DNA of 64,000 nucleotides from Mesobacillus subterraneus. GTDB lineage: Bacteria; Bacillota; Bacilli; Bacillales; Cytobacillaceae. The DNA lies in the NCBI RefSeq assembly GCF_020524355.2, contig NZ_CP129019.1, positions 1,984,001 through 2,048,000 on the forward strand. Reading direction: 5' to 3'. Under the pieces are notes generated by a model, which ran no database searches, was not told where the DNA came from, and saw only the letters and a list, made by a program, of their open reading frames with translations. A program made the translations under genes and the position numbers. Shown here piece by piece: positions 1 to 64,000 of this stretch. Position 1 is the stretch's first letter. The number at the start of each line of letters is the position of its first letter.

Positions 1-413
1 TTGATTGAGATCAACGCTTTGAACATGGTTGTCGAGGTTGGATTCGTAACCGGTGTTACGCCTGCGATCACACCAACTGGCTCTGCAATCGTAATCATGC
101 CTTCATGCTCATTTTCGTCGATGATGCCAGCCATTTTATCATATTTGATATTGTGGTACACATACTCGGTAGCAAACATGTTCTTAATAATCTTGTCTTC
201 ATAAACACCGCGTTTGGTTTCTTCAACCGCCATCTTTGCTAATGGCATATGCTGATCAAGTCCTGCCAGTGCCATTTCCTTCACGATTTTATTTACTGTT
301 TCTTGATCAAGCTCGCGCATTGTAGCTAACGCTTTTATTCCTTTTTCTAATAGACTATCGACCATTTTTGTAACGGATGATTGCTCTTTTACTACTTTTT
401 CAACTGTCCCCAT
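1..413 (-). CDS. adhE: Bifunctional acetaldehyde-CoA/alcohol dehydrogenase, N-terminal part
   Basis: This is the first 137 codons of AdhE, cut by the window edge. AdhE reduces acetyl-CoA to acetaldehyde and then ethanol during fermentation. The visible part is the start of the aldehyde dehydrogenase domain; it contains the conserved stretch EPVGVIAGVTPVTNPTSTT near residue 115. The ATG at 413 follows an AGGAGG-type site at good spacing. A perfect TTGTGAA-N4-TTCACAA palindrome lies about 73 bp upstream, which fits redox control by Rex (known for fermentative genes in Bacillus) or by Fnr. Recognised from sequence resemblance; the alcohol dehydrogenase half is not visible. Confidence 0.9.
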   Translation of the reverse strand, partial: MGTVEKVVKEQSSVTKMVDSLLEKGIKALATMRELDQETVNKIVKEMALAGLDQHMPLAKMAVEETKRGVYEDKIIKNMFATEYVYHNIKYDKMAGIIDENEHEGMITIAEPVGVIAGVTPVTNPTSTTMFKALISI

Positions 414-485
414 CTTCAGGACCTCCTTATGATATTAGGTTCATTTGCTGCAGTTATGTGAATCATATATTGATAAAAATATAGT

Positions 486-503
486 TTGTGAATATTTTCA
501 CAA
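486..503. promoter_or_regulatory. Rex/Fnr-type operator upstream of adhE
   Basis: An 18-bp perfect palindrome TTGTGAATATTTTCACAA. It matches the Bacillus Rex consensus TTGTGAA-N4-TTCACAA, and its core also matches the Fnr/Crp pattern TGTGA-N6-TCACA. It sits between adhE and the upstream small gene, so it most likely controls adhE according to NADH/NAD+ or oxygen. Assignment to one regulator over the other is inference. Confidence 0.75.
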
Positions 504-521
504 GAGTAACTAAAAAATAAT

Positions 522-749
522 TTACTCGCAAACTGGATTTCTAGGTATTTTTTCAAAACTGATGTCTGTTACAAACTTCGTACTTCTTTTCACTATTACA
601 ACAAAGTTGACTGTCCAGATGTATGCTGGTATTTCTGTATCATCTTTATACATCATCGCCTCGAATTCATCACCAATTACTTCTTCGAGCATTTCTTGAG
701 TATATGTTTCAGTATCTGTTGAGAAGGGTTTAAATTCGCAATACATCAT
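522..749 (-). CDS. Hypothetical protein, 75 aa
   Basis: Not recognised. Start ATG at 749 is preferred over a GTG three codons earlier because AAGGAG lies 8 nt before it. The protein begins MMYCEFKPF, has an acidic middle (EEVIGDEFEAMM) and a hydrophobic strand-like segment (IWTVNFVVIV). It sits directly upstream of adhE in the same orientation. Rex-like and cre-like sequences lie upstream of it, so it may share fermentative or carbon control. Confidence 0.6.
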   Translation of the reverse strand: MMYCEFKPFSTDTETYTQEMLEEVIGDEFEAMMYKDDTEIPAYIWTVNFVVIVKRSTKFVTDISFEKIPRNPVCE

Positions 750-806
750 CTTGATCACTCCTTTTCCTTTTCTAATTATAGATTATCACATAAACAGAAT
801 AATAGT

Positions 807-824
807 TTGTGAAATGTTGAACAA
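807..824. promoter_or_regulatory. Imperfect Rex-like site
   Basis: TTGTGAAATGTTGAACAA resembles the Rex consensus with mismatches in the right arm. It lies about 60 bp upstream of the 75-aa gene, in its likely promoter region. A further TTGTGAACT half site is nearby at about 855. Weak evidence on its own; the clustering of similar sites gives it some weight. Confidence 0.4.
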
Positions 825-873
825 TATATGAACACTTTTTCACCAACAACAAAGGGTTGTGAACTAATATAAT

Positions 874-887
874 TGAAAACGCTTACA
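874..887. promoter_or_regulatory. cre-like CcpA site
   Basis: TGAAAACGCTTACA fits the catabolite-responsive element consensus TGWNANCGNTNWCA at every position. It lies between the end of the SDR gene and the minus-strand small gene/adhE block, so carbon catabolite control of that block is plausible. Motif match only. Confidence 0.5.
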
Positions 888-944
888 TTATAATTATTAT
901 TTTGATATAGTAATTAAAAGATAAGAGACTCTGTAATAGAGTCT

Positions 945-1838
945 CTAAAAATCATACTGTAAACCCGTTAATTCCTCGGATACTGTCCATAATCTTGTCA
1001 TTGTTTCTTGATTAAAAACGCCTGGTCCAGGAATTTCAATTGCCGGATATCCTTTTCTATTTCCTTTCCCGTCAGGACCAATGTATTCACCGCCGCTCAG
1101 GCTATCATCCAAGGCACTATAAATCGTTGGCAGCGCACCCATTTCTGCAGGCTGTGAAAAGAATCTCATCAATCCTTTCAAGTATTTTGGGGTTTCACCT
1201 TTACCTAGATGAAACAAATTAGTGTTTGATATTCCCGGGTGACAGGCGACGCTTATTGTCTCGATTTCATTCTTTTTAAACCGATGATCAAGTTCTTTAG
1301 CAAATAACAGGTTTGCAAGCTTGCTCTGTCCGTAAAACTTCATGGCTTTGTAGCCCTTTGAGCCATCCAGATTATCAAAATCAATCGAAGCTCCCCGATG
1401 GGCAATGCTGCTTAAAGTGACAACCCTGGAACCAGATGTATTTTTCAAAATTGGCAGTAAAAGGCCTGTTAACGCAAAGTGGCTGAGGTGATTGCTGCCG
1501 AATTGAAGCTCAAATCCATCCTTCGTCTTGCCAAATGGCGGGATCATGACCCCTGCATTATTTATCAATATGTCCAAGGAACAGTATTTCTCCATAAAAG
1601 CTGTTGTGAATTGGTGGATACTGTTGAGGTCTGCTAAATCAAGCTTCATCATTTCTAATGAAGCTATGTGATTTTCTTGCAGTATGGAATCAACAGCAGC
1701 TTTCCCCTTTTGCTCATTCCTTACTGCAAGAATAACATGGGCTCCTTTTTCTGAAAGATATTTTGCAGCTTCATATCCAATTCCGCTGTTCGCACCAGTT
1801 ACAATCACTGTCTTACCTGATAAATTTTCTATTAACAT
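945..1838 (-). CDS. SDR family NAD(P)-dependent oxidoreductase (retinol dehydrogenase-like)
   Basis: A short-chain dehydrogenase of 297 aa. The Rossmann motif TGANSGIG is at residues 14-21, NNAG at 93-96, the catalytic Ser near 143, and Tyr169/Lys173 form the YxxxK pair. The extra C-terminal length, about 50 residues beyond classical SDRs, and the sequence FDNLDGSKGYKAMKFYGQSK suggest the retinol dehydrogenase/WWOX-like branch. The substrate cannot be predicted. The ATG at 1838 has GGAGG upstream. The gene follows the hydrolase at 1860-2615 with about 20 bp between them, so the two are probably one transcript. Confidence 0.88.
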   Translation of the reverse strand: MLIENLSGKTVIVTGANSGIGYEAAKYLSEKGAHVILAVRNEQKGKAAVDSILQENHIASLEMMKLDLADLNSIHQFTTAFMEKYCSLDILINNAGVMIPPFGKTKDGFELQFGSNHLSHFALTGLLLPILKNTSGSRVVTLSSIAHRGASIDFDNLDGSKGYKAMKFYGQSKLANLLFAKELDHRFKKNEIETISVACHPGISNTNLFHLGKGETPKYLKGLMRFFSQPAEMGALPTIYSALDDSLSGGEYIGPDGKGNRKGYPAIEIPGPGVFNQETMTRLWTVSEELTGLQYDF

Positions 1839-1859
1839 GTGAATCCACCTCCATTAGTT

Positions 1860-2615
1860 CTATTTTACAAAATGACAAATGTTCTCAATGACTTCTTTTT
1901 CCCAATGGTACGAATTAAAGGTATGATCTGCCCCAGCCACAATGTGGAGCTTCGCCTGCTCCTGGTAGCATTTCTCCTGATATTTTATGGAGTCCTTCAT
2001 TGAAACTGCTTGATCATTTGACCCATGGATAAGCAGAACATCCCCTTTATATCTTTTCGCCACTTCCCACACATCAATTGTATTCAACTCTTCAATAAAT
2101 TCTTTTCCGATTAAATCCCCACCAATGTCGTAAGCACTCTCTTCCTTTATATATGTAGAATTTTTCACAATAACCTTCACTTCTTCTGCCATACTGCCAG
2201 CTGGAGCAAGTAAGATAAGTTTTTCTATTTTCTCTGGATGTTCTCCAGCAAGGAGACTGACCACAAAACCTCCCATACTAAAACCAAGGACAATTACTTT
2301 TTCGCCATGAATGCGGGGATGTGAACGGACGTACTCCAGAATTGTTTCTGCCTCTGATAATTCTTTCAATACAGTCATATCTTCAAACTTCCCGTCACTT
2401 TCACCGCTCCCTAAAAAATCAAAACGGAAACTGGCAATCCCAAGAGATTCGAGGTGCCTTGAAATTTTCAAAAAGAAACGATGTGGCTCTAGCTTGCTTC
2501 CGGTAAAACCATGCAGAAGAATAACAGCAGGTACCTCCTTCTGGTCCATAAATGGAAGATGTGCCATCCCTCTCATCACCTGTTTGTTATGTATAAGCGA
2601 AACTGCTTCCTGCAT
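1860..2615 (-). CDS. Alpha/beta hydrolase
   Basis: A cytoplasmic alpha/beta-hydrolase fold protein of 251 aa. It shows the oxyanion region LLHGFTGSK (about residues 33-41), the nucleophile elbow GFSMG (Ser113), and a C-terminal catalytic His in AGADHTFNS. It resembles the lysophospholipase/esterase-like YuxL/BAAT group; the substrate is unknown. The ATG at 2615 is preferred over an upstream in-frame start at 2660 because AAGGAG lies 8 nt before it. It is upstream of and probably co-transcribed with the SDR gene. Confidence 0.85.
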   Translation of the reverse strand: MQEAVSLIHNKQVMRGMAHLPFMDQKEVPAVILLHGFTGSKLEPHRFFLKISRHLESLGIASFRFDFLGSGESDGKFEDMTVLKELSEAETILEYVRSHPRIHGEKVIVLGFSMGGFVVSLLAGEHPEKIEKLILLAPAGSMAEEVKVIVKNSTYIKEESAYDIGGDLIGKEFIEELNTIDVWEVAKRYKGDVLLIHGSNDQAVSMKDSIKYQEKCYQEQAKLHIVAGADHTFNSYHWEKEVIENICHFVK

Positions 2616-2739
2616 TAGGACAACTCCTTTTGATACCTTCAATATCTTCCATCGTACCACAATTGGTCTTATTAACCATTGAATTTACGCTGAATTTAAT
2701 TCATACTAAACAAATAGGAATTATTGGAGGGGTTTTGAG

Positions 2740-2904
2740 ATGATTTTATTTGTTGAAAAGTGCCCACATTGTAAAACAGCGTTAGAAGTAAAAAAAGATC
2801 CTTCATGCATGGCGATCGTAATTAAGGCTTGTCCGGATGGCTACTATGAAAAAGAATTTCATCCTTCATTGGAAACATATATCGAACGAAATAAAGTTTC
2901 TTAA
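2740..2904 (+). CDS. Small cysteine-containing protein, 54 aa
   Basis: A short gene with a GGAGG site ahead of its ATG and a terminator immediately after its stop. The product starts MILFVEKCPHC and has a CPHC pair plus Cys23 and Cys31, so it could bind a metal in a zinc-ribbon-like fold. No family is recognised. It stands alone between divergent neighbours. Confidence 0.6.
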   Translation: MILFVEKCPHCKTALEVKKDPSCMAIVIKACPDGYYEKEFHPSLETYIERNKVS

Positions 2905-2906
2905 TC

Positions 2907-2943
2907 TCTTAAAGCAGAGCCTCTATGTGAGGACCCTGCTTTT
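2907..2943 (+). terminator. Rho-independent terminator
   Basis: The stem AAAGCAG/CTGCTTT, with an inner GCCTC/GAGG pairing, is followed by a short T run. It terminates the 54-aa gene. Confidence 0.7.
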
Positions 2944-3060
2944 TCGTCAATAGATTCTAATTTAATTCACCAAGTTGACATTATTTGTTTTCATAATTTG
3001 TTCACATTTACCTTAAAAACCGTAACAATTTCCATGTTAGAATGATTACAAATAAAAGAG

Positions 3061-3076
3061 TGTGATTTTTATCACA
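3061..3076. promoter_or_regulatory. Fnr/Crp-type site upstream of qox operon
   Basis: TGTGATTTTTATCACA is a perfect TGTGA-N6-TCACA palindrome about 115 bp before qoxA. Rex-like TTGTGAAC fragments follow at about 3120-3160. The match to the Fnr consensus suggests oxygen-dependent control of the terminal oxidase. Which regulator binds is inference. Confidence 0.6.
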
Positions 3077-3189
3077 CCTTTTCCACAACTTACCGTTCTT
3101 TTCAGGGTTGTTTTCAACAACTTTGTGAACAAATGAACATAAATTTGTGATAGAATGAACAAGGTTGATATTTGAAAGGAGCTGCAGTG

Positions 3190-4239
3190 ATGAAGAAATC
3201 AAAACTTTTTTTGTTCTCCCTCACCTCGATCATGGCTGTGCTGTTGCTTAGCGGCTGTGAAAACAATATGGTGGTATTCAATCCAGAGGGACCAATTGCA
3301 AGGCAAATTCTTGAGTTAATCAACTTTTCGATTGCATTGATGTTACTCGTTACGGTCATTGTATTCGGTCTTTTCGGATATATCGTCTGGAAATACCGTG
3401 AACGCAAAGACAATAAGGATTACGAGCCACCAGAAGAACATGGCAGCACGGTACTGGAAATAATTTGGACAGTGATTCCAATCTTAATTATCATTGCTTT
3501 GACGATCCCTACGGTCAAAACAATTTACGCAATAGATGAAATCCCGAAAGGCTATGAAAATAAAGAGCCTCTTGTCATTAACGTTACATCTGCTGACTGG
3601 AAGTGGATTTTCAGTTATCCGGAACAAGGAATCGAAACGGTCAACTATGTGAATATTCCTGAAGACCGACCGATCGATTTCAGGCTGACTTCAGCAGGTA
3701 CGATGCAAAGCTTCTGGATCCCTGCTTTGGCTGGCTAAAAGTATACGATGGCAAAAGCAGAAACTCAGCTTTACCTCGTTGCAGACAATCCTGGATCATA
3801 TGTAGGAAAGAACACGAACTTTAACGGCCAAGGTTATGCAGGCATGGAGTTCGAAGTACTTTCGCAGACACAGAAAGATTTTGACCAGTGGATTAAAGAT
3901 GTAAAAGAAACTGCGCCAAAAATGACATTAGAGGAGTATGAGAAAATGCTTGAGCCTTCCCATCTTGGCCGCAAGACATTCTCTAATACGCACCTTGAAT
4001 GGGTTGACCATTCTGATCCACACTCAAAGAACTACACGAATCCAGAAATGTATGACAGAGGACATGGCTGACCAGGAAAGATCTTTGAAGATAAGGACAA
4101 TTACAAAAATAAAGATGGAAACAATGAGAAGTCCAATCATGAAAACAATGAGAAGTCCAATCATGAAAACAAGGAAGATATGAAGCATAAAGAATCTGAA
4201 ACTGAAGATTCACACGGGGGTGACCACAGTGGGCATTAA
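3190..4239 (+). pseudogene. qoxA: Quinol oxidase subunit II (QoxA), reading frame interrupted by TAA and TGA
   Basis: Subunit II of the aa3-600 menaquinol oxidase, a membrane lipoprotein. The start ATG at 3190 follows AAAGGAG. A lipobox LLLSGC puts the lipid-modified Cys at residue 23; two transmembrane segments follow (about 42-64 and 85-107). The cupredoxin domain then begins, and it lacks the CuA cysteines and histidines, as expected for a quinol oxidase. Codon 183 (3736-3738) is TAA exactly where homologues read Gln in a PxLxGQKY motif. Codon 294 (4069-4071) is TGA. The frame stays open and protein-like through both, ending in a His-rich tail that contains a perfect 24-bp tandem repeat (4120-4167). 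qoxBCD are intact. Either the gene is a recent pseudogene or the stops are sequence errors. Confidence 0.8.
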
Positions 4240-6208
4240 ATGGGATGAATTTTTTGTAACAGGTGATCCACTTATTTTCGCTTCACAAATCGGGATTGCT
4301 CTGACAATAGTCGGCGCATTAGCCGGAATCACTTATTTTAAAAAGTGGAATTACTTATGGTCTGAGTGGTTCACGACTGTTGACCACAAGAAAATCGGGA
4401 TTATGTATATTCTGCTAGGTGTCGTGATGTTCTTCCGCGGCGGTATCGATGGCTTGATGATGAAAGGCCAGACAGCTGTTCCGGAAAATGGTTTCCTGAA
4501 TGCCCAGCACTATAACGAGGTATTCACAACACATGGTGTCATCATGATTTTGTTTGTGGCGATGCCACTTTTGATCGGTCTCATGAACTTTGTGATTCCG
4601 CTCCAGATTGGCGCACGTGATGTTGCTTTTCCACAGCTGAACGCACTTAGCTTTTGGCTAACAGTAAGCGGAGCAGCGCTGTTCAACATTTCTTTCATTA
4701 TTGGTGGTTCACCTGACGCAGGGTGGACATCCTACTTCCCTCTTGCCGGTAAAGAATTCAGCCCAGGCATCGGGAATAACTTCTACGCAGTTGCCCTGCA
4801 AATTGCTGGTGCAGGTACTTTGATGACTGGTATTAACTTTGTTGTCACAGTGTTAAAAATGAGAACTAAAGGCATGACCTTGATGAAGATGCCGATGTTC
4901 ACATGGACATCATTCATCACATCGATCATCATTGTAGCGAGCTTCCCTATTTTTACAGTAGCATTGGCTTTGATGACCTTTGACCGCACGTTCGGTACAC
5001 ACTTCTTCACCATCTCCGGCGGCGGTATGGATATGCTCTGGGCGAACCTGTTCTGGCTATGGGGACATCCTGAAGTTTATATCGTAGTCCTGCCTGCATT
5101 CGGGATGCTTTCAGATATTATTTCGACTTTTGCCCGTAAAACATTATATGGGTATAAATCAATGGTCATTTCAATTGTGATGATTTCTGTCTTAAGTATG
5201 CTCGTTTGGGTTCACCACTTTTTCACAATGGGAAACAGCGCAGGAGTGAACTCATTCTTCTCGATCACGACAATGGCAATTGCCATCCCGACCGGTGTGA
5301 AGGTATTTAACTGGCTGTTTACGATGAGAAAAGGAAGGATCAAGTTTACGACAGCCATGCTTTGGGCGCTGGCGTTCGTTCCTAACTTTGTCATCGGCGG
5401 TGTAACAGGAGTCATGCTGGCGATGGCTGCCGCTGACTATCAGTATCACAATACGTTATTCCTTGTGGCACATTTCCATTATGTATTGATTCCTGGGGTT
5501 GTGTTCCCGATTTTTGCAGGTCTTTACTTCTGGTGGCCTAAAATGTTCGGATATATGCTGAACGAAAAGATTGGTAAATGGCATTTCTGGCTGTTTGTTG
5601 TTGGATTCAACGTGACATTCATGCCAATGTTCTTCCTTGGACTTGACGGTGCGGTCCGCCGCGCGTACACGTACTCAGCTGAAACTGGGTTTGGTCCATT
5701 AATGATGATTTCTGCAGTTGGTTCAGTGATTCTTGCAGCAGGCTTTGCGGCTCTTGTATACAATATCTACTGGAGTGCACGGTACGCTGACCGCAATATC
5801 GGAAATGACCCATGGGATGCAAGAACGCTCGAGTGGGCAACAGCTACACCTGTACAGCACTATAACTTTGCTTCCCTCCCTGAGGTTACGAAGCTTGATG
5901 CATTCTGGCATATGAAAAAGAACAATGAACTTCAGCCTCTTGCTGAAGATGAAATTGAAGAAATCCACTTGCCAAGTAACACATGGATCCCGATCTATAT
6001 GGGTGTAGTATTCGGAATTTCCGGATTCCTGCTTGTTTTCGAATGGACGATTGCTGCTGGGGTTGCCGCTCTAGGTATTCTCGCAGGACTTGCCTTCCGT
6101 TCATTTGACTATGATGAAGGCTTCCATGTGCACAAGGATGAAGTCTTTGAAACAGAAAATAAATGGAGAAAAGGTGCGAACAAAGGAGTGAAGAACCATG
6201 TCAGCTAA
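4229..6208 (+). CDS. qoxB: Quinol oxidase subunit I (QoxB)
   Basis: The catalytic subunit of the heme-copper aa3 menaquinol oxidase. It binds the low-spin heme and the heme a3/CuB centre that reduces oxygen while pumping protons. About 659 aa with 14-15 transmembrane segments. Diagnostic stretches include TTVDHKKIG, the CuB/cross-link loop WGHPEVYIV, HHFFTMG and HFHYVL. GTG at 4229 is chosen because GGGGG at 4215-4219 gives normal spacing and the product then starts like other QoxB proteins (GIKWDEFFVTGDP). The GTG at 4220 would touch the ribosome site. The start overlaps the tail of qoxA, as in a translationally coupled operon. Confidence 0.95.
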   Translation: MGIKWDEFFVTGDPLIFASQIGIALTIVGALAGITYFKKWNYLWSEWFTTVDHKKIGIMYILLGVVMFFRGGIDGLMMKGQTAVPENGFLNAQHYNEVFTTHGVIMILFVAMPLLIGLMNFVIPLQIGARDVAFPQLNALSFWLTVSGAALFNISFIIGGSPDAGWTSYFPLAGKEFSPGIGNNFYAVALQIAGAGTLMTGINFVVTVLKMRTKGMTLMKMPMFTWTSFITSIIIVASFPIFTVALALMTFDRTFGTHFFTISGGGMDMLWANLFWLWGHPEVYIVVLPAFGMLSDIISTFARKTLYGYKSMVISIVMISVLSMLVWVHHFFTMGNSAGVNSFFSITTMAIAIPTGVKVFNWLFTMRKGRIKFTTAMLWALAFVPNFVIGGVTGVMLAMAAADYQYHNTLFLVAHFHYVLIPGVVFPIFAGLYFWWPKMFGYMLNEKIGKWHFWLFVVGFNVTFMPMFFLGLDGAVRRAYTYSAETGFGPLMMISAVGSVILAAGFAALVYNIYWSARYADRNIGNDPWDARTLEWATATPVQHYNFASLPEVTKLDAFWHMKKNNELQPLAEDEIEEIHLPSNTWIPIYMGVVFGISGFLLVFEWTIAAGVAALGILAGLAFRSFDYDEGFHVHKDEVFETENKWRKGANKGVKNHVS

Positions 6209-6803
6209 AGTCAATGCCGCTTTACCGCTTGAATACCAGACAGAACAAAACAGGATGAATATCCTTGGATTCTGGGTCTTCCTTGGTGCGGAAATCGTGC
6301 TCTTCGCTACCCTTTTCGGAGTGTATGGAGTGCTCGGTGAACGTTATGCCGGAGGACCTACACAGCAGGATATTTTCGTAGTAACAGATGTTATGATTCA
6401 GACGTTTTTGCTTTTGACAAGCAGCTTTACTATGGGAATCTCGATCTTTGAAATGCGACGCAGCAATATCAAAGGCATGCTGATGTGGTTAGTCTTTACA
6501 CTGCTGCTAGGCGGCGGATTCCTTTTCATGGAGATCCGCGAATTCATGCACTATGTGCATGAAGGTGCAACAATGCAGACAAGCGCATTTCTATCCAGTT
6601 TCTTCGTTTTGCTTGGAACACACGGATTGCACGTTACCATCGGGATTGGCTGGGCGATCCTGCTGATTATCCAGATCGTGCAGCGAGGATTGACACCAAT
6701 CACAGCACGCAAAGCATTCATCTTTGGACTGTACTGGCATTTCCTTGATGTCGTTTGGATTTTCATCTTCACTTTCGTATATCTTAGAGGGTTGGTGATG
6801 TAA
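6198..6803 (+). CDS. qoxC: Quinol oxidase subunit III (QoxC)
   Basis: Subunit III of the menaquinol oxidase, 201 aa, with five predicted transmembrane helices. It includes the typical first helix segment FWVFLGAEIVLFATLF and the conserved THGLHVTIG and YWHFLDVVWIFIF motifs. The ATG overlaps the end of qoxB by 11 bp and follows AAAGGAG, implying translational coupling. Confidence 0.95.
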   Translation: MSAKVNAALPLEYQTEQNRMNILGFWVFLGAEIVLFATLFGVYGVLGERYAGGPTQQDIFVVTDVMIQTFLLLTSSFTMGISIFEMRRSNIKGMLMWLVFTLLLGGGFLFMEIREFMHYVHEGATMQTSAFLSSFFVLLGTHGLHVTIGIGWAILLIIQIVQRGLTPITARKAFIFGLYWHFLDVVWIFIFTFVYLRGLVM

Positions 6804-6804
6804 T

Positions 6805-7104
6805 ATGGATAATCATTCTAAAGGCTTCCCGCTCGGGCATGTCATCGGGTTCTTCATGTCACTCGTCCTGACATTCGGCGCAGCATGGATTGCCCTTCAG
6901 AGCTCTTTATCAATGAAGGCAGTCATGTGGATCATCGGTACACTGGCAGTTGTCCAGGCCGGAATCCAGCTATACATGTTCATGCACATCAATGAAGGCG
7001 ATGATAAAGTAACCAATAATATCAATATTATCTATTCAGCTTTTATCGCTGTCGTCATTGTTGCAGGATCCATCTGGGTTATGACATCAGGACACTCACA
7101 CTAA
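6805..7104 (+). CDS. qoxD: Quinol oxidase subunit IV (QoxD)
   Basis: Subunit IV of the menaquinol oxidase, 99 aa, with three transmembrane helices. The motif QAGIQLYMFMHI in the middle helix is characteristic of CtaF/QoxD/CyoD proteins. It starts one base after the qoxC stop and closes the operon; a strong terminator follows. Confidence 0.93.
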   Translation: MDNHSKGFPLGHVIGFFMSLVLTFGAAWIALQSSLSMKAVMWIIGTLAVVQAGIQLYMFMHINEGDDKVTNNINIIYSAFIAVVIVAGSIWVMTSGHSH

Positions 7105-7107
7105 AAC

Positions 7108-7159
7108 AAATGAGACCAGGCACCATTTTTGTGGGTGACCTGGTCTCATTTGTTTTTTT
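7108..7159 (+). terminator. Terminator of the qox operon
   Basis: A 13-bp perfect stem AAATGAGACCAGG/CCTGGTCTCATTT with an 18-nt loop, followed by T7. Confidence 0.9.
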
Positions 7160-7176
7160 GTCTTTACCTTACCTTA

Positions 7177-8012
7177 CTTCGGACAAATTTGGCTTGAGTG
7201 GACGAGATGTTGTCCGAACTTGGCCTTACTTCGGACAAGTTTGGCTTGAGTGGACAATATTTTGTTCGAACTTGGTCTTACTTCGGACAAATTCGGCTTG
7301 AGCCGTCGAGATTTTGTCCGAACATGGTCTTACTTCGGACAAATTCGGCTTGAGCGGACGATATTTTGTCCGAACTTGGTCTAGCTTCGGACAAGTTTGG
7401 CTTGAGTGGACAATATTTTGTTCGAACTTGGTCTTACTTCGGACAAATTTGGCTTGAGCCGTCGATATTTTGTCCGAACATGGTCTTACTTCGGACAAAT
7501 TCGGCTTGAGCGGACTATATTTTGTCCGAACTTGGTCTAGCTTCGGACAAGTTTGGCTTGAGCAGACTATATTTTGTCCGAACTTGGTCTAGCTTCGGAC
7601 AAGTTTGGCTTGAGTGGACAATATTTTGTCCGAACTTGGTCTTACTTCGGACAAATTTGGCTTGAGTGGACTATATTTTGTCCGAACTTGGTCTTGCTTC
7701 GGACAAGTTTGGCTTGAGTGGACAATATTTTGTCCGAACTTGGTCTTACTTCGGACAAATTTGGCTTGAGTGGACTATATTTTGTCCGAACATGGTTTTG
7801 TTTCGGACAAATTTGGCTTGAGCGGACGAGATTTTGTCCGAACTTGGCCTTACTTCGGACAGATTTGGCTTGAGCGGACGAGATGTTGTCCGAACTTGGC
7901 CTTACTTCGGACAAGTTTGGCTTGAGCGGACGAGATTTTGTCCGAACTTGATCCTACTTCGGACAGATTTGGCTTGAGCGGTCGGGATTTTGTCCGAACT
8001 TGACCTTGCTTC
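7177..8012. repeat. Tandem array of 16 units, exact 52-bp period
   Basis: CTTCGGAC or a near match recurs at 7177 and every 52 bp without any insertion or deletion to a degenerate copy at 8009. Each unit also carries the inverted motif GTCCGAA 34 bp after TTCGGAC and 18 bp before the next one, so dyad axes lie every 26 bp. The shorter gap (11 nt) would form RNA hairpins with TTGTCCGAA/TTCGGACAA stems. Between the arms the text is also similar (TTGGCTTGAG, CTTGGTCTTA). Since 52 is not a multiple of 3, the open frames here are chance products and the array is probably non-coding. It lies between two convergent genes. Confidence 0.95.
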
Positions 8013-8037
8013 ATAAAAATATCACTTGCTAAATTAA

Positions 8038-8253
8038 CTAAATCTTCGCCATCTCCCCTTTACGACCTTTGATTAGGCGTAATCGGGGCAGCTTTCCTTC
8101 CTTCTTGAATAAAGAAAACATCGCGAAATTAAATGCTGCAAGGAACAGTGACAATACAGCATGCTGGAATCCATGTGATAACAACGCTAAGAATCCGCTT
8201 ACAAGACAATATAAACCAACAATTAAATAAAAGTACATAAGAAGTTTTCCCAC
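8038..8253 (-). CDS. Small membrane protein, 71 aa
   Basis: Not recognised as a named family. Two hydrophobic segments (about residues 4-25 and 29-49) are followed by a strongly basic tail (KKEGKLPRLRLIKGRKGEMAK), so the C-terminus should face the cytoplasm. The frame is clearly separate from the adjacent array. It converges on the qox operon. Confidence 0.6.
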   Translation of the reverse strand: MGKLLMYFYLIVGLYCLVSGFLALLSHGFQHAVLSLFLAAFNFAMFSLFKKEGKLPRLRLIKGRKGEMAKI

Positions 8254-8429
8254 TTCTCATTCCCCCACTATTTCGTTTTTATTTTTTATATTAACAGAAT
8301 TTAATAAAAAATGTCACATAATGTTCACAATTAACACTAAATTTTTTTACAATTTACTTTTTCTCATATTGCTTGACTCTTCTACCCGCCATGCTATTAT
8401 GATTAATGAAGAATTAAATAACAAAATTT

Positions 8430-8526
8430 TACCACTAGGGGTGCCTTTGAATTAAAGGCTGAGATTAAAGTGAGACTTTGAGACCCTTGGAACCTGATCT
8501 GGTTTACACCAGCGTAGGAAAGTGGA
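8430..8526 (+). ncRNA. TPP riboswitch (THI element)
   Basis: The hallmarks of the thiamine pyrophosphate aptamer are present: ACTAGGGGTGCC at the 5' side, GGCTGAGA, GACCCTTGGAACCTGATC, and the closing GCGTAGGAAAGTGG. It precedes an intrinsic terminator and tenA, so it should shut off tenA when TPP is abundant. The 3' GGAAAGTGG can pair with the CCACTTTC arm of the terminator, which gives the expected alternative fold. Confidence 0.96.
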
Positions 8527-8556
8527 CTTTGGGACGTTTTTATGTTGTGCCAATTC

Positions 8557-8586
8557 AACCACTTTCTTTGAAAGTGGTTTTTTTAT
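8557..8586 (+). terminator. Riboswitch-controlled terminator
   Basis: The stem AACCACTTTC/GAAAGTGGTT has a 3-nt loop and is followed by T7. It lies between the TPP aptamer and tenA and is the expression platform. Confidence 0.9.
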
Positions 8587-8616
8587 TGGGTTAAAAAGGA
8601 TGAGGAGGAGCTTCAA

Positions 8617-9288
8617 ATGAAAAAATTCACTGAAGAATTAAAGAAACAAGCAGAACCAATATGGCAGGCAAATTTTGAACACCCTTTTATTAAGGGAATC
8701 GCTAATGGAAATTTAGCATTGGAGTCCTTTCGCTATTATGTGTTACAGGATTCCTATTATCTTTCCCATTTTGCCAGGATACAGGCAATCGGAGCGTCAA
8801 GAGCAGATGATTTGTTCACGACCTCCAGAATGGCGACTCATTCGTTGGGAACTTATGAAGCTGAGCTTGGTCTGCACGAAACTTTTCTTAAGCAACTCGG
8901 AGTGACAAAACAAGAAATAGCAGAGTTTATTCCCTCTCCTACTGCCTATGCGTACACATCCCATCTTTATCGGGTTGCTGCTTCAGGGAGCCTGTCTGAA
9001 ATCATCGCAGCCATCCTGCCATGCTACTGGATTTATCATGAGATTGGCCAATTGTTGAAGGAATCCACTCCCAATGTCCAAATTTATCAAGAATGGATAA
9101 ACGCATATGGCGGAGATTGGTTCAGTGAATTGGTAAATGAACAATTAAACAGACTTAATGTTCTTGCGTTGGAATCCCCAGAATCGGAAAAAGAAAAGAT
9201 GAAACAGCATTTTATCATCAGCAGCCAGTATGAATTCATGTTTTGGGACATGGCATACAATCAGGAAAAATGGCCTGTTGCCTTATAA
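8617..9288 (+). CDS. tenA: Thiaminase II / aminopyrimidine aminohydrolase
   Basis: TenA hydrolyses aminomethyl-pyrimidine products of thiamine breakdown so the pyrimidine can be salvaged. It has 223 aa, the usual length, and an all-helical fold. Asp45 (VLQDSYY) and Cys136 (LPCYWIYHEIG) match the known TenA active-site Asp and Cys, and the C-terminal acidic/aromatic FMFWDMAY segment is present. Its control by a TPP riboswitch fits the role. No other thi gene is adjacent. A terminator follows. Confidence 0.95.
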   Translation: MKKFTEELKKQAEPIWQANFEHPFIKGIANGNLALESFRYYVLQDSYYLSHFARIQAIGASRADDLFTTSRMATHSLGTYEAELGLHETFLKQLGVTKQEIAEFIPSPTAYAYTSHLYRVAASGSLSEIIAAILPCYWIYHEIGQLLKESTPNVQIYQEWINAYGGDWFSELVNEQLNRLNVLALESPESEKEKMKQHFIISSQYEFMFWDMAYNQEKWPVAL

Positions 9289-9297
9289 AACGAACGT

Positions 9298-9329
9298 AAA
9301 AAACAACGGGGCTACTTCCCGTTGTTTTT
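9298..9329 (+). terminator. Terminator after tenA
   Basis: The stem AACAACGGG/CCCGTTGTT with a 7-nt loop is followed by a T run. It also separates tenA from the converging DUF2935 gene. Confidence 0.85.
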
Positions 9330-9354
9330 CATCCAATTCATACCTGTATTTTCC

Positions 9355-10167
9355 CTAAAAAGATGGCTTCGACAAAGAACAATTTCCAACCAGAGGCTGC
9401 AGCCTTGGTTCATAGTAGCTTAAATTGGCGAGAAAGTAACAAGTCTCCGGAAAGTGATGCTCAAGAAAGCGCAGATTGGATTTATTCAAAAGCGTTTTGT
9501 CTTTATACTTCTGCACCATATTCTTAACAAACTGATTCATCTCCTGGGTCGTCTTTCCTACTTCAAAGATGAATTCCTGCTGGCGCGCAAATCCTGGCTG
9601 CTTCACCCGTAAATAATTTTTCAAATGATGATTTTGGACAATATAAAGTTGAAATCTGCGTTTGTACTCTTGCGCTGCTGTATTTGATCCGACTTCTATC
9701 GGATCCAGCAAATTTTCAAAAAGAACCGCATGACCAAGCTGATCTTCAAGCCAAAGGTCCATAATCTCTGTAACGGTCAACCTTACTGGCTCCTGTCCTT
9801 GTACCAAATAGCTCAATATTCGTAAATATTCCTGATTTTCACTTAGCGTTCCGTTCAAATAAGTTGGTGACAAGTTCAAATTAACTTTATTATCTATCCG
9901 TAATGACTGCATTGTACCCTCAAAATCATAATAACTTTTAGCGACCTGCCATGCTTTTCTTGAAAAATCAATCATTTGACTGTCCTGGTAGTCAGCATCA
10001 CGAGGAATCGATCGTAAACCAACTAACAATTCGTCATACAAACGTATAAATTGCCTGGCGATTTCTACATACTCCGTTTCATTCGGAGACAGCCCATCCC
10101 TGACAAAATATGCGTGATCCTGAAGCATTTCAAGCCAAAATGCATGTTCATCCCATAGAGAAATCAT
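9355..10167 (-). CDS. DUF2935 family protein
   Basis: A 270-aa soluble helical protein. The opening EHAFWLEMLQDHAYFVRDGLSPNE is the signature of DUF2935, a duplicated four-helix, ferritin-like family common in Bacilli with His/Glu residues suited to metal binding. A second copy of the pattern appears near residues 145-160 (WLEDQLGHAVLFENLLDP). The function is not established. An ATG at 10167 with an AGGAGGGG-like site upstream is convincing. Confidence 0.85.
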   Translation of the reverse strand: MISLWDEHAFWLEMLQDHAYFVRDGLSPNETEYVEIARQFIRLYDELLVGLRSIPRDADYQDSQMIDFSRKAWQVAKSYYDFEGTMQSLRIDNKVNLNLSPTYLNGTLSENQEYLRILSYLVQGQEPVRLTVTEIMDLWLEDQLGHAVLFENLLDPIEVGSNTAAQEYKRRFQLYIVQNHHLKNYLRVKQPGFARQQEFIFEVGKTTQEMNQFVKNMVQKYKDKTLLNKSNLRFLEHHFPETCYFLANLSYYEPRLQPLVGNCSLSKPSF

Positions 10168-10308
10168 CTCTTTCCCCTCCTTTTCCCTTCTTATACTTAC
10201 TGTTCAAGAGAGAAAGAAATGATGACCTCATGAAACTTTTTAATACTTTTAGCTTAATTTGAGATACTAAGAAAAACAATCTCTATTCTCTCCCTAAAGG
10301 TGTGGCTA

Positions 10309-10788
10309 ATGAAAAATTTAAAACTTTACATAATTTTAATGACTGTACTGCCCTGGCTGTCACTGCCTCTGCTTGGCAAACAAACATTCAGAAAGTTCCT
10401 TCCAGGTACGTTATTCATGGCAATATATTTAATCTTTGAAGGAAGATTTGCTGAAAAGAGAAAATGGTGGTGGTTTCCATTTAAAATTAAACCAAACGTT
10501 GTGGGTGAACTGCCTCTAATCTGGGGTCCGTTTTTTATAGGCTCTTTCTGGATCATGAAATACACTTACAAAAAATTTAATCTGTATTTATTGGTCAATA
10601 TCTTGATTGACTCACTGTTTACTTATTACGGACTGAACATCTTTAAGAAATTCGGCTATGTCTCATTGGTTCGCTTAACAAAATTCCAGTTATCTATTGT
10701 ATTTTTAATCAAAACCTTAGTTTTATATGGATTTCAGGTATTTTATGACAAAGTCATACGGCGACAATCAGACAGCACCTACCAATAA
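10309..10788 (+). CDS. Hypothetical membrane protein, 159 aa
   Basis: Four to five hydrophobic segments (about 4-23, 30-42, 65-84, 86-105, 125-142) separated by basic loops such as EKRKWWWFPFKIK. No family is recognised with confidence. The ATG at 10309 is preferred because AAAGGTG lies about 7 nt upstream; a GTG three codons earlier overlaps that site. Confidence 0.6.
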   Translation: MKNLKLYIILMTVLPWLSLPLLGKQTFRKFLPGTLFMAIYLIFEGRFAEKRKWWWFPFKIKPNVVGELPLIWGPFFIGSFWIMKYTYKKFNLYLLVNILIDSLFTYYGLNIFKKFGYVSLVRLTKFQLSIVFLIKTLVLYGFQVFYDKVIRRQSDSTYQ

Positions 10789-10842
10789 TTATTTTTGAAT
10801 TGAACATAATAAGAAGGTCATTGATAAAACAAGGAAAGTGAG

Positions 10843-11007
10843 TTGAATGGTATGGCGAGACAAGGTATGCACAATAGGGATCAAACAAGAGAACAAACAG
10901 AGAAGCATGATAAAAGTAATGACATGGAGCTTGGTGCAGAGTTCCAGGTTGGGAATTCAAAATCGCAAAGCCAGAAAAAAAGCGGGAAACAAGTAAATAA
11001 AAAGTAG
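10843..11007 (+). CDS. Small hydrophilic protein, possibly spore-related
   Basis: A short gene encoding about 54 aa rich in Gln, Lys, Asn and Ser, including GAEFQVGNSKSQSQKK. The composition and the GAEF element recall gamma-type small acid-soluble spore proteins, but the match is too weak to name it. TTG at 10843 has AAGGA at good spacing; ATG at 10852 is the alternative. A strong terminator follows directly. Confidence 0.5.
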   Translation: MNGMARQGMHNRDQTREQTEKHDKSNDMELGAEFQVGNSKSQSQKKSGKQVNKK

Positions 11008-11046
11008 AAGAAAGACGCCCTTTAACCCGGGTGTCTCTTCTTCTTT
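11008..11046 (+). terminator. Terminator
   Basis: The long stem GAAGA-AGACGCCC/GGGTGTCT-CTTCTTC begins at the stop codon of the preceding small gene. Confidence 0.75.
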
Positions 11047-11181
11047 GCTCAGAATCTTAATAGTTTTTTAACTCCATGCTCAAAAGGAACATAATACCAA
11101 ATATCTTCTTTTCAAATTTAAGTTTTAGGATAGTATACACGGGGAACGAACGTAATAAGAATGATATGGGAGGTGCTTAAT

Positions 11182-11277
11182 ATGAGTTTGTTGTACAGCA
11201 AGGCTATGGAAGCTTTTAAAAATGATGCAAAGCGACAGTCTGAGTATCAACAGAAAACTTATAGCAAGGCAAAATAG
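11182..11277 (+). CDS. Small hypothetical protein, 31 aa
   Basis: A GGGAGGTG site lies 6 nt before the ATG, and a terminator follows about 35 bp after the stop. The product (starts MSLLYSKAMEAFKND) is amphipathic and rich in Lys, Gln and Tyr. Not recognised. Confidence 0.45.
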   Translation: MSLLYSKAMEAFKNDAKRQSEYQQKTYSKAK

Positions 11278-11312
11278 CTGTTCCGCCTTATGTTTGTCTA
11301 TTCATCTTCTTG

Positions 11313-11341
11313 TCATCCTGCCAATGAGGATGATTTTTTTT
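11313..11341 (+). terminator. Terminator
   Basis: The stem TCATCCT/AGGATGA is followed by T8, downstream of the 31-aa gene. Confidence 0.75.
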
Positions 11342-11675
11342 GACTCTTTTTCGTAAAGATTTCATGGATATCCCTAGCTATTGAATTTTGTTTTATATTG
11401 TTGCAAATAACCCGTACTATCAAGCTCAATATTGCCGTATAAACGAAACTTGAAAACAGCAGAAAGGTTACACTAGTGGAAAAGCGATGTACCTAGAGTT
11501 AGTAAAATACAGAATCCCCAATGATAAATTAAGCTCTAAATCAACATGGCAGGTTTCAAAACAGCAGGTTTCAAAACCCTCAAAATATCACTCCTGTAAA
11601 AACTTTTCCTTTTCTCTTTTCATGTTAAGCAACAAAAATCCTCTTTTTATCAAACTTCTATACCTATTCTCAAAA
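11342..11675. other. Intergenic stretch without recognised features
   Basis: About 330 AT-rich bases between a plus-strand terminator and the minus-strand TraB-family gene. An open frame runs through part of it into the antisense of TraB, but it has no ribosome site and no protein-like composition. Two short CAGGTTTCAAAAC direct repeats occur at about 11550-11580. Nothing else was seen. Confidence 0.5.
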
Positions 11676-11708
11676 CAAAAAAGAACGAAACCATGTAGAT
11701 TTCGTTCT
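11676..11708 (-). terminator. Terminator of the TraB-family gene
   Basis: Read on the minus strand, AGAACGAAA pairs with TTTCGTTCT across a 10-nt loop and a T run follows. Confidence 0.8.
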
Positions 11709-11713
11709 AATTC

Positions 11714-12880
11714 TTATAAATTTTCGATAAAGACCCTGATGACATCAGCGCCACCTATGAAGGTTCCAAGTGAGCTTCCCAGATTGGCTAGTACGACGAT
11801 CAGCAATACCCGGCTGACTTTGTTTCGCCAAAATCCTTTTAAGCTAAAAACATCTTCAGAAAGTGTCTCGAAGTCCTTAACATTTGGTCTGCGGATATAA
11901 GCCTGTGTCAAACCGGCAAACCAGCCTGCAGCTAGCAATGGATTTAACGAAGTGATCGGTGCCGCGATAAATGCTGTCAATATGGTCAGTGGATGCCCCA
12001 TAGCGATAGCAGCTCCCAGGGCGGAAAGGCTTCCGTTCCATAAAATCCAGCTGACTGTCTGAGCAAGACCAGCAGATGGGTTAGCCAAAAAAGTATAGAC
12101 GATAATCGCCAGAATCAATACAGGAATGCTCCAGCCAATGACTTTTGGCCAATTGGATTTCGGCGGTAACGCTATTAGTTTTTTCAAATCATGATCTTTT
12201 TTGATTTCTTCTTTGATACCCGGTACGTGTGCAGCCCCTAGGACAGCGACAATTCTTTCACCAGGTGCGTCCTTGATTTTCTGAGCTAAGTATTGGTCAC
12301 GCTCGTCAATCAATGGCTTTTTCAACCGAGGAAATGTCTCCGTGAATTCATTTAGCATCGCATTGATTGTATCCTGTTCCTTCAGCTTTTCCAGTTCTTC
12401 TTCTGAGATGCTGTCCCTGCTGAAGATGCTGGTAATGATTTGGCTGAGCAGAAGTGCTTTCCCCTTCAAGCCAAGATTTCCCCAGATTCTTGAAAAAGTA
12501 ATCTGGATATTGCGATCTGCAAGCACAAGTGTTGCCCCGACTTCTTTCGCCGATTCAATCCCCTGGATCATCTCTTGACCTGCTTTAATACCAAGTTCCT
12601 TCGCCATGCGATTTTGGAAAGATGAAATAGCAAGGTTCATCAATAATAAAGAAGCACGTTTTTCTTTGATGACCTGGATGATATCCATCTCCTGCCACTT
12701 TGAGCCCTCGGAGATTGTCTTGTAGCGCTGCTCGTCCAATTCGACACAGACTGAATCCGGTCTTTCAGCTTCAATGACTTCCTTAACCTGCTCTGCACTG
12801 TGCTTGGAGACATGTGCAGTTCCAATCAATATGTATTCCTTGCCATTCATTTCAATTCTCGTTATATTTTCCTCGATCAT
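11714..12880 (-). CDS. TraB/PrgY family membrane protein
   Basis: A 388-aa protein. The N-terminal TIKI/TraB domain opens with the typical LIGTAHVSKHSAEQVKEVI and CVELDEQRY motifs and contains HVPG near residue 230. The C-terminal third has several membrane helices. PrgY-type members limit peptide pheromone activity in enterococci, and related folds are metalloproteases; the role in Bacilli is unknown. The ATG at 12880 has AAAAGGAAGG upstream and gives the usual family N-terminus; the in-frame start at 12910 has no ribosome site. Confidence 0.88.
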   Translation of the reverse strand: MIEENITRIEMNGKEYILIGTAHVSKHSAEQVKEVIEAERPDSVCVELDEQRYKTISEGSKWQEMDIIQVIKEKRASLLLMNLAISSFQNRMAKELGIKAGQEMIQGIESAKEVGATLVLADRNIQITFSRIWGNLGLKGKALLLSQIITSIFSRDSISEEELEKLKEQDTINAMLNEFTETFPRLKKPLIDERDQYLAQKIKDAPGERIVAVLGAAHVPGIKEEIKKDHDLKKLIALPPKSNWPKVIGWSIPVLILAIIVYTFLANPSAGLAQTVSWILWNGSLSALGAAIAMGHPLTILTAFIAAPITSLNPLLAAGWFAGLTQAYIRRPNVKDFETLSEDVFSLKGFWRNKVSRVLLIVVLANLGSSLGTFIGGADVIRVFIENL

Positions 12881-13040
12881 AGATACCTTCCTTTTACTAG
12901 ACCCATGCAAGCCAACTTAATGATTATAATCTATGTTTCATTTTACCATTATAACATGAACAATAGTCTGAAATATAAAGATTATTTACCAACATGCCCA
13001 TACTCAATACAGTTCAGGATTCGGACATTTGCCGAAGAAA

Positions 13041-13083
13041 AATAAAAACCGCACAACAGTCATCGAGTGACTCCTCTGCGGTC
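13041..13083 (-). terminator. Terminator of the 37-aa gene
   Basis: On the minus strand ACCGCAGAGGAGTCA pairs with TGACTGTTGTGCGGT and is followed by a TTTTTATTTTT tract. It lies just after the stop of the small gene at 13095-13208. Confidence 0.75.
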
Positions 13084-13094
13084 AGATAATCCAT

Positions 13095-13208
13095 TTATTT
13101 TGAATAACTTGTTTTTATCGAGGATGATTTCCTGTTACTCATCATTTTCTTCACGATTGGATAAAGAACAGGTCCCCATTTTAGCGCGGTTTTGATTATT
13201 TTTTTCAT
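13095..13208 (-). CDS. Small basic protein, 37 aa
   Basis: The ATG at 13208 is preceded by GAGGAGGGATGATTC and the frame ends shortly before a terminator, so a translated small gene is likely. The product begins [21 protein letters not shown], an amphipathic hydrophobic stretch, and ends in a Lys/Ser-rich tail. The family is not recognised. It could associate with membranes. Confidence 0.6.
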
Positions 13209-13290
13209 GAATCATCCCTCCTCAGTCTTAGTACTTATATACCCTGACTTACTAAAAGGCAATCCTGCATGATTTTGGTAATCTTGGCTA

Positions 13291-13845
13291 TTATTTAGCA
13301 GGAGAAAGTTCATCTTCAGTTACCCACTGATGGTTCGTCACTTTTTCAGAGCCATCTGTTGGTACGAAATCGACCATGTAGACTGTCATTTCTTCAGCTG
13401 AATCGATGATTGCCTTTGCCCCTTTCATACCTTCCATATGATCAGTATGGATTGTAACCTCATCCCCTGGCTTTAATGGTTCATCTCCGGCATCAAGCAG
13501 TTCTTCATGGATTACCCACTTATGCTTTTCCACTCGGTCTCCACCATTGGTAGGGTCATAGGACAATGAGTAGACGACAGTGTCATACGCCCCAACGATC
13601 TCGGCTTCAGCCCCATCCATGCCTGGCATGTGATCTTCCGTGATGATTGCTTTGCTTCCAACTTTGTATGTTGGATTCGCGGCTTCCTGCAGACCTTCAG
13701 GCAATTCACCTGAACCTGAATGTTCCATATTGGCATGGCTGCTGTGATCTTCAGTCTTTGTTTTATCATCTTCACCAGAACATGCTGTAAAAAATAGTGC
13801 GCTTGTTATTGATAATACGATTGCTAACCTGTTGTTTCTTTTCAT
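13291..13845 (-). CDS. ydhK: YdhK family lipoprotein (two DUF1541 domains)
   Basis: A 184-aa exported lipoprotein. A signal peptide with lipobox FFTAC puts the modified Cys at residue 22, followed by a His/Asp/Glu-rich linker (HSSHANMEHSG). Two homologous DUF1541 repeats follow, each with YxVGSKAIITEDHMPGM-like and VEKHKWVxEEL-like elements. Family members are surface lipoproteins of unknown function; the His/Met-rich character hints at metal contact (inference). Good AAGGAGG site upstream. Confidence 0.9.
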   Translation of the reverse strand: MKRNNRLAIVLSITSALFFTACSGEDDKTKTEDHSSHANMEHSGSGELPEGLQEAANPTYKVGSKAIITEDHMPGMDGAEAEIVGAYDTVVYSLSYDPTNGGDRVEKHKWVIHEELLDAGDEPLKPGDEVTIHTDHMEGMKGAKAIIDSAEEMTVYMVDFVPTDGSEKVTNHQWVTEDELSPAK

Positions 13846-14004
13846 ACGAAAGATTCCTCCTTATTTTATAAAAAATTTATATCATGTATTTATGCAGATT
13901 TTATCGAGTGCATTGCCTGGCAGCTGAACAACCAATTTTCAAAAAGTTTTAACCACCTTAAAAATAGGTAAATCCCTGTTATAACATTAAAGTAGGGAGA
14001 TTCT

Positions 14005-15945
14005 ATGACATCAAGATTTTTCAAAGTAATTATTCTATTATTTATCATTTATCCTTCCATCAACGAGACTTTGACAGAAGCAGCAAGTGGCCGGCAGGTA
14101 ATTCTTATTTCTTTTGACGGCATGCGTAATGACCTCACCCGGAGTTATGTAAAAGACGGTAAACTGCCTAATATAAAGAATGTTATCGAAAAAGGAACTA
14201 TGGCCAAATATGCAAAGACGGTAACCCCTTCTCTTACTGCCCCATCACACGCAGCTATTGCAACCGGCGCAACACCGCTTAAAACATCCATCGTCAGCAA
14301 TGCGTGGCAGCAGAAAGGTGCAACATTGACGAACCAGAAAAATGCATTCTTAAGCGAGTTTGAAGTAGAACCACTCTGGGTCGCAGCAAGGAAACAGGGG
14401 AAAACCACTGCAACGGTTGCATTTGCCGGGGCGAATCCTGCTACTGGCAAGCAGGCGGATTATACGATTTATTATGGAGATACACTATCCCCAAGCAAAC
14501 AGGAAAAACTAAAATTTACAGAAGCTTCAGGGTGGAGTAACACTCCGAAAAGCTATAGTCCATTAATGGAATCATCATTCAATATAAAGTTCGAGGACAG
14601 TGAGAACAAAGAAATTTATATACTTGCCTTCGATTCAAGTAACGATGAGAAAAAGACATACGACAAATTTATTATCTCTGAAAATAAGACAAACCATTCT
14701 AGCGGAGTAAGTTCAAAAGATTGGGAATCTGTCGGTCTTGAATTGGAAGAGGAGAAGAAAGCGGGATTCTGGCTTAAATTCACTTCAACGGACCCGGCAT
14801 TGGAAAAGGAAGCTTTAATGTACCGTTCGGCAGTGACGTCAGGTTTAATTGAAGGACCAGAAGGATTTCATGAACGAATTAGGGACAAATTTGGTTTTTT
14901 TCCGCCTCAAGACGATGACATCGCCCTGGACAAGGGCTGGATCTCCAGGAAAGAATATGAGGAAATTACAGAGAGGTTCGTGAACTGGGTTACAGATGTG
15001 TCCCTTTTTATCAAAAATGAGTACCAGCCGGATTTACTGATGTTTTATGCACCGCAAATTGACCATCAGGAGCATAAGTACTTAATGACAGATCCAAGGC
15101 AGCCCGGCTATACGCCTGAAAAATCGAAAAAGTATATGGAGTATATCCAATGGTCTTATAAAGTTGCAGACAGTGTCGTCGGCAAAACGGTCGAGTCACT
15201 GGACGAGAACGACCATCTCTTCATTGTTTCAGACCATGGCATGGAGCCGGCACATTCAGCACTAGAGCCGAATAAGGTTCTAAAGGACAATGGACTTCTT
15301 GTATTAGATTCCGACGGCAAGATTGATTATAAAAAATCCAAAGCAATTGCGATGCCAAGCGGTTCAGCAGCGCACGTATATATCAACCTGAAGTCGAGAG
15401 AAAAGCATGGTATAGTTCCAGTGGAAGATTATGAAAACGTCCACAATGAAATCATTCAAGCTTTTAAAGGGGTCAAGGTGAACAGGAATGAAAACGGCCC
15501 TGTGATCAGGCATCAGCTGAAAGAAATATGGGACAGCACCGTGAACTTCTCACTCAACGCCGTAAAAGAGAATACAAAAGACTTATTCGGTTATCTTGTT
15601 AACGCTGATGTCCACCCCTACCAGGATATAAATAAAATATCTCTAGATGAAAAATCGAAGGACAATAATGCCGGAGATATTTTATTAATGGCCGCTCCTG
15701 GATATATAATGGGGCAAGGGGAAGCCAATATCGTAAAGCCAGCAGCGGACCTCGGTACACATGGAGGAAACCCTAATCGGGAGAAACTGAAAGCAGTATT
15801 TATGGCAATGGGACCTGACATTGACCGAGGAAAAAAAATAGGACCGATATCCAATCTTGATATAGCACCAACGATTTATGACCTTCTTGAACTGCAAACC
15901 CCAAATCAAGTAGAAGGCAAGAAAATTAAAAATTTATCGCAATAA
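14005..15945 (+). CDS. Exported type I phosphodiesterase/nucleotide pyrophosphatase
   Basis: A 646-aa alkaline phosphatase superfamily enzyme with an N-terminal signal peptide (about residues 5-28), so it acts outside the cell. Metal-ligand and nucleophile elements of the family are visible: ISFDGMRND near residue 35, the nucleophile region TPSLTAPSHAAIATG near 75, FYAPQIDHQEHKY, VSDHGM near 410, and DLGTHGGNP. It probably hydrolyses nucleotide or phospho-ester bonds; the true substrate is unknown. It stands alone with its own terminator. A second, intracellular relative lies at 22605. Confidence 0.88.
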   Translation: MTSRFFKVIILLFIIYPSINETLTEAASGRQVILISFDGMRNDLTRSYVKDGKLPNIKNVIEKGTMAKYAKTVTPSLTAPSHAAIATGATPLKTSIVSNAWQQKGATLTNQKNAFLSEFEVEPLWVAARKQGKTTATVAFAGANPATGKQADYTIYYGDTLSPSKQEKLKFTEASGWSNTPKSYSPLMESSFNIKFEDSENKEIYILAFDSSNDEKKTYDKFIISENKTNHSSGVSSKDWESVGLELEEEKKAGFWLKFTSTDPALEKEALMYRSAVTSGLIEGPEGFHERIRDKFGFFPPQDDDIALDKGWISRKEYEEITERFVNWVTDVSLFIKNEYQPDLLMFYAPQIDHQEHKYLMTDPRQPGYTPEKSKKYMEYIQWSYKVADSVVGKTVESLDENDHLFIVSDHGMEPAHSALEPNKVLKDNGLLVLDSDGKIDYKKSKAIAMPSGSAAHVYINLKSREKHGIVPVEDYENVHNEIIQAFKGVKVNRNENGPVIRHQLKEIWDSTVNFSLNAVKENTKDLFGYLVNADVHPYQDINKISLDEKSKDNNAGDILLMAAPGYIMGQGEANIVKPAADLGTHGGNPNREKLKAVFMAMGPDIDRGKKIGPISNLDIAPTIYDLLELQTPNQVEGKKIKNLSQ

Positions 15946-15952
15946 CCTGCAG

Positions 15953-15987
15953 AGGCGAATCACGATTCACTTGGTTCGCCTTTTTTC
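15953..15987 (+). terminator. Terminator
   Basis: The stem AGGCGAA/TTCGCCT with a 15-nt loop is followed by T6, after the phosphodiesterase gene. Confidence 0.8.
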
Positions 15988-16046
15988 AATCCTTTAGCGG
16001 TAAGTCACATTCGTGAAAAGTTGATACAAATAAATTACTGTAAAAT

Positions 16047-16072
16047 ACAAAAATCCAGGCATGCGCCTGGAT
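16047..16072 (-). terminator. Terminator of the 46-aa gene
   Basis: ATCCAGGC/GCCTGGAT stem with a 4-nt loop; T5 follows on the minus strand. Confidence 0.75.
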
Positions 16073-16076
16073 TCAT

Positions 16077-16217
16077 TTAGAAAGCCCAATCACCAAGAGG
16101 TGTCATCTTTCGGTTCTGCTTGCAGCTCTCGCATACATGAAGCCTAACTGGCTGAAAAAGCTTTTCTTCCTTGTTCTCCGAAACATCCTTCCGTCCACAA
16201 ACTTCGCAAATTCTCAT
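16077..16217 (-). CDS. Small zinc-ribbon-like protein, 46 aa
   Basis: The gene begins at ATG 16217 with GAGGTG upstream and ends at a terminator. The product has two CxxC pairs (CEVC at residues 4-7, CESC near 30-33), spaced as in a minimal zinc ribbon, and many charged residues. No named family is recognised. Metal binding is inferred from the cysteines. Confidence 0.7.
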   Translation of the reverse strand: MRICEVCGRKDVSENKEEKLFQPVRLHVCESCKQNRKMTPLGDWAF

Positions 16218-16440
16218 CCATTTCACCTCATTTTAATCTATTGTCAAATGGCTAAGTTCTGTAGCGGCTATCTACCCTGTCCAACAATTGGGTTTATTAA
16301 TAATATTTACAAGATGGATGAAAATATTTAAGAAGAACGATATATTTTTTTAGGAAACAACGATACGGTATATCATTTAGATTAATAATTTTTATCTTTT
16401 GAGGAACTTAGATTTTATTTTTTTGGTTTACATAATATTA

Positions 16441-17149
16441 TTATCGAACAATCTTGACCTTGTATCCCAAATGACCGAAAAATTCCTTTAATACAATTTC
16501 AGCATTTTTATCAGCTTTTTGTAAAATTCCAGCATCTATTGCTTCCTGCTTAATTTGGTCCTGTGCGATAGCGTGCCAAATTGAATCCTTGATCCCACTG
16601 GACTTTTCCACGTAAAAGGCCTTCATCCGAAAAAGTCCTTACCTCGTCCATCTTAACTGACGGCTCTTGGATGAATTGTGCCCGAGGTAGTATAATTTCT
16701 ACTAATTTTTTATCCTCATCTACCTTCATGTCTTTTTTATCGATAGCTTCCAAATCAACACCAGCTAACACAGTTGCTGGAACGATTAATAGCAATTCAC
16801 GTTTTGTCCCAGGGATATTCAAGTTAATTTTCTCTCCGAATAACTCATTATCTTCTTGCTCAAGGATGACCTTAACATGTGCCTCTGCCGTTGCCAACGT
16901 TGCCAATCCGTGCACTTGTTCAATGTACACAGTCGACTCAGCTTTACCTGTGCTCCCTGTTACATACCAGAATCCAACACCTATGACTGAAGTTAAGAAA
17001 AGAAAAATTATTAACATCCTGCTAATTGCACTAAGCTTAGATGACATCACTGGAGGTGCAGCCAAGGAAGCTGAGCTTTCCACTCTCCCTGCCCTTAATT
17101 CAGTCAATAGTTCATCAAGCTTTGAAAGGACTTTTTCCTGCTTGTCCAT
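16441..17149 (-). pseudogene. DUF4230 membrane-anchored protein, frameshifted near the C-terminus
   Basis: One transmembrane helix (about residues 44-66) followed by an extracytoplasmic DUF4230 domain, including ATAEAHVKVILE and KKLVEIILPRAQF. The frame from ATG 17149 (AGGAGG upstream) runs into a stop at 16550. The expected C-terminal helix (QDQIKQEAIDAGILQKAD and onward) continues in another frame down to 16441. Removing one base near 16568-16571 (GCTATCGC to GCATCGC on the coding strand) restores a continuous protein. It is either a true frameshift or a one-base sequence error. Confidence 0.75.
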
Positions 17150-17369
17150 CAAATTAACCTCCTATAAACCAAAAGAATTACAAATTATCCTTTTAATCGA
17201 CAAATTCAAGTGATGAAAAATCCTCCTAAAATAAGGAGGCTTGTTATTTAATACGAATCATGATAGAAAAAGTTTCATAGAATGATAGTTTATCAGTTTA
17301 TTCAGTTTTATTTTTTCAAAAAAGGGGCATAGTTAAAATATTCATATCACCAAGGAGGAGGCAGCTATT

Positions 17370-18152
17370 TTGAGTCAATTAAATGGGAAGGTCGCGTTTA
17401 TAACAGGTGCCAGCTCCGGAATCGGAAGAGCCGCAGCAATAAAATTGGCCCAGGAAGGTGCAAAGGTTGGCTTAATCGATGTGAAGGAAGAAAAAGCCGT
17501 GAATGTTAAGGAATCCATAGAAGAAGTTGGTGGAAGCGCGATGATTGTCGAATGTGATATCGCAAACCCAGAAGAAATGAAACGAAGTTATCAAAAGGTT
17601 GTTGATGAATGGGGAAAAGTCGATATCGTCTTCGCCAATGCAGGCATCAATGGAGTCATTGCCCCAATCGAAGACCTGGCTCCAGAGGATTGGGACGAAA
17701 CCATCAACACGAATCTTAAAGGAACCTTTCTTACCGTAAAATATGCAATTCCGTATATGAAGAAGCACGGCGGCAGCATCATCATCACGAGCTCAATTAA
17801 CGGAAACAGGATTTATAAAAATTTTGGAATGTCTGCCTATAGTACTTCCAAAATCGGCCAAACAGGCTTCGGTAAAATGGCAGCCCTGGAACTTGCGCAA
17901 TACAAAGTAAGAGTCAATATTATCTGCCCGGGTGCTATCGAAACCAACATAGGGAAAAACACCTTCCCCCAAGAGGATGACCTAGAAAAAATCAAAATCC
18001 CAGTTGAATATCCAGAAGGCAATCAACCACTGGAAGAGCACGCAGGAAAGCCGGGCCAAGTCGCAGATCTTGTGTTCTTTCTCGCTTCCGATCTGTCATC
18101 GCATATTACCGGCACAGAAGTCTATATAGATGGGGCTGAATCGCTTTTATAA
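17370..18152 (+). CDS. SDR family oxidoreductase (3-oxoacyl-ACP reductase-like)
   Basis: A classical short-chain dehydrogenase of 260 aa. It has TGASSGIG at residues 12-19, Asp37 after the second strand (favouring NAD), NAG at 90-92, Ser142, Tyr157 and Lys161, and the C-terminal SSHITGTEVYIDGAESL. The substrate is unknown. The start is TTG at 17370, 9 nt after AGGAGGAGG. It is a single gene ending at a bidirectional terminator. Confidence 0.9.
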   Translation: MSQLNGKVAFITGASSGIGRAAAIKLAQEGAKVGLIDVKEEKAVNVKESIEEVGGSAMIVECDIANPEEMKRSYQKVVDEWGKVDIVFANAGINGVIAPIEDLAPEDWDETINTNLKGTFLTVKYAIPYMKKHGGSIIITSSINGNRIYKNFGMSAYSTSKIGQTGFGKMAALELAQYKVRVNIICPGAIETNIGKNTFPQEDDLEKIKIPVEYPEGNQPLEEHAGKPGQVADLVFFLASDLSSHITGTEVYIDGAESLL

Positions 18153-18157
18153 AGGGG

Positions 18158-18187
18158 AAATGCTCAGGGCTGCCTGAGCATTTTTTA
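18158..18187. terminator. Bidirectional terminator
   Basis: The stem AAATGCTCAGG/CCTGAGCATTT with T6 on the plus strand serves the SDR gene. Its proximity to the converging GNAT stop at 18185 suggests use from both sides. Confidence 0.8.
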
Positions 18188-18727
18188 CGTGTTGATCAAT
18201 CCGTAATAGACTAAATGTTCATACCGGTTTTCTTTCCTGACATGGTCAATTAAAATTCCTTCTTCTCTCATTCCTAACTTTTGCAACACGCGCCCGGATG
18301 CTGGGTTGGAATGAAAACAGCGAGCAAATACTTTATGATATTTCTTTTCACTGAACGCACATTGTACGATTCCTTCTGCTGCCTCTGTAGCATATCCTCT
18401 TCCCCAAAACTCTTCACCAATCCAGTAAGCTATTTCACCATGATTGAACCTCTGGTTGTTGGATAATGCGATAGCTCCGAACAGTTGACCACTTTCCTTA
18501 TCGGTTACAGCGAACTCGTATGATTTATCTCTTTCAAAATTATCAAGATGACTTTTCATCCATATTAAAGCATCCTCAATGCTATATGGATAAGGAAGGT
18601 ACAAAGTATTTTTAAAAATATTGTAGTTATTACAAAGACTGGCAACGTCTTCTGCATCTGATTTTTGAAAGATCCGAAGAACTAACCTGGAAGTAGTAAT
18701 TGTTTTAGTTTGATGATTATAGTTCAA
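18185..18727 (-). CDS. GNAT acetyltransferase (RimJ/RimL type)
   Basis: A 180-aa N-acetyltransferase of the Acetyltransf_3 type. It shows TSRLVLRIFQKSDAEDV at the N-terminus, IAYWIGEEFWGRGYATEAAEGIV with the acetyl-CoA binding Q/RxxGxG/A segment, and FHSNPASGRVLQKLGMREEG near the C-terminus. Relatives acetylate N-terminal residues or small amines; the substrate is unknown. It is the last of three consecutive GNAT genes on this strand. Confidence 0.9.
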   Translation of the reverse strand: MNYNHQTKTITTSRLVLRIFQKSDAEDVASLCNNYNIFKNTLYLPYPYSIEDALIWMKSHLDNFERDKSYEFAVTDKESGQLFGAIALSNNQRFNHGEIAYWIGEEFWGRGYATEAAEGIVQCAFSEKKYHKVFARCFHSNPASGRVLQKLGMREEGILIDHVRKENRYEHLVYYGLINT

Positions 18728-18810
18728 ACAAAGGCCCCCATACTCAAAATAACTTCAGAAAGGTTTTCGGAGGTTAATGGGATGAAATCTAGTTCCATTT
18801 CTACTTCTTG

Positions 18811-19341
18811 TTATTTCTTACTCTCAAGCAACCAGCAATCACGATATTTTCCTTCGTGGAGCTCGTGTTTAGGAAGTAGTTTAACTTTCTTGAAACCGCA
18901 TTTTTCGTAGCATTTTATTGCTCGCTCATTCCATACTTGCGGATCCATTACCACTTTGTCGGCTTTCATTTGCTCAAAAAGATGATTCGTCATCGATGTA
19001 ACCAGTAAAGTTCCAATACCTCTATCCCAATAGTCAATTTCGCCAATAAACTGATCAGTTCCGAAAATTTTCCCACCCTCATATCCATAGTCTTTTTTAG
19101 TTGCCTCGTCCAGTTCATAATATTGAATATAGCCTATGGATTTATCTTCATACTCAATCATGCACTTAACTTCATCTTCATCTGAAGCATAAAAAACTCT
19201 GTCGACTTTTTCTAGATCGAAGGAATGATCTCTGCCTTCATAGTATTGAAGGACCTCGGGAGTAGAAAGCCATTTTGCTAGTAAGTGTTTATCTTTTCCT
19301 TTTAGCCTGCGAATCTTTATACTGCCGTTTTGAAATATCAC
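18811..19341 (-). CDS. GNAT acetyltransferase resembling AAC(6') aminoglycoside acetyltransferases
   Basis: A 176-aa protein. The stretches GTDQFIGEIDYWDRGIGT, NERAIKCYEKCGFKK and LPKHELHEGKYRDC line up with the AAC(6')-Ie domain of the bifunctional aminoglycoside-modifying enzyme as I remember it. The N-terminal IRRLKGKDKHLLAKWLSTPEV also fits that group. Whether it modifies aminoglycosides is inference; many chromosomal relatives have other roles. It begins 9 bp after the stop of the next GNAT gene, so the two are co-transcribed. Confidence 0.85.
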   Translation of the reverse strand: MIFQNGSIKIRRLKGKDKHLLAKWLSTPEVLQYYEGRDHSFDLEKVDRVFYASDEDEVKCMIEYEDKSIGYIQYYELDEATKKDYGYEGGKIFGTDQFIGEIDYWDRGIGTLLVTSMTNHLFEQMKADKVVMDPQVWNERAIKCYEKCGFKKVKLLPKHELHEGKYRDCWLLESKK

Positions 19342-19349
19342 ATTGATCC

Positions 19350-19901
19350 CTACTTATGGTTTTGATTCCATTCTTCTGCTAAAACCCCGTAAACCACATG
19401 ATCTACATAGTGATCATATAACCATTCTGCTTGTCGGATCCTTCCTTCATTTACAAAGCCTAATCTTTCAGGAATCCCTCTGCTCTTCTTATTTCCCTCC
19501 GCAGCTCTGATTTCAACTTTGTTCAAGTTCAAATGGTTAAAAGCGTAATCAGTCAATGCACTGGCAACTTTGGTCATGATTCCCTTCCCCTGGTACTCAT
19601 GCCCGATCCAATAGCCGATGTAAGCCGTTTTGTTTGACCAGTTAATACTGTTGAAACCTGCAGTTCCGACAATCTCTCCTTCGTATAAAATAACGGTCGT
19701 CATACTCTTATTTTCTGCGTAGCCTTTCATCGTTCCTTTTAAGAATTCTCGTGTATCTTCAACCCCCGTTGTAAAGTCAAGCCATGGAAGCCACTCTTTT
19801 AAATAATCCCGTGCCTTTTCAGTTAGTTCAAACAGGGTATCCGCATCCGATACCTCTGTTAGCTTTATTGATAATTGTTCATCTATTTTATATAAAAACA
19901 T
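19350..19901 (-). CDS. GNAT acetyltransferase (RimL / ribosomal-protein type)
   Basis: A 183-aa Acetyltransf_3 protein. The sequence AYIGYWIGHEYQGKGIMTKVASALTDYAFNHLNLNKVEIR is the family core (read here in two parts), and NKKSRGIPERLGFVNEG is the usual C-terminal element. It resembles the RimL/YdaF-like enzymes that acetylate ribosomal protein N-termini; the substrate is unproven. The ATG follows AAGGAGG. It is the first gene of a GNAT trio. Confidence 0.9.
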   Translation of the reverse strand: MFLYKIDEQLSIKLTEVSDADTLFELTEKARDYLKEWLPWLDFTTGVEDTREFLKGTMKGYAENKSMTTVILYEGEIVGTAGFNSINWSNKTAYIGYWIGHEYQGKGIMTKVASALTDYAFNHLNLNKVEIRAAEGNKKSRGIPERLGFVNEGRIRQAEWLYDHYVDHVVYGVLAEEWNQNHK

Positions 19902-20155
19902 TAGAGTTCCTCCTTAAAATGTTATTTTGAGATTATTCAAAAGTCTGCATCCTCAATAGAAAGTTCATTTTGTAACAAGATATTATTCGACAAAAGCTCC
20001 GTTTCCCCTTTTTTTGTTAAGAATTTTCTTCCATATAAAAGAACTGCCAGATAATTTGGAAGCCGTAGCTCCTCCCCATAAAAAATCATGTGGGAATTTA
20101 AATGTTTTCAGGGTTATTACCTCCATATCCAAATTCAGCAAACACTATTTTTAGT

Positions 20156-20475
20156 CTTCGGACATTTTTCTCCCGCCAACCCTGAAAGCTGTCCAAACTT
20201 CGGCTTACTTCGGACAGCTTTACGCCTTAATACCCAAAACCTGTCCAAACTTCGGCTTACTTCGGACAGCTTTACGCCTCAATATCCAAAACCTGTCCAA
20301 ACTTCGGCTTACTTCGGACAGCTTTACGCGTCAATACCCAAAACCTGTCCGAACTTTGGCTTACTTCGGACAGCTTTACGCGTCAATACCCAAAACCTGT
20401 CCGAACTTTGGCTTACTTCGGACAGCTTTATCTCCGCAATCACAATACCTGTCCGAACTCGGCATTACTTTGGAC
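20156..20475. repeat. Second 52-bp tandem array (7 motif copies)
   Basis: CTTCGGAC (last copy CTTTGGAC) starts at 20156, 20208, 20260, 20312, 20364, 20416 and 20468, exactly 52 bp apart. The inverted partner GTCCRAA lies 34 bp after each TTCGGAC and 18 bp before the next. This is the same geometry as the array at 7177, but the spacer text differs (AGCTTTACGC, AATACCCAAAACC). It lies in a divergent intergenic region between a GNAT gene and the 75-aa gene at 20688. The open frame across it is probably not a gene. Confidence 0.93.
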
Positions 20476-20687
20476 AGGATTGATGCCTGCATTGAAAATG
20501 CTGGCTGAAATTGAAAGCAGTTGAAAGCATTCTTCCCTTCGTTTTTCATTAAACCATAATACCATTTCTTCTCCGCTCCAGGATAAATCAACCCTACTAA
20601 ATTCCTTCTATTAATCAGTTCTAAACCTAGTATCCCGTCAATATCTTAGTGATAGGAAAGTCAATACTCTAGAAAAAGGTGATTGAA

Positions 20688-20912
20688 GTGTTTGTTGTCC
20701 ATTTTTATGAGCAGAAAAATGAAATGCTGAATCAGTTGCTTAAGCGTGTGCCCGAGGTTGGGGAAGATCTTAAAATCAAGGGTCGTAAAGGCAAGGTTGC
20801 GAGTGTGACGGAAATTGATGAGAAAACGTACCATGTTCAAGTTGCGTTGGAAGCGAAAGTGAAAGCGAAACCTGGCGCAGCGGCCGACCCTGCCAAAAAG
20901 AAAAAAAGGTAA
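20688..20912 (+). CDS. Hypothetical protein, 74 aa
   Basis: A small protein beginning VFVVHFYEQKNEMLNQLLKRVPEVGEDL, with a strand-rich core resembling an SH3-like/KOW fold (IKGRKGKVASVTEIDEKTYHVQVAL) and a very basic Ala/Lys tail. It is similar in style to conserved Bacillus proteins of unknown function. GTG at 20688 is favoured because AAAGG lies 8 nt upstream. A terminator follows at once. Confidence 0.65.
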   Translation: MFVVHFYEQKNEMLNQLLKRVPEVGEDLKIKGRKGKVASVTEIDEKTYHVQVALEAKVKAKPGAAADPAKKKKR

Positions 20913-20914
20913 TA

Positions 20915-20950
20915 AGAAATGGAGAACCAGGCAGGTTCTCCATTTCTTAT
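20915..20950 (+). terminator. Terminator
   Basis: A 14-bp perfect stem AGAAATGGAGAACC/GGTTCTCCATTTCT with a 5-nt loop, right after the preceding stop codon. Confidence 0.75.
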
Positions 20951-21162
20951 TGCTTGTTCAAAAAGCCCAGTCATATTGTGCATAAAGTTCTGATCCAGTT
21001 GCCTATGCGTTTTCATCTATATTATATTTGCCATGTTGGTGTGCCCATTTTGTATCTTTTTAAGGATTTCCACTTTCTATAAGTCCAAAGCTGTCGGGGA
21101 CCTCATCAAGAAAAATCTGAAATCTTCGCCACGCATCGTTGGTGTTTGTGCAATCATTAAAT
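20951..21162. other. Intergenic stretch, possible gene remnant
   Basis: About 210 bp between two terminators. A plus-strand reading near 21085-21170 gives a protein-like string (SKAVGDLIKKNLKSSPRIVG) but no start or ribosome site. It may be a decayed gene end. No function is assigned. Confidence 0.3.
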
Positions 21163-21200
21163 AAACTGGCGAACCACTTTTAAAAGCGGTTCGCCAGTTT
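21163..21200 (-). terminator. Terminator
   Basis: A 13-bp perfect stem AAACTGGCGAACC/GGTTCGCCAGTTT directly downstream of the minus-strand gene at 21212. Confidence 0.75.
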
Positions 21201-21211
21201 GAATTTATTTT

Positions 21212-21430
21212 TTAATCAGGATTTTTTGTTTTCAGGGAGACGGCCAGAGGCTTTTTATCCAAACAGTATTCCAATAGAACGATTTTACCTTCAAGTTCAA
21301 GGTGTTTAGCCAGGGCGATTACTTCTTCCCCTTCTTCAACTGAGGACACAGACGAAATTCTTAAGTTGCCATCACTATTTTGGATATGTTTAAAAAGCTC
21401 TTCTTTTGATATTTTTGCTTTCGTCTTCAT
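21212..21430 (-). CDS. Hypothetical protein, 72 aa
   Basis: A small alpha/beta protein (KTKAKISKEELFKHIQNSD then EEVIALAKHLELEGKIVLLEY). Not recognised. The ATG at 21430 has GAAGGGG about 9 nt upstream; the in-frame GTG at 21439 overlaps that site. It stands alone with a terminator. Confidence 0.6.
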   Translation of the reverse strand: MKTKAKISKEELFKHIQNSDGNLRISSVSSVEEGEEVIALAKHLELEGKIVLLEYCLDKKPLAVSLKTKNPD

Positions 21431-21572
21431 CTTTATCACCCCTTCTTAGGAATTACCTTTCTTTACCCAGGGATTTTGAAGATAAATCCAGGAAATAAAG
21501 ACCAATTATGGGTAAATCAAGTTTATCCTCAGCTTATTTATTACTTAATTATTCAAGTTTTTGGGTTTTTTA

Positions 21573-21650
21573 GTCACCAATCACGCTTATTGGTTACCGT
21601 TAATTCTGGTTTTAGGATTTGATGTCACCAATAACTGTACCTGTAATGCT
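21573..21650. repeat. Short imperfect repeat in a degraded intergenic region
   Basis: GTCACCAAT occurs at 21573 and again 51 bp later at 21624. The first copy faces ATTGGTTAC and forms an inverted repeat. It resembles a decayed member of the roughly 52-bp repeats seen elsewhere in the window. The surrounding 21440-21926 region holds only this and the WGR remnant. Confidence 0.35.
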
Positions 21651-21707
21651 GTTTTCCCCAGCAGCTTTTAGTACCATTCTACAGATTTTTTCAAAGTGCT
21701 CACATGG

Positions 21708-21806
21708 CTAAAAACTGCCATAGGTAAGCGTATAACTCTTTCCGGATACTAGTATTTTCCAAAACTTATTTGAAGATCCATCTTTATAAATGAGCGTTGT
21801 CTCCAT
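21708..21806 (-). pseudogene. Remnant of a WGR-domain protein
   Basis: The minus strand from ATG 21806 (AGGAG upstream) encodes [18 protein letters not shown] and continues to KSYTLTYG. This is the typical opening of a WGR domain, where RIGTxGQ would be expected next. It then hits TAG at 21708. Downstream text in this frame does not resemble the rest of a WGR domain, so the gene is truncated or fused to unrelated DNA. Confidence 0.45.
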
Positions 21807-21926
21807 ATCATTCTCACTCCTGCTGTATTATTTCCGGTTAGGCTGGTTCCTGTCCAGGATGTCATCCTTGTCCAAATCAGCATCTTTTGTTACTAAAAAT
21901 TCATATTTGCTGCTACTGAATTTATC

Positions 21927-22469
21927 TCAATTAAACAAACGCTCGATTTCGATTTCGAGCTCCTCTAGTAACGGAAACGCAGACGAATGTCCAAGGCTTT
22001 TCAACACATGTCTGTAATACCATTCCTGCTGTTCTCTTCCGCGGTTGAACCTATTCCAAACTTCTTCACCACATTGTTCGACGTCCTGGCGAATCGATCT
22101 AACATTATGCAATTTATCCGCACAAGCTACTACGCGTATTTCTTCTGATGCCGTTCTTAAAAACTCGATGGTGTGTTCTTTCCGTTCTTCCCATGTTAGA
22201 GACTTGTCGGGCTCTGAACAACCTTTAACGATCACCGCAACAGCCTTTCCAAACTCCTGCTCGATATCTTCCATTGTTAGGTCTGTATCTTCAACCGTGT
22301 CATGAAGAATACCGCCTGCTACCATTTCATCGCTATATCTCGATTTTTGCAAAATCATCCCCACTGCCACAGGGTGAGCAATATACGGAATTTTTGTGTT
22401 TTTACGATACTGCCCTTCATGTGCCACTGAAGCAATTATCAATGCTTTATCGATTAAATCCATTTTCAT
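21927..22469 (-). CDS. HD-domain phosphohydrolase (RelA/SpoT-hydrolase/MESH1-like)
   Basis: A 180-aa single-domain HD protein. It has the HEGQYRKNTKIPYIAHPVAV opening, the HD pair in GGILHDTVEDT, and the later Asp in ACADKLHNVRSI. This arrangement is shared with the hydrolase half of RelA/SpoT and small alarmone hydrolases, so hydrolysis of (p)ppGpp or related nucleotides is possible. No synthetase domain is attached. GGAGG lies 4 nt before the ATG at 22469 and 10 nt before a second ATG. Confidence 0.85.
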   Translation of the reverse strand: MKMDLIDKALIIASVAHEGQYRKNTKIPYIAHPVAVGMILQKSRYSDEMVAGGILHDTVEDTDLTMEDIEQEFGKAVAVIVKGCSEPDKSLTWEERKEHTIEFLRTASEEIRVVACADKLHNVRSIRQDVEQCGEEVWNRFNRGREQQEWYYRHVLKSLGHSSAFPLLEELEIEIERLFN

Positions 22470-22604
22470 CCTGCCTCCAGTTTTTCAGATACATAACTAC
22501 TTCTTTAACGGATCAGTAAATCCTTTTTTACGAAAATGGCAAACCTGTTTATTTTTCCCAAAATATTCTGCTATATTTAATATATAAACCTTTTGGAGGC
22601 TGAC

Positions 22605-23912
22605 ATGGAAAAACTGACAGACCACTTAATCGTCATTTCCTTTGACTGTCTTTCAGAGCATGATGTTCCATTGCTCGGGGAGCTGCCGAATTTCAAGGCT
22701 TTTATAGATAATAGTTCTTTCTGTACTCAGGTGGAAACGATTTATCCTTCTGTTACATACCCTTGCCATGCGACAATCGTGACCGGTAATTTCCCTAATC
22801 GGCATGGTATTGTTAACAATACATTTGTCCAGCCTGGCAAAACCTCTCCCGACTGGTATTGGCACCGTCGGCATATTAAAGGGACAACCCTCTTCGATGA
22901 GGGAAAAAAGGCTGGCATGAGAACTGCTGCTTTATTATGGCCGGTCACGGCTAAGGCTGATATCGACTACAACATGCCTGAAATTTTCGCTAACCGGCCC
23001 TGGCATCACCAGATTCCTGTTTCGCTTTCCAATGGGAGTCCACGTTATCAGCTTGAGATGAACGCGAAATTCGGTCATATCAGGAACGGATTGAGTCAGC
23101 CTGAGCTCGATGATTTCGTTTTGGAAGCAACAGTTGAAACCATCAGAACGAGAAAGCCTGAATTGATGTTGATCCATTTTGTTGATCTAGATTCTCAGCG
23201 CCATATGCATGGATTTTCATCAGAAGAAGCCAAGGCTGCGCTTCACCGTCATGACAAGAGGCTTGGCAAAATCATGAATGCGCTCAAAGAGGCTGGCATT
23301 GCCGAGAATTCAACAGTTATCATTCTTGGTGACCACAGCGCACTGGATGAGTCTAAAGTGGTGAAAGTGAACGTAATATTTAAAGAACGAGGACTTATCC
23401 AAACCAATGCTTCAGGCAAAGTGATCAACTGGAAAGCCTATTGCAAGAGTTGTGACGGCTCAGCCTATGTCTATGTAAAAGATCCAAACGATGATGCTGT
23501 GAAAAATACAGTTTCAGATATTTTGGCGGAGCTTTTACAGGACAAAAGCAATGGCATTGAAGCAGCCATCACTGGTTCTGAAGCAAACGCAAAAGGAGCT
23601 GATGGAACAGCCTTCAGGATGCTTGAAGCTGCCAAGGGCTATTACTTTAGCGAGGCAATAGATGGTGACTACATGGAAGAAGTGACAGAACAGGATGCAA
23701 GGACAAAAAAGTACACGTTTGCCTGTCATGGATACTCCCCTGAAAAAGAAGGTTATCACACTGTTTTCTTCGCGGCTGGTAAAGGCATCCGTCCAGGAAT
23801 CTCCATCAAATCTATGCACCTTGCAGACGAAGTCCCAACCTTTGCTCGCCTGCTGGGTCTTGACCTCGGCGATACAGATGGCTCTATCCTTGAAGGGATT
23901 TTAGACATTTAG
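22605..23912 (+). CDS. Alkaline phosphatase family protein (nucleotide pyrophosphatase/phosphodiesterase)
   Basis: A 435-aa cytoplasmic member of the type I phosphodiesterase family; no signal peptide. It shows VISFDCLSEHDVP, the nucleophile region YPSVTYPCHATIVTGNFPNRHGI, LIHFVDLDSQRHMHG, ILGDHS near 240, and FACHGYSP near the C-terminus. The substrate is unknown. The ATG at 22605 is preferred because GGAGG lies 5 nt upstream; the TTG at 22593 overlaps it. The MFS gene follows about 130 bp later on the same strand. Confidence 0.88.
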   Translation: MEKLTDHLIVISFDCLSEHDVPLLGELPNFKAFIDNSSFCTQVETIYPSVTYPCHATIVTGNFPNRHGIVNNTFVQPGKTSPDWYWHRRHIKGTTLFDEGKKAGMRTAALLWPVTAKADIDYNMPEIFANRPWHHQIPVSLSNGSPRYQLEMNAKFGHIRNGLSQPELDDFVLEATVETIRTRKPELMLIHFVDLDSQRHMHGFSSEEAKAALHRHDKRLGKIMNALKEAGIAENSTVIILGDHSALDESKVVKVNVIFKERGLIQTNASGKVINWKAYCKSCDGSAYVYVKDPNDDAVKNTVSDILAELLQDKSNGIEAAITGSEANAKGADGTAFRMLEAAKGYYFSEAIDGDYMEEVTEQDARTKKYTFACHGYSPEKEGYHTVFFAAGKGIRPGISIKSMHLADEVPTFARLLGLDLGDTDGSILEGILDI

Positions 23913-24039
23913 CACTAGGAAAGAAGGTCTTTGAGGGAATCGAAGCGAATTATATTACCAGTTGGAACACTTTTATGAGCGTTGAGATGGAATGGTTCAA
24001 CTGAATAGACAAAAAAACAAACTTATTGGGGGCAAAAGG

Positions 24040-25311
24040 ATGAAAGGTTTTACGAAGGAAGAGAGCAGCTGGATCCGTTATGACTGGGCAAGCTCGGCTT
24101 ATTCGATTATCATTTCGACGGCTGTGTTCCCGCTTTTTTATAAAGCTTCCGCTACGGAGGCTGGTGTGAGCCTTTCTAATTCTACCGCGTATTTGGGTTA
24201 TACGATTGCGATTGCCACCTTCATTTTGGCATTGATCGGTCCAATTCTTGGAACCATAGCGGACTATCAAGGAATGAAGAAACGATTCTTCACTATTTTC
24301 TTTACGTTAGGGATCACTTTTACAGCTGGTCTTGCTTTCGTGCCGAGCGGGAACTGGCTGATGCTGCTTGTCGTATACACCCTTGCCGTGCTTGGGTCGA
24401 CAGGTTCAAACGTTTTCTACGATGCCTTCATCGTTGATGTAACGAAGGATGAACGAATGGACCGAGTTTCTGCTAGAGGATACGGGATGGGTTACATCGG
24501 GAGTACGATTCCATTTATCATCAGTATCGCAATCATTATATTAGCCCAGACAAATGTCCTGCCAATTTCTATGACATTGACCAGTCAGACTGCTTTTATC
24601 ATTACTGCCCTATGGTGGGGACTTTTTTCAATCCCTTTGTTTAAAAATGTTCATCAAAAGCATTACATCGAGCGTGAACCTCAGCTGGTGCTGCAAAGCT
24701 TCAGACGTTTAGGAAAAACCTTTAAGGAAATCCGCAAATACAGGGCATTATTTTTATTTTTATTAGCTTATTTCTTTTACATTGACGGTGTTGGAACGAT
24801 CATCACGATGTCTACAGCTTATGGAACCGATCTGGGAATCAGTTCTACTAACCTATTAATCATCCTTTTCGTTACCCAGGTCGTCGCCTGGCCGTTCGCG
24901 ATTTTGTTCGGAAAACTATCTGAGCGTTTTACCGGTAAGAAAATGCTTTATGTCGGAATTACCGTTTATATTTTTGTTTGTATCTACGCTTACTTCCTGG
25001 AAACAACAACGGATTTCTGGATCCTGGCTATGCTTGTTGCTACATCACAAGGTGGCATCCAGGCGCTAAGCCGGTCTTATTTTGCAAAATTGGTGCCGAA
25101 AGCGAACGCGAATGAGTTTTTCGGATTCTATAATATCTTCGGGAAATTTGCTTCAATCATGGGTCCGCTTATGGTCGGGTTGACTGCACAGCTTACTGGC
25201 AATTCAAGCATGGGAGTGTTCAGCCTAGTCATCCTCTTTGTTATTGGGATGGTCATTCTAGCCTTTGTTCCAGAACCAGAAACTCAGCCTAAAGCACCTG
25301 AAATTGCATAG
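24040..25311 (+). CDS. UMF1-family MFS transporter
   Basis: A membrane transporter of 423 aa with about 12 helices. The start WIRYDWASSAYSIIISTAVFPLF and GPILGTIADYQGMKKR are typical of the UMF1/Atg22-like branch of the major facilitator superfamily; GGIQALSRSYFAKLVP is also diagnostic. The substrate is unknown, possibly metabolite efflux. The ATG at 24040 is chosen over an in-frame ATG at 23992 because it gives the family N-terminus and follows GGGGGCAAAAGG. Confidence 0.88.
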   Translation: MKGFTKEESSWIRYDWASSAYSIIISTAVFPLFYKASATEAGVSLSNSTAYLGYTIAIATFILALIGPILGTIADYQGMKKRFFTIFFTLGITFTAGLAFVPSGNWLMLLVVYTLAVLGSTGSNVFYDAFIVDVTKDERMDRVSARGYGMGYIGSTIPFIISIAIIILAQTNVLPISMTLTSQTAFIITALWWGLFSIPLFKNVHQKHYIEREPQLVLQSFRRLGKTFKEIRKYRALFLFLLAYFFYIDGVGTIITMSTAYGTDLGISSTNLLIILFVTQVVAWPFAILFGKLSERFTGKKMLYVGITVYIFVCIYAYFLETTTDFWILAMLVATSQGGIQALSRSYFAKLVPKANANEFFGFYNIFGKFASIMGPLMVGLTAQLTGNSSMGVFSLVILFVIGMVILAFVPEPETQPKAPEIA

Positions 25312-25374
25312 AAGGAAGCCTCTGGGAAACTGGAGGCTTTTTTTAAAAAATTATTGGAGGTTTTCTTATAATCT

Positions 25375-26841
25375 ATGAAAAAAATAAAACTTTCCTTAAT
25401 GATCACTGCCAGCCTGCTCCTTGTTTTTATCATTGTCACCATGTTCAATACCCTCACCTTGCAATCCCGTCAGCCCTCACCCAAACATGTTAATGGCTCT
25501 ATAAAAGAAGACCATGCAATCAATACCCTATCAAAAGCAATACAATTTAAAACAGTATCCTATCAGGACCGCAGCAAGATGGACCTGAAAGAATTCGACA
25601 GCTTCATTTCCTTTTTAGAACTGAGTTTTCCCATGGTGCATGAGGAACTTGAGCTTGAAAAAGTGAATGGTTATGCGCTTGTATATAAGTGGAAAGGAAA
25701 TGACTCCACCAAACTCCCTATTGGACTGACAAGCCATTACGATGTTGTTCCTGTTCTTGAAGGTACGGAGGCAAACTGGGAACATGATCCATTCAGCGGG
25801 ACCATTGCCGAAGGAAAGATTTGGGGACGCGGTACACTGGATGACAAAATTGGTGTGATTGGAGTACTTGAAGCTGCAGAACACCTGCTCAGCGAAGGTT
25901 ATCAGCCTTCACGAGATATCTATCTTATGTTCGGGCATGATGAAGAAATCGGTGGGGATAAAGGAGCCGCAATGATTGTAAGCACCCTTAATGAACGAGG
26001 CATCAAGTTTGATTTCGTTTTAGATGAAGGAGGAGCAATCGTGGAGAACATGGTTCCGGGTGTCAATAAACCCGTCGGCGTTGTAGGTGTTTCTGAAAAG
26101 GGTTCTGCGACTGCAGAGCTGTCGATCGAAGGAAGCGGCGGCCATTCTTCGCAGCCAAAAGACAGGACCAATATCGGCAGGATTGCCGGCGCCATTGCTA
26201 AGCTGGAAAAAAACCAGTTTCCTGCCGACCTTAGAGGACCTGTTGAGGATTTATTTGAATTTGTCGCTCCTGAAATGAGCTTTGGCATGAAATATGTCTT
26301 TGCCAACAAATTCATTTTCGAACCGGTCATTGAAAAAATTCTCCTCAAGCAGCCTGCCTCCGCTGCTCTGATCAGGACTACGATCGCGCCAACGATCTTC
26401 CATGCTGGTGAGCAGTACAACGCGCTTCCAGAAAAAGCATCAGCGATTGTCAACCTCCGCCTCATGCCTGGTGATTCGTTGGAAGAAGTGAAGGATTTTA
26501 TTGAAAAAACGATCGATGACGAGGATATCAAAGTTACAATTGAAGGCTCCGAAGCCTCTGGTGTTTCCTCCATTGATAGCTGGCATTTCAAATCCATCCA
26601 GCAAAGCGCAAAAAATGTCTATGAGGAAGCAGTTATCGCCCCCTATCTGATGTTCGCCGGTTCCGATGCAAAGCATTACGACAGCATCGCCGAAAACACA
26701 TATCGTTTCCTCCCTGTCCAGTTGACATCAGAAGATCTTAACAGGATGCATGGAACGAATGAGCATATTAGTATCGAGAACTATCTTAAGGCAATTAGTT
26801 TTTATATGGAAGTTATTATAGAAGCGAATAAAGAACAGTAG
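25375..26841 (+). CDS. M20 family metallopeptidase (carboxypeptidase S-like)
   Basis: A 488-aa zinc-dependent peptidase with an N-terminal membrane anchor or signal (about residues 5-27). M20 metal ligands and catalytic residues are visible: LTSHYDVVPV (His, Asp), GRGTLDDKIG (bridging Asp), FGHDEEIGG (general-base Glu and ligand Glu), SGGHSSQP in the dimerisation domain, and AGSDAKHY (last His). It probably removes C-terminal residues from peptides or N-acyl amino acids. A GGAGG is about 14 nt before the ATG, farther than usual. Confidence 0.9.
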   Translation: MKKIKLSLMITASLLLVFIIVTMFNTLTLQSRQPSPKHVNGSIKEDHAINTLSKAIQFKTVSYQDRSKMDLKEFDSFISFLELSFPMVHEELELEKVNGYALVYKWKGNDSTKLPIGLTSHYDVVPVLEGTEANWEHDPFSGTIAEGKIWGRGTLDDKIGVIGVLEAAEHLLSEGYQPSRDIYLMFGHDEEIGGDKGAAMIVSTLNERGIKFDFVLDEGGAIVENMVPGVNKPVGVVGVSEKGSATAELSIEGSGGHSSQPKDRTNIGRIAGAIAKLEKNQFPADLRGPVEDLFEFVAPEMSFGMKYVFANKFIFEPVIEKILLKQPASAALIRTTIAPTIFHAGEQYNALPEKASAIVNLRLMPGDSLEEVKDFIEKTIDDEDIKVTIEGSEASGVSSIDSWHFKSIQQSAKNVYEEAVIAPYLMFAGSDAKHYDSIAENTYRFLPVQLTSEDLNRMHGTNEHISIENYLKAISFYMEVIIEANKEQ

Positions 26842-26860
26842 AGTATGATTTTTAATGAAT

Positions 26861-26904
26861 TGGGCTGAGATTATTTTACTTTAGTAATAAAGCTCGCCCA
26901 TTTC
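26861..26904 (+). terminator. Terminator after the M20 peptidase
   Basis: GGGCTGAG pairs with CTCGCCC, with an inner TTATT/AATAA stem, followed by TTTCTTTT. Confidence 0.65.
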
Positions 26905-26922
26905 TTTTCCTGTTTTAAAAAA

Positions 26923-27012
26923 GTTTCACTAACATAGTACCGGGTGAACACCCTTTCGGGAATTAAAAAAGCTCACCCTTCTAAGCTTTAAACGAGGTGA
27001 AATTTGTGAAAC
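26923..27012 (+). ncRNA. Candidate structured leader RNA upstream of the GGDEF gene
   Basis: Nested complementary pieces suggest a folded RNA. GTTTCAC (26923-26929) pairs perfectly with GTGAAAC (27006-27012); inside it GGGTGA (26942-26947) pairs with TCACCC (26973-26978); and a CCC-TTTC-GGG mini-hairpin lies within. It ends about 150 bp before the diguanylate cyclase gene. It does not match the c-di-GMP riboswitch consensus. The class is unknown and the call rests on hand-drawn pairing only. Confidence 0.3.
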
Positions 27013-27159
27013 TATATTGGCTGTCAATCTTCTTTAATTGAACTAAGTTTTACCCCATTGCATAGCTACCTCTCTATCATTTTTGTTTTCTGCTAAAACA
27101 TTGTACATTTATGTCGATAAAATAGAGAAGAGATTGTTGAACGAGAGGGATTTTTTTAT

Positions 27160-28803
27160 ATGAAACTAAACCTCCGAGCCTATATGGCTCTATTTTTTGG
27201 TGTCATCATCATAGCGCTGACGATGCTATTGAGCATAACGATCAGCAAACATTCTAGTGAAACGATAAAAAGAGAGATAGGAAATAGCCTGTCTACTACG
27301 TCCTTTCATATGGCAGATAAACTGGATTCGTTCATGTGGTCACGTATCGGAGAAGTTGAGGTCCTAAGTCAAATTGAGGATATTAATTCTCTTGAAGATC
27401 TGCAGTCAGCACAGGTATTGCTGGACCAGTTAAATACGAGTATACCAGTATTTTCGTGGATTGGACTGACCGACTCGACTGGTAAGGTGGTCGCAGCCTC
27501 TGACGAGATTCTTGTAGGAGTAGATATTTCTCAGCGCCCTGTTTATCTGGAAGGGAAAAAAGGAACTTTCATTGGCGATGTCCATAACGCAGTTCTTCTT
27601 GCAAACCTGCTTCCGAATCCAACTGGAGAACCGATGCAATTTGTTGACATCAGCAAAGCGTTAGTAGATGAAAATGGGAAATTCACTGGTGTTCTGACCA
27701 CACATCTTAGTTGGGAATGGTCAAGGCAAGTTCAGGATGAAATCGTCGAACCTTTAAAGGATGAATTGAGCGGAGCCGAAGTATTTGTGGTGAGTGATTT
27801 GGACAGCACCGTTCTCCTTGGACCAGATAGTATGACTGGGAAAGTCCTTGATGTTGAGAGTGTACAAAAAGCAAGGAAGGGTGCCAACAGTTGGGTCGTT
27901 GAAAAGTGGCCGGACGGTAAAAATTATTTGACCGGATTCGCAGTTGGCGACGGTCATGATGATTATTCTGGACTTGGATGGACAGTCATTGTCCGTCTCC
28001 CTGAAGAGAACGCTTTTTCCCCTGTCGGACAATTAAAATCTTTTATTATCAAACTGGGAACAATAACTGCTTTTGTCTTTGCTTTCATCGGCTGGCTCCT
28101 AGCTGGTTTCATAACCAACCCTTTACGAAAGATATCCAGAGCTGCCCATTGTATAAGAATCGGCAAAGAAAGCACAATTCCTTTAATAAAAGGAATCAAA
28201 GACCTTGAACTCCTATCCAGTTCCTTGAGGGATTTGGTTGACACATTGGTACATACAGAATCCAGTTTAGGGAAAATGGAAAAACTGGCACATCATGATC
28301 TTCTGACCGGTCTTGGAAATCGTACAGCGCTTGATCAATTTTTAGGACAAGCCAAAACTACCGGGAATTCATTATCCTTTTTATATTTAGATTTGGATGG
28401 ATTTAAAATAATCAACGATACTTATGGACATCAAACAGGTGACCTGCTGTTAATAGAAGTGGCTCGCAGGCTGAAAGAATTTAGCCGGAAAGAAGATCCT
28501 ATCTTCAGAATTGGCGGTGACGAATTTCTTATGGTTGTCAGCAGTCCAGCTGAGTCAAAGAAACATGTGCTTAGCGCCATAGCGAACAAGCTGATTAAAA
28601 ACATTAACAACCCTTATGAAGTAGCTGAATCAAAACTTCATGTCGGATGCAGCGTTGGTGGCGCAATATGACCCAAACATGACATCGACCCTTTTACCGT
28701 CATTAGTTACGCTGATGAAGCACTATATGCCTCGAAACGAGCCGGTAAAAATATGTTCACCTTTCACACGGATAAACAACAAAAAGAAATGCCAGGAGTG
28801 TAA
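27160..28803 (+). pseudogene. Membrane diguanylate cyclase with Cache sensor, interrupted by TGA
   Basis: Layout: transmembrane helix (about 7-29), extracytoplasmic Cache domain (about 35-290, with GVDISQRPVYLEGKKGTF), second helix (about 298-318), HAMP, then a GGDEF domain that makes c-di-GMP. The active-site motif GGDEF is at 452-456, and the inhibitory I-site RKED lies five residues before it. Codon 504 (28669-28671) is TGA, but the frame continues for 43 codons with the normal end of a GGDEF domain (ISYADEALYASKRAGKN). TGG would give the expected aromatic residue. Loss of the last 44 residues probably inactivates the cyclase unless the stop is read through or is an error. Confidence 0.8.
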
Positions 28804-28817
28804 TCTCCTGGCATTTT
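28789..28817 (+). terminator. Terminator after the GGDEF gene
   Basis: The stem AATGCCAGGAG/CTCCTGGCATT overlaps the TAA stop and is followed by TTTG. Its position supports the end of the gene at 28803 rather than at the internal TGA. Confidence 0.8.
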
Positions 28818-28825
28818 GTGTTTTA

Positions 28826-28929
28826 TCCGCACATTATTCCCTTTAATGTGAAGATAATCTTCGTACATCCAGATCTATCCGCACATTATTCCTTTTAATG
28901 TGATGAAAATCTTTGTTTCTGTATTCAGA
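28826..28929. repeat. Two copies of a 52-bp repeat with hairpin CACATTA/TAATGTG
   Basis: TCCGCACATTATTCC begins at 28826 and again at 28878, exactly 52 bp apart. Each copy contains the inverted repeat CACATTA/TAATGTG around a 5-7-nt loop. The second unit diverges in its latter half. The period equals that of the TTCGGAC arrays although the motif is different. It lies between two converging genes. Confidence 0.7.
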
Positions 28930-29071
28930 AGTCTCCTCGAAAAGAGCCCCTACACCTTATATTACGAGATTCATATTGAAACATGAATGAAAAGCAATAT
29001 TCAATGCGAAAACAGCCTTTTCAAAACATCCAGTCGAGAAGGATTAGTGAATTGGATGATAATACAATTAA

Positions 29072-29521
29072 TTACAATTCTTCTCCGTTTTTCATTAAGA
29101 ACTCCTCCAGCCATTGATAATCCACAGGGCCATTTGTGATTTCATATTGATACTGATCATTTAATAGAACATCCCTTTCGATTAACGAAGGCGTGGTAAC
29201 TTGGTCGTCTTCATATTCCAATTGGAATATGAATTGTTCGTCTGGATATTCAGAAACAAAATCGCGATCGCCAATTTTTTTCACTCTATATTGACTTAGG
29301 TAACTAATCAGCTCCTGGATTGCCTTATCATCAGTTAATTGCCGATTATATGCTGCCTTTTCATCCTTAATCGGAAGTTGATTATAATAGATTTTTTCAA
29401 TTTTGCTTGTATCTAGCAAATCCGCTAAAGTCTTTTCACGATAATCGTCCCAACTGGTAACACCATATATAAGTAAAATAACAATTACGATGGAAAATAT
29501 ATAGAAGTTTTTCTTTTTCAA
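29072..29521 (-). CDS. Hypothetical membrane-anchored protein, 149 aa
   Basis: One N-terminal helix (YIFSIVIVILLIYGV), then an acidic extracytoplasmic domain with no recognised family. Start TTG at 29521 overlaps the stop of the upstream gene (TTGA arrangement) and has AAGGAAGGAGAG before it. This indicates translational coupling with the membrane protein at 29518-29898. Confidence 0.65.
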   Translation of the reverse strand: MKKKNFYIFSIVIVILLIYGVTSWDDYREKTLADLLDTSKIEKIYYNQLPIKDEKAAYNRQLTDDKAIQELISYLSQYRVKKIGDRDFVSEYPDEQFIFQLEYEDDQVTTPSLIERDVLLNDQYQYEITNGPVDYQWLEEFLMKNGEEL

Positions 29522-29898
29522 ACCCTCTCTCCTTCCTTTAAGGATAAAACTCTCCCTAAAATGAAGCCATAAATCCAGTGACCCGCCATCCAAAATAAAA
29601 AGGCGTTTGCACTGGTGATTGGTGGTGTCCGTTCTGAGAGAAGCGTTGTTGGATAGAGCAGCAAACCAACTATTAAGCTCACTCTAATAACAAAGCGAGA
29701 GATTGTTTCTTTTTGAAAGTTCTTTCTGGTAATGTAAAAGTTAAGCCCGAATGCCAGTACTATTGCTATCACCATATGCAAACCAAACTCCACAACTTCA
29801 GATAATTTAAAATCCTTAAGAATCGGTATATAATCAACATTCAGCAATAAGGTATAAACTTTTATGCTTGTTATAGATTGGCTTAGCTTTAAAAACAA
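29518..29898 (-). CDS. Hypothetical membrane protein, at least 126 aa
   Basis: Four hydrophobic segments, including FGLHMVIAIVLAFGLNFYI and FLFWMAGHWIYGFILG. Reminiscent of the YagU/YqhR-type membrane proteins, but not firmly assigned. The frame extends upstream of the TTG at 29898 with protein-like sequence (IKPLVGGLISGIVLG) to an ATC at 29953-29955 that sits behind a perfect GGAGGGAG site. The true start is therefore either a rare ATC codon, or the nearby ATG with one base missing from the following A5 run. Confidence 0.6.
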   Translation of the reverse strand: MFLKLSQSITSIKVYTLLLNVDYIPILKDFKLSEVVEFGLHMVIAIVLAFGLNFYITRKNFQKETISRFVIRVSLIVGLLLYPTTLLSERTPPITSANAFLFWMAGHWIYGFILGRVLSLKEGERV

Positions 29899-30050
29899 TC
29901 CAAGGACGATCCCTGATATCAGCCCTCCGACTAATGGTTTTATTTTTGCATTGATAGGACTTCTCCCTCCTCTAAGTTATCATAAAATCAAATTGTCGAT
30001 TCATTCGTTACCTATTCGGGAGAAATGGCTGATATTCCTGTAGGGAATAG

Positions 30051-30079
30051 AAAAAAGCAAGTCATCTAGACCTGCTTTT
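30051..30079 (-). terminator. Terminator
   Basis: The minus-strand stem AAAAGCAGGT/ACTTGCTTTT with T6, downstream of the small gene at 30103. Confidence 0.65.
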
Positions 30080-30102
30080 CAGTGATATAGCGACTTTACT
30101 CT

Positions 30103-30342
30103 CTAAAGGTCGCTTAACAATTGGTTAATCTCCGATTGGCTCAATCTTACCGGCATCTGATCATTTAGAGTGATGATTTGCCCATCGGGATCGTTTTGAT
30201 GTTTTTTCAAATATTCATAAACGGAATTCATCTGGAACTCTTTGAAAATAGATTGGGTATCAAAACTTTTCACCCGCTGCAGAGAAAATTCGTTTATAGC
30301 TTGATCGAATTAACCAGAGATGATCTTTCCCTCAACAAACAT
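30103..30342 (-). pseudogene. Small hypothetical gene (79 codons) with premature TAA
   Basis: From ATG 30342 (AGGGAG upstream) the frame reads MFVEGKIISG, then TAA at 30310-30312, and continues in frame with a protein-like sequence (FDQAINEFSLQRVKSF ... SQSEINQLLSDL) to TAG at 30103 and a terminator. CAA (Gln) to TAA is the simplest explanation. The family is unknown. The intact start, open remainder and terminator argue that it was recently functional or that the stop is an error. Confidence 0.55.
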
Positions 30343-30405
30343 TCTATCACTCCCTTTGTATGGTGAAGATATTTTCCCCCATACCTAGGAACAAAACACA
30401 TCGAG

Positions 30406-31296
30406 TTAACCGAAATATTTTTGATACTCTTCTTCAAGCAGGCGAGGATTTAATTCCTCGTATGCTAACTCCTTTGAGGTGATACAAAGTCCGGCACAAA
30501 TTGTTCCCAGTTTCAGTGATTCCTCCGTTGATTTCCCCTTTAAAAACCCAAATAAGAAGCCAGAGAAAAAGCTGTCACCTGCCCCGTTAGCATCCTTGTA
30601 TTGATAATCTCTGATAATCGGAGTTTCAATCCATTTCTGATGACTTGTAAGAGCCGTTGCCCCATTCTTTCCGTGTGTGCAGACAACCATTTGTTTCCCC
30701 ATAGATATCCACTTTTCCATCATCGGTTTGTAATCAGGCATATGATCAGAGCTAACGAAAATAAAATCTGCAATCTCGATAAACGCTTCGTGATATGGGT
30801 TGCCGGGATTATAGTCATGTAAATCTGTCCAGACAGGTTTGTTATATTTTTTAATAAGTGGAATAAGCTGCTTTGTGTATGCGATGATATTCAACACAAT
30901 TAAATCAGAACCTTTAATTAGCTGCTCGATCCTGTGCAAGTTAAGATGCAATTCAGCTGAAGACTGGGTGACAAAGATCGAAATCCGCTCTCCGGCTAGG
31001 CTCATCAAGTTCACATGCCTTTCAGTCCCCCGAGGGTCATGGTCATAAACAAAATCGACACCATCTTCATCCAGTTTCTTTCTGATTTTCGCTCCATACT
31101 CATCATTCCCGATAATGGAATGGAGTGTAACAGGAATATTCAGCTTCGACAGGTTCAGTGCTTTCCCTGCACCAGTAGAACCCAAAGTCTCAGTAAATGC
31201 TGCATAATGGATGGTTTGCGGCACCGGATCTGGAAGTTTTTCCAGATGAATGACAGAATCGAAAGTAGTTCCACCTATTATAAGTACATTACCCAT
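30406..31296 (-). CDS. PfkB-family sugar kinase
   Basis: A ribokinase-like kinase of 296 aa. It has NVLIIGGTTFDSVIHLEKLPDP at the N-terminus, GSTGAGKALNLSKLN for substrate binding, and the C-terminal DANGAGDSFFSGF anion-hole/catalytic Asp motif. It probably phosphorylates a sugar or nucleoside; which one is not evident. The ATG at 31296 has AAGGAGG 7 nt upstream and gives the normal length; the frame is open further upstream without a ribosome site. Confidence 0.9.
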   Translation of the reverse strand: MGNVLIIGGTTFDSVIHLEKLPDPVPQTIHYAAFTETLGSTGAGKALNLSKLNIPVTLHSIIGNDEYGAKIRKKLDEDGVDFVYDHDPRGTERHVNLMSLAGERISIFVTQSSAELHLNLHRIEQLIKGSDLIVLNIIAYTKQLIPLIKKYNKPVWTDLHDYNPGNPYHEAFIEIADFIFVSSDHMPDYKPMMEKWISMGKQMVVCTHGKNGATALTSHQKWIETPIIRDYQYKDANGAGDSFFSGFLFGFLKGKSTEESLKLGTICAGLCITSKELAYEELNPRLLEEEYQKYFG

Positions 31297-31713
31297 GTGT
31301 TGTCCTCCTTTTTCCGTTACACCTGTAAAATCAACGTCAAGTATCGATAGCTCTGCCTCCGTAAAATCGAAAAACACACTGGTATTGATAAGCATTTAGC
31401 CATTGAACCTTGAAGGTATGATCATCAACCAGCCTCTACGTTGTCTTCACTAAATCGATGGACATCATCTAGTCCGACGAAAATATCTAAAACCCACTCA
31501 TGTTATTCTTCTGGTTAAGACTAAGACGTTACTACTTTAATTTAGGTTATGAATATTAGTTCGAAGTTCGCCAACCTATAATTAGAGCATAACAAAAACA
31601 GACCTTTTAACTATAGACTTATTTGTCTAGTCAACAACATCTTCAAGAAGATTCTTTGACATTTACTCTGTATTTTTATAAGGGAAAACACTCATAAGTT
31701 ATAATTTTCCCAA
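31297..31713. other. Intergenic stretch without recognised genes
   Basis: About 420 AT-rich bases between the PfkB gene start and the terminator of the upstream minus-strand gene. It should hold the PfkB promoter. No small gene, repeat or structured RNA was recognised. Confidence 0.5.
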
Positions 31714-31740
31714 AGAAAAAGAAGCGTTTTAGGCGCTTCT
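31714..31740 (-). terminator. Terminator
   Basis: The minus-strand stem AGAAGCG/CGCTTCT with a T-rich tail, following the membrane protein gene at 31778. Confidence 0.75.
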
Positions 31741-31777
31741 CATAATCATTTCCTGATTCCCTTCGGTTCTTTTCTAC

Positions 31778-32437
31778 TCACAACTTCCTGACTTTATCAT
31801 CATCAACAATTTTTAAATTAATCCCCCAGGCTTCCCCACTCATTGACCCAACTCCTAATTTAGAAAGATCTATTTCAGTTTTAATTATGATTATTTCTCT
31901 TTCTTTTTTATCCAGGATTACTTCGAATGGACCTCCTTGATTCATTAAGGAGAGTAATGGTGTTTCATCTTCGAACCGGTATTTTTCATAGAATTCAATG
32001 TTGAATTGAACGGTTTGATTGCTGTGATTTTTAAAAGGGAGCTGGCAGTTAGCATATAGGGTAGATTCGTCTTTCATTTCAAACTTACAGGAACTTCCCT
32101 TTCGCTCATATTCCACCGCATTGATACCTGATGCGAATGTTCTTTGATATGCACTTACCAGTTCTGTCGGTAAGAAAACAACCAGTAATATGGCGAACAA
32201 GACCATTCGCTTATGAAATTTTTCCAGAGATTTTACCAGGAAGAATAAACTGATTCCGAATAAGATAAGACCTGTGATTCCAATATAATTAACTCCTTCT
32301 GTGGTGGTAATTGGAAAATTCAAAGCTGAACTAACTTCCTGCCCGAGGGGATATTCATGAGGGAATGGAAAGTTAAGTGCTATTGATAAAAAGAAAAAAA
32401 TAATGGCAGTGATCAAAAATCCTTTATTTCTCAGCAT
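31778..32437 (-). CDS. Hypothetical membrane protein, 219 aa
   Basis: Three hydrophobic segments in the first 105 residues (about 5-24, 50-68, 78-98), then a beta-rich extracytoplasmic domain with two Cys (SSCKFEM and ANCQLPF) that could form a disulfide. No family is recognised. The ATG at 32437 is favoured because AGGAG lies 11 nt upstream; the in-frame TTG at 32449 directly abuts it. Confidence 0.6.
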   Translation of the reverse strand: MLRNKGFLITAIIFFFLSIALNFPFPHEYPLGQEVSSALNFPITTTEGVNYIGITGLILFGISLFFLVKSLEKFHKRMVLFAILLVVFLPTELVSAYQRTFASGINAVEYERKGSSCKFEMKDESTLYANCQLPFKNHSNQTVQFNIEFYEKYRFEDETPLLSLMNQGGPFEVILDKKEREIIIIKTEIDLSKLGVGSMSGEAWGINLKIVDDDKVRKL

Positions 32438-32531
32438 CGGAACATTCAACTCCTACTCTTCTTTTATTCCGTCTTCACGCAATTAGCGTCCCAGCTGGAA
32501 TACCTGATTGTCTAAATGTCTATCCAACTGA

Positions 32532-32942
32532 CTATGAAAAAAGTAAATTCAATACATCAAATTGAATGATGACCAACACAATGATAATAAGGAGGACCCC
32601 TTCTCCAAGTGACAGAATAGACTGCTTAGGATCGGGAGAAGCTTTCCATTCAAAGTAGGCGCGAACAAAGCTTTCAGATGTTATAATCAACGTCATGATA
32701 AAAAGTAATAGATTTACAGAAAAGTCATGAAAATATAATTGGTACATAAAAATCAAATACAAAGTTGCTGCAGTAATTCGGACCATCCAATCTACCTTCC
32801 GATGAGTACTATTAATATGATTATAGGAAAATATCTTCTTTTTCACTTTTTTAATATTGAACAACTTTCTTAAAACGAACTTGGATGCGGCTAATAGGGC
32901 AATGATAGATATAATAAGAATAAAGAATTCCAACCATGGCAT
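32532..32942 (-). CDS. DUF4181 family membrane protein
   Basis: A 136-aa protein with about four hydrophobic segments. The loop SFVRAYFEWKASPDPKQSILSL is the recognisable signature of DUF4181 proteins, which are widespread in Bacilli and of unknown function. GAAGGAG lies before the ATG at 32942. Confidence 0.75.
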   Translation of the reverse strand: MPWLEFFILIISIIALLAASKFVLRKLFNIKKVKKKIFSYNHINSTHRKVDWMVRITAATLYLIFMYQLYFHDFSVNLLLFIMTLIITSESFVRAYFEWKASPDPKQSILSLGEGVLLIIIVLVIIQFDVLNLLFS

Positions 32943-33102
32943 ATAATCACTCCTTCACGAACTATTTTACCATTAAGTACCATTATTTGGTACATCCTAC
33001 GCTAATATTTCTTTTTTGCATGTATTTCCAAAAAACTATTTCGCTTTTCGAAAAAGATGCTACAATACTATTTATACAATTTAGAAGAATGAAGGGAATA
33101 TA

Positions 33103-34038
33103 ATGAACAAAAAATTATGGCTAACATATGGCATGTTGACTTTCGCAACGGCAACATGGGGCAGTGCATTCATCGCAGGAAAATATGCTGTTCAGAGCTT
33201 TGACCCAGCTACTGTCGCTTTTTTCAGGTTTTTTGGTGCTGTGCTTCTGCTAGTACCTCTTATGTTCGTGATGGAGAAAAATCGCCAAAAACCAAACTTG
33301 AAGGATTATGGCTTGTTTGCAGTGCTGGGCCTGACTGGGATTGCCTTGTACAATATCTTCTTTTTCCTGGCCAGCAAGCATGCGCCAGTAATCAAAAGCT
33401 CGCTGTTCATCGCTTCCAATCCGGTCTTGATTGTGCTTTTATCGGCTTTATTTCTAAGAGAAACAATTACACGCAATAACGTGATCGGCTTGGCAATCGC
33501 CTTGTCAGGAGCCTTTTTCATTATTACCGAGGGACAGCTGCTAAGCCTGTTCAGTCTAGGATTTGAGCCAATCGACTTTGTTCTTATGGGCGCAGTTGTC
33601 AGTTGGGCATTATACAGTGTCGTCGGCAAAATTGTTTTGAAGAAGTTCAGCTCGGTCGAGTCTACCACCTACGCAGTGGCTTTCGGAACTCTTTTCCTTC
33701 TGCCGTTTGCCCTGGCAGAAACAACCTGGCAGGATATTCAGCAGGCAACAGGTACAACATGGATTGCAATCATCCACATGAGCGTTCTGGTCACTGTTGT
33801 TTCTTTCGTCATGTACTACAACGGAATCAAAGAAGTTGGCGCAGCAAAGGCATCGATTTTCATCAATGTAATGCCCGTATCTGCAGTCATAATGGCAACT
33901 CTGTTTTTAGGTGAAAATTTCACCGCTGCTCATGCCATCGGAGCTGCCCTCGTGCTATCTGGTGTTTATATTGGAACAAACCCGCGGCTTTTTAAAAAGA
34001 AGAAAGCTGGCAAGTTTGCAAAAAACGAAATCGCATAA
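33103..34038 (+). CDS. EamA/DMT family transporter
   Basis: A drug/metabolite transporter of 311 aa with ten predicted helices in two EamA repeats (TFATATWGSAFIAGKYAV at the start of the first; FVLMGAVVSWALYSVVGKIVL at the start of the second). It probably exports a small metabolite. The acetamidase-family gene begins 12 bp after its stop, so the two form an operon. Confidence 0.9.
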   Translation: MNKKLWLTYGMLTFATATWGSAFIAGKYAVQSFDPATVAFFRFFGAVLLLVPLMFVMEKNRQKPNLKDYGLFAVLGLTGIALYNIFFFLASKHAPVIKSSLFIASNPVLIVLLSALFLRETITRNNVIGLAIALSGAFFIITEGQLLSLFSLGFEPIDFVLMGAVVSWALYSVVGKIVLKKFSSVESTTYAVAFGTLFLLPFALAETTWQDIQQATGTTWIAIIHMSVLVTVVSFVMYYNGIKEVGAAKASIFINVMPVSAVIMATLFLGENFTAAHAIGAALVLSGVYIGTNPRLFKKKKAGKFAKNEIA

Positions 34039-34050
34039 GGGGCTGAAGGT

Positions 34051-34986
34051 ATGATCCATAAAATCCAACTGAAATCCGAAAACCTGCATGGTTCTTTTAG
34101 CAATGAATATTGGCCGATCCTTACAGTAAATTCTGGTGACACCATTCGCATGCAAACACCTGATATTGAATGGGGTTACTCTGAATCGAAAAGTGTTGAT
34201 AGACAATTTTTCACTTCAGCAGTAAAAGAAGAGTCCCCTCTTCACCCGATGATTGGGCCGATTGAAGTGAACGGAGCAAAAGCCGGCATGGTTCTTGAAG
34301 TAAAATTAAACGATCTCGTACCAGGCTGGTATGGGACAAATTGGGCTGGCGGCAAGAAAAGCTGGCAAAATGATGCAGTCGGTTTGACCGGGACTGAAAG
34401 AATTCGCCTTGACTGGGAATTGGCCCGTGACACAATGACGGCAAGGACAGAGGTTGGTTCCAGGCCAGTAAGTGTCGCCATAAATCCATTCATTGGCCTG
34501 ATGGGAGTTGCACCCGCAGAACCTGGTGTGCACCATACATCCCCTCCCCGTTATTGCGGCGGGAATATTGACTGCAAAGAACTAACAAGAGGCAGCACAT
34601 TGTATTTGCCAATTTCTGTTGATGGAGCAATGTTTTCAATTGGTGATGGCCACGCTGCGCAAGGAGACGGAGAAGTTTCTGGTACAGCCATCGAGTGCCC
34701 GATGGATTTGATCGATATCACCCTTACACTGAGAGAGGACCTTCAGCTAAAAATGCCTCGCGCAAACACACCAGCTGGCTGGCTTACCTTTGGCTTTAAT
34801 GAAGACTTGAACCTTGCTGCTGGACAGGCACTGGAAGAAATGGTGACACTTTTGAGAGAATCTCATGGGATCGAGCGCACTGAGACCCTTGCACTAGCCA
34901 GTGTGACAGTCGATTTGAGAGTTACACAGGTAGTAAACGGTGTTAAAGGTGTGCATGCAGTGTTGCCGCAAGGTGCGATAAGGTAA
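34051..34986 (+). CDS. Acetamidase/formamidase family protein
   Basis: A 311-aa cytoplasmic amidohydrolase of the FmdA_AmdA family. It has HTSPPRYCGGNIDCKELTRG, LYLPISVDGAMFSIGDGHAAQGDGE and the Asp/His-rich centre typical of the fold. It probably hydrolyses a short amide to acid plus ammonia. It follows the EamA gene closely and is likely translated from the same message. A terminator follows. Confidence 0.9.
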   Translation: MIHKIQLKSENLHGSFSNEYWPILTVNSGDTIRMQTPDIEWGYSESKSVDRQFFTSAVKEESPLHPMIGPIEVNGAKAGMVLEVKLNDLVPGWYGTNWAGGKKSWQNDAVGLTGTERIRLDWELARDTMTARTEVGSRPVSVAINPFIGLMGVAPAEPGVHHTSPPRYCGGNIDCKELTRGSTLYLPISVDGAMFSIGDGHAAQGDGEVSGTAIECPMDLIDITLTLREDLQLKMPRANTPAGWLTFGFNEDLNLAAGQALEEMVTLLRESHGIERTETLALASVTVDLRVTQVVNGVKGVHAVLPQGAIR

Positions 34987-34988
34987 TG

Positions 34989-35017
34989 AAGAGCCCCTGT
35001 TAAATGCGCAGGGGCTT
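34989..35017 (+). terminator. Terminator
   Basis: The stem AAGAGCCCCTG/CAGGGGCTT with an 8-9-nt loop, followed by a T-rich stretch. Confidence 0.75.
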
Positions 35018-35051
35018 AATTTTGAGAGCACTAAAACTCTATACTTACAAA

Positions 35052-35576
35052 TTATTTATTTAAAATCCCAAGGTAACTTTTCCATGGACCAACTTCTTTA
35101 CTATACCTTTTCGCTAAAACTCTGGTGATTTGCGATAAGTGAGTTAAATCATGTACTGCCCATGTAGCGATTAATTGTCTTGCCTCAACTTCCCCGTATT
35201 CTGGATGAATTCCTGTCAAATCAAACTGACTCTTCTCAACGAAAAGTTCCTTCAGTTTGTTGATGTTATCCTTCCTCAATGAAGAAAATTCACAGAGCTT
35301 TTCTTCAATAGACAGATGCGCATACTCCTCTAAATGTGAAAAACGGTCAAATACTGGAAAACTTTTATCATCTTTTTCCGCTAATATGATTTTAAGTCTT
35401 GGAATCCAGTTGTATTTTTCTCCATCGATGAGATGTCCAATGACTTCGGATGCATTCCAAGTTCCTTCCCCTTCATTGCTGTACACCCAGTCTTCTGCTA
35501 ATCCCAATAACAATGCCTCCATAGTTCCAGGAGTCCGATCCAGGATTTCAATAGCTTCATTCATGTTAAATAACAT
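35052..35576 (-). CDS. DinB family protein
   Basis: A four-helix DinB/YfiT-like metal-binding protein of 174 aa. The metal-ligand pattern is visible as ASEVIGHLIDGE (first His) and WAVHDLTHLSQI (two His). Members include bacillithiol-dependent transferases; this one's substrate is unknown. The ATG at 35576 has AGGCAGG upstream; the GTG at 35585 is less well placed. Confidence 0.85.
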   Translation of the reverse strand: MLFNMNEAIEILDRTPGTMEALLLGLAEDWVYSNEGEGTWNASEVIGHLIDGEKYNWIPRLKIILAEKDDKSFPVFDRFSHLEEYAHLSIEEKLCEFSSLRKDNINKLKELFVEKSQFDLTGIHPEYGEVEARQLIATWAVHDLTHLSQITRVLAKRYSKEVGPWKSYLGILNK

Positions 35577-35724
35577 GTTTCTCACCTGCCTTTTCGATTT
35601 AAATCCATTTTATTATTACATGAGGATTTGTATGTAACACAATGTCACAGTTCTGTTCTTTTCCTGCAAAAATTCAATGGTATGATAGATTTGTCTGATT
35701 ATTTTATAAAAGAGAGGCAATTGG

Positions 35725-36219
35725 ATGCTGACAATCAAAGAGGCTGCTGAACAGCTAATTTCATATGGAATAGATGCTACAGACCAAGATGTAAAGATGT
35801 GGATTGAAGAAGGAATATTAAAAGCCGAACAAGCTCATAGACGAAACTTTTTGTATAAAATACATCTGAAAGACCTGACAGAGTTCATAATTCAAAAGTA
35901 TAACAACAAATACTCCGAACAATTGGAGAGTACCAAACAGGAGAATACCTTGCTTAACGATCAACTGGAATTGCTGAATACGCGATTGCATATTGAGCAA
36001 TCCAAGGTAAGAACGCTGAAAAAAATGCTAAATGCACAAATTGAAGCATCTGGTACTGACCCTTCGCAAATGGAAGAACTATTAGGTTTAAACAAGAATA
36101 CAGACAGCTATGTTCTGAAAAAAGAATTCAAGAAAATCCTCAAAGCCCTCCATCCCGACCGCGGCGGTGATGAAAGGCTGTTCAAGGTGTTTAACGAACA
36201 TTACGAGAATTTGAAGTAG
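35725..36219 (+). CDS. HTH plus J-domain protein
   Basis: A 164-aa protein with three parts: an N-terminal helix-turn-helix resembling MerR/excisionase domains (LTIKEAAEQLISYGI ... VKMWIEEGILKAE, about 1-45), a coiled coil (about 62-112), and a C-terminal J-domain-like segment (about 120-164) with the DnaK-activating HPD motif in LKALHPDRGGDERLFKVF. A J-domain coupled to a DNA-binding module suggests DnaK is brought to a DNA site or a DNA-bound complex; this is inference. GAGAGG lies upstream of the ATG. Confidence 0.75.
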   Translation: MLTIKEAAEQLISYGIDATDQDVKMWIEEGILKAEQAHRRNFLYKIHLKDLTEFIIQKYNNKYSEQLESTKQENTLLNDQLELLNTRLHIEQSKVRTLKKMLNAQIEASGTDPSQMEELLGLNKNTDSYVLKKEFKKILKALHPDRGGDERLFKVFNEHYENLK

Positions 36220-36220
36220 T

Positions 36221-36388
36221 CTAGGATTTTCTCTTTGCATTCAAACTATAAAAATAAGTACTGATTCCCATCAGTAGTCCGCCAAAAACACCAATAGCGG
36301 TTCCAACAGCCGCCCAAATAGTAGATAAATAGATACCTGCCATATACATAATCAAACCGACGATAAACAGTAGCATTCCCTTATACAT
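36221..36388 (-). CDS. Small membrane protein, 55 aa
   Basis: Starts at ATG 36388 with GGAGC upstream. Two transmembrane helices (about 4-22 and 25-45, the latter Gly-rich: TAIGVFGGLLMGIS) and a basic C-terminus. The family is not recognised. It converges tightly with the HTH/J-domain gene. Confidence 0.6.
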   Translation of the reverse strand: MYKGMLLFIVGLIMYMAGIYLSTIWAAVGTAIGVFGGLLMGISTYFYSLNAKRKS

Positions 36389-36460
36389 AAAAGCTCCTTT
36401 TATTAATTGTCTACCATGAACTGTTTCTACAAAAGTCGGAAAATACCTTTAGGAAATAAT

Positions 36461-36498
36461 AATGGAACCAGAAGTATACCTTGCTGGTTCCATTTTTT
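36461..36498 (-). terminator. Hairpin after the desaturase gene
   Basis: The perfect 11-bp stem AATGGAACCAG/CTGGTTCCATT begins just beyond the desaturase stop. The T tract in the minus direction is broken (ATTATTATTT), so its efficiency is uncertain. Confidence 0.55.
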
Positions 36499-37388
36499 TA
36501 TTTGTTTTTATAAAAACGCTCCCTGACCTTTTTTAGTCGAGCGTGATAATTTAAGATATCCAGCCTGGCCTTTTCTGCTTCAGGAGCAATCGGCCTAAGG
36601 TTCCCGATATCCCAATAATCAACGATGACATTGAGTACTTGGTCGAAATACTCCAGTGGGCTATAATTCGCCTCCTTAGCGATAATGACCATCCGATTCT
36701 CAAAATCTGGCATGACGGCACCGGGCATTTTGAAATTCATGATGACATTGCCCAGATAGTAGCAATAGTTAGGCTCTAATTCTAAATGGTATTTGATTAC
36801 ATCTCGATAAAACGCGTAGTGAAGTGTCTCATCCTTTGCAAGCCGGCGGAGAAGTGTGGCTAATTCCCTATCATGCGGCCCGGCTACCTTCGCGACATTA
36901 TTGTAAAACACCATTGTCGCCAATTCTTGCATTGAAGTGTAAACCATCGTTTCGAAGGGAGTATGAAAATCAGGATCCCAGCCATTCTCAAGGGTCATTT
37001 TATGTAATTGATGCAGCCTCATCGGCTCAACATTCCTCGTGATTAACAGATACGTTTCCAGCAAATTGGAGTGCTGATCCTCTTCTGCCGTCCATGTATG
37101 CACGAAATCTTTGATGACAGATAAAGACCCTTTAAAAGTCTGATCAAGATATGAAGTAAACCAAGGAAGGTTCACCTCAGTTAGAAGTGCCGTCTCAATC
37201 GCAGTGATAACTGGAGCTGGCAACGTGACCTGGCTTTCGTCCCAGGGAACGCGTTTAAAATCCATTGCCTGATCCCACGGCAAAAACTCATGATAGCCCC
37301 AGTCAATTTTTTCAGCACGTTTCTTATGCTCCTCGTAAAGTTCTCTAATCCTTGGCTCGAGTCGGAAATCCAGATGGTTCGTCAGCAA
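36498..37388 (-). CDS. Acyl-ACP desaturase (ferritin-like)
   Basis: A soluble di-iron desaturase of 296 aa that introduces a double bond into acyl chains. The iron ligands are visible in TAEEDQHSN and KDETLHYAFYRDV, with an additional Glu in SMQELATMVF. The length and motifs match the actinobacterial DesA1/DesA2 and plant stearoyl-ACP type, which is less usual in Bacilli than the membrane Des enzyme. Reductant partners are not nearby. Confidence 0.88.
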   Translation of the reverse strand: MLTNHLDFRLEPRIRELYEEHKKRAEKIDWGYHEFLPWDQAMDFKRVPWDESQVTLPAPVITAIETALLTEVNLPWFTSYLDQTFKGSLSVIKDFVHTWTAEEDQHSNLLETYLLITRNVEPMRLHQLHKMTLENGWDPDFHTPFETMVYTSMQELATMVFYNNVAKVAGPHDRELATLLRRLAKDETLHYAFYRDVIKYHLELEPNYCYYLGNVIMNFKMPGAVMPDFENRMVIIAKEANYSPLEYFDQVLNVIVDYWDIGNLRPIAPEAEKARLDILNYHARLKKVRERFYKNK

Positions 37389-37603
37389 TGCATTCCCTCC
37401 AAATTAAATACTAGATATTATGACCAGTTACTAATTTAATTGTAACACATTTTCTGAATTTTAACTAAATTGAAGTCTCCTTTTTAATGAAATAGGAAAT
37501 TAGGCGTTAAGAGTTGCCCATTCGATACAAAATCTCCATAAATGGTATAATGAGTTTTCAGCAAAACAATATATACTGAAGAAAATACATAAGGAGGTGC
37601 ACC

Positions 37604-38125
37604 TTGAAAAAACTAGTATTTTTAATGATGTTATTAATGATAGGAGCTTTCCTAGGCGGCTGTTCTGAAGACAAATCCGAATCAAAAGGCCTTTCCCTGC
37701 CTGATGAAAACGGTGAGGAAATATCCTTTGAAAATATGGAAAAGCCTGCGCTGGTATTCTTTTTTACAGGAGTTGGTTGAGACTTCTGTAAATCGCAGCT
37801 GGTCGAGCTGCAGAACCGAAAAGATTTATTCAGCCAGTTTCCAGGAAACATCTACGCCGTTAGCGCATCCTCTGTAAAGGAACATAAAGCGATGAAAGAA
37901 GAGTTGGGACTTGATTATCCAGTCATTTCTGATGAGAAACTGACATTGATCAAGAAAACAAACATGTTGGATCCTGAAGCCCCAATAGCAGTAAGAGGCT
38001 TCGCTGTTCTTAATAAAGACGGCACAGTTCTTCATTCCCAGGAAATCGATACATTCGGCATCGAAGCGGAAGGAATCATACCTTACGCAACAGATATCGC
38101 GAATGGTGAGAAACCAACCGAATAA
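37604..38125 (+). CDS. Candidate selenoprotein: redoxin-family lipoprotein with UxxC active site
   Basis: A thioredoxin-fold AhpC/TSA-like lipoprotein of 173 residues if UGA is read as selenocysteine. TTG at 37604 follows AAGGAGGTG. The lipobox AFLGGC places the lipidated Cys at residue 20, so the enzyme sits on the outer face of the membrane. The catalytic region reads FFFTGVG-(TGA)-DFCKSQLVELQ: the TGA (37778-37780, codon 59) occupies the first position of CxxC, and Cys62 is the second. The rest of the fold is intact, including the cis-Pro region PIAVRGFAVLNKDGTV, and a terminator follows the TAA. A SECIS-like hairpin lies just after the TGA. The alternative is a Cys or Trp codon changed by mutation or error. 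The selA/B/C/D genes would lie outside this window. Confidence 0.7.
37784..37815 (+). promoter_or_regulatory. Candidate bacterial SECIS element
   Basis: Just after the TGA the message can fold into a lower stem UUCUG/CAGAA, a 5'-side bulge of about 7 nt, an upper stem CAGCU/AGCUG (or GCAGCU/AGCUGC) and the 5-nt loop GGUCG at 37801-37805. The loop begins 21 nt after the UGA. Known bacterial SECIS elements need a small apical loop starting with G about 16-37 nt after the UGA; the E. coli fdhF element presents GGUC at nearly this distance. The fold was drawn by hand. Confidence 0.6.
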
Positions 38126-38131
38126 AAGCGA

Positions 38132-38166
38132 AAGAACCACCTTTTGTAGAGGTGGTTCTTCTTTTT
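38132..38166 (+). terminator. Terminator of the redoxin gene
   Basis: The stem AAGAACCACC/GGTGGTTCTT with a 9-nt loop, followed by CTTTTTG. It lies after the distal TAA, which supports translation of the whole frame. Confidence 0.85.
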
Positions 38167-38221
38167 GTTCATTCTGGATACCTATATCAAGTAAAGTTCC
38201 AACAACCAAAGCCTCTATGCA

Positions 38222-38584
38222 TTACTTAAAATTAGAAAACTCCACAAGCTCGAGTTGGTTGCCGAATGGATCTTCAATCACATTGTACCTACCTGGCGGA
38301 CACGGTCTGGATTCATCGAACAGAATCTTTACTCCCTTAACGCGAAGAATTTCAACATCTTTATCGATATCCTCAGAGAGGATCCCCAGTAAAACCTTCT
38401 GACTAGAGGAAGTAATATCTTCATCTGATTTTTCTAACACAATCGGAATCTCATTATGTACTAATGAAACGATATTTTCCCCATAATGCTTGGACACTTC
38501 AAAATCCAGCACCTTTGTATAGAATTCAAGTGCTTTTTCCATGTCTCCAACCTTGATCGTTATTACACAAACTTTGTTTAACAA
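38222..38584 (-). CDS. VOC family (glyoxalase/bleomycin resistance-like) protein
   Basis: A 120-aa vicinal-oxygen-chelate protein. The opening NKVCVITIKVGDMEKALEFYTKVLDFEV, RPCPPGRYNVIEDPFGNQLELVEF near the C-terminus, and two beta-alpha-beta repeats are typical. The function is not specified. TTG at 38584 is chosen because AGGAG lies 8 nt upstream and it gives the family N-terminus. Confidence 0.85.
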   Translation of the reverse strand: MLNKVCVITIKVGDMEKALEFYTKVLDFEVSKHYGENIVSLVHNEIPIVLEKSDEDITSSSQKVLLGILSEDIDKDVEILRVKGVKILFDESRPCPPGRYNVIEDPFGNQLELVEFSNFK

Positions 38585-38624
38585 TCCAATCACTCCTTTT
38601 CCTAAAATTAACACAATTAATAAA

Positions 38625-39422
38625 TTATTTTTCTTCTAGTTTGCTTTCTTTTTCAAACAAGAGCTTCGGTAAATTAATCAGGATTGGAGGATCATACGGC
38701 AAAGGTTCCCTTAGCTTGATATATACTTTGCAGATAGTATTTTCAGAGATTTCAACAGGGCCCTCGGCTTTCCCACGCAGATTCTTGGATAGCAGAAAAT
38801 AATCCCGCGGATTCAAGCTCCAGGGAATAGCGGCCGCTAAAACATAGTAGATTCCAGCCGGAACTCCCGAAAAAAAGCATCCCTGCAGAGCATCTGTTAT
38901 AGCAGTCCCCATTATAGGCTTTTGATCTGGAATCGACCGAGGAAACAACCCAACAAATATAAGTCCCTTGAAACTTGCCTGCACCTCAATTTCACACCTG
39001 ACAGCTGGCAAAATCACAGATCCAGGGAGTCCATCAACGGCTTCATCAAAGTCATTCATAAATCGATGAAGCTTCCCTGCTTTCGATTGAAATTGCTTCG
39101 GTGAAAGACCGACAAACTGCTTGAATTTCGTGCTGAAAGTACCCATACTCTTAAAACCGATCTGCAACAAGGTCTTGAGAATGGAATAAGATGAAGACCC
39201 CATCAACAGCTCCTTTCCGGCCTCGATTCTCAAGGCTGAAAGATAGTGCCTGGGTGACACACCTGTTACTTCCTTAAACACTCGCGAGAAGTGGTAAGGA
39301 CTTTATCCAGCTACTTCCGCCAGTTTTTCGGTGGTGAGTTCTTCATCAATATTTCTCTTCATGTATTCAATTGCTTTTATGACAGCTTCGATATGTTCTG
39401 CTGAATTCGCTATTTATTTCAC
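38625..39422 (-). pseudogene. AraC-family regulator with GyrI-like domain, two in-frame stops
   Basis: The intact part (38625-39281) encodes the second HTH half of an AraC DNA-binding domain (FKEVTGVSPRHYLSALRIEAGKELL) and a GyrI/Rob-like effector domain. The same frame continues upstream with the first HTH (HIEAVIKAIEYMKRNIDEELTTEKLAEVAG) but is broken by TAA at 39303-39305, immediately before SPYHFSRVFKEV. A second TAA at 39414-39416 follows a GTG-AAA that could be the original start. Both stops are one base from Gln or Tyr codons. As written, no full DNA-binding domain can be made. Confidence 0.7.
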
Positions 39423-39498
39423 TCTTTATCCCTATTTTAAAAGTATTAACCCTTATAACAATTCGCTTTTATCAATCAAAACCCTTTAATTAATCCAC

Positions 39499-39535
39499 TA
39501 AAAAATCCCAACTCCTTATTTAGAGTTGGGACTTT
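39499..39535 (-). terminator. Terminator of the catabolic/TRAP operon
   Basis: On the minus strand TCCCAACTC pairs with GAGTTGGGA and is followed by T6. The hairpin overlaps the last codons of the tautomerase gene. Confidence 0.85.
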
Positions 39536-39717
39536 ATCTCATCTTTCGTAACACCGCCCACGCCCCAATATTGATGAGGAACCGTTTGGACAATCACTCG
39601 CACCTGTTCTGGCTTCACTTCGAGCGTCCGAACAGCCGTTTCAGTTATTCCGGCAATCAATTCTTTGATTTTTTCATCACTTCGCCCTTCAAGCACCTGC
39701 ACCTGAATAATCGGCAT
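39520..39717 (-). CDS. 4-oxalocrotonate tautomerase
   Basis: A 65-aa tautomerase that isomerises 2-hydroxymuconate and 2-oxo-3-hexenedioate. Choosing ATG 39717 (AAGGAG upstream) exposes Pro directly after Met, which is the catalytic N-terminal base of this family; the upstream GTG would bury it. The sequence starts MPIIQVQVLEGRSDEKIKEL. It is the last gene of the catabolic cluster, after the TRAP transporter genes. Confidence 0.9.
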   Translation of the reverse strand: MPIIQVQVLEGRSDEKIKELIAGITETAVRTLEVKPEQVRVIVQTVPHQYWGVGGVTKDEIKSQL

Positions 39718-39768
39718 ACCAACCACTCCTTATCGACAAATTTCGGGTGGTGACAGGCATCTCCCGAA

Positions 39769-41049
39769 TTAGAATCCTAGCAATCGTGGGATGAACAAAG
39801 TTGTTTGTTCCCAGTAGGTGACGACGAAGAGCATGGCGATTCCGATCAGCAGCATTGGAGTAACAGCTTTAATTAAACGTTCGAATTTCACCTCGGCGAT
39901 GGAGGATACGATGAACAGACCTGTTCCGACAGGTGGTGTGAGGAGTCCAATTGTCAGGTTGATACAGATAATGACGCCGAAATGGATTGGATCGATATTG
40001 AATCCTGTAACCAATGGCATCAAAACTGGAACAAGGATAATCAAAGCTGCAATTCCATCTAACAATGTGCCTACCAGTAACAAGAAGATGTTAACCAGCA
40101 ACAGGAAAACGAAAGGGTTATCCGAAATGGACAACATCGAGTTCGCAACCAATTGTGGGATTTGTTCAAAAGCAATCAGCCAGCCGAACAAATTGGCCAT
40201 CGCAATTAAGAAAGTAACTGTTGCCGTGCCAATTACCGTGTTAATCAAAATCTTTGACAAGTTCTTCCACTTCAACTCTTTGTAAAAAAACATACCAACC
40301 ACAAACGCGATCACGCTAGCTACTGCAGCTGATTCTGTTGCGGTGAATGCTCCGCTCAGGATTCCGACTGTAATGACAAATGGAACTAAAATCGCCGGCA
40401 GGACTTTTACAAAGGAACTCCAGATCTCTGAAAAACTGGCTCTCTTGCTGCGAGGAAAATTGTGCTTGTAGCCCATATAGGCAATCAAAGCGACAAAACC
40501 TACTCCAAAAATGGTCCCTGGAATGATTCCGGCCATGAACAAACCGCCAATCGACGTCCCAGACAATGTTCCATAAATGATAAAAATCATGCTTGGAGGA
40601 ATGATTGGAGCCACAATGGACGACGCCAGCGTTAAGGCAGACGAAAATTCACGACTATATCCTTCCTTTTCCATTTCGGGTACCATAACCTTACTCATCA
40701 TTGCGGCTTGCGCGTTCGCAGAACCTAATATAGACGCAAGGAACATGTTAGCGATAACCGTGACATAAGCGAGACCTCCACGTACATGCCCAACGAGAAC
40801 TCTTGCAAAAACAACCAGTCTGTTGGTAATTCCGCCGCTGTTCATTAACTCACCTGTCAGCATGAACAATGGGATCGCTAATAATCCGAAATTCTCCATC
40901 CCTGAATACAGACGCTGAGGCGTCGATTCGAGCAGCATTGTGTTGCCAGTCACTAAAAAGTAAACAACTGTTGTCATTCCAAGCACAAGCGAGATGGGAA
41001 TCCCCAATAACAAAAATACAACGAATGCTAAAATAACCAGTGCCATCAT
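39769..41049 (-). CDS. TRAP transporter large permease (DctM)
   Basis: A 426-aa integral membrane protein with about 12 helices that forms the transport channel of a sodium-coupled TRAP system. Diagnostic segments are AIPLFMLTGELMNSGGI, ASIVAPIIPPSMIFIIYG and LTIGLLTPPVGTGLF. Its start overlaps the small permease gene by 4 bp. By context it would import the aromatic acid degraded by the cluster. Confidence 0.93.
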   Translation of the reverse strand: MMALVILAFVVFLLLGIPISLVLGMTTVVYFLVTGNTMLLESTPQRLYSGMENFGLLAIPLFMLTGELMNSGGITNRLVVFARVLVGHVRGGLAYVTVIANMFLASILGSANAQAAMMSKVMVPEMEKEGYSREFSSALTLASSIVAPIIPPSMIFIIYGTLSGTSIGGLFMAGIIPGTIFGVGFVALIAYMGYKHNFPRSKRASFSEIWSSFVKVLPAILVPFVITVGILSGAFTATESAAVASVIAFVVGMFFYKELKWKNLSKILINTVIGTATVTFLIAMANLFGWLIAFEQIPQLVANSMLSISDNPFVFLLLVNIFLLLVGTLLDGIAALIILVPVLMPLVTGFNIDPIHFGVIICINLTIGLLTPPVGTGLFIVSSIAEVKFERLIKAVTPMLLIGIAMLFVVTYWEQTTLFIPRLLGF

Positions 41050-41576
41050 TCTTCTTCACTCTCCTTTGCGGCAGCATGGAGATTTGTAACGACATCACTA
41101 TCAATAGGATGATTTTGCATAAGATCTAACATATTACTAATTAAATGAATCGTTGCGAACAACAGCCCAATAGGCAGGATCGCATAAGGAATCCACATCG
41201 GAAGCAAAATCGCACTTGACCTTTGGATTTTTACAGAAGAGGAAGTAATCCAGGTAAAACAATAGAATAATAGGATTGCCATGAATAGAAGCATAAAGAT
41301 ATGTGCCACGATTGCCACCCATTTATTGATTTTTTCAGGTAGATAGTCTGTAACCAAGGTAACTGATGCCTGAGTCTTATATTTCAATCCTAGGCTGCCG
41401 CCGATGAACGTTATGTAGATCAATAAGAAAATCGATACTTCTCCTGCCCAAAATATAGGGTTATTGAATACATATCGAAAAATAACAGCAGCCGCAACAA
41501 TCACAGCCATTGCAAACATGAGGATAATAGCCAGTTTCTTTTCGAAACTGGCTACCATATTGCTGACGTATTTCAC
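41046..41576 (-). CDS. TRAP transporter small permease (DctQ)
   Basis: A 176-aa protein with four transmembrane helices and the family pattern RYVFNNPIFWAGEVSIFLLIYITFIGGSLGLKYKTQ (read in two pieces). It partners DctM in the membrane. Gene order P-Q-M is standard. Confidence 0.92.
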   Translation of the reverse strand: MKYVSNMVASFEKKLAIILMFAMAVIVAAAVIFRYVFNNPIFWAGEVSIFLLIYITFIGGSLGLKYKTQASVTLVTDYLPEKINKWVAIVAHIFMLLFMAILLFYCFTWITSSSVKIQRSSAILLPMWIPYAILPIGLLFATIHLISNMLDLMQNHPIDSDVVTNLHAAAKESEEE

Positions 41577-41594
41577 GCATTTCCCTCCAATAGG

Positions 41595-42608
41595 TTATTT
41601 GCGGAATGTATCAATGAATTCCTGGATTAGCGGATCTGTTGGTCCATACTTTTCATCGAATTGCTTGATATATGGCTCAAACAATTTCTGGTCGATTTCA
41701 TACACCTTCATCCCAGTATCGCTGAGGGTCTTTTTAAACTCTTCTTCCTGGGAAGCGCGTGTATTGGCTGAATAATCTGCTGCAGCCTTGATGGCAGTAT
41801 CTACGATTTTTTTATCAGCATCAGACAGCTTTTCATATTTATCCTTATTCATAATCGCGACCGAAGGCCATACCATATGGTTCGTAACAGCAGCATATTT
41901 GGCAACTTCATGATACTTATTCGTAATCGTGGCATCCAGGTCCATATCCATACCATCGATGACCCCTGTTTGGACAGCTGCGTATACTTCAGGCAATGGC
42001 AGTGATTCTGGAGAAGCTCCTAGAGATTTATAAAAGTCCTGCAAAGGAGGGCTTGGTGTAACTCGGTATGCCAATCCCTTCATATCTTCCGGCTTTTTTA
42101 CTTCCTTATCCTTGAAAAGCATGACGCGGTTACCGGCAAACAGGTAATCAAGTCCTTTAAGTCCCTGGTCGTCAAGAGTGGCTAAAATCTTCTTCGCAAT
42201 TTCAGTATCACGTGCTGCGTTTGTCTCTTTTAAATCTTCAAAAGCATATGGGGCGAACCAGGCAGTGAATGCTGGAGCGCGTGAACTCATATATGCAGCA
42301 GTGATCAATCCGAAATCTACTGAACCGGAAGAGATTTGCTGAACCATATCTGCCTCGCTGCCGAGCTGGCTGGCAGGATAGATTTCAACGGTCATTCGGC
42401 CATCAGAGTTCTTTTCCAATTCTTCTTTGAATTTTTCAGCGGCTTTGTGCCACATATGGTCTGTAGGGGTAATATGCGCAAGCTTGAATGAGTACTTCTC
42501 ACCTGATCCAGCCGCAGGCTTTGCATCCGTGTCATTGCCACATGCAGCAGCCGTCAACACGAGCATAATCATTAATAGTGTCAAACAAAATTTTCTAAAA
42601 CCAATCAT
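41595..42608 (-). CDS. TRAP transporter solute-binding lipoprotein (DctP)
   Basis: A 337-aa extracytoplasmic binding protein. The lipobox LTAAAC puts the lipidated Cys at residue 23. YSFKLAHITPTDHMWHKAAEKF and IYPASQLGSEADMVQQI are typical of DctP; GLAYRVTPSPPLQDFY includes the conserved Arg that clamps the substrate carboxylate. The ATG at 42608 lies behind GGGGTG. A cre-like element lies just upstream, suggesting repression by preferred carbon sources. Confidence 0.92.
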   Translation of the reverse strand: MIGFRKFCLTLLMIMLVLTAAACGNDTDAKPAAGSGEKYSFKLAHITPTDHMWHKAAEKFKEELEKNSDGRMTVEIYPASQLGSEADMVQQISSGSVDFGLITAAYMSSRAPAFTAWFAPYAFEDLKETNAARDTEIAKKILATLDDQGLKGLDYLFAGNRVMLFKDKEVKKPEDMKGLAYRVTPSPPLQDFYKSLGASPESLPLPEVYAAVQTGVIDGMDMDLDATITNKYHEVAKYAAVTNHMVWPSVAIMNKDKYEKLSDADKKIVDTAIKAAADYSANTRASQEEEFKKTLSDTGMKVYEIDQKLFEPYIKQFDEKYGPTDPLIQEFIDTFRK

Positions 42609-42631
42609 TTCTCGCACCCCTTTTTTCTTTT

Positions 42632-42645
42632 TGTAAACGCTACCA
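42632..42645. promoter_or_regulatory. cre-like site before the TRAP genes
   Basis: TGTAAACGCTACCA matches the CcpA operator consensus with one mismatch. It lies about 25 bp upstream of dctP, where binding would block transcription. Confidence 0.5.
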
Positions 42646-42761
42646 AAATAGTTTTCCCAAGCTGTCTCTAACTGTGATTATAATCACTTTTTACTAGGAA
42701 AAGTGTAAAGTGCTTAACATATAACGTAAATTTTATCTTTATATTTCGAATATTCAAAACT

Positions 42762-42796
42762 AAAAAAAGAAGGCACTTAGTCATGAAACTAAGTGC
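42762..42796 (-). terminator. Terminator between catabolic genes and TRAP genes
   Basis: The minus-strand stem GCACTTAGT/ACTAAGTGC with a 6-nt loop, then CTTCTTTTTT. It means the TRAP genes have their own promoter. Confidence 0.85.
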
Positions 42797-43588
42797 TTGA
42801 TTTGCATGTAAAAGAAACGCTGCTCAATTCGGCAAATTTTACTAGAATGTTATCATTTGGTTCAAAGGCAATTGCCTCTGATACGGCTCCGCTCAGGATC
42901 ACATCTCCCTTTTTAATCCCTTTTCCAACCTCACCAAGCTTGTTGACTGCCCACGCGACTGATGTTGCCGGATGGCCCAGGACGGCTGCACTCGATCCAG
43001 TTTGGACTACCTGTCCGTTTTTCGACATCACCATACCAAGCTGGCCTAAATCCAAATTCCGTGGTGACATCCACTTACTTCCAATCAGGAATTTTGAAGA
43101 TGAACAGTTATCCGCAATGACATCAGCCAGAGTGAATTTAAAGTTTAAATAACGGCTATCGATAATCTCGATTGCCGGCGCCACGAATTTCGTCACCCGT
43201 AACACATCTTCCGCTGTTACGTCGGTTCCTTCCAAATCCTCGTCGATGAAAAACGCAATTTCCGGCTCTGCTTTTGGATGGATGAACTCTGTAAAATCAA
43301 GCTGTTCCCACTCTAGCGCCAGCATATCATCCGTCAGGTAACCATAAATTGCTTCATGGACACCCATCATTTGCTGCTTCGCTTTACTCGTCAACCCCAG
43401 CTTCAGAGGCCAATTTTACGAGCCCCGTCCTGCTCGCGTCTCTGAATTAATTTTTCCTGAATCGAATACGCATCTGAGAAGCTCAGCTCCGGATAACGGT
43501 CGGTCACCTTCACGACTTCGCGGCGTTCTTTTTCAGCAGAATATAAGTATTCCACGATCTCGAGGTCGACACCCTTCGTAATCGTCAT
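42789..43588 (-). pseudogene. 4-oxalocrotonate decarboxylase, frameshifted
   Basis: A fumarylacetoacetate-hydrolase-fold enzyme that decarboxylates 2-oxo-3-hexenedioate to 2-hydroxypenta-2,4-dienoate. The first 61 codons (to ARKIGL) and the remainder (LGLTSKAKQQMMGV, HPKAEPEIAFFID, IIDSRYLNFKF, VIADNCSSSKF) are in different frames. Removing two bases from the CTCT at about 43401-43408 gives the continuous family motif ARKIGLKLGLTSKAK. The EPEIAF and DSRY stretches favour decarboxylase over hydratase. It starts 3 bp after the aldolase stop. Confidence 0.8.
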
Positions 43589-43591
43589 ATT

Positions 43592-44629
43592 TTACACCTC
43601 CAGTTTCCTGGCTTTCGCCAATTCAGCAGCGACATCAAGGATCATATCCTCCTGGCCGCCTACTACTTTCCTTTTGCCCAACTCTATTAAAATATCTCGT
43701 GAATCAATTCCGAATCTCTGCCCTGCTCTCTCAGCATGCAGCAAGAAACTCGAATAAACACCAGCATAGCCTAACACGAGACTTCCTCTATTAATCTCCT
43801 GCGCTTTCGGAAGCATCGGACCCACCGTTTTCTCAGCAATGTCCATCATTTTATAAATGTCGATTCCGAGGTTGACACCCATCCGGTCCAATACTGATAA
43901 AAGTACCTCTGTTTGCGCATTACCAGCACCTGCTCCAAGACAGCGGATACTTCCATCTATCCTAGTTGCCCCTTCTTCAATCGCCGTCAGCGTATTTGCC
44001 ACCGCTAATGAAAGATTGTTATGGGCATGGAATCCTACTTCAATAGATAACGAATCTCTTAAAGCAGCAATCTTCTCTTTTACTTTATGCGGTAAAAGGG
44101 CCCCGGCAGAATCGGTTACATAGACAGCCTGAGCCCCGTAACTCTCCATCAGCTTCGCCTGTTCGACCAATTTTTCAGTTGGTGCCATATGGGCCATCAT
44201 CAGGAAGCCAAGCGTTTCCATCCCTAGCTCGCGCGCCATGCTGATATGCTGCGCTGAAACATCAGCCTCGGTCACATGAGTCGCAACCCGGACAAGACTT
44301 GCGCCTAATTCATGTGCCTGCTTCAGTTCATGGACCGTCCCGATTCCTGGTAAAAGCAACACCGCAACCTTTGAGTTTCGACACTCATCAACCGCAGCTT
44401 CAATCAATTTCATTTCATCAACGAGCGATTTGCCATACTGCAGCGTCGAACCGCCCAGTCCGTCTCCATGACTTACTTCAATATAGTGCATACCCGCATC
44501 ATCAAGCTCACGCGCCACGCGCCGGACCTGAGCTTCTGTATATTGATGCTGCATGACGTGGCTGCCGTCACGCAGACAAACTTCTGTAATTTTGATTGGC
44601 TTATCACTTTTGCGCTTCAAAAATCCCAC
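43592..44629 (-). CDS. 4-hydroxy-2-oxovalerate aldolase
   Basis: An HMGL-like TIM-barrel aldolase of 345 aa (DmpG/MhpE type) that splits 4-hydroxy-2-oxovalerate into pyruvate and acetaldehyde. Visible features are CLRDGSHVMQHQYT (catalytic Arg/Asp), EVSHGDGLGGSTLQYG, VGFHAHNNLSLAVAN (metal-binding HxH) and GAGNAQTEVL. It forms a channeling complex with the acylating acetaldehyde dehydrogenase encoded just upstream. Confidence 0.94.
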   Translation of the reverse strand: MGFLKRKSDKPIKITEVCLRDGSHVMQHQYTEAQVRRVARELDDAGMHYIEVSHGDGLGGSTLQYGKSLVDEMKLIEAAVDECRNSKVAVLLLPGIGTVHELKQAHELGASLVRVATHVTEADVSAQHISMARELGMETLGFLMMAHMAPTEKLVEQAKLMESYGAQAVYVTDSAGALLPHKVKEKIAALRDSLSIEVGFHAHNNLSLAVANTLTAIEEGATRIDGSIRCLGAGAGNAQTEVLLSVLDRMGVNLGIDIYKMMDIAEKTVGPMLPKAQEINRGSLVLGYAGVYSSFLLHAERAGQRFGIDSRDILIELGKRKVVGGQEDMILDVAAELAKARKLEV

Positions 44630-44641
44630 CCAGCCTTTCGC

Positions 44642-45520
44642 TTAGACACTCTGTTTTTCAAGCATATGGATCGCGAAGTCTTCAGCAACCCGAGTCGCCG
44701 CCGCTGTCATGATATCAAGGTTCCCAGCATAAATCGGGAAGTAGTCACCCTCACCCTCGACTTCAACAAAAACAGTCACTCTGTTTCCATCAAACAACGG
44801 CTCCTGCTTCAGCCTGTACCCTGGTACATATTCCTTCACCGTTTCGACCATCTGCTCAATCGATTTTGTGATTGCAGCTTCATCCATGTTTTTCACTTCG
44901 CAATAAATCGTGTCCCGCATTAAAATCGGAGGCTCTGCCGGATTCAGGATGATCAGCGCCTTTCCTTTGTCGGCTCCACCTACTTCCTCAATTCCCCTCC
45001 GCGTCGTGATCGTGAATTCATCAATGTTCGCACGAGTTCCCGGACCGGCACTTTTCGAGGAGATTGTCGCAACGATTTCTGCGTAACTTACGTCAGCAAC
45101 TGAATTGATCGCATGGACAATCGGAATCGTCGCCTGGCCGCCACAAGTTATCATGTTCACATTTTTTTCATTCAAATATGCATCTGTTTTAACTGCCGGA
45201 GAGACAAATGGTCCCCTTGCCGCCGGGGTCAAGTCAATGGCCAGCTTACCCAATTCTGCAAGAACCTTCGCATGCCTGACATGCGTCTTTGCAGAGGTTG
45301 CATCGAACACGATGTCGGCGATTTCAGGATTGTCTTGCAATGACTGAATTCCATTATGGAATGCCAGGTATCCTTTTTCTTTTGCCCGCTTCAGCCCGTC
45401 GGATTTAGGATCGATTCCAATCATCGCTGTCAGTTCAATGACTTCGCTTCTTTCCAGCTTATACATAAGGTCGGTCCCAATATTCCCCGAACCGATGATT
45501 GCCGCCTTGATTTTCACCAA
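44642..45520 (-). CDS. Acetaldehyde dehydrogenase (acylating)
   Basis: A DmpF/MhpF-type enzyme of 292 aa that converts acetaldehyde, CoA and NAD+ to acetyl-CoA. It has GSGNIGTD for NAD binding, the catalytic Cys in [17 protein letters not shown], and [21 protein letters not shown] at 45520, 8 nt after AGGAGG, is the best start. It sits between the hydratase and aldolase genes, as in other meta-cleavage operons. Confidence 0.94.
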
Positions 45521-45532
45521 CCTGTACACCTC

Positions 45533-46313
45533 CTACTCAAAAGTCACTGACACGGAGCCTACCGGACCAAACTGAGCGGAAACTCTATCGCCTTCCTGCA
45601 CAGGGATTGCTGCCGAAAGCGCTCCAGGTAAAATAAGCTCGCCTGCCTTTAACGTAATTTCGAACTCATGAAGCTTGTTCGCCAGCCAGGCAATGGCATG
45701 TGCCGGATGGCCAAGGGCCGCCGCACCAGATCCAGTCGCTACCATTTCGTTATTTTTGAAAAAAAGTCATCCCAACACTCCGCAGATCGATACCGGTAAT
45801 GTCTGTCATTTGGTCTCCTACTACTACCATCGCAGATGAACCGTTATCAGCCACGGTGTCGACGAGTCCGATCTTCCAATCCGCAATCCGACTGTCGATG
45901 ATCTCCAAAGTTGGCACCACATATTTTGTTGCCATCAGCACATCCAGGAAAGTGACATTAGGCCCTTTAAGCTCCTCCGCAAGCACGAAACCAATTTCCG
46001 CTTCTATTTTTGGGCTGAGAAAGTTGGACATCTTCACTGTGCCGCCATCTGGCACCTTCATATCATCAAGCAAATGCCCATAATCCGGCTCATCGACGCC
46101 AAGCATCTTTTGCATCGCCACACTCGTAAGGCCGACCTTTTTGCCAATAACCGTCCGTCCTTGTTCCAGCTTTCTCTTTAAAACCTCAAGCTGGACATTG
46201 TAAGCATCCGTTACATTGAGATTTTCGAATTGTGCCGTCAGCGGAGCTACCGCCTGTTTACTTTTTTCCGCTTCTAGAAGCGTTTCAGCAATCTTCTCTA
46301 TTGTTACATTCAT
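45533..46313 (-). pseudogene. 2-hydroxypenta-2,4-dienoate hydratase, frameshifted
   Basis: An MhpD/DmpE-type hydratase producing 4-hydroxy-2-oxovalerate. The first 187 codons (GKKVGLTSVAMQKMLGVDEPDYG, PKIEAEIGFVLAEEL, IIDSRIADWKIG) run into TAA after FFQK, while the C-terminal third (MVATGSGAAALGHPAHAIAW) is in another frame. A run of seven A on the plus strand (45759-45765) instead of six explains it: six would give MTFFKNNEMVATGSG. A homopolymer error or a real one-base insertion. Confidence 0.82.
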
Positions 46314-46398
46314 GAAATCACCCTCCTTTTCTATTAAAAATGGTTATTGAATTGTTGAAGCTCTTACTTATTCCGCGATAATACAGTTGAGTTGGTTT

Positions 46399-46740
46399 TA
46401 ATACCAGTTGGAGTTCTTTTAATACCAGTTGGAGTTCTTTTAATACCAGTTAGCTTCGATTTAATAGCAGTTGGATCACTTTTAATTCCAGTTGGATATC
46501 CATTTCACCGTTTGGGGCTAAATAATCCCCGTTGAACGAGTATTAATCCCCTTTGGAATGAATTTAATCCCCGTTGGTGTCCGATTAATCCCCGTTGAAC
46601 TTCTTTATCCTATTTCCGGCTGTTACATTTTTGCTTAATTAGCGGGTTGAAGCAAATTTTAAGACAATTGGCCGGCTTATATTTCCGGTTGAACAGCTTA
46701 TATTTCCGGTTGCAGCAAATATATTTCCGGTTGAAAAAAC
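46399..46740. repeat. Three families of 21-bp repeats between catabolic genes
   Basis: TAATACCAGTTGG-type units start at 46399, 46420, 46441, 46462 and 46483. TAATCCCCGTTG-type units start at 46523, 46544, 46565 and 46586. TATTTCCGGTTG-type units start at 46680, 46701 and 46722. All have an exact 21-bp period, and the three cores share the form TAAT/TATT-NCC-NGTTG. Plus-strand TAA codons are built into the first two. The block separates the hydratase gene from the dehydrogenase gene inside the minus-strand cluster. Confidence 0.85.
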
Positions 46741-46750
46741 CAAACCTTTT

Positions 46751-48211
46751 TTATAGCTTCATCGTAATCGTCTTGGCTTCGGTATAAAACTCGAAGCTGT
46801 GCCTGCCGCCTTCTCGTCCGATGCCGCTTGCTTTCGATCCGCCAAACGGTGTGCGGAGGTCGCGATAATACCAGCAGTTTATCCACAACAAGCCGGAGTG
46901 CACTTTTGCAGCGACACGATGTGCGCGCCGCAGGTCATTCGTCCATACGACACCAGCAAGTCCATACATCGAATCGTTCGCAATCCTAACAGCATCTTCT
47001 TCTGTTTTAAACGGAATCACGACCAGCACTGGGCTGAAAATTTCTTCCTGAGCCACGCGCATCTTGTTATCCACATCGTATAAAACAGTAGGTTCATAGA
47101 AGTTGCCCTCTCCAAGACTGGCAATGCGCTTTCCGCCTGTTGCGAGTTTTGCGCCTTCACCTAATCCGATCTGGACATATTCATCGACGGTTTCCAGATG
47201 GCCTTTTGAAACAAGTGCTCCCATATCCGTCTCTTGATCAAGTGGATTGCCTACCTTCAAAGCGCGAGCCGCAGCGACGAACTTTTCCATGAATTTATCA
47301 TAAATGCTCTCCTGAATCAGCAAGCGAGAACCAGCAAGACAAATTTCACCCTGATTCCGGAAAATCGCTTCAATCGATCCAGCAACTGCTTCATCGAGGT
47401 CCGCATCCGCAAACACGATATTGGCCGATTTGCCGCCAAGCTCAAGAGAAACGGGAATCAGCTGGGAAGCGGCGTTTTGCATCACCGTGCGCCCTGTCGT
47501 ACTGTCGCCGACAAAGGAAATCCTTCGCACTGATGGGTTACGTGTCATCTCTGTTCCGGCCGTGCCGCCAGGACCCGTGATAATATTCAACACTCCTGGT
47601 GGCAATCCCGCTTCATTGGCAATCTCGCCAAGCATTACGGCGCTCAATGGAGTATAGGAAGCCGGTTTTACGACAACCGTATTACCCGCGGCTATCGCTG
47701 CCGAAGCCTTCCACGTCATCTGCATGAACGGAAGGTTCCATGGAATGATCAAGCTGGTCACCCCAGCCGGAGCGTATTTGGAATAGGACATATATCGAGC
47801 CTGGTCATAATGCTCATGGTTAATATAGTTCGCCATCTCGGCAAAAAAGCGCAGGTTCGCAGCAGCCCGCGGGATATCAAACCCACGGCTTTCCTTAATT
47901 GGCTTCCCGACATCAAGCGTCTCGATCAGCGCCAATTCATCAACCTTTTCCATGACTAAATCAGACATCCTGACTAAAATCTTCGTTCTTTCAGCCACAG
48001 GCATCTCACTCCAGATGCCGCTTTCGAAAGTCTTCTGTGCAACATCGATTGCGTGCTTCGCATCCTCAACACCAGCTTTCGCCACAGAGGCCAGCTTCTT
48101 GTTTGTCGATGGATCGATCGTGTCAAATGTTTCCCCTGACACGGCATCAATATAATCACCGTTAATAAATAGTTTTGCATCCTTTATAGCCTGTGGTTGA
48201 GCAAGATTCAT
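46751..48211 (-). CDS. 2-aminomuconate/2-hydroxymuconate semialdehyde dehydrogenase
   Basis: A 486-aa NAD-dependent aldehyde dehydrogenase. It has the NAD-binding region IIPWNLPFMQMTWK, SFVGDSTTGR, the catalytic Glu in LELGGKSANIVF and the catalytic Cys in NQGEICLAGSR. The length and these motifs fit the DmpC/AmnC/ALDH8A1 group. In this context it oxidises 2-aminomuconate 6-semialdehyde to 2-aminomuconate. Its start overlaps the RidA-family gene by 4 bp. Confidence 0.9.
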   Translation of the reverse strand: MNLAQPQAIKDAKLFINGDYIDAVSGETFDTIDPSTNKKLASVAKAGVEDAKHAIDVAQKTFESGIWSEMPVAERTKILVRMSDLVMEKVDELALIETLDVGKPIKESRGFDIPRAAANLRFFAEMANYINHEHYDQARYMSYSKYAPAGVTSLIIPWNLPFMQMTWKASAAIAAGNTVVVKPASYTPLSAVMLGEIANEAGLPPGVLNIITGPGGTAGTEMTRNPSVRRISFVGDSTTGRTVMQNAASQLIPVSLELGGKSANIVFADADLDEAVAGSIEAIFRNQGEICLAGSRLLIQESIYDKFMEKFVAAARALKVGNPLDQETDMGALVSKGHLETVDEYVQIGLGEGAKLATGGKRIASLGEGNFYEPTVLYDVDNKMRVAQEEIFSPVLVVIPFKTEEDAVRIANDSMYGLAGVVWTNDLRRAHRVAAKVHSGLLWINCWYYRDLRTPFGGSKASGIGREGGRHSFEFYTEAKTITMKL

Positions 48212-48687
48212 CCTAATCCGCCCTCCTCATCCTCAACTTCAACGATCATTTCAACTTCAACAGCGTTATTCAAGGGCAGCTGCGCCATCCCGACAGCAGA
48301 TCTCCCATGCTTCCCGCGATCGCCGAACACCTGTACCAGCAAATCGGAAGCCCCATTCATGACCTTTGGCTGGTCGGTAAAATCAGGTGAACTATTCACG
48401 AAGCCGAGCACTTTCACAACTCGCTTGACCTTGCTTAGCTCTCCTAGTTCCTGCTTCAGCACCGTCAGTAAATTCAGCATGCACTGCCTTGCCGCATCGT
48501 AGCCAACCTCGATCGAGACATCTTCGCCAAGCCGACCGCGGTACTCATTCGTCCCCTGTCCGGATGTGAAAATAAGGTTGCCCGTCCTTACACAGCTAAC
48601 ATAATTCCCAGCCGACGGACGGGGAGCTGGCAAAGAGAGACCAAGCTCTTGCAATCGTTCTTCTGGTGTAACTAAGGCTTTCTCCAT
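48208..48687 (-). CDS. RidA family protein, probable 2-aminomuconate deaminase
   Basis: A YjgF/YER057c/UK114 fold protein of 159 aa (NYVSCVRTGNLIFTSGQG, AARQCMLNLLTVLKQELG, GRSAVGMAQLPLNNAVEVEMIVE). Some RidA-like proteins in 2-aminophenol and 3-hydroxyanthranilate pathways act as 2-aminomuconate deaminase. The position between the ACMSD and semialdehyde dehydrogenase genes supports that role; a general enamine deaminase role remains possible. Confidence 0.85.
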   Translation of the reverse strand: MEKALVTPEERLQELGLSLPAPRPSAGNYVSCVRTGNLIFTSGQGTNEYRGRLGEDVSIEVGYDAARQCMLNLLTVLKQELGELSKVKRVVKVLGFVNSSPDFTDQPKVMNGASDLLVQVFGDRGKHGRSAVGMAQLPLNNAVEVEMIVEVEDEEGGLG

Positions 48688-48691
48688 AAAA

Positions 48692-49703
48692 TCAACTCCC
48701 CACCTTAACAGGAATATTCAAAAACTTGAGCGCGTTTTTACCGAGGATCGCTTCTGTCTGTTCCTTTGATAATCCGACTGTATCGTCTATGACCTTTCCA
48801 GGAGGTACCTCCCTCAGCAAAAATGGATAATCAGATCCCATGATGATGCGCTCATGGCCAAAATTCTGAAGTAAATAGTTCATGTTGACCGGCTCATTCA
48901 CAAGCGAATCATAGTAAAATTGCTTCGCGTAATAACTTGGCGGCTTATCAAGCAAGCGCAGATGCGGCCATACCTTCCAGCCCTGATCAAGACGAGGCAG
49001 CAAGTACGGCAGTGCGCCTCCCCCCATGAGCCAAACAGATTTTAAGCTTCGGGAACTTATCCATGATTCCGCCTAAGATCAAGCTTGCTCCAGCCAGAGC
49101 CGTTTCGCTTGGCATCCCTACGGTATACATCAAGTTATGTCGCGGCATCCGTTCCTTTCCAAGTGTCTCCCAAGGGTGGATGAATAAAGGAACTTCCCAT
49201 TTCTCCGCCATTTCAAAGAATTCGATAAACTGGGGATCATCGAGATTGACGCCATTTACATTCGTGCCAATCTCAATGCCGCTCAAGCCTAGCTCATGCT
49301 TGCAGCGGTCCATCTCGCGGATTGCAACCTCGACGTTTTGCAGCGGCACAGCACCTAGCCCAATGAATTTAGTCGGATACTGGCTAACGAGGTCAGCAAT
49401 AAAGTCATTTTGAACCCTGGCTAAAATTTCCGCTTGCTCGGCCGGAGCCCAGTAAGAGAACGTGACAGGAATCGGAGAAAGAACCTGAATGTCGACTCCC
49501 TCTCGTTCCATATCCTTGATTCGCTTCTCGGCGTCCCATACCTGGTCGGTCACTTCGCGGAACACCTTGCCGGCAATCATGATATTAGCGCCGCACGCAC
49601 ATGTACGCTCAAGCGTTGGCCACTTCTCACCGCCGAATCGCTGCGTCAATTCACTGAAATTCTCCGGAATAATATGCGTATGGAAGTCTACTCGCATTTC
49701 CAT
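48692..49703 (-). pseudogene. 2-amino-3-carboxymuconate semialdehyde decarboxylase (ACMSD), frameshifted
   Basis: An amidohydrolase-fold decarboxylase. The N-terminal HxH zinc ligands are His8 and His10 (VDFHTHIIPENF), with LFIHPWETLG and CLAHGGG later, then GSDYPF carrying the metal Asp. The frame breaks at the Gly run after LAH. Six C on the plus strand (49020-49025) instead of five shift it; five would give the expected LAHGGGALPYLLPRLDQG. The N-terminal 238 codons and C-terminal 110 codons together make a normal-length enzyme. The start overlaps the dioxygenase gene. Confidence 0.85.
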
Positions 49704-50227
49704 TCACTCGCTTCTGGCGGCATCATATGTCCACAGTTATCACACTTGCGCAGCTCCTCATTTCCATTAAAGCTGGCGATCGCTTCCTTCACCTGCTTTT
49801 CAATGTTTGTCAGCTGGATTGTCGCGCGGTGCATCTCATGGTCGCACTCATCGCAGAACCAGACGAAATCCTCGAGTTCACCTTGAGCACGGTTACGCTC
49901 GATTACTAGACCAATAGTGTCTGCTACACGGTGTGGAGAGTGCGGGACATTTGGCGGGAGGTGGAACATTTCCCCTTCCTTCACTTCAACGACTTCACGC
50001 TTTCCTTCAGCATTGATGACCTCAACATAGCAGCTTCCCTGGATTTGGTAGAAAATCTCCTCAGACGGATCAACATGGAAATCACGTCTCTTGTTTGGCC
50101 CGCCCAACAGCATGACCATTAACTCTGCATCCTTCCAGATTACCTTGTTATTGACCGGAGGCTTCAGCTGGTCTCTGTTTTCCTCAATAAACTTCATAAG
50201 ATTGATCGGAACAAATTGGCTTTTCAT
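49688..50227 (-). CDS. 3-hydroxyanthranilate 3,4-dioxygenase
   Basis: A cupin ring-cleaving dioxygenase of 179 aa that converts 3-hydroxyanthranilate to 2-amino-3-carboxymuconate semialdehyde. Iron ligands are His51 and Glu57 (RRDFHVDPSEEIFYQ) and His96 (PPNVPHSPHR). Cys125, Cys128, Cys162 and Cys165 form the second, rubredoxin-like metal site of the bacterial enzyme. The set of residues matches the characterised bacterial HAAO, so the identity is firm. Confidence 0.95.
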   Translation of the reverse strand: MKSQFVPINLMKFIEENRDQLKPPVNNKVIWKDAELMVMLLGGPNKRRDFHVDPSEEIFYQIQGSCYVEVINAEGKREVVEVKEGEMFHLPPNVPHSPHRVADTIGLVIERNRAQGELEDFVWFCDECDHEMHRATIQLTNIEKQVKEAIASFNGNEELRKCDNCGHMMPPEASEWKCE

Positions 50228-50267
50228 CTCTAATCGTCTCCCTTCAATTCTGGTAAAATGGTAAAAC

Positions 50268-50826
50268 TCACTCCGTAACCTTCGCCGTGCTGCCCTTCAA
50301 TGACTTTTGCATATGAACGACTTCGTCGGCCAAACTTGAAATCCGCTTCAGCAAATCCTCATCAACGATTTCATTTTCAGAATTAAAATGATCGTAGTTG
50401 GCGTACACATAGCTAGGTGCTACAAACGCCCTAAAGTATCCGGCAATCGGCTTAAGCTGATTTTCAATCACCAGGAAATGTTGGTACGTTCCGCCGTTGG
50501 CGACGAATCCCATCACTTTATTTCGGAATGCATCTGGGTGAATAAGGTCAAAAAGATTTTTCAACACCCCTGGAATGGAACCCTGAAAAATAGGTGTCCC
50601 AATCACGTAAAAATCGGCAGATGTGACTTTTTCAATCACCGCTTTTGTATCTGCTGAATATTTCTCCGGCGGACGTCCGTCACAGAACTCCACATCGTAA
50701 TCCATCATATCGAGCATTTCCACCTCGATGTCCGGGTACTTCTTTTTCACATCATCAAGCACTTTACGGACAACAATGCCTGTTTTCGCGCCGATGATTG
50801 TGCCTGATATTCCCAAGCAACTTCAT
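50268..50826 (-). pseudogene. NAD(P)H-dependent FMN/FAD reductase, one-base shift near the start
   Basis: A flavodoxin-fold reductase of about 185 aa (GTPIFQGSIPGVLKNLFD is the flavin-binding loop). It likely supplies reduced flavin to the monooxygenase at 51418. The well-placed start ATG 50824-50826 (AGGAGGG 7 nt upstream) reads MKLLG and then leaves the frame. The rest (ISGTIIGAKTG onward) is in another frame. Two instead of three C at 50812-50814 would join them as MKLLGISGTIIGAK. A TTG at 50816 lies in frame but lacks a ribosome site, so weak translation of a nearly complete enzyme is possible. Confidence 0.78.
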
Positions 50827-50859
50827 GCACTGTCCCTCCTATTCTTGTAAAATAGAACC

Positions 50860-51396
50860 CTACTTTCCTGCTGGCCAGCCGAGCAGTGAATTCGAAAGGT
50901 GAATCTCACCCTCAGAAATGAGCTGACGAATCCTGCTGGAAGAAATCACGCTTCCCTGAGAGCAGCGGACTGGATTCGTGACAGAAACCTTAAAATACTT
51001 TTCAAGGAGAGAAACATCTCCAAGGCGGGCTTTACCAAACCGAAAATCACCGCCTACCATAATTTCAGCCGGATTGAGCTTCGCCAGGCTGTCGATGAAC
51101 TCATAAGCACTCCGCCGGGCATACACCTCATCAAACCTGGCAACTACAGCATGCCGGGCACCAAGCTTCTCAATTTTAGCCAGCTTCTCCTCGACAGTTG
51201 TCAGCATCCTTGCTCCTTGAAAAAACACCCGCGGTGGAGGATCAAATGTAAACACCACACTCGGAACCTTCAGCTTCCTGCCTCGCTGTACTGCCTGCCG
51301 GATGACCGTTTGGTGCCCTCGATGGACTCCGTCAAACGCTCCAATCGCGACGATAGATTGAGGCAGTTCCAATGAAGAATAAATATGTGTTTTCAT
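50860..51396 (-). CDS. One-domain FAD synthetase (RibF N-terminal type)
   Basis: A nucleotidyltransferase of 178 aa corresponding only to the FMN adenylyltransferase half of RibF: AIGAFDGVHRGHQTVI (HxGH-like nucleotide site), FTFDPPPRVFF, VGGDFRFGK and ISSSRIRQLI. The riboflavin kinase domain is absent. Located between the flavin reductase and the FADH2-dependent monooxygenase, it probably provides extra FAD for that system, as reported for the anthranilate hydroxylase cluster of Geobacillus thermodenitrificans. Confidence 0.88.
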   Translation of the reverse strand: MKTHIYSSLELPQSIVAIGAFDGVHRGHQTVIRQAVQRGRKLKVPSVVFTFDPPPRVFFQGARMLTTVEEKLAKIEKLGARHAVVARFDEVYARRSAYEFIDSLAKLNPAEIMVGGDFRFGKARLGDVSLLEKYFKVSVTNPVRCSQGSVISSSRIRQLISEGEIHLSNSLLGWPAGK

Positions 51397-51417
51397 CTGT
51401 CCTTCTCCTCCTGCAGA

Positions 51418-52905
51418 CTAGTTTGTAAGCGCTTCCTTATTATCCAACTGTGCGCCCTTTAACGCCTCGTCGACCATCGTAAGTGTTGTTTGGCGTTTAT
51501 AGTTGTTATAGAAAATTCCGCGTTTACGGATTGGATCTCCTGTGTAGTAGCGTTCATACTGCAATAGTCGCTGTCCGAATGCCTCGCCACACAGATCCCA
51601 TGCCAGCTTGAAAATGCTGACGCGTTCCAAAGAAGTAACTCCTTCTCGTCCAACGTAGTAGTTATCAATCGAACCTCTTAATTCATCACTTTCAAAATCA
51701 GCGCCTGTTGGAGACATCAGCAAGCCGCCTGCTCCAACAATCTGGATGACCTCAATGGCCCGCGGATACATTTTCGGCAGCAAGCCCCGAATCGTTTCAA
51801 GCGGTACATAAGCTGGCATCGCCTCACCATGCTCGGTCATTGTGTGCTCGTATTCCGCAACTTTTAATAATGCCCTGATTGATTCAAGTGACTGTGCGAG
51901 TTCGCCAAGCTGGTCCTGGACATTTAAATATCCGTCAACACCGATTGTATCGGCAACCTTCATCGCCACCTGTGTCGCGAACTCCAATTTCACAAGACCG
52001 CGGACACCGGACTGGTGAGCTGGCTGCTGTCCTGCACCAGTCATAGGATAGAGCTTATTGGCTGCCTCGACATTGTTATGAAGGAAAACGCGATCCCAAG
52101 GAACAACGACATCATCGAACACAAGCAATGCATCCATTTCTTCAAACCTTGAAGCAAGTGGGTGATCGAAGAAGGATCGCTGCCCATCCTGCATTGGCTC
52201 GCGGCAAATGATTCGCAGCCCTGGAGTGTCAATCGGAATTGCGAATGCCAGTGCATATTTTTCATCACCAGGCGCAAATCCTGGGAAAGAATAGATGATC
52301 ACTTCATCTGTTACCGGTGCAAGTGTTGCCAGCATTTTCGCTCCCCTGACAACCAAGCCATCCGGAGTTTCCTTTACTGCACCAAGGTGTGTGTACGTAT
52401 CCTTCTGTTCATGTGAATTCTTGCTGCGGTCATTTTGCGGGTTGATAATCGCGTGGGTTAAGAAGATGTCATTGTCACGGATGTATTTATAATAGTTGCG
52501 AACATTCTCTGCCCAGTTTTTATTGTATTTTTCAAAGAACCAGGAATTGTAGTACATGGATGTCACAACGACGTTCAAGAAATCCGGAGTCCTTCCCATG
52601 AGACCAAATGTTGCCTTCGCAAATGCTTCGAAAACATTGCGGCGCTTGACTAAATCTTCATAATTTTTCGGTACGAGGAATGCGTTATTCACCCGCTCAC
52701 CGGTTTCCTCACAAACGTGAGTAATCTTATCCTGGAATTCAGGATCATGCTGCATGTCGTACAGCTTTGCGATTTCAAGGATTGGCTGCTTGAACACCGG
52801 CTCCTCAAATAAATTTTCGATCCTTTTACCAGAAAGCCAAACTTCAGGTTTACGTGCTTTAACCGCTTCAATATATTGAGCCCCAGTCCTAATTCCCATA
52901 TTCAC
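51418..52905 (-). CDS. HpaB-type FADH2-dependent monooxygenase, probable anthranilate 3-monooxygenase
   Basis: A 495-aa 4-hydroxyphenylacetate 3-hydroxylase family enzyme with the acyl-CoA-dehydrogenase-like fold ([56 protein letters not shown]). It uses reduced flavin from a separate reductase to hydroxylate an aromatic ring. The downstream genes start from 3-hydroxyanthranilate, so anthranilate is the best substrate guess. First gene of the operon; two Crp/Fnr regulators lie upstream. Confidence 0.88.
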
Positions 52906-53012
52906 CCTCCTGAAAAATTAATTGAAAATTCATAATGAATTGTAATACTAAATTTCGAACGTAACTGTAGCCTATTTAACGTTTTTTTTAAAATAGTTTT
53001 CTTAAAAGTCGA

Positions 53013-53040
53013 AATTATCTAATAAGTTATAGAATTATCT
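53013..53040. promoter_or_regulatory. Direct repeat in the monooxygenase/Crp intergenic region
   Basis: AATTATCT occurs at 53013 and again at 53033, 20 bp apart (about two helical turns), in the divergent region between the catabolic operon and the first Crp/Fnr gene. It is a possible operator; no regulator can be assigned. Confidence 0.3.
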
Positions 53041-53097
53041 CAATGTTTCCCCTATGATAATGTTAGATATCAGCTTCACTCATAGGGAGGTTATAGG

Positions 53098-53721
53098 ATG
53101 GTTACGGTGTATGAGGAAGTCTTTCATTGGGAGAATTATTTGAGATACGGTACTCGGCAGTTTTTCAGAAAAAAGGAGTGCATTTATAAGCAAGGGGAAT
53201 ATGGTGAAGGCTTTTATTATCTGCACAAAGGACTTGTAAGAATCGTCACAGAATCAGCTGCTGGAAAAGAAAACATGCTGAACATCGTCATCCCTAACCA
53301 GTTGTTGGGTGTCCAGTCACTCGACCAGAAAACACATTTCACAACCGCAATCGCAGTTAAAGACTCCATCGTTTATCACTTCTCAGCAGATGAATTCCGA
53401 AAACTCATGATCACCCATCCAGAGCTCTTCAAGCTTTTTTCAAAAAGCGTTATCCACAAAATGAAAATTCTTTTAGACCGGATAAATATGAATGCGCTTA
53501 CATCGGAACAAAAGCTAGCCGTCTTACTCCACAACATCTGCGATGAATTCAAGAATTACGAGATTCCGATTTCCCAGCAAGACCTTGCCTGTTGCACCGG
53601 ACTTACAAGAATTACCGTCTATAAAGTCCTCAAACAATGGCAGGAAGCCGGCATAATTGAGATCGCCAAACGAAAATACTTCATAAAAAAACCAGATTTC
53701 CTAAGAAACCTGGTTAGTTAA
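53098..53721 (+). CDS. Crp/Fnr family regulator
   Basis: A 207-aa regulator with an N-terminal cyclic-nucleotide-binding-like beta barrel (about 15-120, IYKQGEYGEGFYYLHKGLVRI) and a C-terminal winged helix (ISQQDLACCTGLTRITVYKVLKQWQEAGII). No Fnr-type N-terminal cysteine cluster. Divergent from the catabolic operon, so it is a candidate controller of it. GGGAGG precedes the ATG. Confidence 0.88.
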   Translation: MVTVYEEVFHWENYLRYGTRQFFRKKECIYKQGEYGEGFYYLHKGLVRIVTESAAGKENMLNIVIPNQLLGVQSLDQKTHFTTAIAVKDSIVYHFSADEFRKLMITHPELFKLFSKSVIHKMKILLDRINMNALTSEQKLAVLLHNICDEFKNYEIPISQQDLACCTGLTRITVYKVLKQWQEAGIIEIAKRKYFIKKPDFLRNLVS

Positions 53722-54341
53722 TCCACATGGTGATGACTGGCAAGCGCCCTTATTTTATCAAAGTTGGTGATAATGATTTCACGCTTGTGAAGCTCTATGT
53801 ATCCGTTCTGCTTCCACTTTTGAATAATCTTGTTCACGGTAATACGGGACGTGCCAATGTATTTAGAAAAAGCCGTCTGATTCATCGAGGCATTCCCGTT
53901 CTCCTGAACAAGCTTGAGCAGATAAAACGCCATTTGCTGCTCAACCGGACTATCCAGATGGGCAATGATTTCGGCCAGCGTCCTGAATTTATAAATCAGC
54001 GAGTCTGTATAAATTCCCGCCGCTTCCGGATGTTGCCTGCAAATCGTCGCAATGACATCATCGGAAAAATAATAAACCAGCGAAGGACAAGTCGTCGTTC
54101 CGCTCGTCAAGTAAGGCTCTCCATGGACACCATGTTCACCGAACAGCATCCCAGGCGGAACCATGTTGATGATCCGCTCATCTCCCTTGTCCGAAAGAAG
54201 CGTAACTTTGATTTCACCTTTCTTCAAATAAAAGATCCCTCTTCCAGCTTCCCCCTGAAGATAGACAACCTTGTTCTTCTCGAACTCAAACAGCTTTCCA
54301 TAGGACAAATAGGGCTCCCATTGATAACGAAGAAAATGCAT
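53718..54341 (-). CDS. Crp/Fnr family regulator
   Basis: A second Crp/Fnr protein of 207 aa, also without an iron-sulfur cysteine cluster. It has VVYLQGEAGRGIFYLKKGEIKVTLLSD in the sensor barrel and MNQTAFSKYIGTSRITVNKIIQKWKQNGYI in the HTH. The gene converges on the other regulator with a 4-bp overlap of their ends. ATG 54341 is favoured (GGAAGG upstream) because it gives the same length as its neighbour; an in-frame start at 54425 lacks a ribosome site. Confidence 0.85.
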   Translation of the reverse strand: MHFLRYQWEPYLSYGKLFEFEKNKVVYLQGEAGRGIFYLKKGEIKVTLLSDKGDERIINMVPPGMLFGEHGVHGEPYLTSGTTTCPSLVYYFSDDVIATICRQHPEAAGIYTDSLIYKFRTLAEIIAHLDSPVEQQMAFYLLKLVQENGNASMNQTAFSKYIGTSRITVNKIIQKWKQNGYIELHKREIIITNFDKIRALASHHHVD

Positions 54342-54461
54342 ACCATCACCTTCCTCATTTTTTCCGGTTAATATTTTCATAATTATGATAATTATATCAC
54401 TTTGAGTGAGCATAGCGAAAAACATATTTTAAAATAAATCTGTCGATTAAATTAGAAAAGT

Positions 54462-54489
54462 AAACCGCCTTCCTCTACGGAAAGCGGCT
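54462..54489 (-). terminator. Terminator after the ABC permease
   Basis: CCGCCTTCC/GGAAAGCGG imperfect stem with a T-rich tail on the minus strand. A near-identical hairpin follows the ChaB gene at 59393. Confidence 0.6.
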
Positions 54490-54498
54490 ATGTTTTTT

Positions 54499-56433
54499 CT
54501 AATTAATCAAGTGCAATAGCATCTTCTTCCTGGCATAAAAAAATGATCCAACCTGGATGATCAGGTAAATGCCAGCAATCTGCAGGAAATGCATCAATAT
54601 ATCTGGGTTTTGCATGATTCCTCCGACGTCTGTTGACAAGATTGCAAGGTAAAAGAAAGCTAGTGTCGTTCCGAGAACAGTTGGTGCAAAGAAGATCGTC
54701 CCTAATTCTCTGGATACGTTTTGTTTTATTTCCTTTGATGCCATCCCGATTTTAGTTAGTTTCCGATATTTCAATTTCTCAGTTTCGACTTCGGAAAAGA
54801 GATTAAGATACAGCAAAACAAAAGTGCCGAAAAAGAACATGATGCTTAAAAAAGTAGTCACATAGAACATCATTCCATTGGTGGTTTTATTTTGATGATA
54901 GTCTCCTATCTTTGAGACCACCCGAAACAATTCGGATTCTGAGGTATGCTCCATATCGGGATAATTCATGGGTGGAGTCAACTTATTGTTAACATGGAAT
55001 TTCTCTTCTAATTCATTTACGGGAATTTCGCTATCTTTCCAGTTCTCAACATTAATTAGATGAAGATTAAGTTCATACCCCTCCACTCTATTCCGCAGAA
55101 AATCAAATTCGGACTGATTAACGACAATGAATTCATATGCATTTGGCAGCAAATTAATTGTGTTTTCAATTACTTGATCCTTCAATTGATAAGTTACAAC
55201 TTCATTATTAATAGTTAACTGAATAGATTCGACCATATCAGGATGAGCATATTCTGGATCAGAGTTTAAATAAAATAGGTATTCATTCTTCCCCAACGAT
55301 ACTTGACTCGAAGTCAGTTTATTGAAATCATCCAGTGCCATAAAATCATAAGTCTGATATCCATCGACATATTCAAGTTTTTCATAATGATTGAATATCG
55401 GTATTTGAAGATGTTCCTTTAGATCTATGACCTCATTTAGCTCTTCAACAGAAATTGTATTCTTCGTTTCTGACTGATAAAAAGCGACATCATATGGATG
55501 ATTATTCACAGCATCCTTTTCAGAAGCCTTATAAAAGGTCAATAATAAGGTGCTATAGAAGATGGTGATCATAATCATTACCGTCACGAGCATGATAATG
55601 GAAGTCAACTGCTTGAATTTATAATCAAGGCTGCTCAGGAAAAGCAATCTGCGATAGTAAAATCCGGGAAACTTCTTAGCAAGGTTGATTAGGAAACTAG
55701 CAGCTTGGTTAATTGAAATATACAGGCCTAATAACATCGACAATGTCCACAGCGGCAGATAGGCACCATTTGAGCTTTCAAATGTAAAATAAAGAATCAG
55801 AAGCGAGCCGGCCATCATCAGCAGTCCGAAGCCGCCTATCAATGGACTTCTCATTTTGATTGAGTCAGCGTACCTGTTGCTCTTCATGCTAAGAATCAGG
55901 CTGCTTCTCATCGTCTGAAGCAAAGATTTCCCTACAGCTAGTATGAATACGGCAATAAATGCTCCGATAGAGAAAAAGAACATTTTACCTGTAAAGTGAA
56001 ACGGAACATCCTCCAATTCGATGAAATTCATCAACAGCATAAAAAACAATCTTGAGAAAATAGCTCCAGCAAGCAGTCCTGATAGAATGGATAAAATGGC
56101 GATTGCTGCATTTTCCAAGATAAGCAATTTGCTTAAGTCTCTTCTTGCCATGCCCAATGTCATAAAAAGCCCAAACTCACTTTTTCTCTTTTTCATAAAA
56201 ACATTATGGGCATAACTGATAAAGAAAATCGTAAAAATAATCAACGCTGCTCCAGGAATCGATAAAGCATCCTGCAGGCTCTCCATCTTCTTCCCTTGTT
56301 CAACCCTGCTGTTAAAATAAACGGTCGAGAACATAAAGAAGAACATCACCGCAAAACTGTTGCAAAGATAATAAAAGATATACTTCTTATAGTTAACTCT
56401 CACCATCTTCCAAACCACTTGATTAAATGTCAT
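54499..56433 (-). CDS. BceB-type ABC transporter permease
   Basis: A 644-aa FtsX-domain permease with about ten helices. A large extracytoplasmic domain (about residues 310-520) lies between helices 7 and 8, the hallmark of BceB-type antimicrobial peptide transporters. It starts [23 protein letters not shown] and contains KKRKSEFGLFMTLGM. It likely frees lipid II-cycle intermediates from peptide antibiotics and also acts as the sensor for the adjacent two-component system. It overlaps the ATPase gene by 11 bp. Confidence 0.9.
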   Translation of the reverse strand: MTFNQVVWKMVRVNYKKYIFYYLCNSFAVMFFFMFSTVYFNSRVEQGKKMESLQDALSIPGAALIIFTIFFISYAHNVFMKKRKSEFGLFMTLGMARRDLSKLLILENAAIAILSILSGLLAGAIFSRLFFMLLMNFIELEDVPFHFTGKMFFFSIGAFIAVFILAVGKSLLQTMRSSLILSMKSNRYADSIKMRSPLIGGFGLLMMAGSLLILYFTFESSNGAYLPLWTLSMLLGLYISINQAASFLINLAKKFPGFYYRRLLFLSSLDYKFKQLTSIIMLVTVMIMITIFYSTLLLTFYKASEKDAVNNHPYDVAFYQSETKNTISVEELNEVIDLKEHLQIPIFNHYEKLEYVDGYQTYDFMALDDFNKLTSSQVSLGKNEYLFYLNSDPEYAHPDMVESIQLTINNEVVTYQLKDQVIENTINLLPNAYEFIVVNQSEFDFLRNRVEGYELNLHLINVENWKDSEIPVNELEEKFHVNNKLTPPMNYPDMEHTSESELFRVVSKIGDYHQNKTTNGMMFYVTTFLSIMFFFGTFVLLYLNLFSEVETEKLKYRKLTKIGMASKEIKQNVSRELGTIFFAPTVLGTTLAFFYLAILSTDVGGIMQNPDILMHFLQIAGIYLIIQVGSFFYARKKMLLHLIN

Positions 56434-57187
56434 AGGTTCTTCCTCCTAAGACAGCAAGGTTATCCATGATTCGATTCAGGAACTCCTTCCTGCTTCCTTT
56501 TTTCACGATACTCGAATAGATCATTCCATCTTTGATAAAAACGACCTTATGACAATAGCTGGCAGCAAAAACGTCATGCGTCACAAGCAGGACCGTTGTC
56601 GCGAGCTCATCAACAATTTTTTTAAAGCATTCCATAATGACGGAAGAGGATTTGGAATCCAGATTCCCGGTTGGTTCATCCGCAAAAATCATCGCAGGCT
56701 CATTGACGAGCGCGCGGCTGACCGCGGTCCGCTGCTGCTGGCCGCCTGATATGTTGTAGGGGTACTTTTCAAGCGTATCTTGGATTTCAAACAGTTGAGC
56801 GAGTTCCTGTACTTTTTCTTCCATATCGCTTGCATGCTTCTTTTCCAATACCATTGGCAGCATGATATTCTCTTTAACTGTCAAGCTGTCTAAAAGGTTG
56901 AACTCCTGAAATACAAAACCGAGCTGGTTGCGACGGAACAGTGCAAGCTGATCGCCTGACATCTCACCAATCTCCTGCCCAGCGATAGTGACCTCGCCAG
57001 AAGTTGACTGGTCGATACCGCTCAGCACATTGAGAAAGGTCGTCTTCCCGCTTCCCGACGGTCCCATAATCGCCACAAACTCTCCTTTATTAATAGAAAG
57101 GCTTACTCCGTCAAGAGCCTTCGTCGAACCTTCCCCACTTGATCCTCCATAAACTTTTACAATATTTTGAGCATCCAGAATGACCAT
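56423..57187 (-). CDS. BceA-type ABC transporter ATPase
   Basis: A 254-aa ATPase of the MacB/BceA class. Walker A GPSGSGKT at 42-49, Q-loop [13 protein letters not shown], signature NISGGQQQR, Walker [14 protein letters not shown], and the H-loop LVTHDVF are all present. It energises the permease encoded immediately downstream. Confidence 0.93.
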
Positions 57188-57226
57188 TTCAGTTTCCCCC
57201 TAAAAAAATTGTAGTTTTTTAAGACG

Positions 57227-57471
57227 TTCGGACATTTCTGTCCCCCTACGCCTTTATATTTGTCCGAAGCAGGCTCATGTTTTCTGACAAATCCGCCACT
57301 CTTTCCTCTGGAGAAGTAACCCCGGGTTCGGACATTTCCACGGCGCTCTTTTCTTGTTTTGTCCGAAATAACCCCTGGTTCGTACATTTCCGCGACTCTT
57401 CCTGGCGGTTTTGTCCGAAGCACCCCCAGATTCGTACATTTCCGTAGAGCTCCTCCGCTCTTTGGTCCAAA
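57227..57471. repeat. Third 52-bp array, inside the Bce locus
   Basis: TTCGGAC/TTCGTAC occurs at 57227, 57327, 57379 and 57431. GTCCGAA/GTCCAAA occurs at 57262, 57361, 57413 and 57465. The last three units keep exactly the 52-bp period and the 34/18-bp spacing of the arrays at 7177 and 20156; the first unit is offset by a few bases. The spacers differ from both other arrays. It separates bceA from the sensor kinase gene. Open frames across it on the minus strand show the periodic, low-complexity look of repeat translation. Confidence 0.85.
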
Positions 57472-57614
57472 GAATCATTTAATCCGTAGAAAAGTCCAAG
57501 TAACGTCTGGCTCATATTAGGTATCGCGTTCGCTTCTAACTCCATAGTAAGCCGCCAATCAAAAGGCAACCATCGATAACGCTAAAAAATACCTTACAGT
57601 TTTGTAAGGTATCA

Positions 57615-58628
57615 TTATTTACTCCCGGTTGCTAACCAACGAAGTATAACCGTTGTTCCTTCTCCATGCACAGATTGGATGGTAATTTTAGCTCCAGTCT
57701 TGTCGGCGATCTTCTTGCTGAGGTAAAGCCCTATCCCTGTAGAATTGCGGTGCTGTCTGCCATTTTCCCCAGTGAAAAATGGCTGAAATACCCTCTCAAT
57801 GTCGTATGGAGGTATGCCTACACCCTCGTCAATAATGGAAAGATGGATGTGATCTTCCACCCTCTCAACCTTAAAAACAAGCTTTTTGTTTCCTTCCTTC
57901 AAGCTGGAGTACTTAATTGCATTGGTGATGATTTGGTCAATCATAATCTCATTCCACTTTGGATCCGTAATGATGAAAGCATCTTCTTCGCTAGATTCAA
58001 TAGAAGGAAAAAGCGATTGGTAGATCCATTCCTTTTTCCGCGCATTGATTAACTTCCGTAACGAACCAACCAGGTCAACTGTCTGCACCTCAAAGTCATT
58101 CCCAAACTGATCCATCCTGATCATCGTCAGACCTTGCTCGATGGATGTATGCAGTCGTTTATTTTCCTGCTGGATTTTTTCTAAAGTCTCTGTTTTTTCC
58201 CCATTATTCAAAATCAGCTCTATCACTGAAACCGGAGTCTTCAGATGGTGCATCCAATGGGACAATAAACTGATTCTCTCTTTGCTTTGTTCCTTTAACT
58301 CATTGTTTTCTTTAGTGTATTCACTCACTGCTCTATGTAATAATCGCTGGAATGCCTTCTGTTCCTCCGTACTGGCTGCCCATTCAACATTCTGACCCTT
58401 CCTGCGCATTTCGATAGCGCGGCCTGTTGGGTAAAAGCGGAACCAATCGATAAACAGATAAAGACTTAAGAAAAATAACCCGATTGCCAATGGGTAAAAA
58501 TATTCGTTGTTCGCAGGTTCACTAAGATGAAAAAATAACAGTACACAAACGATATTGAGAAGATATAATAGAATAAGAAGTATGCGGTCCTTTAAAAATC
58601 GGAGAAAGAGACTTTTAAGCATGTACAT
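57615..58628 (-). CDS. BceS-type intramembrane-sensing histidine kinase
   Basis: A 337-aa kinase with two N-terminal helices (about 14-34 and 42-61) joined by a very short loop, so it has no extracellular sensor, as in BceS. The phosphoacceptor His127 lies in SHWMHHLKTPV. N-box EIMIDQIITNAIKYS, G1 IIDEGVGIP and G2 GIGLYLSKKIA are visible. It relays signals from the BceAB-like transporter to the regulator encoded upstream, which overlaps it by 14 bp. Confidence 0.92.
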   Translation of the reverse strand: MYMLKSLFLRFLKDRILLILLYLLNIVCVLLFFHLSEPANNEYFYPLAIGLFFLSLYLFIDWFRFYPTGRAIEMRRKGQNVEWAASTEEQKAFQRLLHRAVSEYTKENNELKEQSKERISLLSHWMHHLKTPVSVIELILNNGEKTETLEKIQQENKRLHTSIEQGLTMIRMDQFGNDFEVQTVDLVGSLRKLINARKKEWIYQSLFPSIESSEEDAFIITDPKWNEIMIDQIITNAIKYSSLKEGNKKLVFKVERVEDHIHLSIIDEGVGIPPYDIERVFQPFFTGENGRQHRNSTGIGLYLSKKIADKTGAKITIQSVHGEGTTVILRWLATGSK

Positions 58629-59316
58629 TCCCTTCAGGAGTTTCTAGCATATATCCAACCCCTCGCTTGCTTTTGATAACCTGGCTTAATCCAAGCTTGG
58701 CAAGAGTTTGCTTGATCCTCGTCATATTCACGGTCAGGGTATTATCATCCACGAAAGTGACCGCATCCCACACTTCTTCAATCAGTTCTTCTCTCGAAAC
58801 AAAAGTGCCCTTATTCTCCATCAGCTTCTTCATCAATTTATACTCATTCTTCGAAAGTTCAGCCCTCGAACCTTCATATTCCAGCATCAGTGTCTTCTTA
58901 TCAAGACAAAGCGACCCTGTGCAGTGTTGATCCTCTTCTTTTGCGGAATATTCTCCATAAACTCTTCTCAACGTCGCCTTGATTTTCGTGTGCAGCATGT
59001 CGAAGGTAAACGGCTTCGTGATAAAATCATCCGCTCCCAACTCGATGACCATAATCTGTTCCATCTCCTGACTTCGCGCAGAAATCATCAGGATCGGCAC
59101 AGTCGATCTCTGGCGGAAACTTCTGCACAAATAATAACCATCATAATATGGCAGATTAATATCAAGCAAAACTAGATCGGGATTTATTTGGGCAAACTCT
59201 TCATCTATTTTTGAAAAATGAACCGGCAGTTCTACTTCATATCCATACCGCTCCAAATTCTCTTTGACCAGTTCACAAAGCTGAGCATCGTCTTCAATCA
59301 GCATGATTTTATACAT
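58615..59316 (-). CDS. BceR-type response regulator
   Basis: An OmpR-family regulator of 233 aa. The receiver domain has Asp9/Asp10 and phosphoacceptor Asp52 (LVLLDINLPYYDGY), Ser/Thr and Lys in SARSQ and TKPFTF, and a C-terminal winged helix (LSKNEYKLMKKLMENKGTFVSREELIEEVW, read in two parts). It should activate the transporter genes in response to cell-wall-active peptides. Confidence 0.93.
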   Translation of the reverse strand: MYKIMLIEDDAQLCELVKENLERYGYEVELPVHFSKIDEEFAQINPDLVLLDINLPYYDGYYLCRSFRQRSTVPILMISARSQEMEQIMVIELGADDFITKPFTFDMLHTKIKATLRRVYGEYSAKEEDQHCTGSLCLDKKTLMLEYEGSRAELSKNEYKLMKKLMENKGTFVSREELIEEVWDAVTFVDDNTLTVNMTRIKQTLAKLGLSQVIKSKRGVGYMLETPEGNVHA

Positions 59317-59392
59317 ATGTATATCTCTCCTAAAACTCTATAACTCTATTATAAATTTTACCAGTATTAAAAACACCCACATTTGAAAAATA

Positions 59393-59417
59393 AACCGCCT
59401 CCCTTTAAGGAAAGCGG
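59393..59417 (-). terminator. Terminator after the ChaB gene
   Basis: The CCGCCTCCC/GGAAAGCGG stem with minus-strand T-rich tail, downstream of the ChaB-family gene. The same hairpin type occurs at 54462. Confidence 0.65.
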
Positions 59418-59456
59418 CTATTTACTCAAGTCAATTGTGTTATAAAGTTTCAAACC

Positions 59457-59663
59457 TTAATCTTCCTCTTTTCTAACCCATTCATCATCATCATTCTTTT
59501 CATACTCATTTTTAACAGCACTCCACGCCACCTTAAAGGCTGTTTCTTCTTCATCGTATTGCTCAGAGGCTGAATTGAATGCCTCTTTGAAAATCTCCTG
59601 GGCATGATGTGGCAGGTTATCCTTTACTGAATCTGGCAGATCTTTTAAAGAATTATAGGGCAT
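59457..59663 (-). CDS. ChaB family protein
   Basis: A 68-aa protein matching the ChaB domain: NSLKDLPDSVKDNLPHHAQEIFKEAFNSA and AFKVAWSAVKNEYEKN (parts of one conserved stretch). ChaB is annotated with cation transport regulation in E. coli, but its role in Bacilli is unclear. The ATG at 59663 follows AAGGAGG at 8 nt. Confidence 0.88.
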   Translation of the reverse strand: MPYNSLKDLPDSVKDNLPHHAQEIFKEAFNSASEQYDEEETAFKVAWSAVKNEYEKNDDDEWVRKEED

Positions 59664-59834
59664 ATTGCATACCTCCTTAGGATTGAATTTTCTTCTACTT
59701 TTCCCGTACACATAAAAATAAAACAATAGACTTTATGCTGGTTAAGAGAAAAGAAGGAATCCAGCTGGTTTCCTTTTTAGGAAAAGGGGGAACATTTTAT
59801 AAATGAGAGAAAAATAGAGGAAGTGTTCATAAAT

Positions 59835-60683
59835 ATGAATTCACCATCATCTTTAGAAGTCAGAAATAAATTGAAAGAAGTTAAACCGTGGATGCGCCGT
59901 TTTGCCCGCTTCGGCTATATTGCCAAAGGTCTTGTCTATGGAATGGTCGGAGCGCTCGCTGCTTTGGCAGCATTCGGACCAAAAGGCGACACAACCGGGA
60001 CATCTGGTGCCCTTCAATCAATCTCCGAAATGCCCTTTGGTGAAGTTGCCCTTTGGATGATCGGGATTGGTTTAATAGGATATATTTTATGGGATTTTAT
60101 TAAAGCCATTAAAGATCCGGAAAATGAAGGAACCGATGCTAAGGGTTTGATTAAAAGAACAGCATATTTCATCAGTGGACTCATTTATACGAATCTAGCA
60201 TTCGGTGCAATAAAATTAGCTAGTAACACCGGATCAGCTGGTGGAGAAAATTCGGAGAAAACAATTTCCGCCAAGTTAATGGAACAGCCCTTTGGCGTCT
60301 GGTTGGTAGGATTGGTTGGTGCGATTATTATTGGATATGGTGTGTACGAACTATATAGTGGAGCTAAAGAGAAGTTCATGTCTAAATTCAAAACGTATGA
60401 AATGAATGAAAAAGAACGCAAAACCGCACGTCTGTCAGGTAAAATCGGCCTGATCTCCCGTGGAATTGTCTTGAGTATGGTTGGATTTTTCTTCATTCGC
60501 ACAGCCTACACAAATAATCCCAATGAATCAAAAGGACTCGGCGGCGCATTAACGGAACTGGCAAACCAGCCATTCGGACAATTTTTATTAGCTATTGTGG
60601 CAGTCGGACTGATATTATACGGCATTTACCAAATCATTAAAGGCCGCTATCAACATATGAATTTTGGTCATAGTGGAAAATAG
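59835..60683 (+). CDS. DUF1206 membrane protein
   Basis: A 282-aa membrane protein built of three repeats of two helices. Each repeat opens with a pattern like RFGYIAKGLVYGMVGALA, KRTAYFISGLIYTNLAF or GLISRGIVLSMVGFFF and ends with QPFGxxL. This triplication defines DUF1206; the function is unknown. The ATG at 59835 has GAGGAAG about 11 nt upstream; the GTG at 59823 is too close to that site. Confidence 0.88.
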   Translation: MNSPSSLEVRNKLKEVKPWMRRFARFGYIAKGLVYGMVGALAALAAFGPKGDTTGTSGALQSISEMPFGEVALWMIGIGLIGYILWDFIKAIKDPENEGTDAKGLIKRTAYFISGLIYTNLAFGAIKLASNTGSAGGENSEKTISAKLMEQPFGVWLVGLVGAIIIGYGVYELYSGAKEKFMSKFKTYEMNEKERKTARLSGKIGLISRGIVLSMVGFFFIRTAYTNNPNESKGLGGALTELANQPFGQFLLAIVAVGLILYGIYQIIKGRYQHMNFGHSGK

Positions 60684-60893
60684 CTATATATGTAAAGACA
60701 AGCTAGTACGGATACCATTGTCGTATTAGCTTTTTCTTATGGTCAATAGACAACTACTCTAACAATTTCCAAGTAGTTGGCCGGACGTCTGATAATAATC
60801 CTTTGTAGTCGTGTTGCCTGTCAAGATGATTTAAAAAACACATAGCAGAACTACCATTTTCATTCAATGCCTCCTTTTTCAAATACTGCCCAG

Positions 60894-61103
60894 TCACCTT
60901 CGTATGATCTCGACGATCTTCCTGGTGGTAATGATCGAAGCAGGAAAAAGGTTCACAAGGGAAAAGCCGATTTGTAAAATGAATATCAGGAGACCATAAG
61001 GCACAAACATCATTTCAATATATTTAAAGAAGTAATCAAATAGGAATACATAACCTACAAAAAATACTATTGTTAATAGATAATATACAAATTTTTTTGT
61101 CAA
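60894..61103 (-). CDS. Small membrane protein, 69 aa
   Basis: Two hydrophobic helices (about 5-25 and 34-57) and a basic end (TTRKIVEIIRR). Not recognised. TTG at 61103 lies 7 nt after GGTGGAGG. Confidence 0.6.
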   Translation of the reverse strand: MTKKFVYYLLTIVFFVGYVFLFDYFFKYIEMMFVPYGLLIFILQIGFSLVNLFPASIITTRKIVEIIRR

Positions 61104-61179
61104 TAAATGACCTCCACCTTTAAATTAATAATTTAATAGAATAATGCTGTTTTGAATGGATTGCAGCTACGATACTTAT

Positions 61180-61662
61180 TCAATCCCCATATTTCTCAAT
61201 CCATTGATTCTGCCATTCCACATGGTCCATTTTTATGACCTCTTCGGAAGTTTTGCCATCGAGTGAATAAGGAGAACCTGCGATCCCATTCCCAACTGGG
61301 AAAGATATACCGCCAATTATTTCCCCCTTAAACATGAAAACACTGACTGATACCTTATACGAAAAACTTTTCTGCGGGCCGTATATTTTACTTAGAGGAT
61401 GATTTTTTACAATGAATCTCTCTTGTATGATTTCCTTTCCAATATAGGCATCAGGCTTCTCGGTTTGTACGGCCCAAACTGACATGTCAGGCTTATGAAT
61501 TAATTGTTCCCTTTTGATAATATGAGAGTATTTACCCTCATAGGATTTAATCGAATACCCTTGATCTTTTAAGTATTCTTTTGCTAATTGAGCATTTTCG
61601 TCTAATCTAGGTCCACAGGCTGTAAGCACAAATACAACAAGGAGAATGACTAGTTTTTTCAT
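61180..61662 (-). CDS. Hypothetical lipoprotein, 160 aa
   Basis: A secreted lipoprotein: the lipobox FVLTAC puts the lipidated Cys at residue 16, after the signal MKKLVILLVV. The mature part is a mixed alpha/beta domain (KEYLKDQGYSIKSYEGKY and FKGEIIGGISFPVG). No named family is recognised with confidence; it may belong to the DUF4830-like group of Bacillus lipoproteins. Confidence 0.7.
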   Translation of the reverse strand: MKKLVILLVVFVLTACGPRLDENAQLAKEYLKDQGYSIKSYEGKYSHIIKREQLIHKPDMSVWAVQTEKPDAYIGKEIIQERFIVKNHPLSKIYGPQKSFSYKVSVSVFMFKGEIIGGISFPVGNGIAGSPYSLDGKTSEEVIKMDHVEWQNQWIEKYGD

Positions 61663-61919
61663 GTGGAATACCCCTATAAGGCAAACTCGTTATTAAATTG
61701 CCTTCACTAACTATATGATTGTATCAGCAACTCTTTTTCTAAATTACGTCCTTATATGGTTTCCCACTGAGAGATTTGTCAACACTAATTACCGCCAGCC
61801 TTTTCAAACAGTTTTCTGCTTTAAAAGTGTATTAATTGACTATATTATTCTATAAATTTACAAAAAATTGAAACTTTTCTTTTAGAACTTCGTAAGTAAT
61901 TCTAAAGGGGGTCATCACC

Positions 61920-62240
61920 ATCGGTAAAACAATAAGCTTTATAGTTACTTTGGTAATCATCGGATTGATTAACTTCGCAGCAACGTTAATACTGGATTTT
62001 AGTTTTATAGATGTTTCCGTTTTCGTAGCTCTGGCCAGCGCATTCTTCATTTACTTCTTTAATTCATCAGGCGGATTCACAAGCCGAAGTATTGATATGC
62101 AAGTTCAAGGTGAAACAGGAATTAAAATGAACCAATCACAGGAAAAGTTTTCACCCTCATATGCATTTTACGCGTCGATTCTTTATTTAATTGGATCAGT
62201 AATAGCCACATTTTTTATGTACAAAGAGTACTTTCTATAA
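61920..62240 (+). CDS. Hypothetical membrane protein, about 106 aa, unusual start
   Basis: Three helices (about 5-25, 28-46, 83-102). The coding frame (IGKTISFIVTLVIIGLINF) is protein-like upstream of the first usual start codon, TTG 61950, which has no ribosome site. AAAGGGGG lies 9 nt before an ATC at 61920. The likely start is therefore ATC, or an ATG changed to ATC. The family is unknown. Confidence 0.5.
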   Translation: MGKTISFIVTLVIIGLINFAATLILDFSFIDVSVFVALASAFFIYFFNSSGGFTSRSIDMQVQGETGIKMNQSQEKFSPSYAFYASILYLIGSVIATFFMYKEYFL

Positions 62241-62444
62241 TTGATCTTCATTTGAGTATGAAATCACTCTTCTTCCATACTCATTTTTAATACATCCTAT
62301 ACCTTACGCTGAAAAAATTCGATATAAGATGACATATCCCTTCTTTGACCAGTAGATAATTAATTCCTTATCTGCCGTGGTAAAAAATAGACAAAATAAT
62401 AAGCCGTTTCCTGCTTAAAAACGGCTCATTGGTTTATGAAGATA

Positions 62445-62822
62445 TCATTTTTCCATCACAGCAAAGTAGTTTTCCTCATCATCAGCAAAATTAAAGACCC
62501 TCCCTGAAGGCATGTTTACAATTTCACCGACAAACACGTTTTTATTGGATAAATCGCTGTGTAATTTCTCAAGATTCTCTGAAAAAAGCATTAATGAAGG
62601 AGTACCAAGATTGAGTCCAGGAGACATTTTTGCCACAAAATCTTTATCATGCAGTACGATACTTGTTTCAGAATCTAAATTTGGTGCAATTTCAATCCAT
62701 CTGAATCCTGTCCTATTATCTTCTTCGGCTTTCACTACAAACCCCATTTTTTCAGTCCAGAATTTTACTGCAACATCCTGATCATTTACGTACAACATGA
62801 TTTGACCGATTTTATTAATCAT
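62445..62822 (-). CDS. VOC family protein
   Basis: A 125-aa glyoxalase/bleomycin resistance-like protein. It has NKIGQIMLYVNDQDVAVKFWTEKMGFVV at the N-terminus, RWIEIAPNLDSETSIVLHDK in the middle, and VFNFADDEENYFAVME at the end. The role is unknown. The ATG at 62822 gives the family start; AGGAG lies about 11 nt upstream. Confidence 0.85.
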   Translation of the reverse strand: MINKIGQIMLYVNDQDVAVKFWTEKMGFVVKAEEDNRTGFRWIEIAPNLDSETSIVLHDKDFVAKMSPGLNLGTPSLMLFSENLEKLHSDLSNKNVFVGEIVNMPSGRVFNFADDEENYFAVMEK

Positions 62823-62928
62823 TCTTGATACCACTCCTTGTCATAGAAATAAGTGGAACTAGATGTTACTTACAATAGCTTCTCTAAAAAGCAGCAAACT
62901 CCTCCTGCTTTTTTATGTATTCGTTTAT

Positions 62929-63603
62929 CTATACAACAAATAAATAAATTGATAACAAAGCCACCGTATTAGCTAAAATATGAGCGAGCGTCACGATATA
63001 AATATTCCTTGTTTTAGCAAAAATGATTCCGAACAGAATACTGTCGATAAAGACACTCAATAAATCAACAATGACAACAGTTCCTTCACCGGTTGAGATA
63101 TGCATGGCGGCAAATAACAGGGAAGTAACAAGGATGACCACCCATACTGGCATGAGTTTGCTCAATCGTGCCTGGATTAAGCCCCTAAAGACAATCTCTT
63201 CTCCAAAAGCGAGCAATGCGATACTTAGAAACAATAGTGGATTCAAGTTACTGAAATCAAGAGGAATTCTACCAAGGACATGCTCTAATACTTCCGGGAA
63301 GAAGTTTTTATAAGAAAATAAGTAGAGTAATTGCATTGCAATCCCGGTAAACAAAATAAGTTTCCATGTATTTGAGATGTTCTCTTTAATATGGGCACTG
63401 GAAAACCCGATCTCCTCCAACGTTCTTTTCCTCACTTTTCGTTCAATAAAAAAATATAGAATTGGTGCAATTGCTATGATTCCTTTCAATACTGGAACAA
63501 AAATTACTGACACAACCATTAGCACGATAATAATGTATAACTCAATGTTTTCTCTTTTCGTAAAATCTATTCTTGCAGCAGTTTCTTGTGCCTTTAGTTC
63601 CAT
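62929..63603 (-). CDS. CPBP family intramembrane metalloprotease
   Basis: A 224-aa membrane protein of the Rce1/CAAX-protease-like (ABI) family. The catalytic EExxxR motif is visible in FGEEIVFRGLIQARL near residue 133. A His in FAAMHISTG near 165 and the C-terminal VTLAHILANTVALL (second His) complete the metal site. Members process or protect against peptides; the substrate is unknown. GGGGGG lies upstream of the ATG. Confidence 0.88.
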   Translation of the reverse strand: MELKAQETAARIDFTKRENIELYIIIVLMVVSVIFVPVLKGIIAIAPILYFFIERKVRKRTLEEIGFSSAHIKENISNTWKLILFTGIAMQLLYLFSYKNFFPEVLEHVLGRIPLDFSNLNPLLFLSIALLAFGEEIVFRGLIQARLSKLMPVWVVILVTSLLFAAMHISTGEGTVVIVDLLSVFIDSILFGIIFAKTRNIYIVTLAHILANTVALLSIYLFVV

Positions 63604-63735
63604 CTTTATCCCCCCTTTTACCTAATAAAATATTACCATGTTTTTCCTCGATTTCACATTATATCTTTTATGTGTGTCTTCGTATAGGAATGGGTAATCT
63701 GTATGTATTATGGTTTTGGAGGGGTGTTTTATCTT

Positions 63736-63909
63736 ATGAAAAACAAGCTTTATTCAGAAATCGGTGTCCCAATCGAATCTCCTTTTGGCTTCATGCCTGG
63801 TAGGGATTCTGAGCGGGATTTTACATTTGATAAAGAAAATCGTTATAAAGATTACTTATTGAAGAAAGACGGCCAATCGTATGATATTAGTGTGGATGAT
63901 CATGGCTAA
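63736..63909 (+). CDS. Hypothetical protein, 57 aa
   Basis: A small soluble protein beginning MKNKLYSEIGVPIESPFGF, rich in charged and aromatic residues (RDSERDFTFDKENRYKDYLLKK). Not recognised. The ATG at 63736 is preferred over 63703 because GGAGGGG lies 11 nt before it. Confidence 0.6.
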   Translation: MKNKLYSEIGVPIESPFGFMPGRDSERDFTFDKENRYKDYLLKKDGQSYDISVDDHG

Positions 63910-64000
63910 TGGTACTTCTTCCATTCTCTTGAGTGCAACTCACTTGATGATTTAAAGCACTCAAGGCAGATCTTCCGCCCTCCTTATTTAAAAAATGAAC

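Follow-up and report, generated by a model that had tools for sequence, protein, structure and literature searches.

Results

In the window, by which we mean the whole stretch of 64,000 nucleotides of Mesobacillus subterraneus DNA that was analysed, positions 37604-38125 of the forward strand hold a reading frame in which a TGA at codon 59 is the single interruption. The features of this gene and its surroundings are the following.

37522..37551 (+), promoter-like site TCGATA-18-TATAAT with a TG ahead of the -10 element (consensus scan, 10/12)
37591..37599 (+), ribosome-binding site (Shine-Dalgarno) AAGGAGGTG, seen in the sequence and near-identical in relatives
37604..38125 (+), gene of 173 codons for a lipoprotein of the AhpC/TSA fold, with codon 59 (TGA) predicted to be Sec; TTG start, stop TAA at 38123-38125
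37604..37660 (+), predicted lipoprotein signal peptide (residues 1-19), from the sequence, with a conserved hydrophobic stretch and lipobox
37661..37663 (+), lipobox Cys20 (LGGC), predicted lipid anchor, invariant in 24/24 aligned proteins
37778..37780 (+), TGA, predicted Sec59, position one of UxxC, from the sequence and its conservation in relatives
37787..37789 (+), Cys62, position two of UxxC, invariant
37795..37800 (+), 5' arm of the bSECIS hairpin, GCAGCT, pairing with 37806-37811 (6/6)
37801..37805 (+), apical loop of the bSECIS hairpin, GGTCG, with 20 nt between the TGA and the loop
37806..37811 (+), 3' arm of the bSECIS hairpin, AGCTGC, pairing with 37795-37800
37994..37996 (+), Arg131 of the RG[FY] motif, invariant and aligned with the Arg of solved peroxiredoxins (three alignments)
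38132..38170 (+), intrinsic terminator-like hairpin of 13 pairs (the hairpin itself at 38132-38160) plus a T run

A previous sequence-only reading had described a continuous frame with a lipobox, a terminator and a lone TGA at codon 59, and this is confirmed here at the same positions. Under translation table 11, the frame is read as a 58-residue stub plus a 77-residue piece. Our script placed the start codon at an identical position throughout; it is a TTG here and in the three closest relatives, a GTG in L027 and, in most of the remaining copies, an ATG. A Cys lies between residues 13 and 32 in all but one (L090) of 67 proteins. The TATAAT region was mostly kept in 17 Mesobacillus upstream regions; the consensus scan, which disclosed three promoter-like sites in the region against 2.0 expected from shuffles, is weak evidence by itself. 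An ORF on the opposite strand overlapping the gene (37558-37851) was set aside as a probable shadow of the coding strand.

We then compared the gene with its relatives. With one protein of M. selenatarsenatis SF-1 it shares 94% identity, and by its relatives the genome is a Mesobacillus. Within the GTDB family, 101 of 193 genomes presented a match at E <=1e-8, and the family rows listed all hold a TGA, with the exception of a C-terminal piece lying past the site (G070). Seventy family loci were drawn, comprising all 43 of a close branch (A) plus 27 others, and the 68 of lipoprotein type displayed TGA at the residue-59 position without exception. They correspond to branch A, with the motif FFFTGxxUD[FY]C in small variations and identities of 47-94%, and to the 25 loci of a second branch (B) with the motif FFxTxYTUxxC and about 30% identity. 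The other two loci were a redoxin-chemoreceptor fusion with UxxC (L097) and a PrxQ-like gene with TGA at a TxxU site (L096). When 69 named loci were added (one gene may occur in both sets), TGA occupied the UxxC site in 138 of the 139 loci read as DNA, L096 being the one with TGA at another redoxin site, and neither TGG nor TAA nor TAG was found at the UxxC site in any of the 139. Within the genus, a match was obtained in all but two of the 20 other Mesobacillus genomes, and each of the 18 copies (L024-L041) carried TGA there. Both lipoprotein branches occurred together in M. selenatarsenatis SF-1 (L147) and in G071, G072, G077 and G078, and the genome of the window harbored branch A only at E 1e-8.

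Across the order, at least 138 of 397 genomes matched at E <=1e-7. We read 40 of the order-wide rows, 15 chosen from those with TGA, 24 from those without a stop and one further row. All 15 of the former were of the lipoprotein-type UxxC kind and kept the TGA, and the 24 stop-free rows consisted of 18 RGxWCPxC redoxins and six AhpC-type peroxiredoxins, with no Cys form of the lipoprotein among them. The RGxWCPxC redoxins had no signal peptide and presented TGC or TGT at the site aligned to Sec59 in 18/18 cases, so that the alignment of the UGA with the first Cys of FYRGxWCPFC-type redoxins, already proposed from the sequence, was right. One locus (L233, row G063) matched only past the site; it has the TGA, and its frame is lost upstream of it. 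Since Cys is present in the RGxWCPxC redoxins and was not seen in the lipoprotein branch, an exchange of Sec and Cys appears to exist, but between subfamilies.

The sequence-only reading had also noted a hairpin with a GGUCG loop starting 21 nt after the UGA. Such a hairpin is present; the figure of 21 nt refers to the first base of the loop, and 20 nt intervene. The published bSECIS model has a loop of 3-9 nt, a stem of 4-16 bp and a G in the first two loop positions, with a spacing of 16-37 nt and an MFE of <=-7.5 among its further limits (PMC13188914). Our hairpin lies within all of them (loop of 5, stem of 6, GG, 20 nt and -11.2), and it is conserved in the relatives with compensatory changes. 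The folding energy of the sequence itself gives no support, as an MFE of -11.2 corresponds to a z of only -0.96 against dinucleotide shuffles and 32 of 200 shuffles were as good, and it is the conservation that is decisive. In 83 distinct sequences, the pair formed by the wobble base of the Gln65 codon and the first base of the Leu69 codon was G-C in 51, A-U in 26, G-U in six and A-C in none, all changes being synonymous. In 36 of these sequences, 99.1% of the cells were paired as compared with 95.6% after shuffling (0/500 shuffles as high), and controls with slid positions paired at most 37.5%; in the same 36, one of the six pairs displayed a two-sided change and the pair types were three, neither figure being above the shuffles. 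RNAalifold returned the same six pairs. Moreover, in 41 close-branch genes synonymous differences per codon fell to 0.04 at codons 63-69 against an average of about 0.5, and no other of the 163 seven-codon windows varied so little at synonymous sites. Among the 83 relatives, four had a mismatch at the base of the stem and three an energy weaker than -7.5.

A search for the selenocysteine machinery had been recommended together with the first reading. In the genome, a single contig of 4.79 Mb, we found a tRNA-Sec (56.3 bits with a cut-off of 47, which 5 of 14 control genomes also exceed) that ARAGORN called as SeC with anticodon tca, an uninterrupted selB (364 bits) and selD (392 bits). The latter bears its own in-frame TGA at KAG-U-GCK (C1:1843978-1844904 (-), L019), and a strong hairpin follows that codon (-16.7 kcal/mol). 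The expectation was borne out in part only for selA (C1:1845480-1846866): the assembly has the gene, but as two frames that overlap. Of the 20 other genomes of the genus, 18 have selA uninterrupted, and the two with in-frame stops were less complete (87% and 66%). On the basis of the tRNA-Sec, selB and selD, and of the intact selA in most genomes of the genus, the Mesobacillus lineage very likely decodes Sec. The split selA of this strain could stem from a faulty assembly or from a true mutation with loss of Sec synthesis; taken at face value, the assembled gene might leave the strain unable to form Sec-tRNA. In the family, selB was found in 99 of 101 genomes bearing the lipoprotein gene and in 71 of the 92 others (Fisher p 6.7e-6, uncorrected for kinship). 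The two gene-bearing genomes without a selB match were one that is 88% complete and one in 720 contigs; 3 of the 23 selB-less family genomes were identified by elimination.

A covariance model of the hairpin, searched through the genus, disclosed a second likely selenoprotein gene in the same genome (C1:2329585-2330961 (-), L187:1186-2562). Its product joins a redoxin that has the motif FLRGTW-U-PNC (AhpC-TSA, 108.9 bits) to an MCP signalling domain (MCPsignal, 89.3 bits), and a SECIS-type hairpin follows at equal spacing. Of the 193 family genomes, 12 have the fusion at E <=1e-60, with TGA in all 12 rows, two of which are partial, and the TGA site itself was read in five genomes. Judged by its sequence, it is predicted to be a seleno-redoxin chemoreceptor. 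A third match of the model in this genome (C1:1551277-1551308, E 0.05) folds with an energy of -0.7 and lies in no plausible frame, and was discarded as a chance hit. Two observations were made in passing. The PrxQ-like L096 (G014:C13) of a relative has its TGA in DFTPG-U-IKE and looks like a TxxU-type seleno-peroxiredoxin. Outside Bacillales, a Chloroflexi MAG contig (L167) holds a redoxin piece, VLHRSAVW-U-PYCKTQLVE, of another UxxC kind, which shares the QLVE stretch where the hairpin of the lipoprotein gene lies.

To place the protein among known families, the read-through product was compared with domain models. Pfam AhpC-TSA (PF00578) scored 69.9 bits with a cut-off of 26, and Redoxin (PF08534) 44.3 bits. 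No model of NCBIfam release 20.0 attained its cut-off: ResA (NF002854) gave 18.8 of 170 bits and the SelL-related model (NF040769) 25.9 bits as compared with a cut-off of 120. By this cut-off the SelL-related model leaves the lipoprotein outside its family; a weak similarity to it was seen in 44/44 aligned members at E 0.01. In these 44 members, the weak matches that came up most often were to the SelL-related, PRK09437 thiol peroxidase and AhpC models. Structural ranks and sequence place the lipoprotein closer to peroxiredoxins than to ResA. The UxxC lies at the thioredoxin active-site position, with a helix predicted from residue 60 in the structure model. The peroxiredoxin motif PxxxTxxC/U is absent, the invariant Thr55 being four and not three residues before Sec59. 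It is known that the TxxC of peroxiredoxins corresponds to the CxxC of thioredoxins. In three alignments, the peroxidatic Cys of AhpE and PrxQ/Bcp aligned with Cys62 and their Ser/Thr three residues before with Sec59; unlike them, the lipoprotein has no PxxxTxxC motif. It does have the invariant Arg131, which matches the catalytic Arg of solved peroxiredoxins.

Discussion

We believe that the gene encodes a peroxiredoxin-like lipoprotein, predicted to be lipid-anchored on the outside of the cell, in which TGA59 is likely decoded as Sec by means of the hairpin and Sec59 and Cys62 would reduce peroxides or oxidised thiols, and we put the probability of this explanation at about 0.87. The earlier proposal of a probable selenoprotein is thus upheld by the conservation of the TGA, the hairpin, the sel genes and the Cys-form redoxins. 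That SelB inserts the Sec, that the protein is exported and acylated, and that it works through the cycle given next are all putative. In the mechanism that we envisage, the Sec59 selenolate would attack the substrate, either a hydroperoxide or a disulfide or persulfide, the resolving Cys62 would form a selenenyl sulfide with the oxidised Sec, and a CcdA/ResA-like thiol relay outside the cytoplasm would then carry out the re-reduction.

The codon itself could be explained in other ways. TGA is the standard stop, and the gene could specify a 58-residue lipopeptide and a separate C-terminal protein starting at a downstream Met, or simply be decaying. A profile search of 5.8 billion proteins (160 found, 120 listed) seems at first to agree with this, as 96 of the 120 were fragments 88-135 residues long that all lacked the active-site motif, and the five that were read all began at an internal Met past the TGA. 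However, the frame runs ungapped through the TGA in the relatives, residues 62-69 are among the most conserved, the site is never TAA or TAG in the 139 loci, and neither half would be a complete fold alone. Purifying selection acts on either side of the TGA, with a median dN/dS of 0.125 before and 0.061 after it (54 usable of 820 pairs, which are non-independent), and we consider an ordinary stop very improbable. Equally improbable is a reading as Trp, by code 4 or by near-cognate readthrough, even though the remaining 24 of the 120 proteins (P0002-P0025), of full or near full length, have Trp at the site in 24/24 cases. The sequence-only reading had named Trp in close relatives as a point against Sec, and these proteins are the case in question; the contigs behind all 24 measure 663-1709 bases, and TGG was absent from the DNA copies (0/139), so that these proteins are probably code-4 readings of TGA by gene callers working on short contigs. 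This step is the weakest link in the argument for Sec. Sec rather than Trp is what agrees with the nearby Cys62, the Cys of all 18 RGxWCPxC redoxins, the hairpin and the sel genes, and eight translation-factor matches in the same genome have no in-frame TGA. Trp readings of the P0002-P0025 type might serve more generally to spot hidden selenoproteins in protein sets from metagenomes. As to a Cys or Trp codon turned into TGA by a sequencing error or by a mutation in this strain alone, of which the first reading had warned, selA is also disrupted in this assembly and further stops had been noted in the window; the same TGA, nevertheless, is present in 18/18 matching Mesobacillus genomes and in lipoprotein copies of many other genera and assemblies, which makes this explanation the least credible of all.

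A more serious question is what a Sec-containing lipoprotein would do. It could be a thiol:disulfide or persulfide reductase, either ResA/TlpA-like or engaged in sulfane-sulfur handling, instead of a peroxidase, and we regard this as a real contender that falls somewhat short of an even chance. UxxC is a dyad of the thioredoxin type, the PxxxTxxC motif is lacking, and the neighbourhoods of some Neobacillus genes point in the same direction. When the neighbours of the 69 named loci were clustered, those of L121 included CcdA-like, ResA-like and CcmH proteins (the names CcdA and ResA-like are presumed from Pfam domains), and those of L119, L120 and L123 included rhodanese proteins, a member of a metal-sensitive repressor family and a pyridine-nucleotide-disulfide oxidoreductase, which we take to be CoA-disulfide-reductase-like. 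These neighbours hint at extracytoplasmic thiol or sulfane-sulfur metabolism. A TlpA fragment beside the L121 gene was considered as a second truncated selenoprotein and rejected, as it translates as an ordinary CxxC ResA-like protein. Against a reductase, the neighbourhoods are genus-specific, and the AhpC-TSA and ResA scores together with the structural ranks bring the protein nearer to peroxiredoxins than to ResA. Among the neighbours listed, none was common to all genera and the recurrent ones were confined to groups of related loci, and the function is for this reason argued from fold and motif. Since the Arg of peroxiredoxins is kept, and is indeed invariant, we lean to a thiol-regenerated peroxidase over a disulfide or persulfide reductase.

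Table 1 of PMC13188914, a catalogue of 2026, covers 119 families and subfamilies by the paper's own count and includes two rows with which the lipoprotein can be likened on domain and motif alone. For each row the table states domain, motif and a single representative, and WP_010940744.1 and HEU0032618.1 are among the representatives that the paper names. These are the predicted Prx-like thiol:disulfide oxidoreductase selenoproteins (PF00578, UxxC/UxxU), which have the same domain and motif, and the Redoxin family protein selenoprotein (PF08534, UxxC), with which it has the Redoxin domain and UxxC in common. In contrast to the former as given in that row, the lipoprotein is predicted to be lipid-anchored, belongs to Bacillales and has no Cys form seen in its branch. 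The same table has no row naming a lipid-anchored Bacillales redoxin or a chemoreceptor, and an open-access literature search produced no title on a lipoprotein seleno-redoxin family among the matches listed. The RGxWCPxC redoxins of the same order are homologous (about 26-34% identity, their Cys standing opposite Sec59), but those read have neither signal peptide nor lipobox, carry Cys for Sec and differ in the C-terminal part. To judge from these sequence comparisons, the lipoprotein would fit as a separate, extracytoplasmic and apparently Sec-only branch of the Prx-like UxxC selenoprotein class.

It is tempting, if speculative, to think of a seleno-redox layer in Bacillales, in which Sec-only lipid-anchored UxxC redoxins and a cytoplasmic seleno-redoxin chemoreceptor with the same kind of SECIS would respectively remove, and make the cells swim by, oxidants or reactive sulfur/selenium species, and would help to explain why the Sec machinery is kept; we consider so broad a scheme rather unlikely as it stands. 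Should the lipoproteins be selenoproteins, a widespread Bacillales family would have been missed because gene callers cut at UGA, leaving the C-terminal stubs (96/120) and Trp readings (24/120) described above, and the annotation would have to be corrected in many genomes. It would also mean that the Gram-positive membrane bears a selenol redox enzyme on its outer side, and would provide a natural Sec-only thioredoxin-fold family in which to ask why Cys cannot replace Sec. The SECIS model derived from the lipoprotein gene has already revealed the redoxin-MCP fusion as a likely selenoprotein of the same genome.
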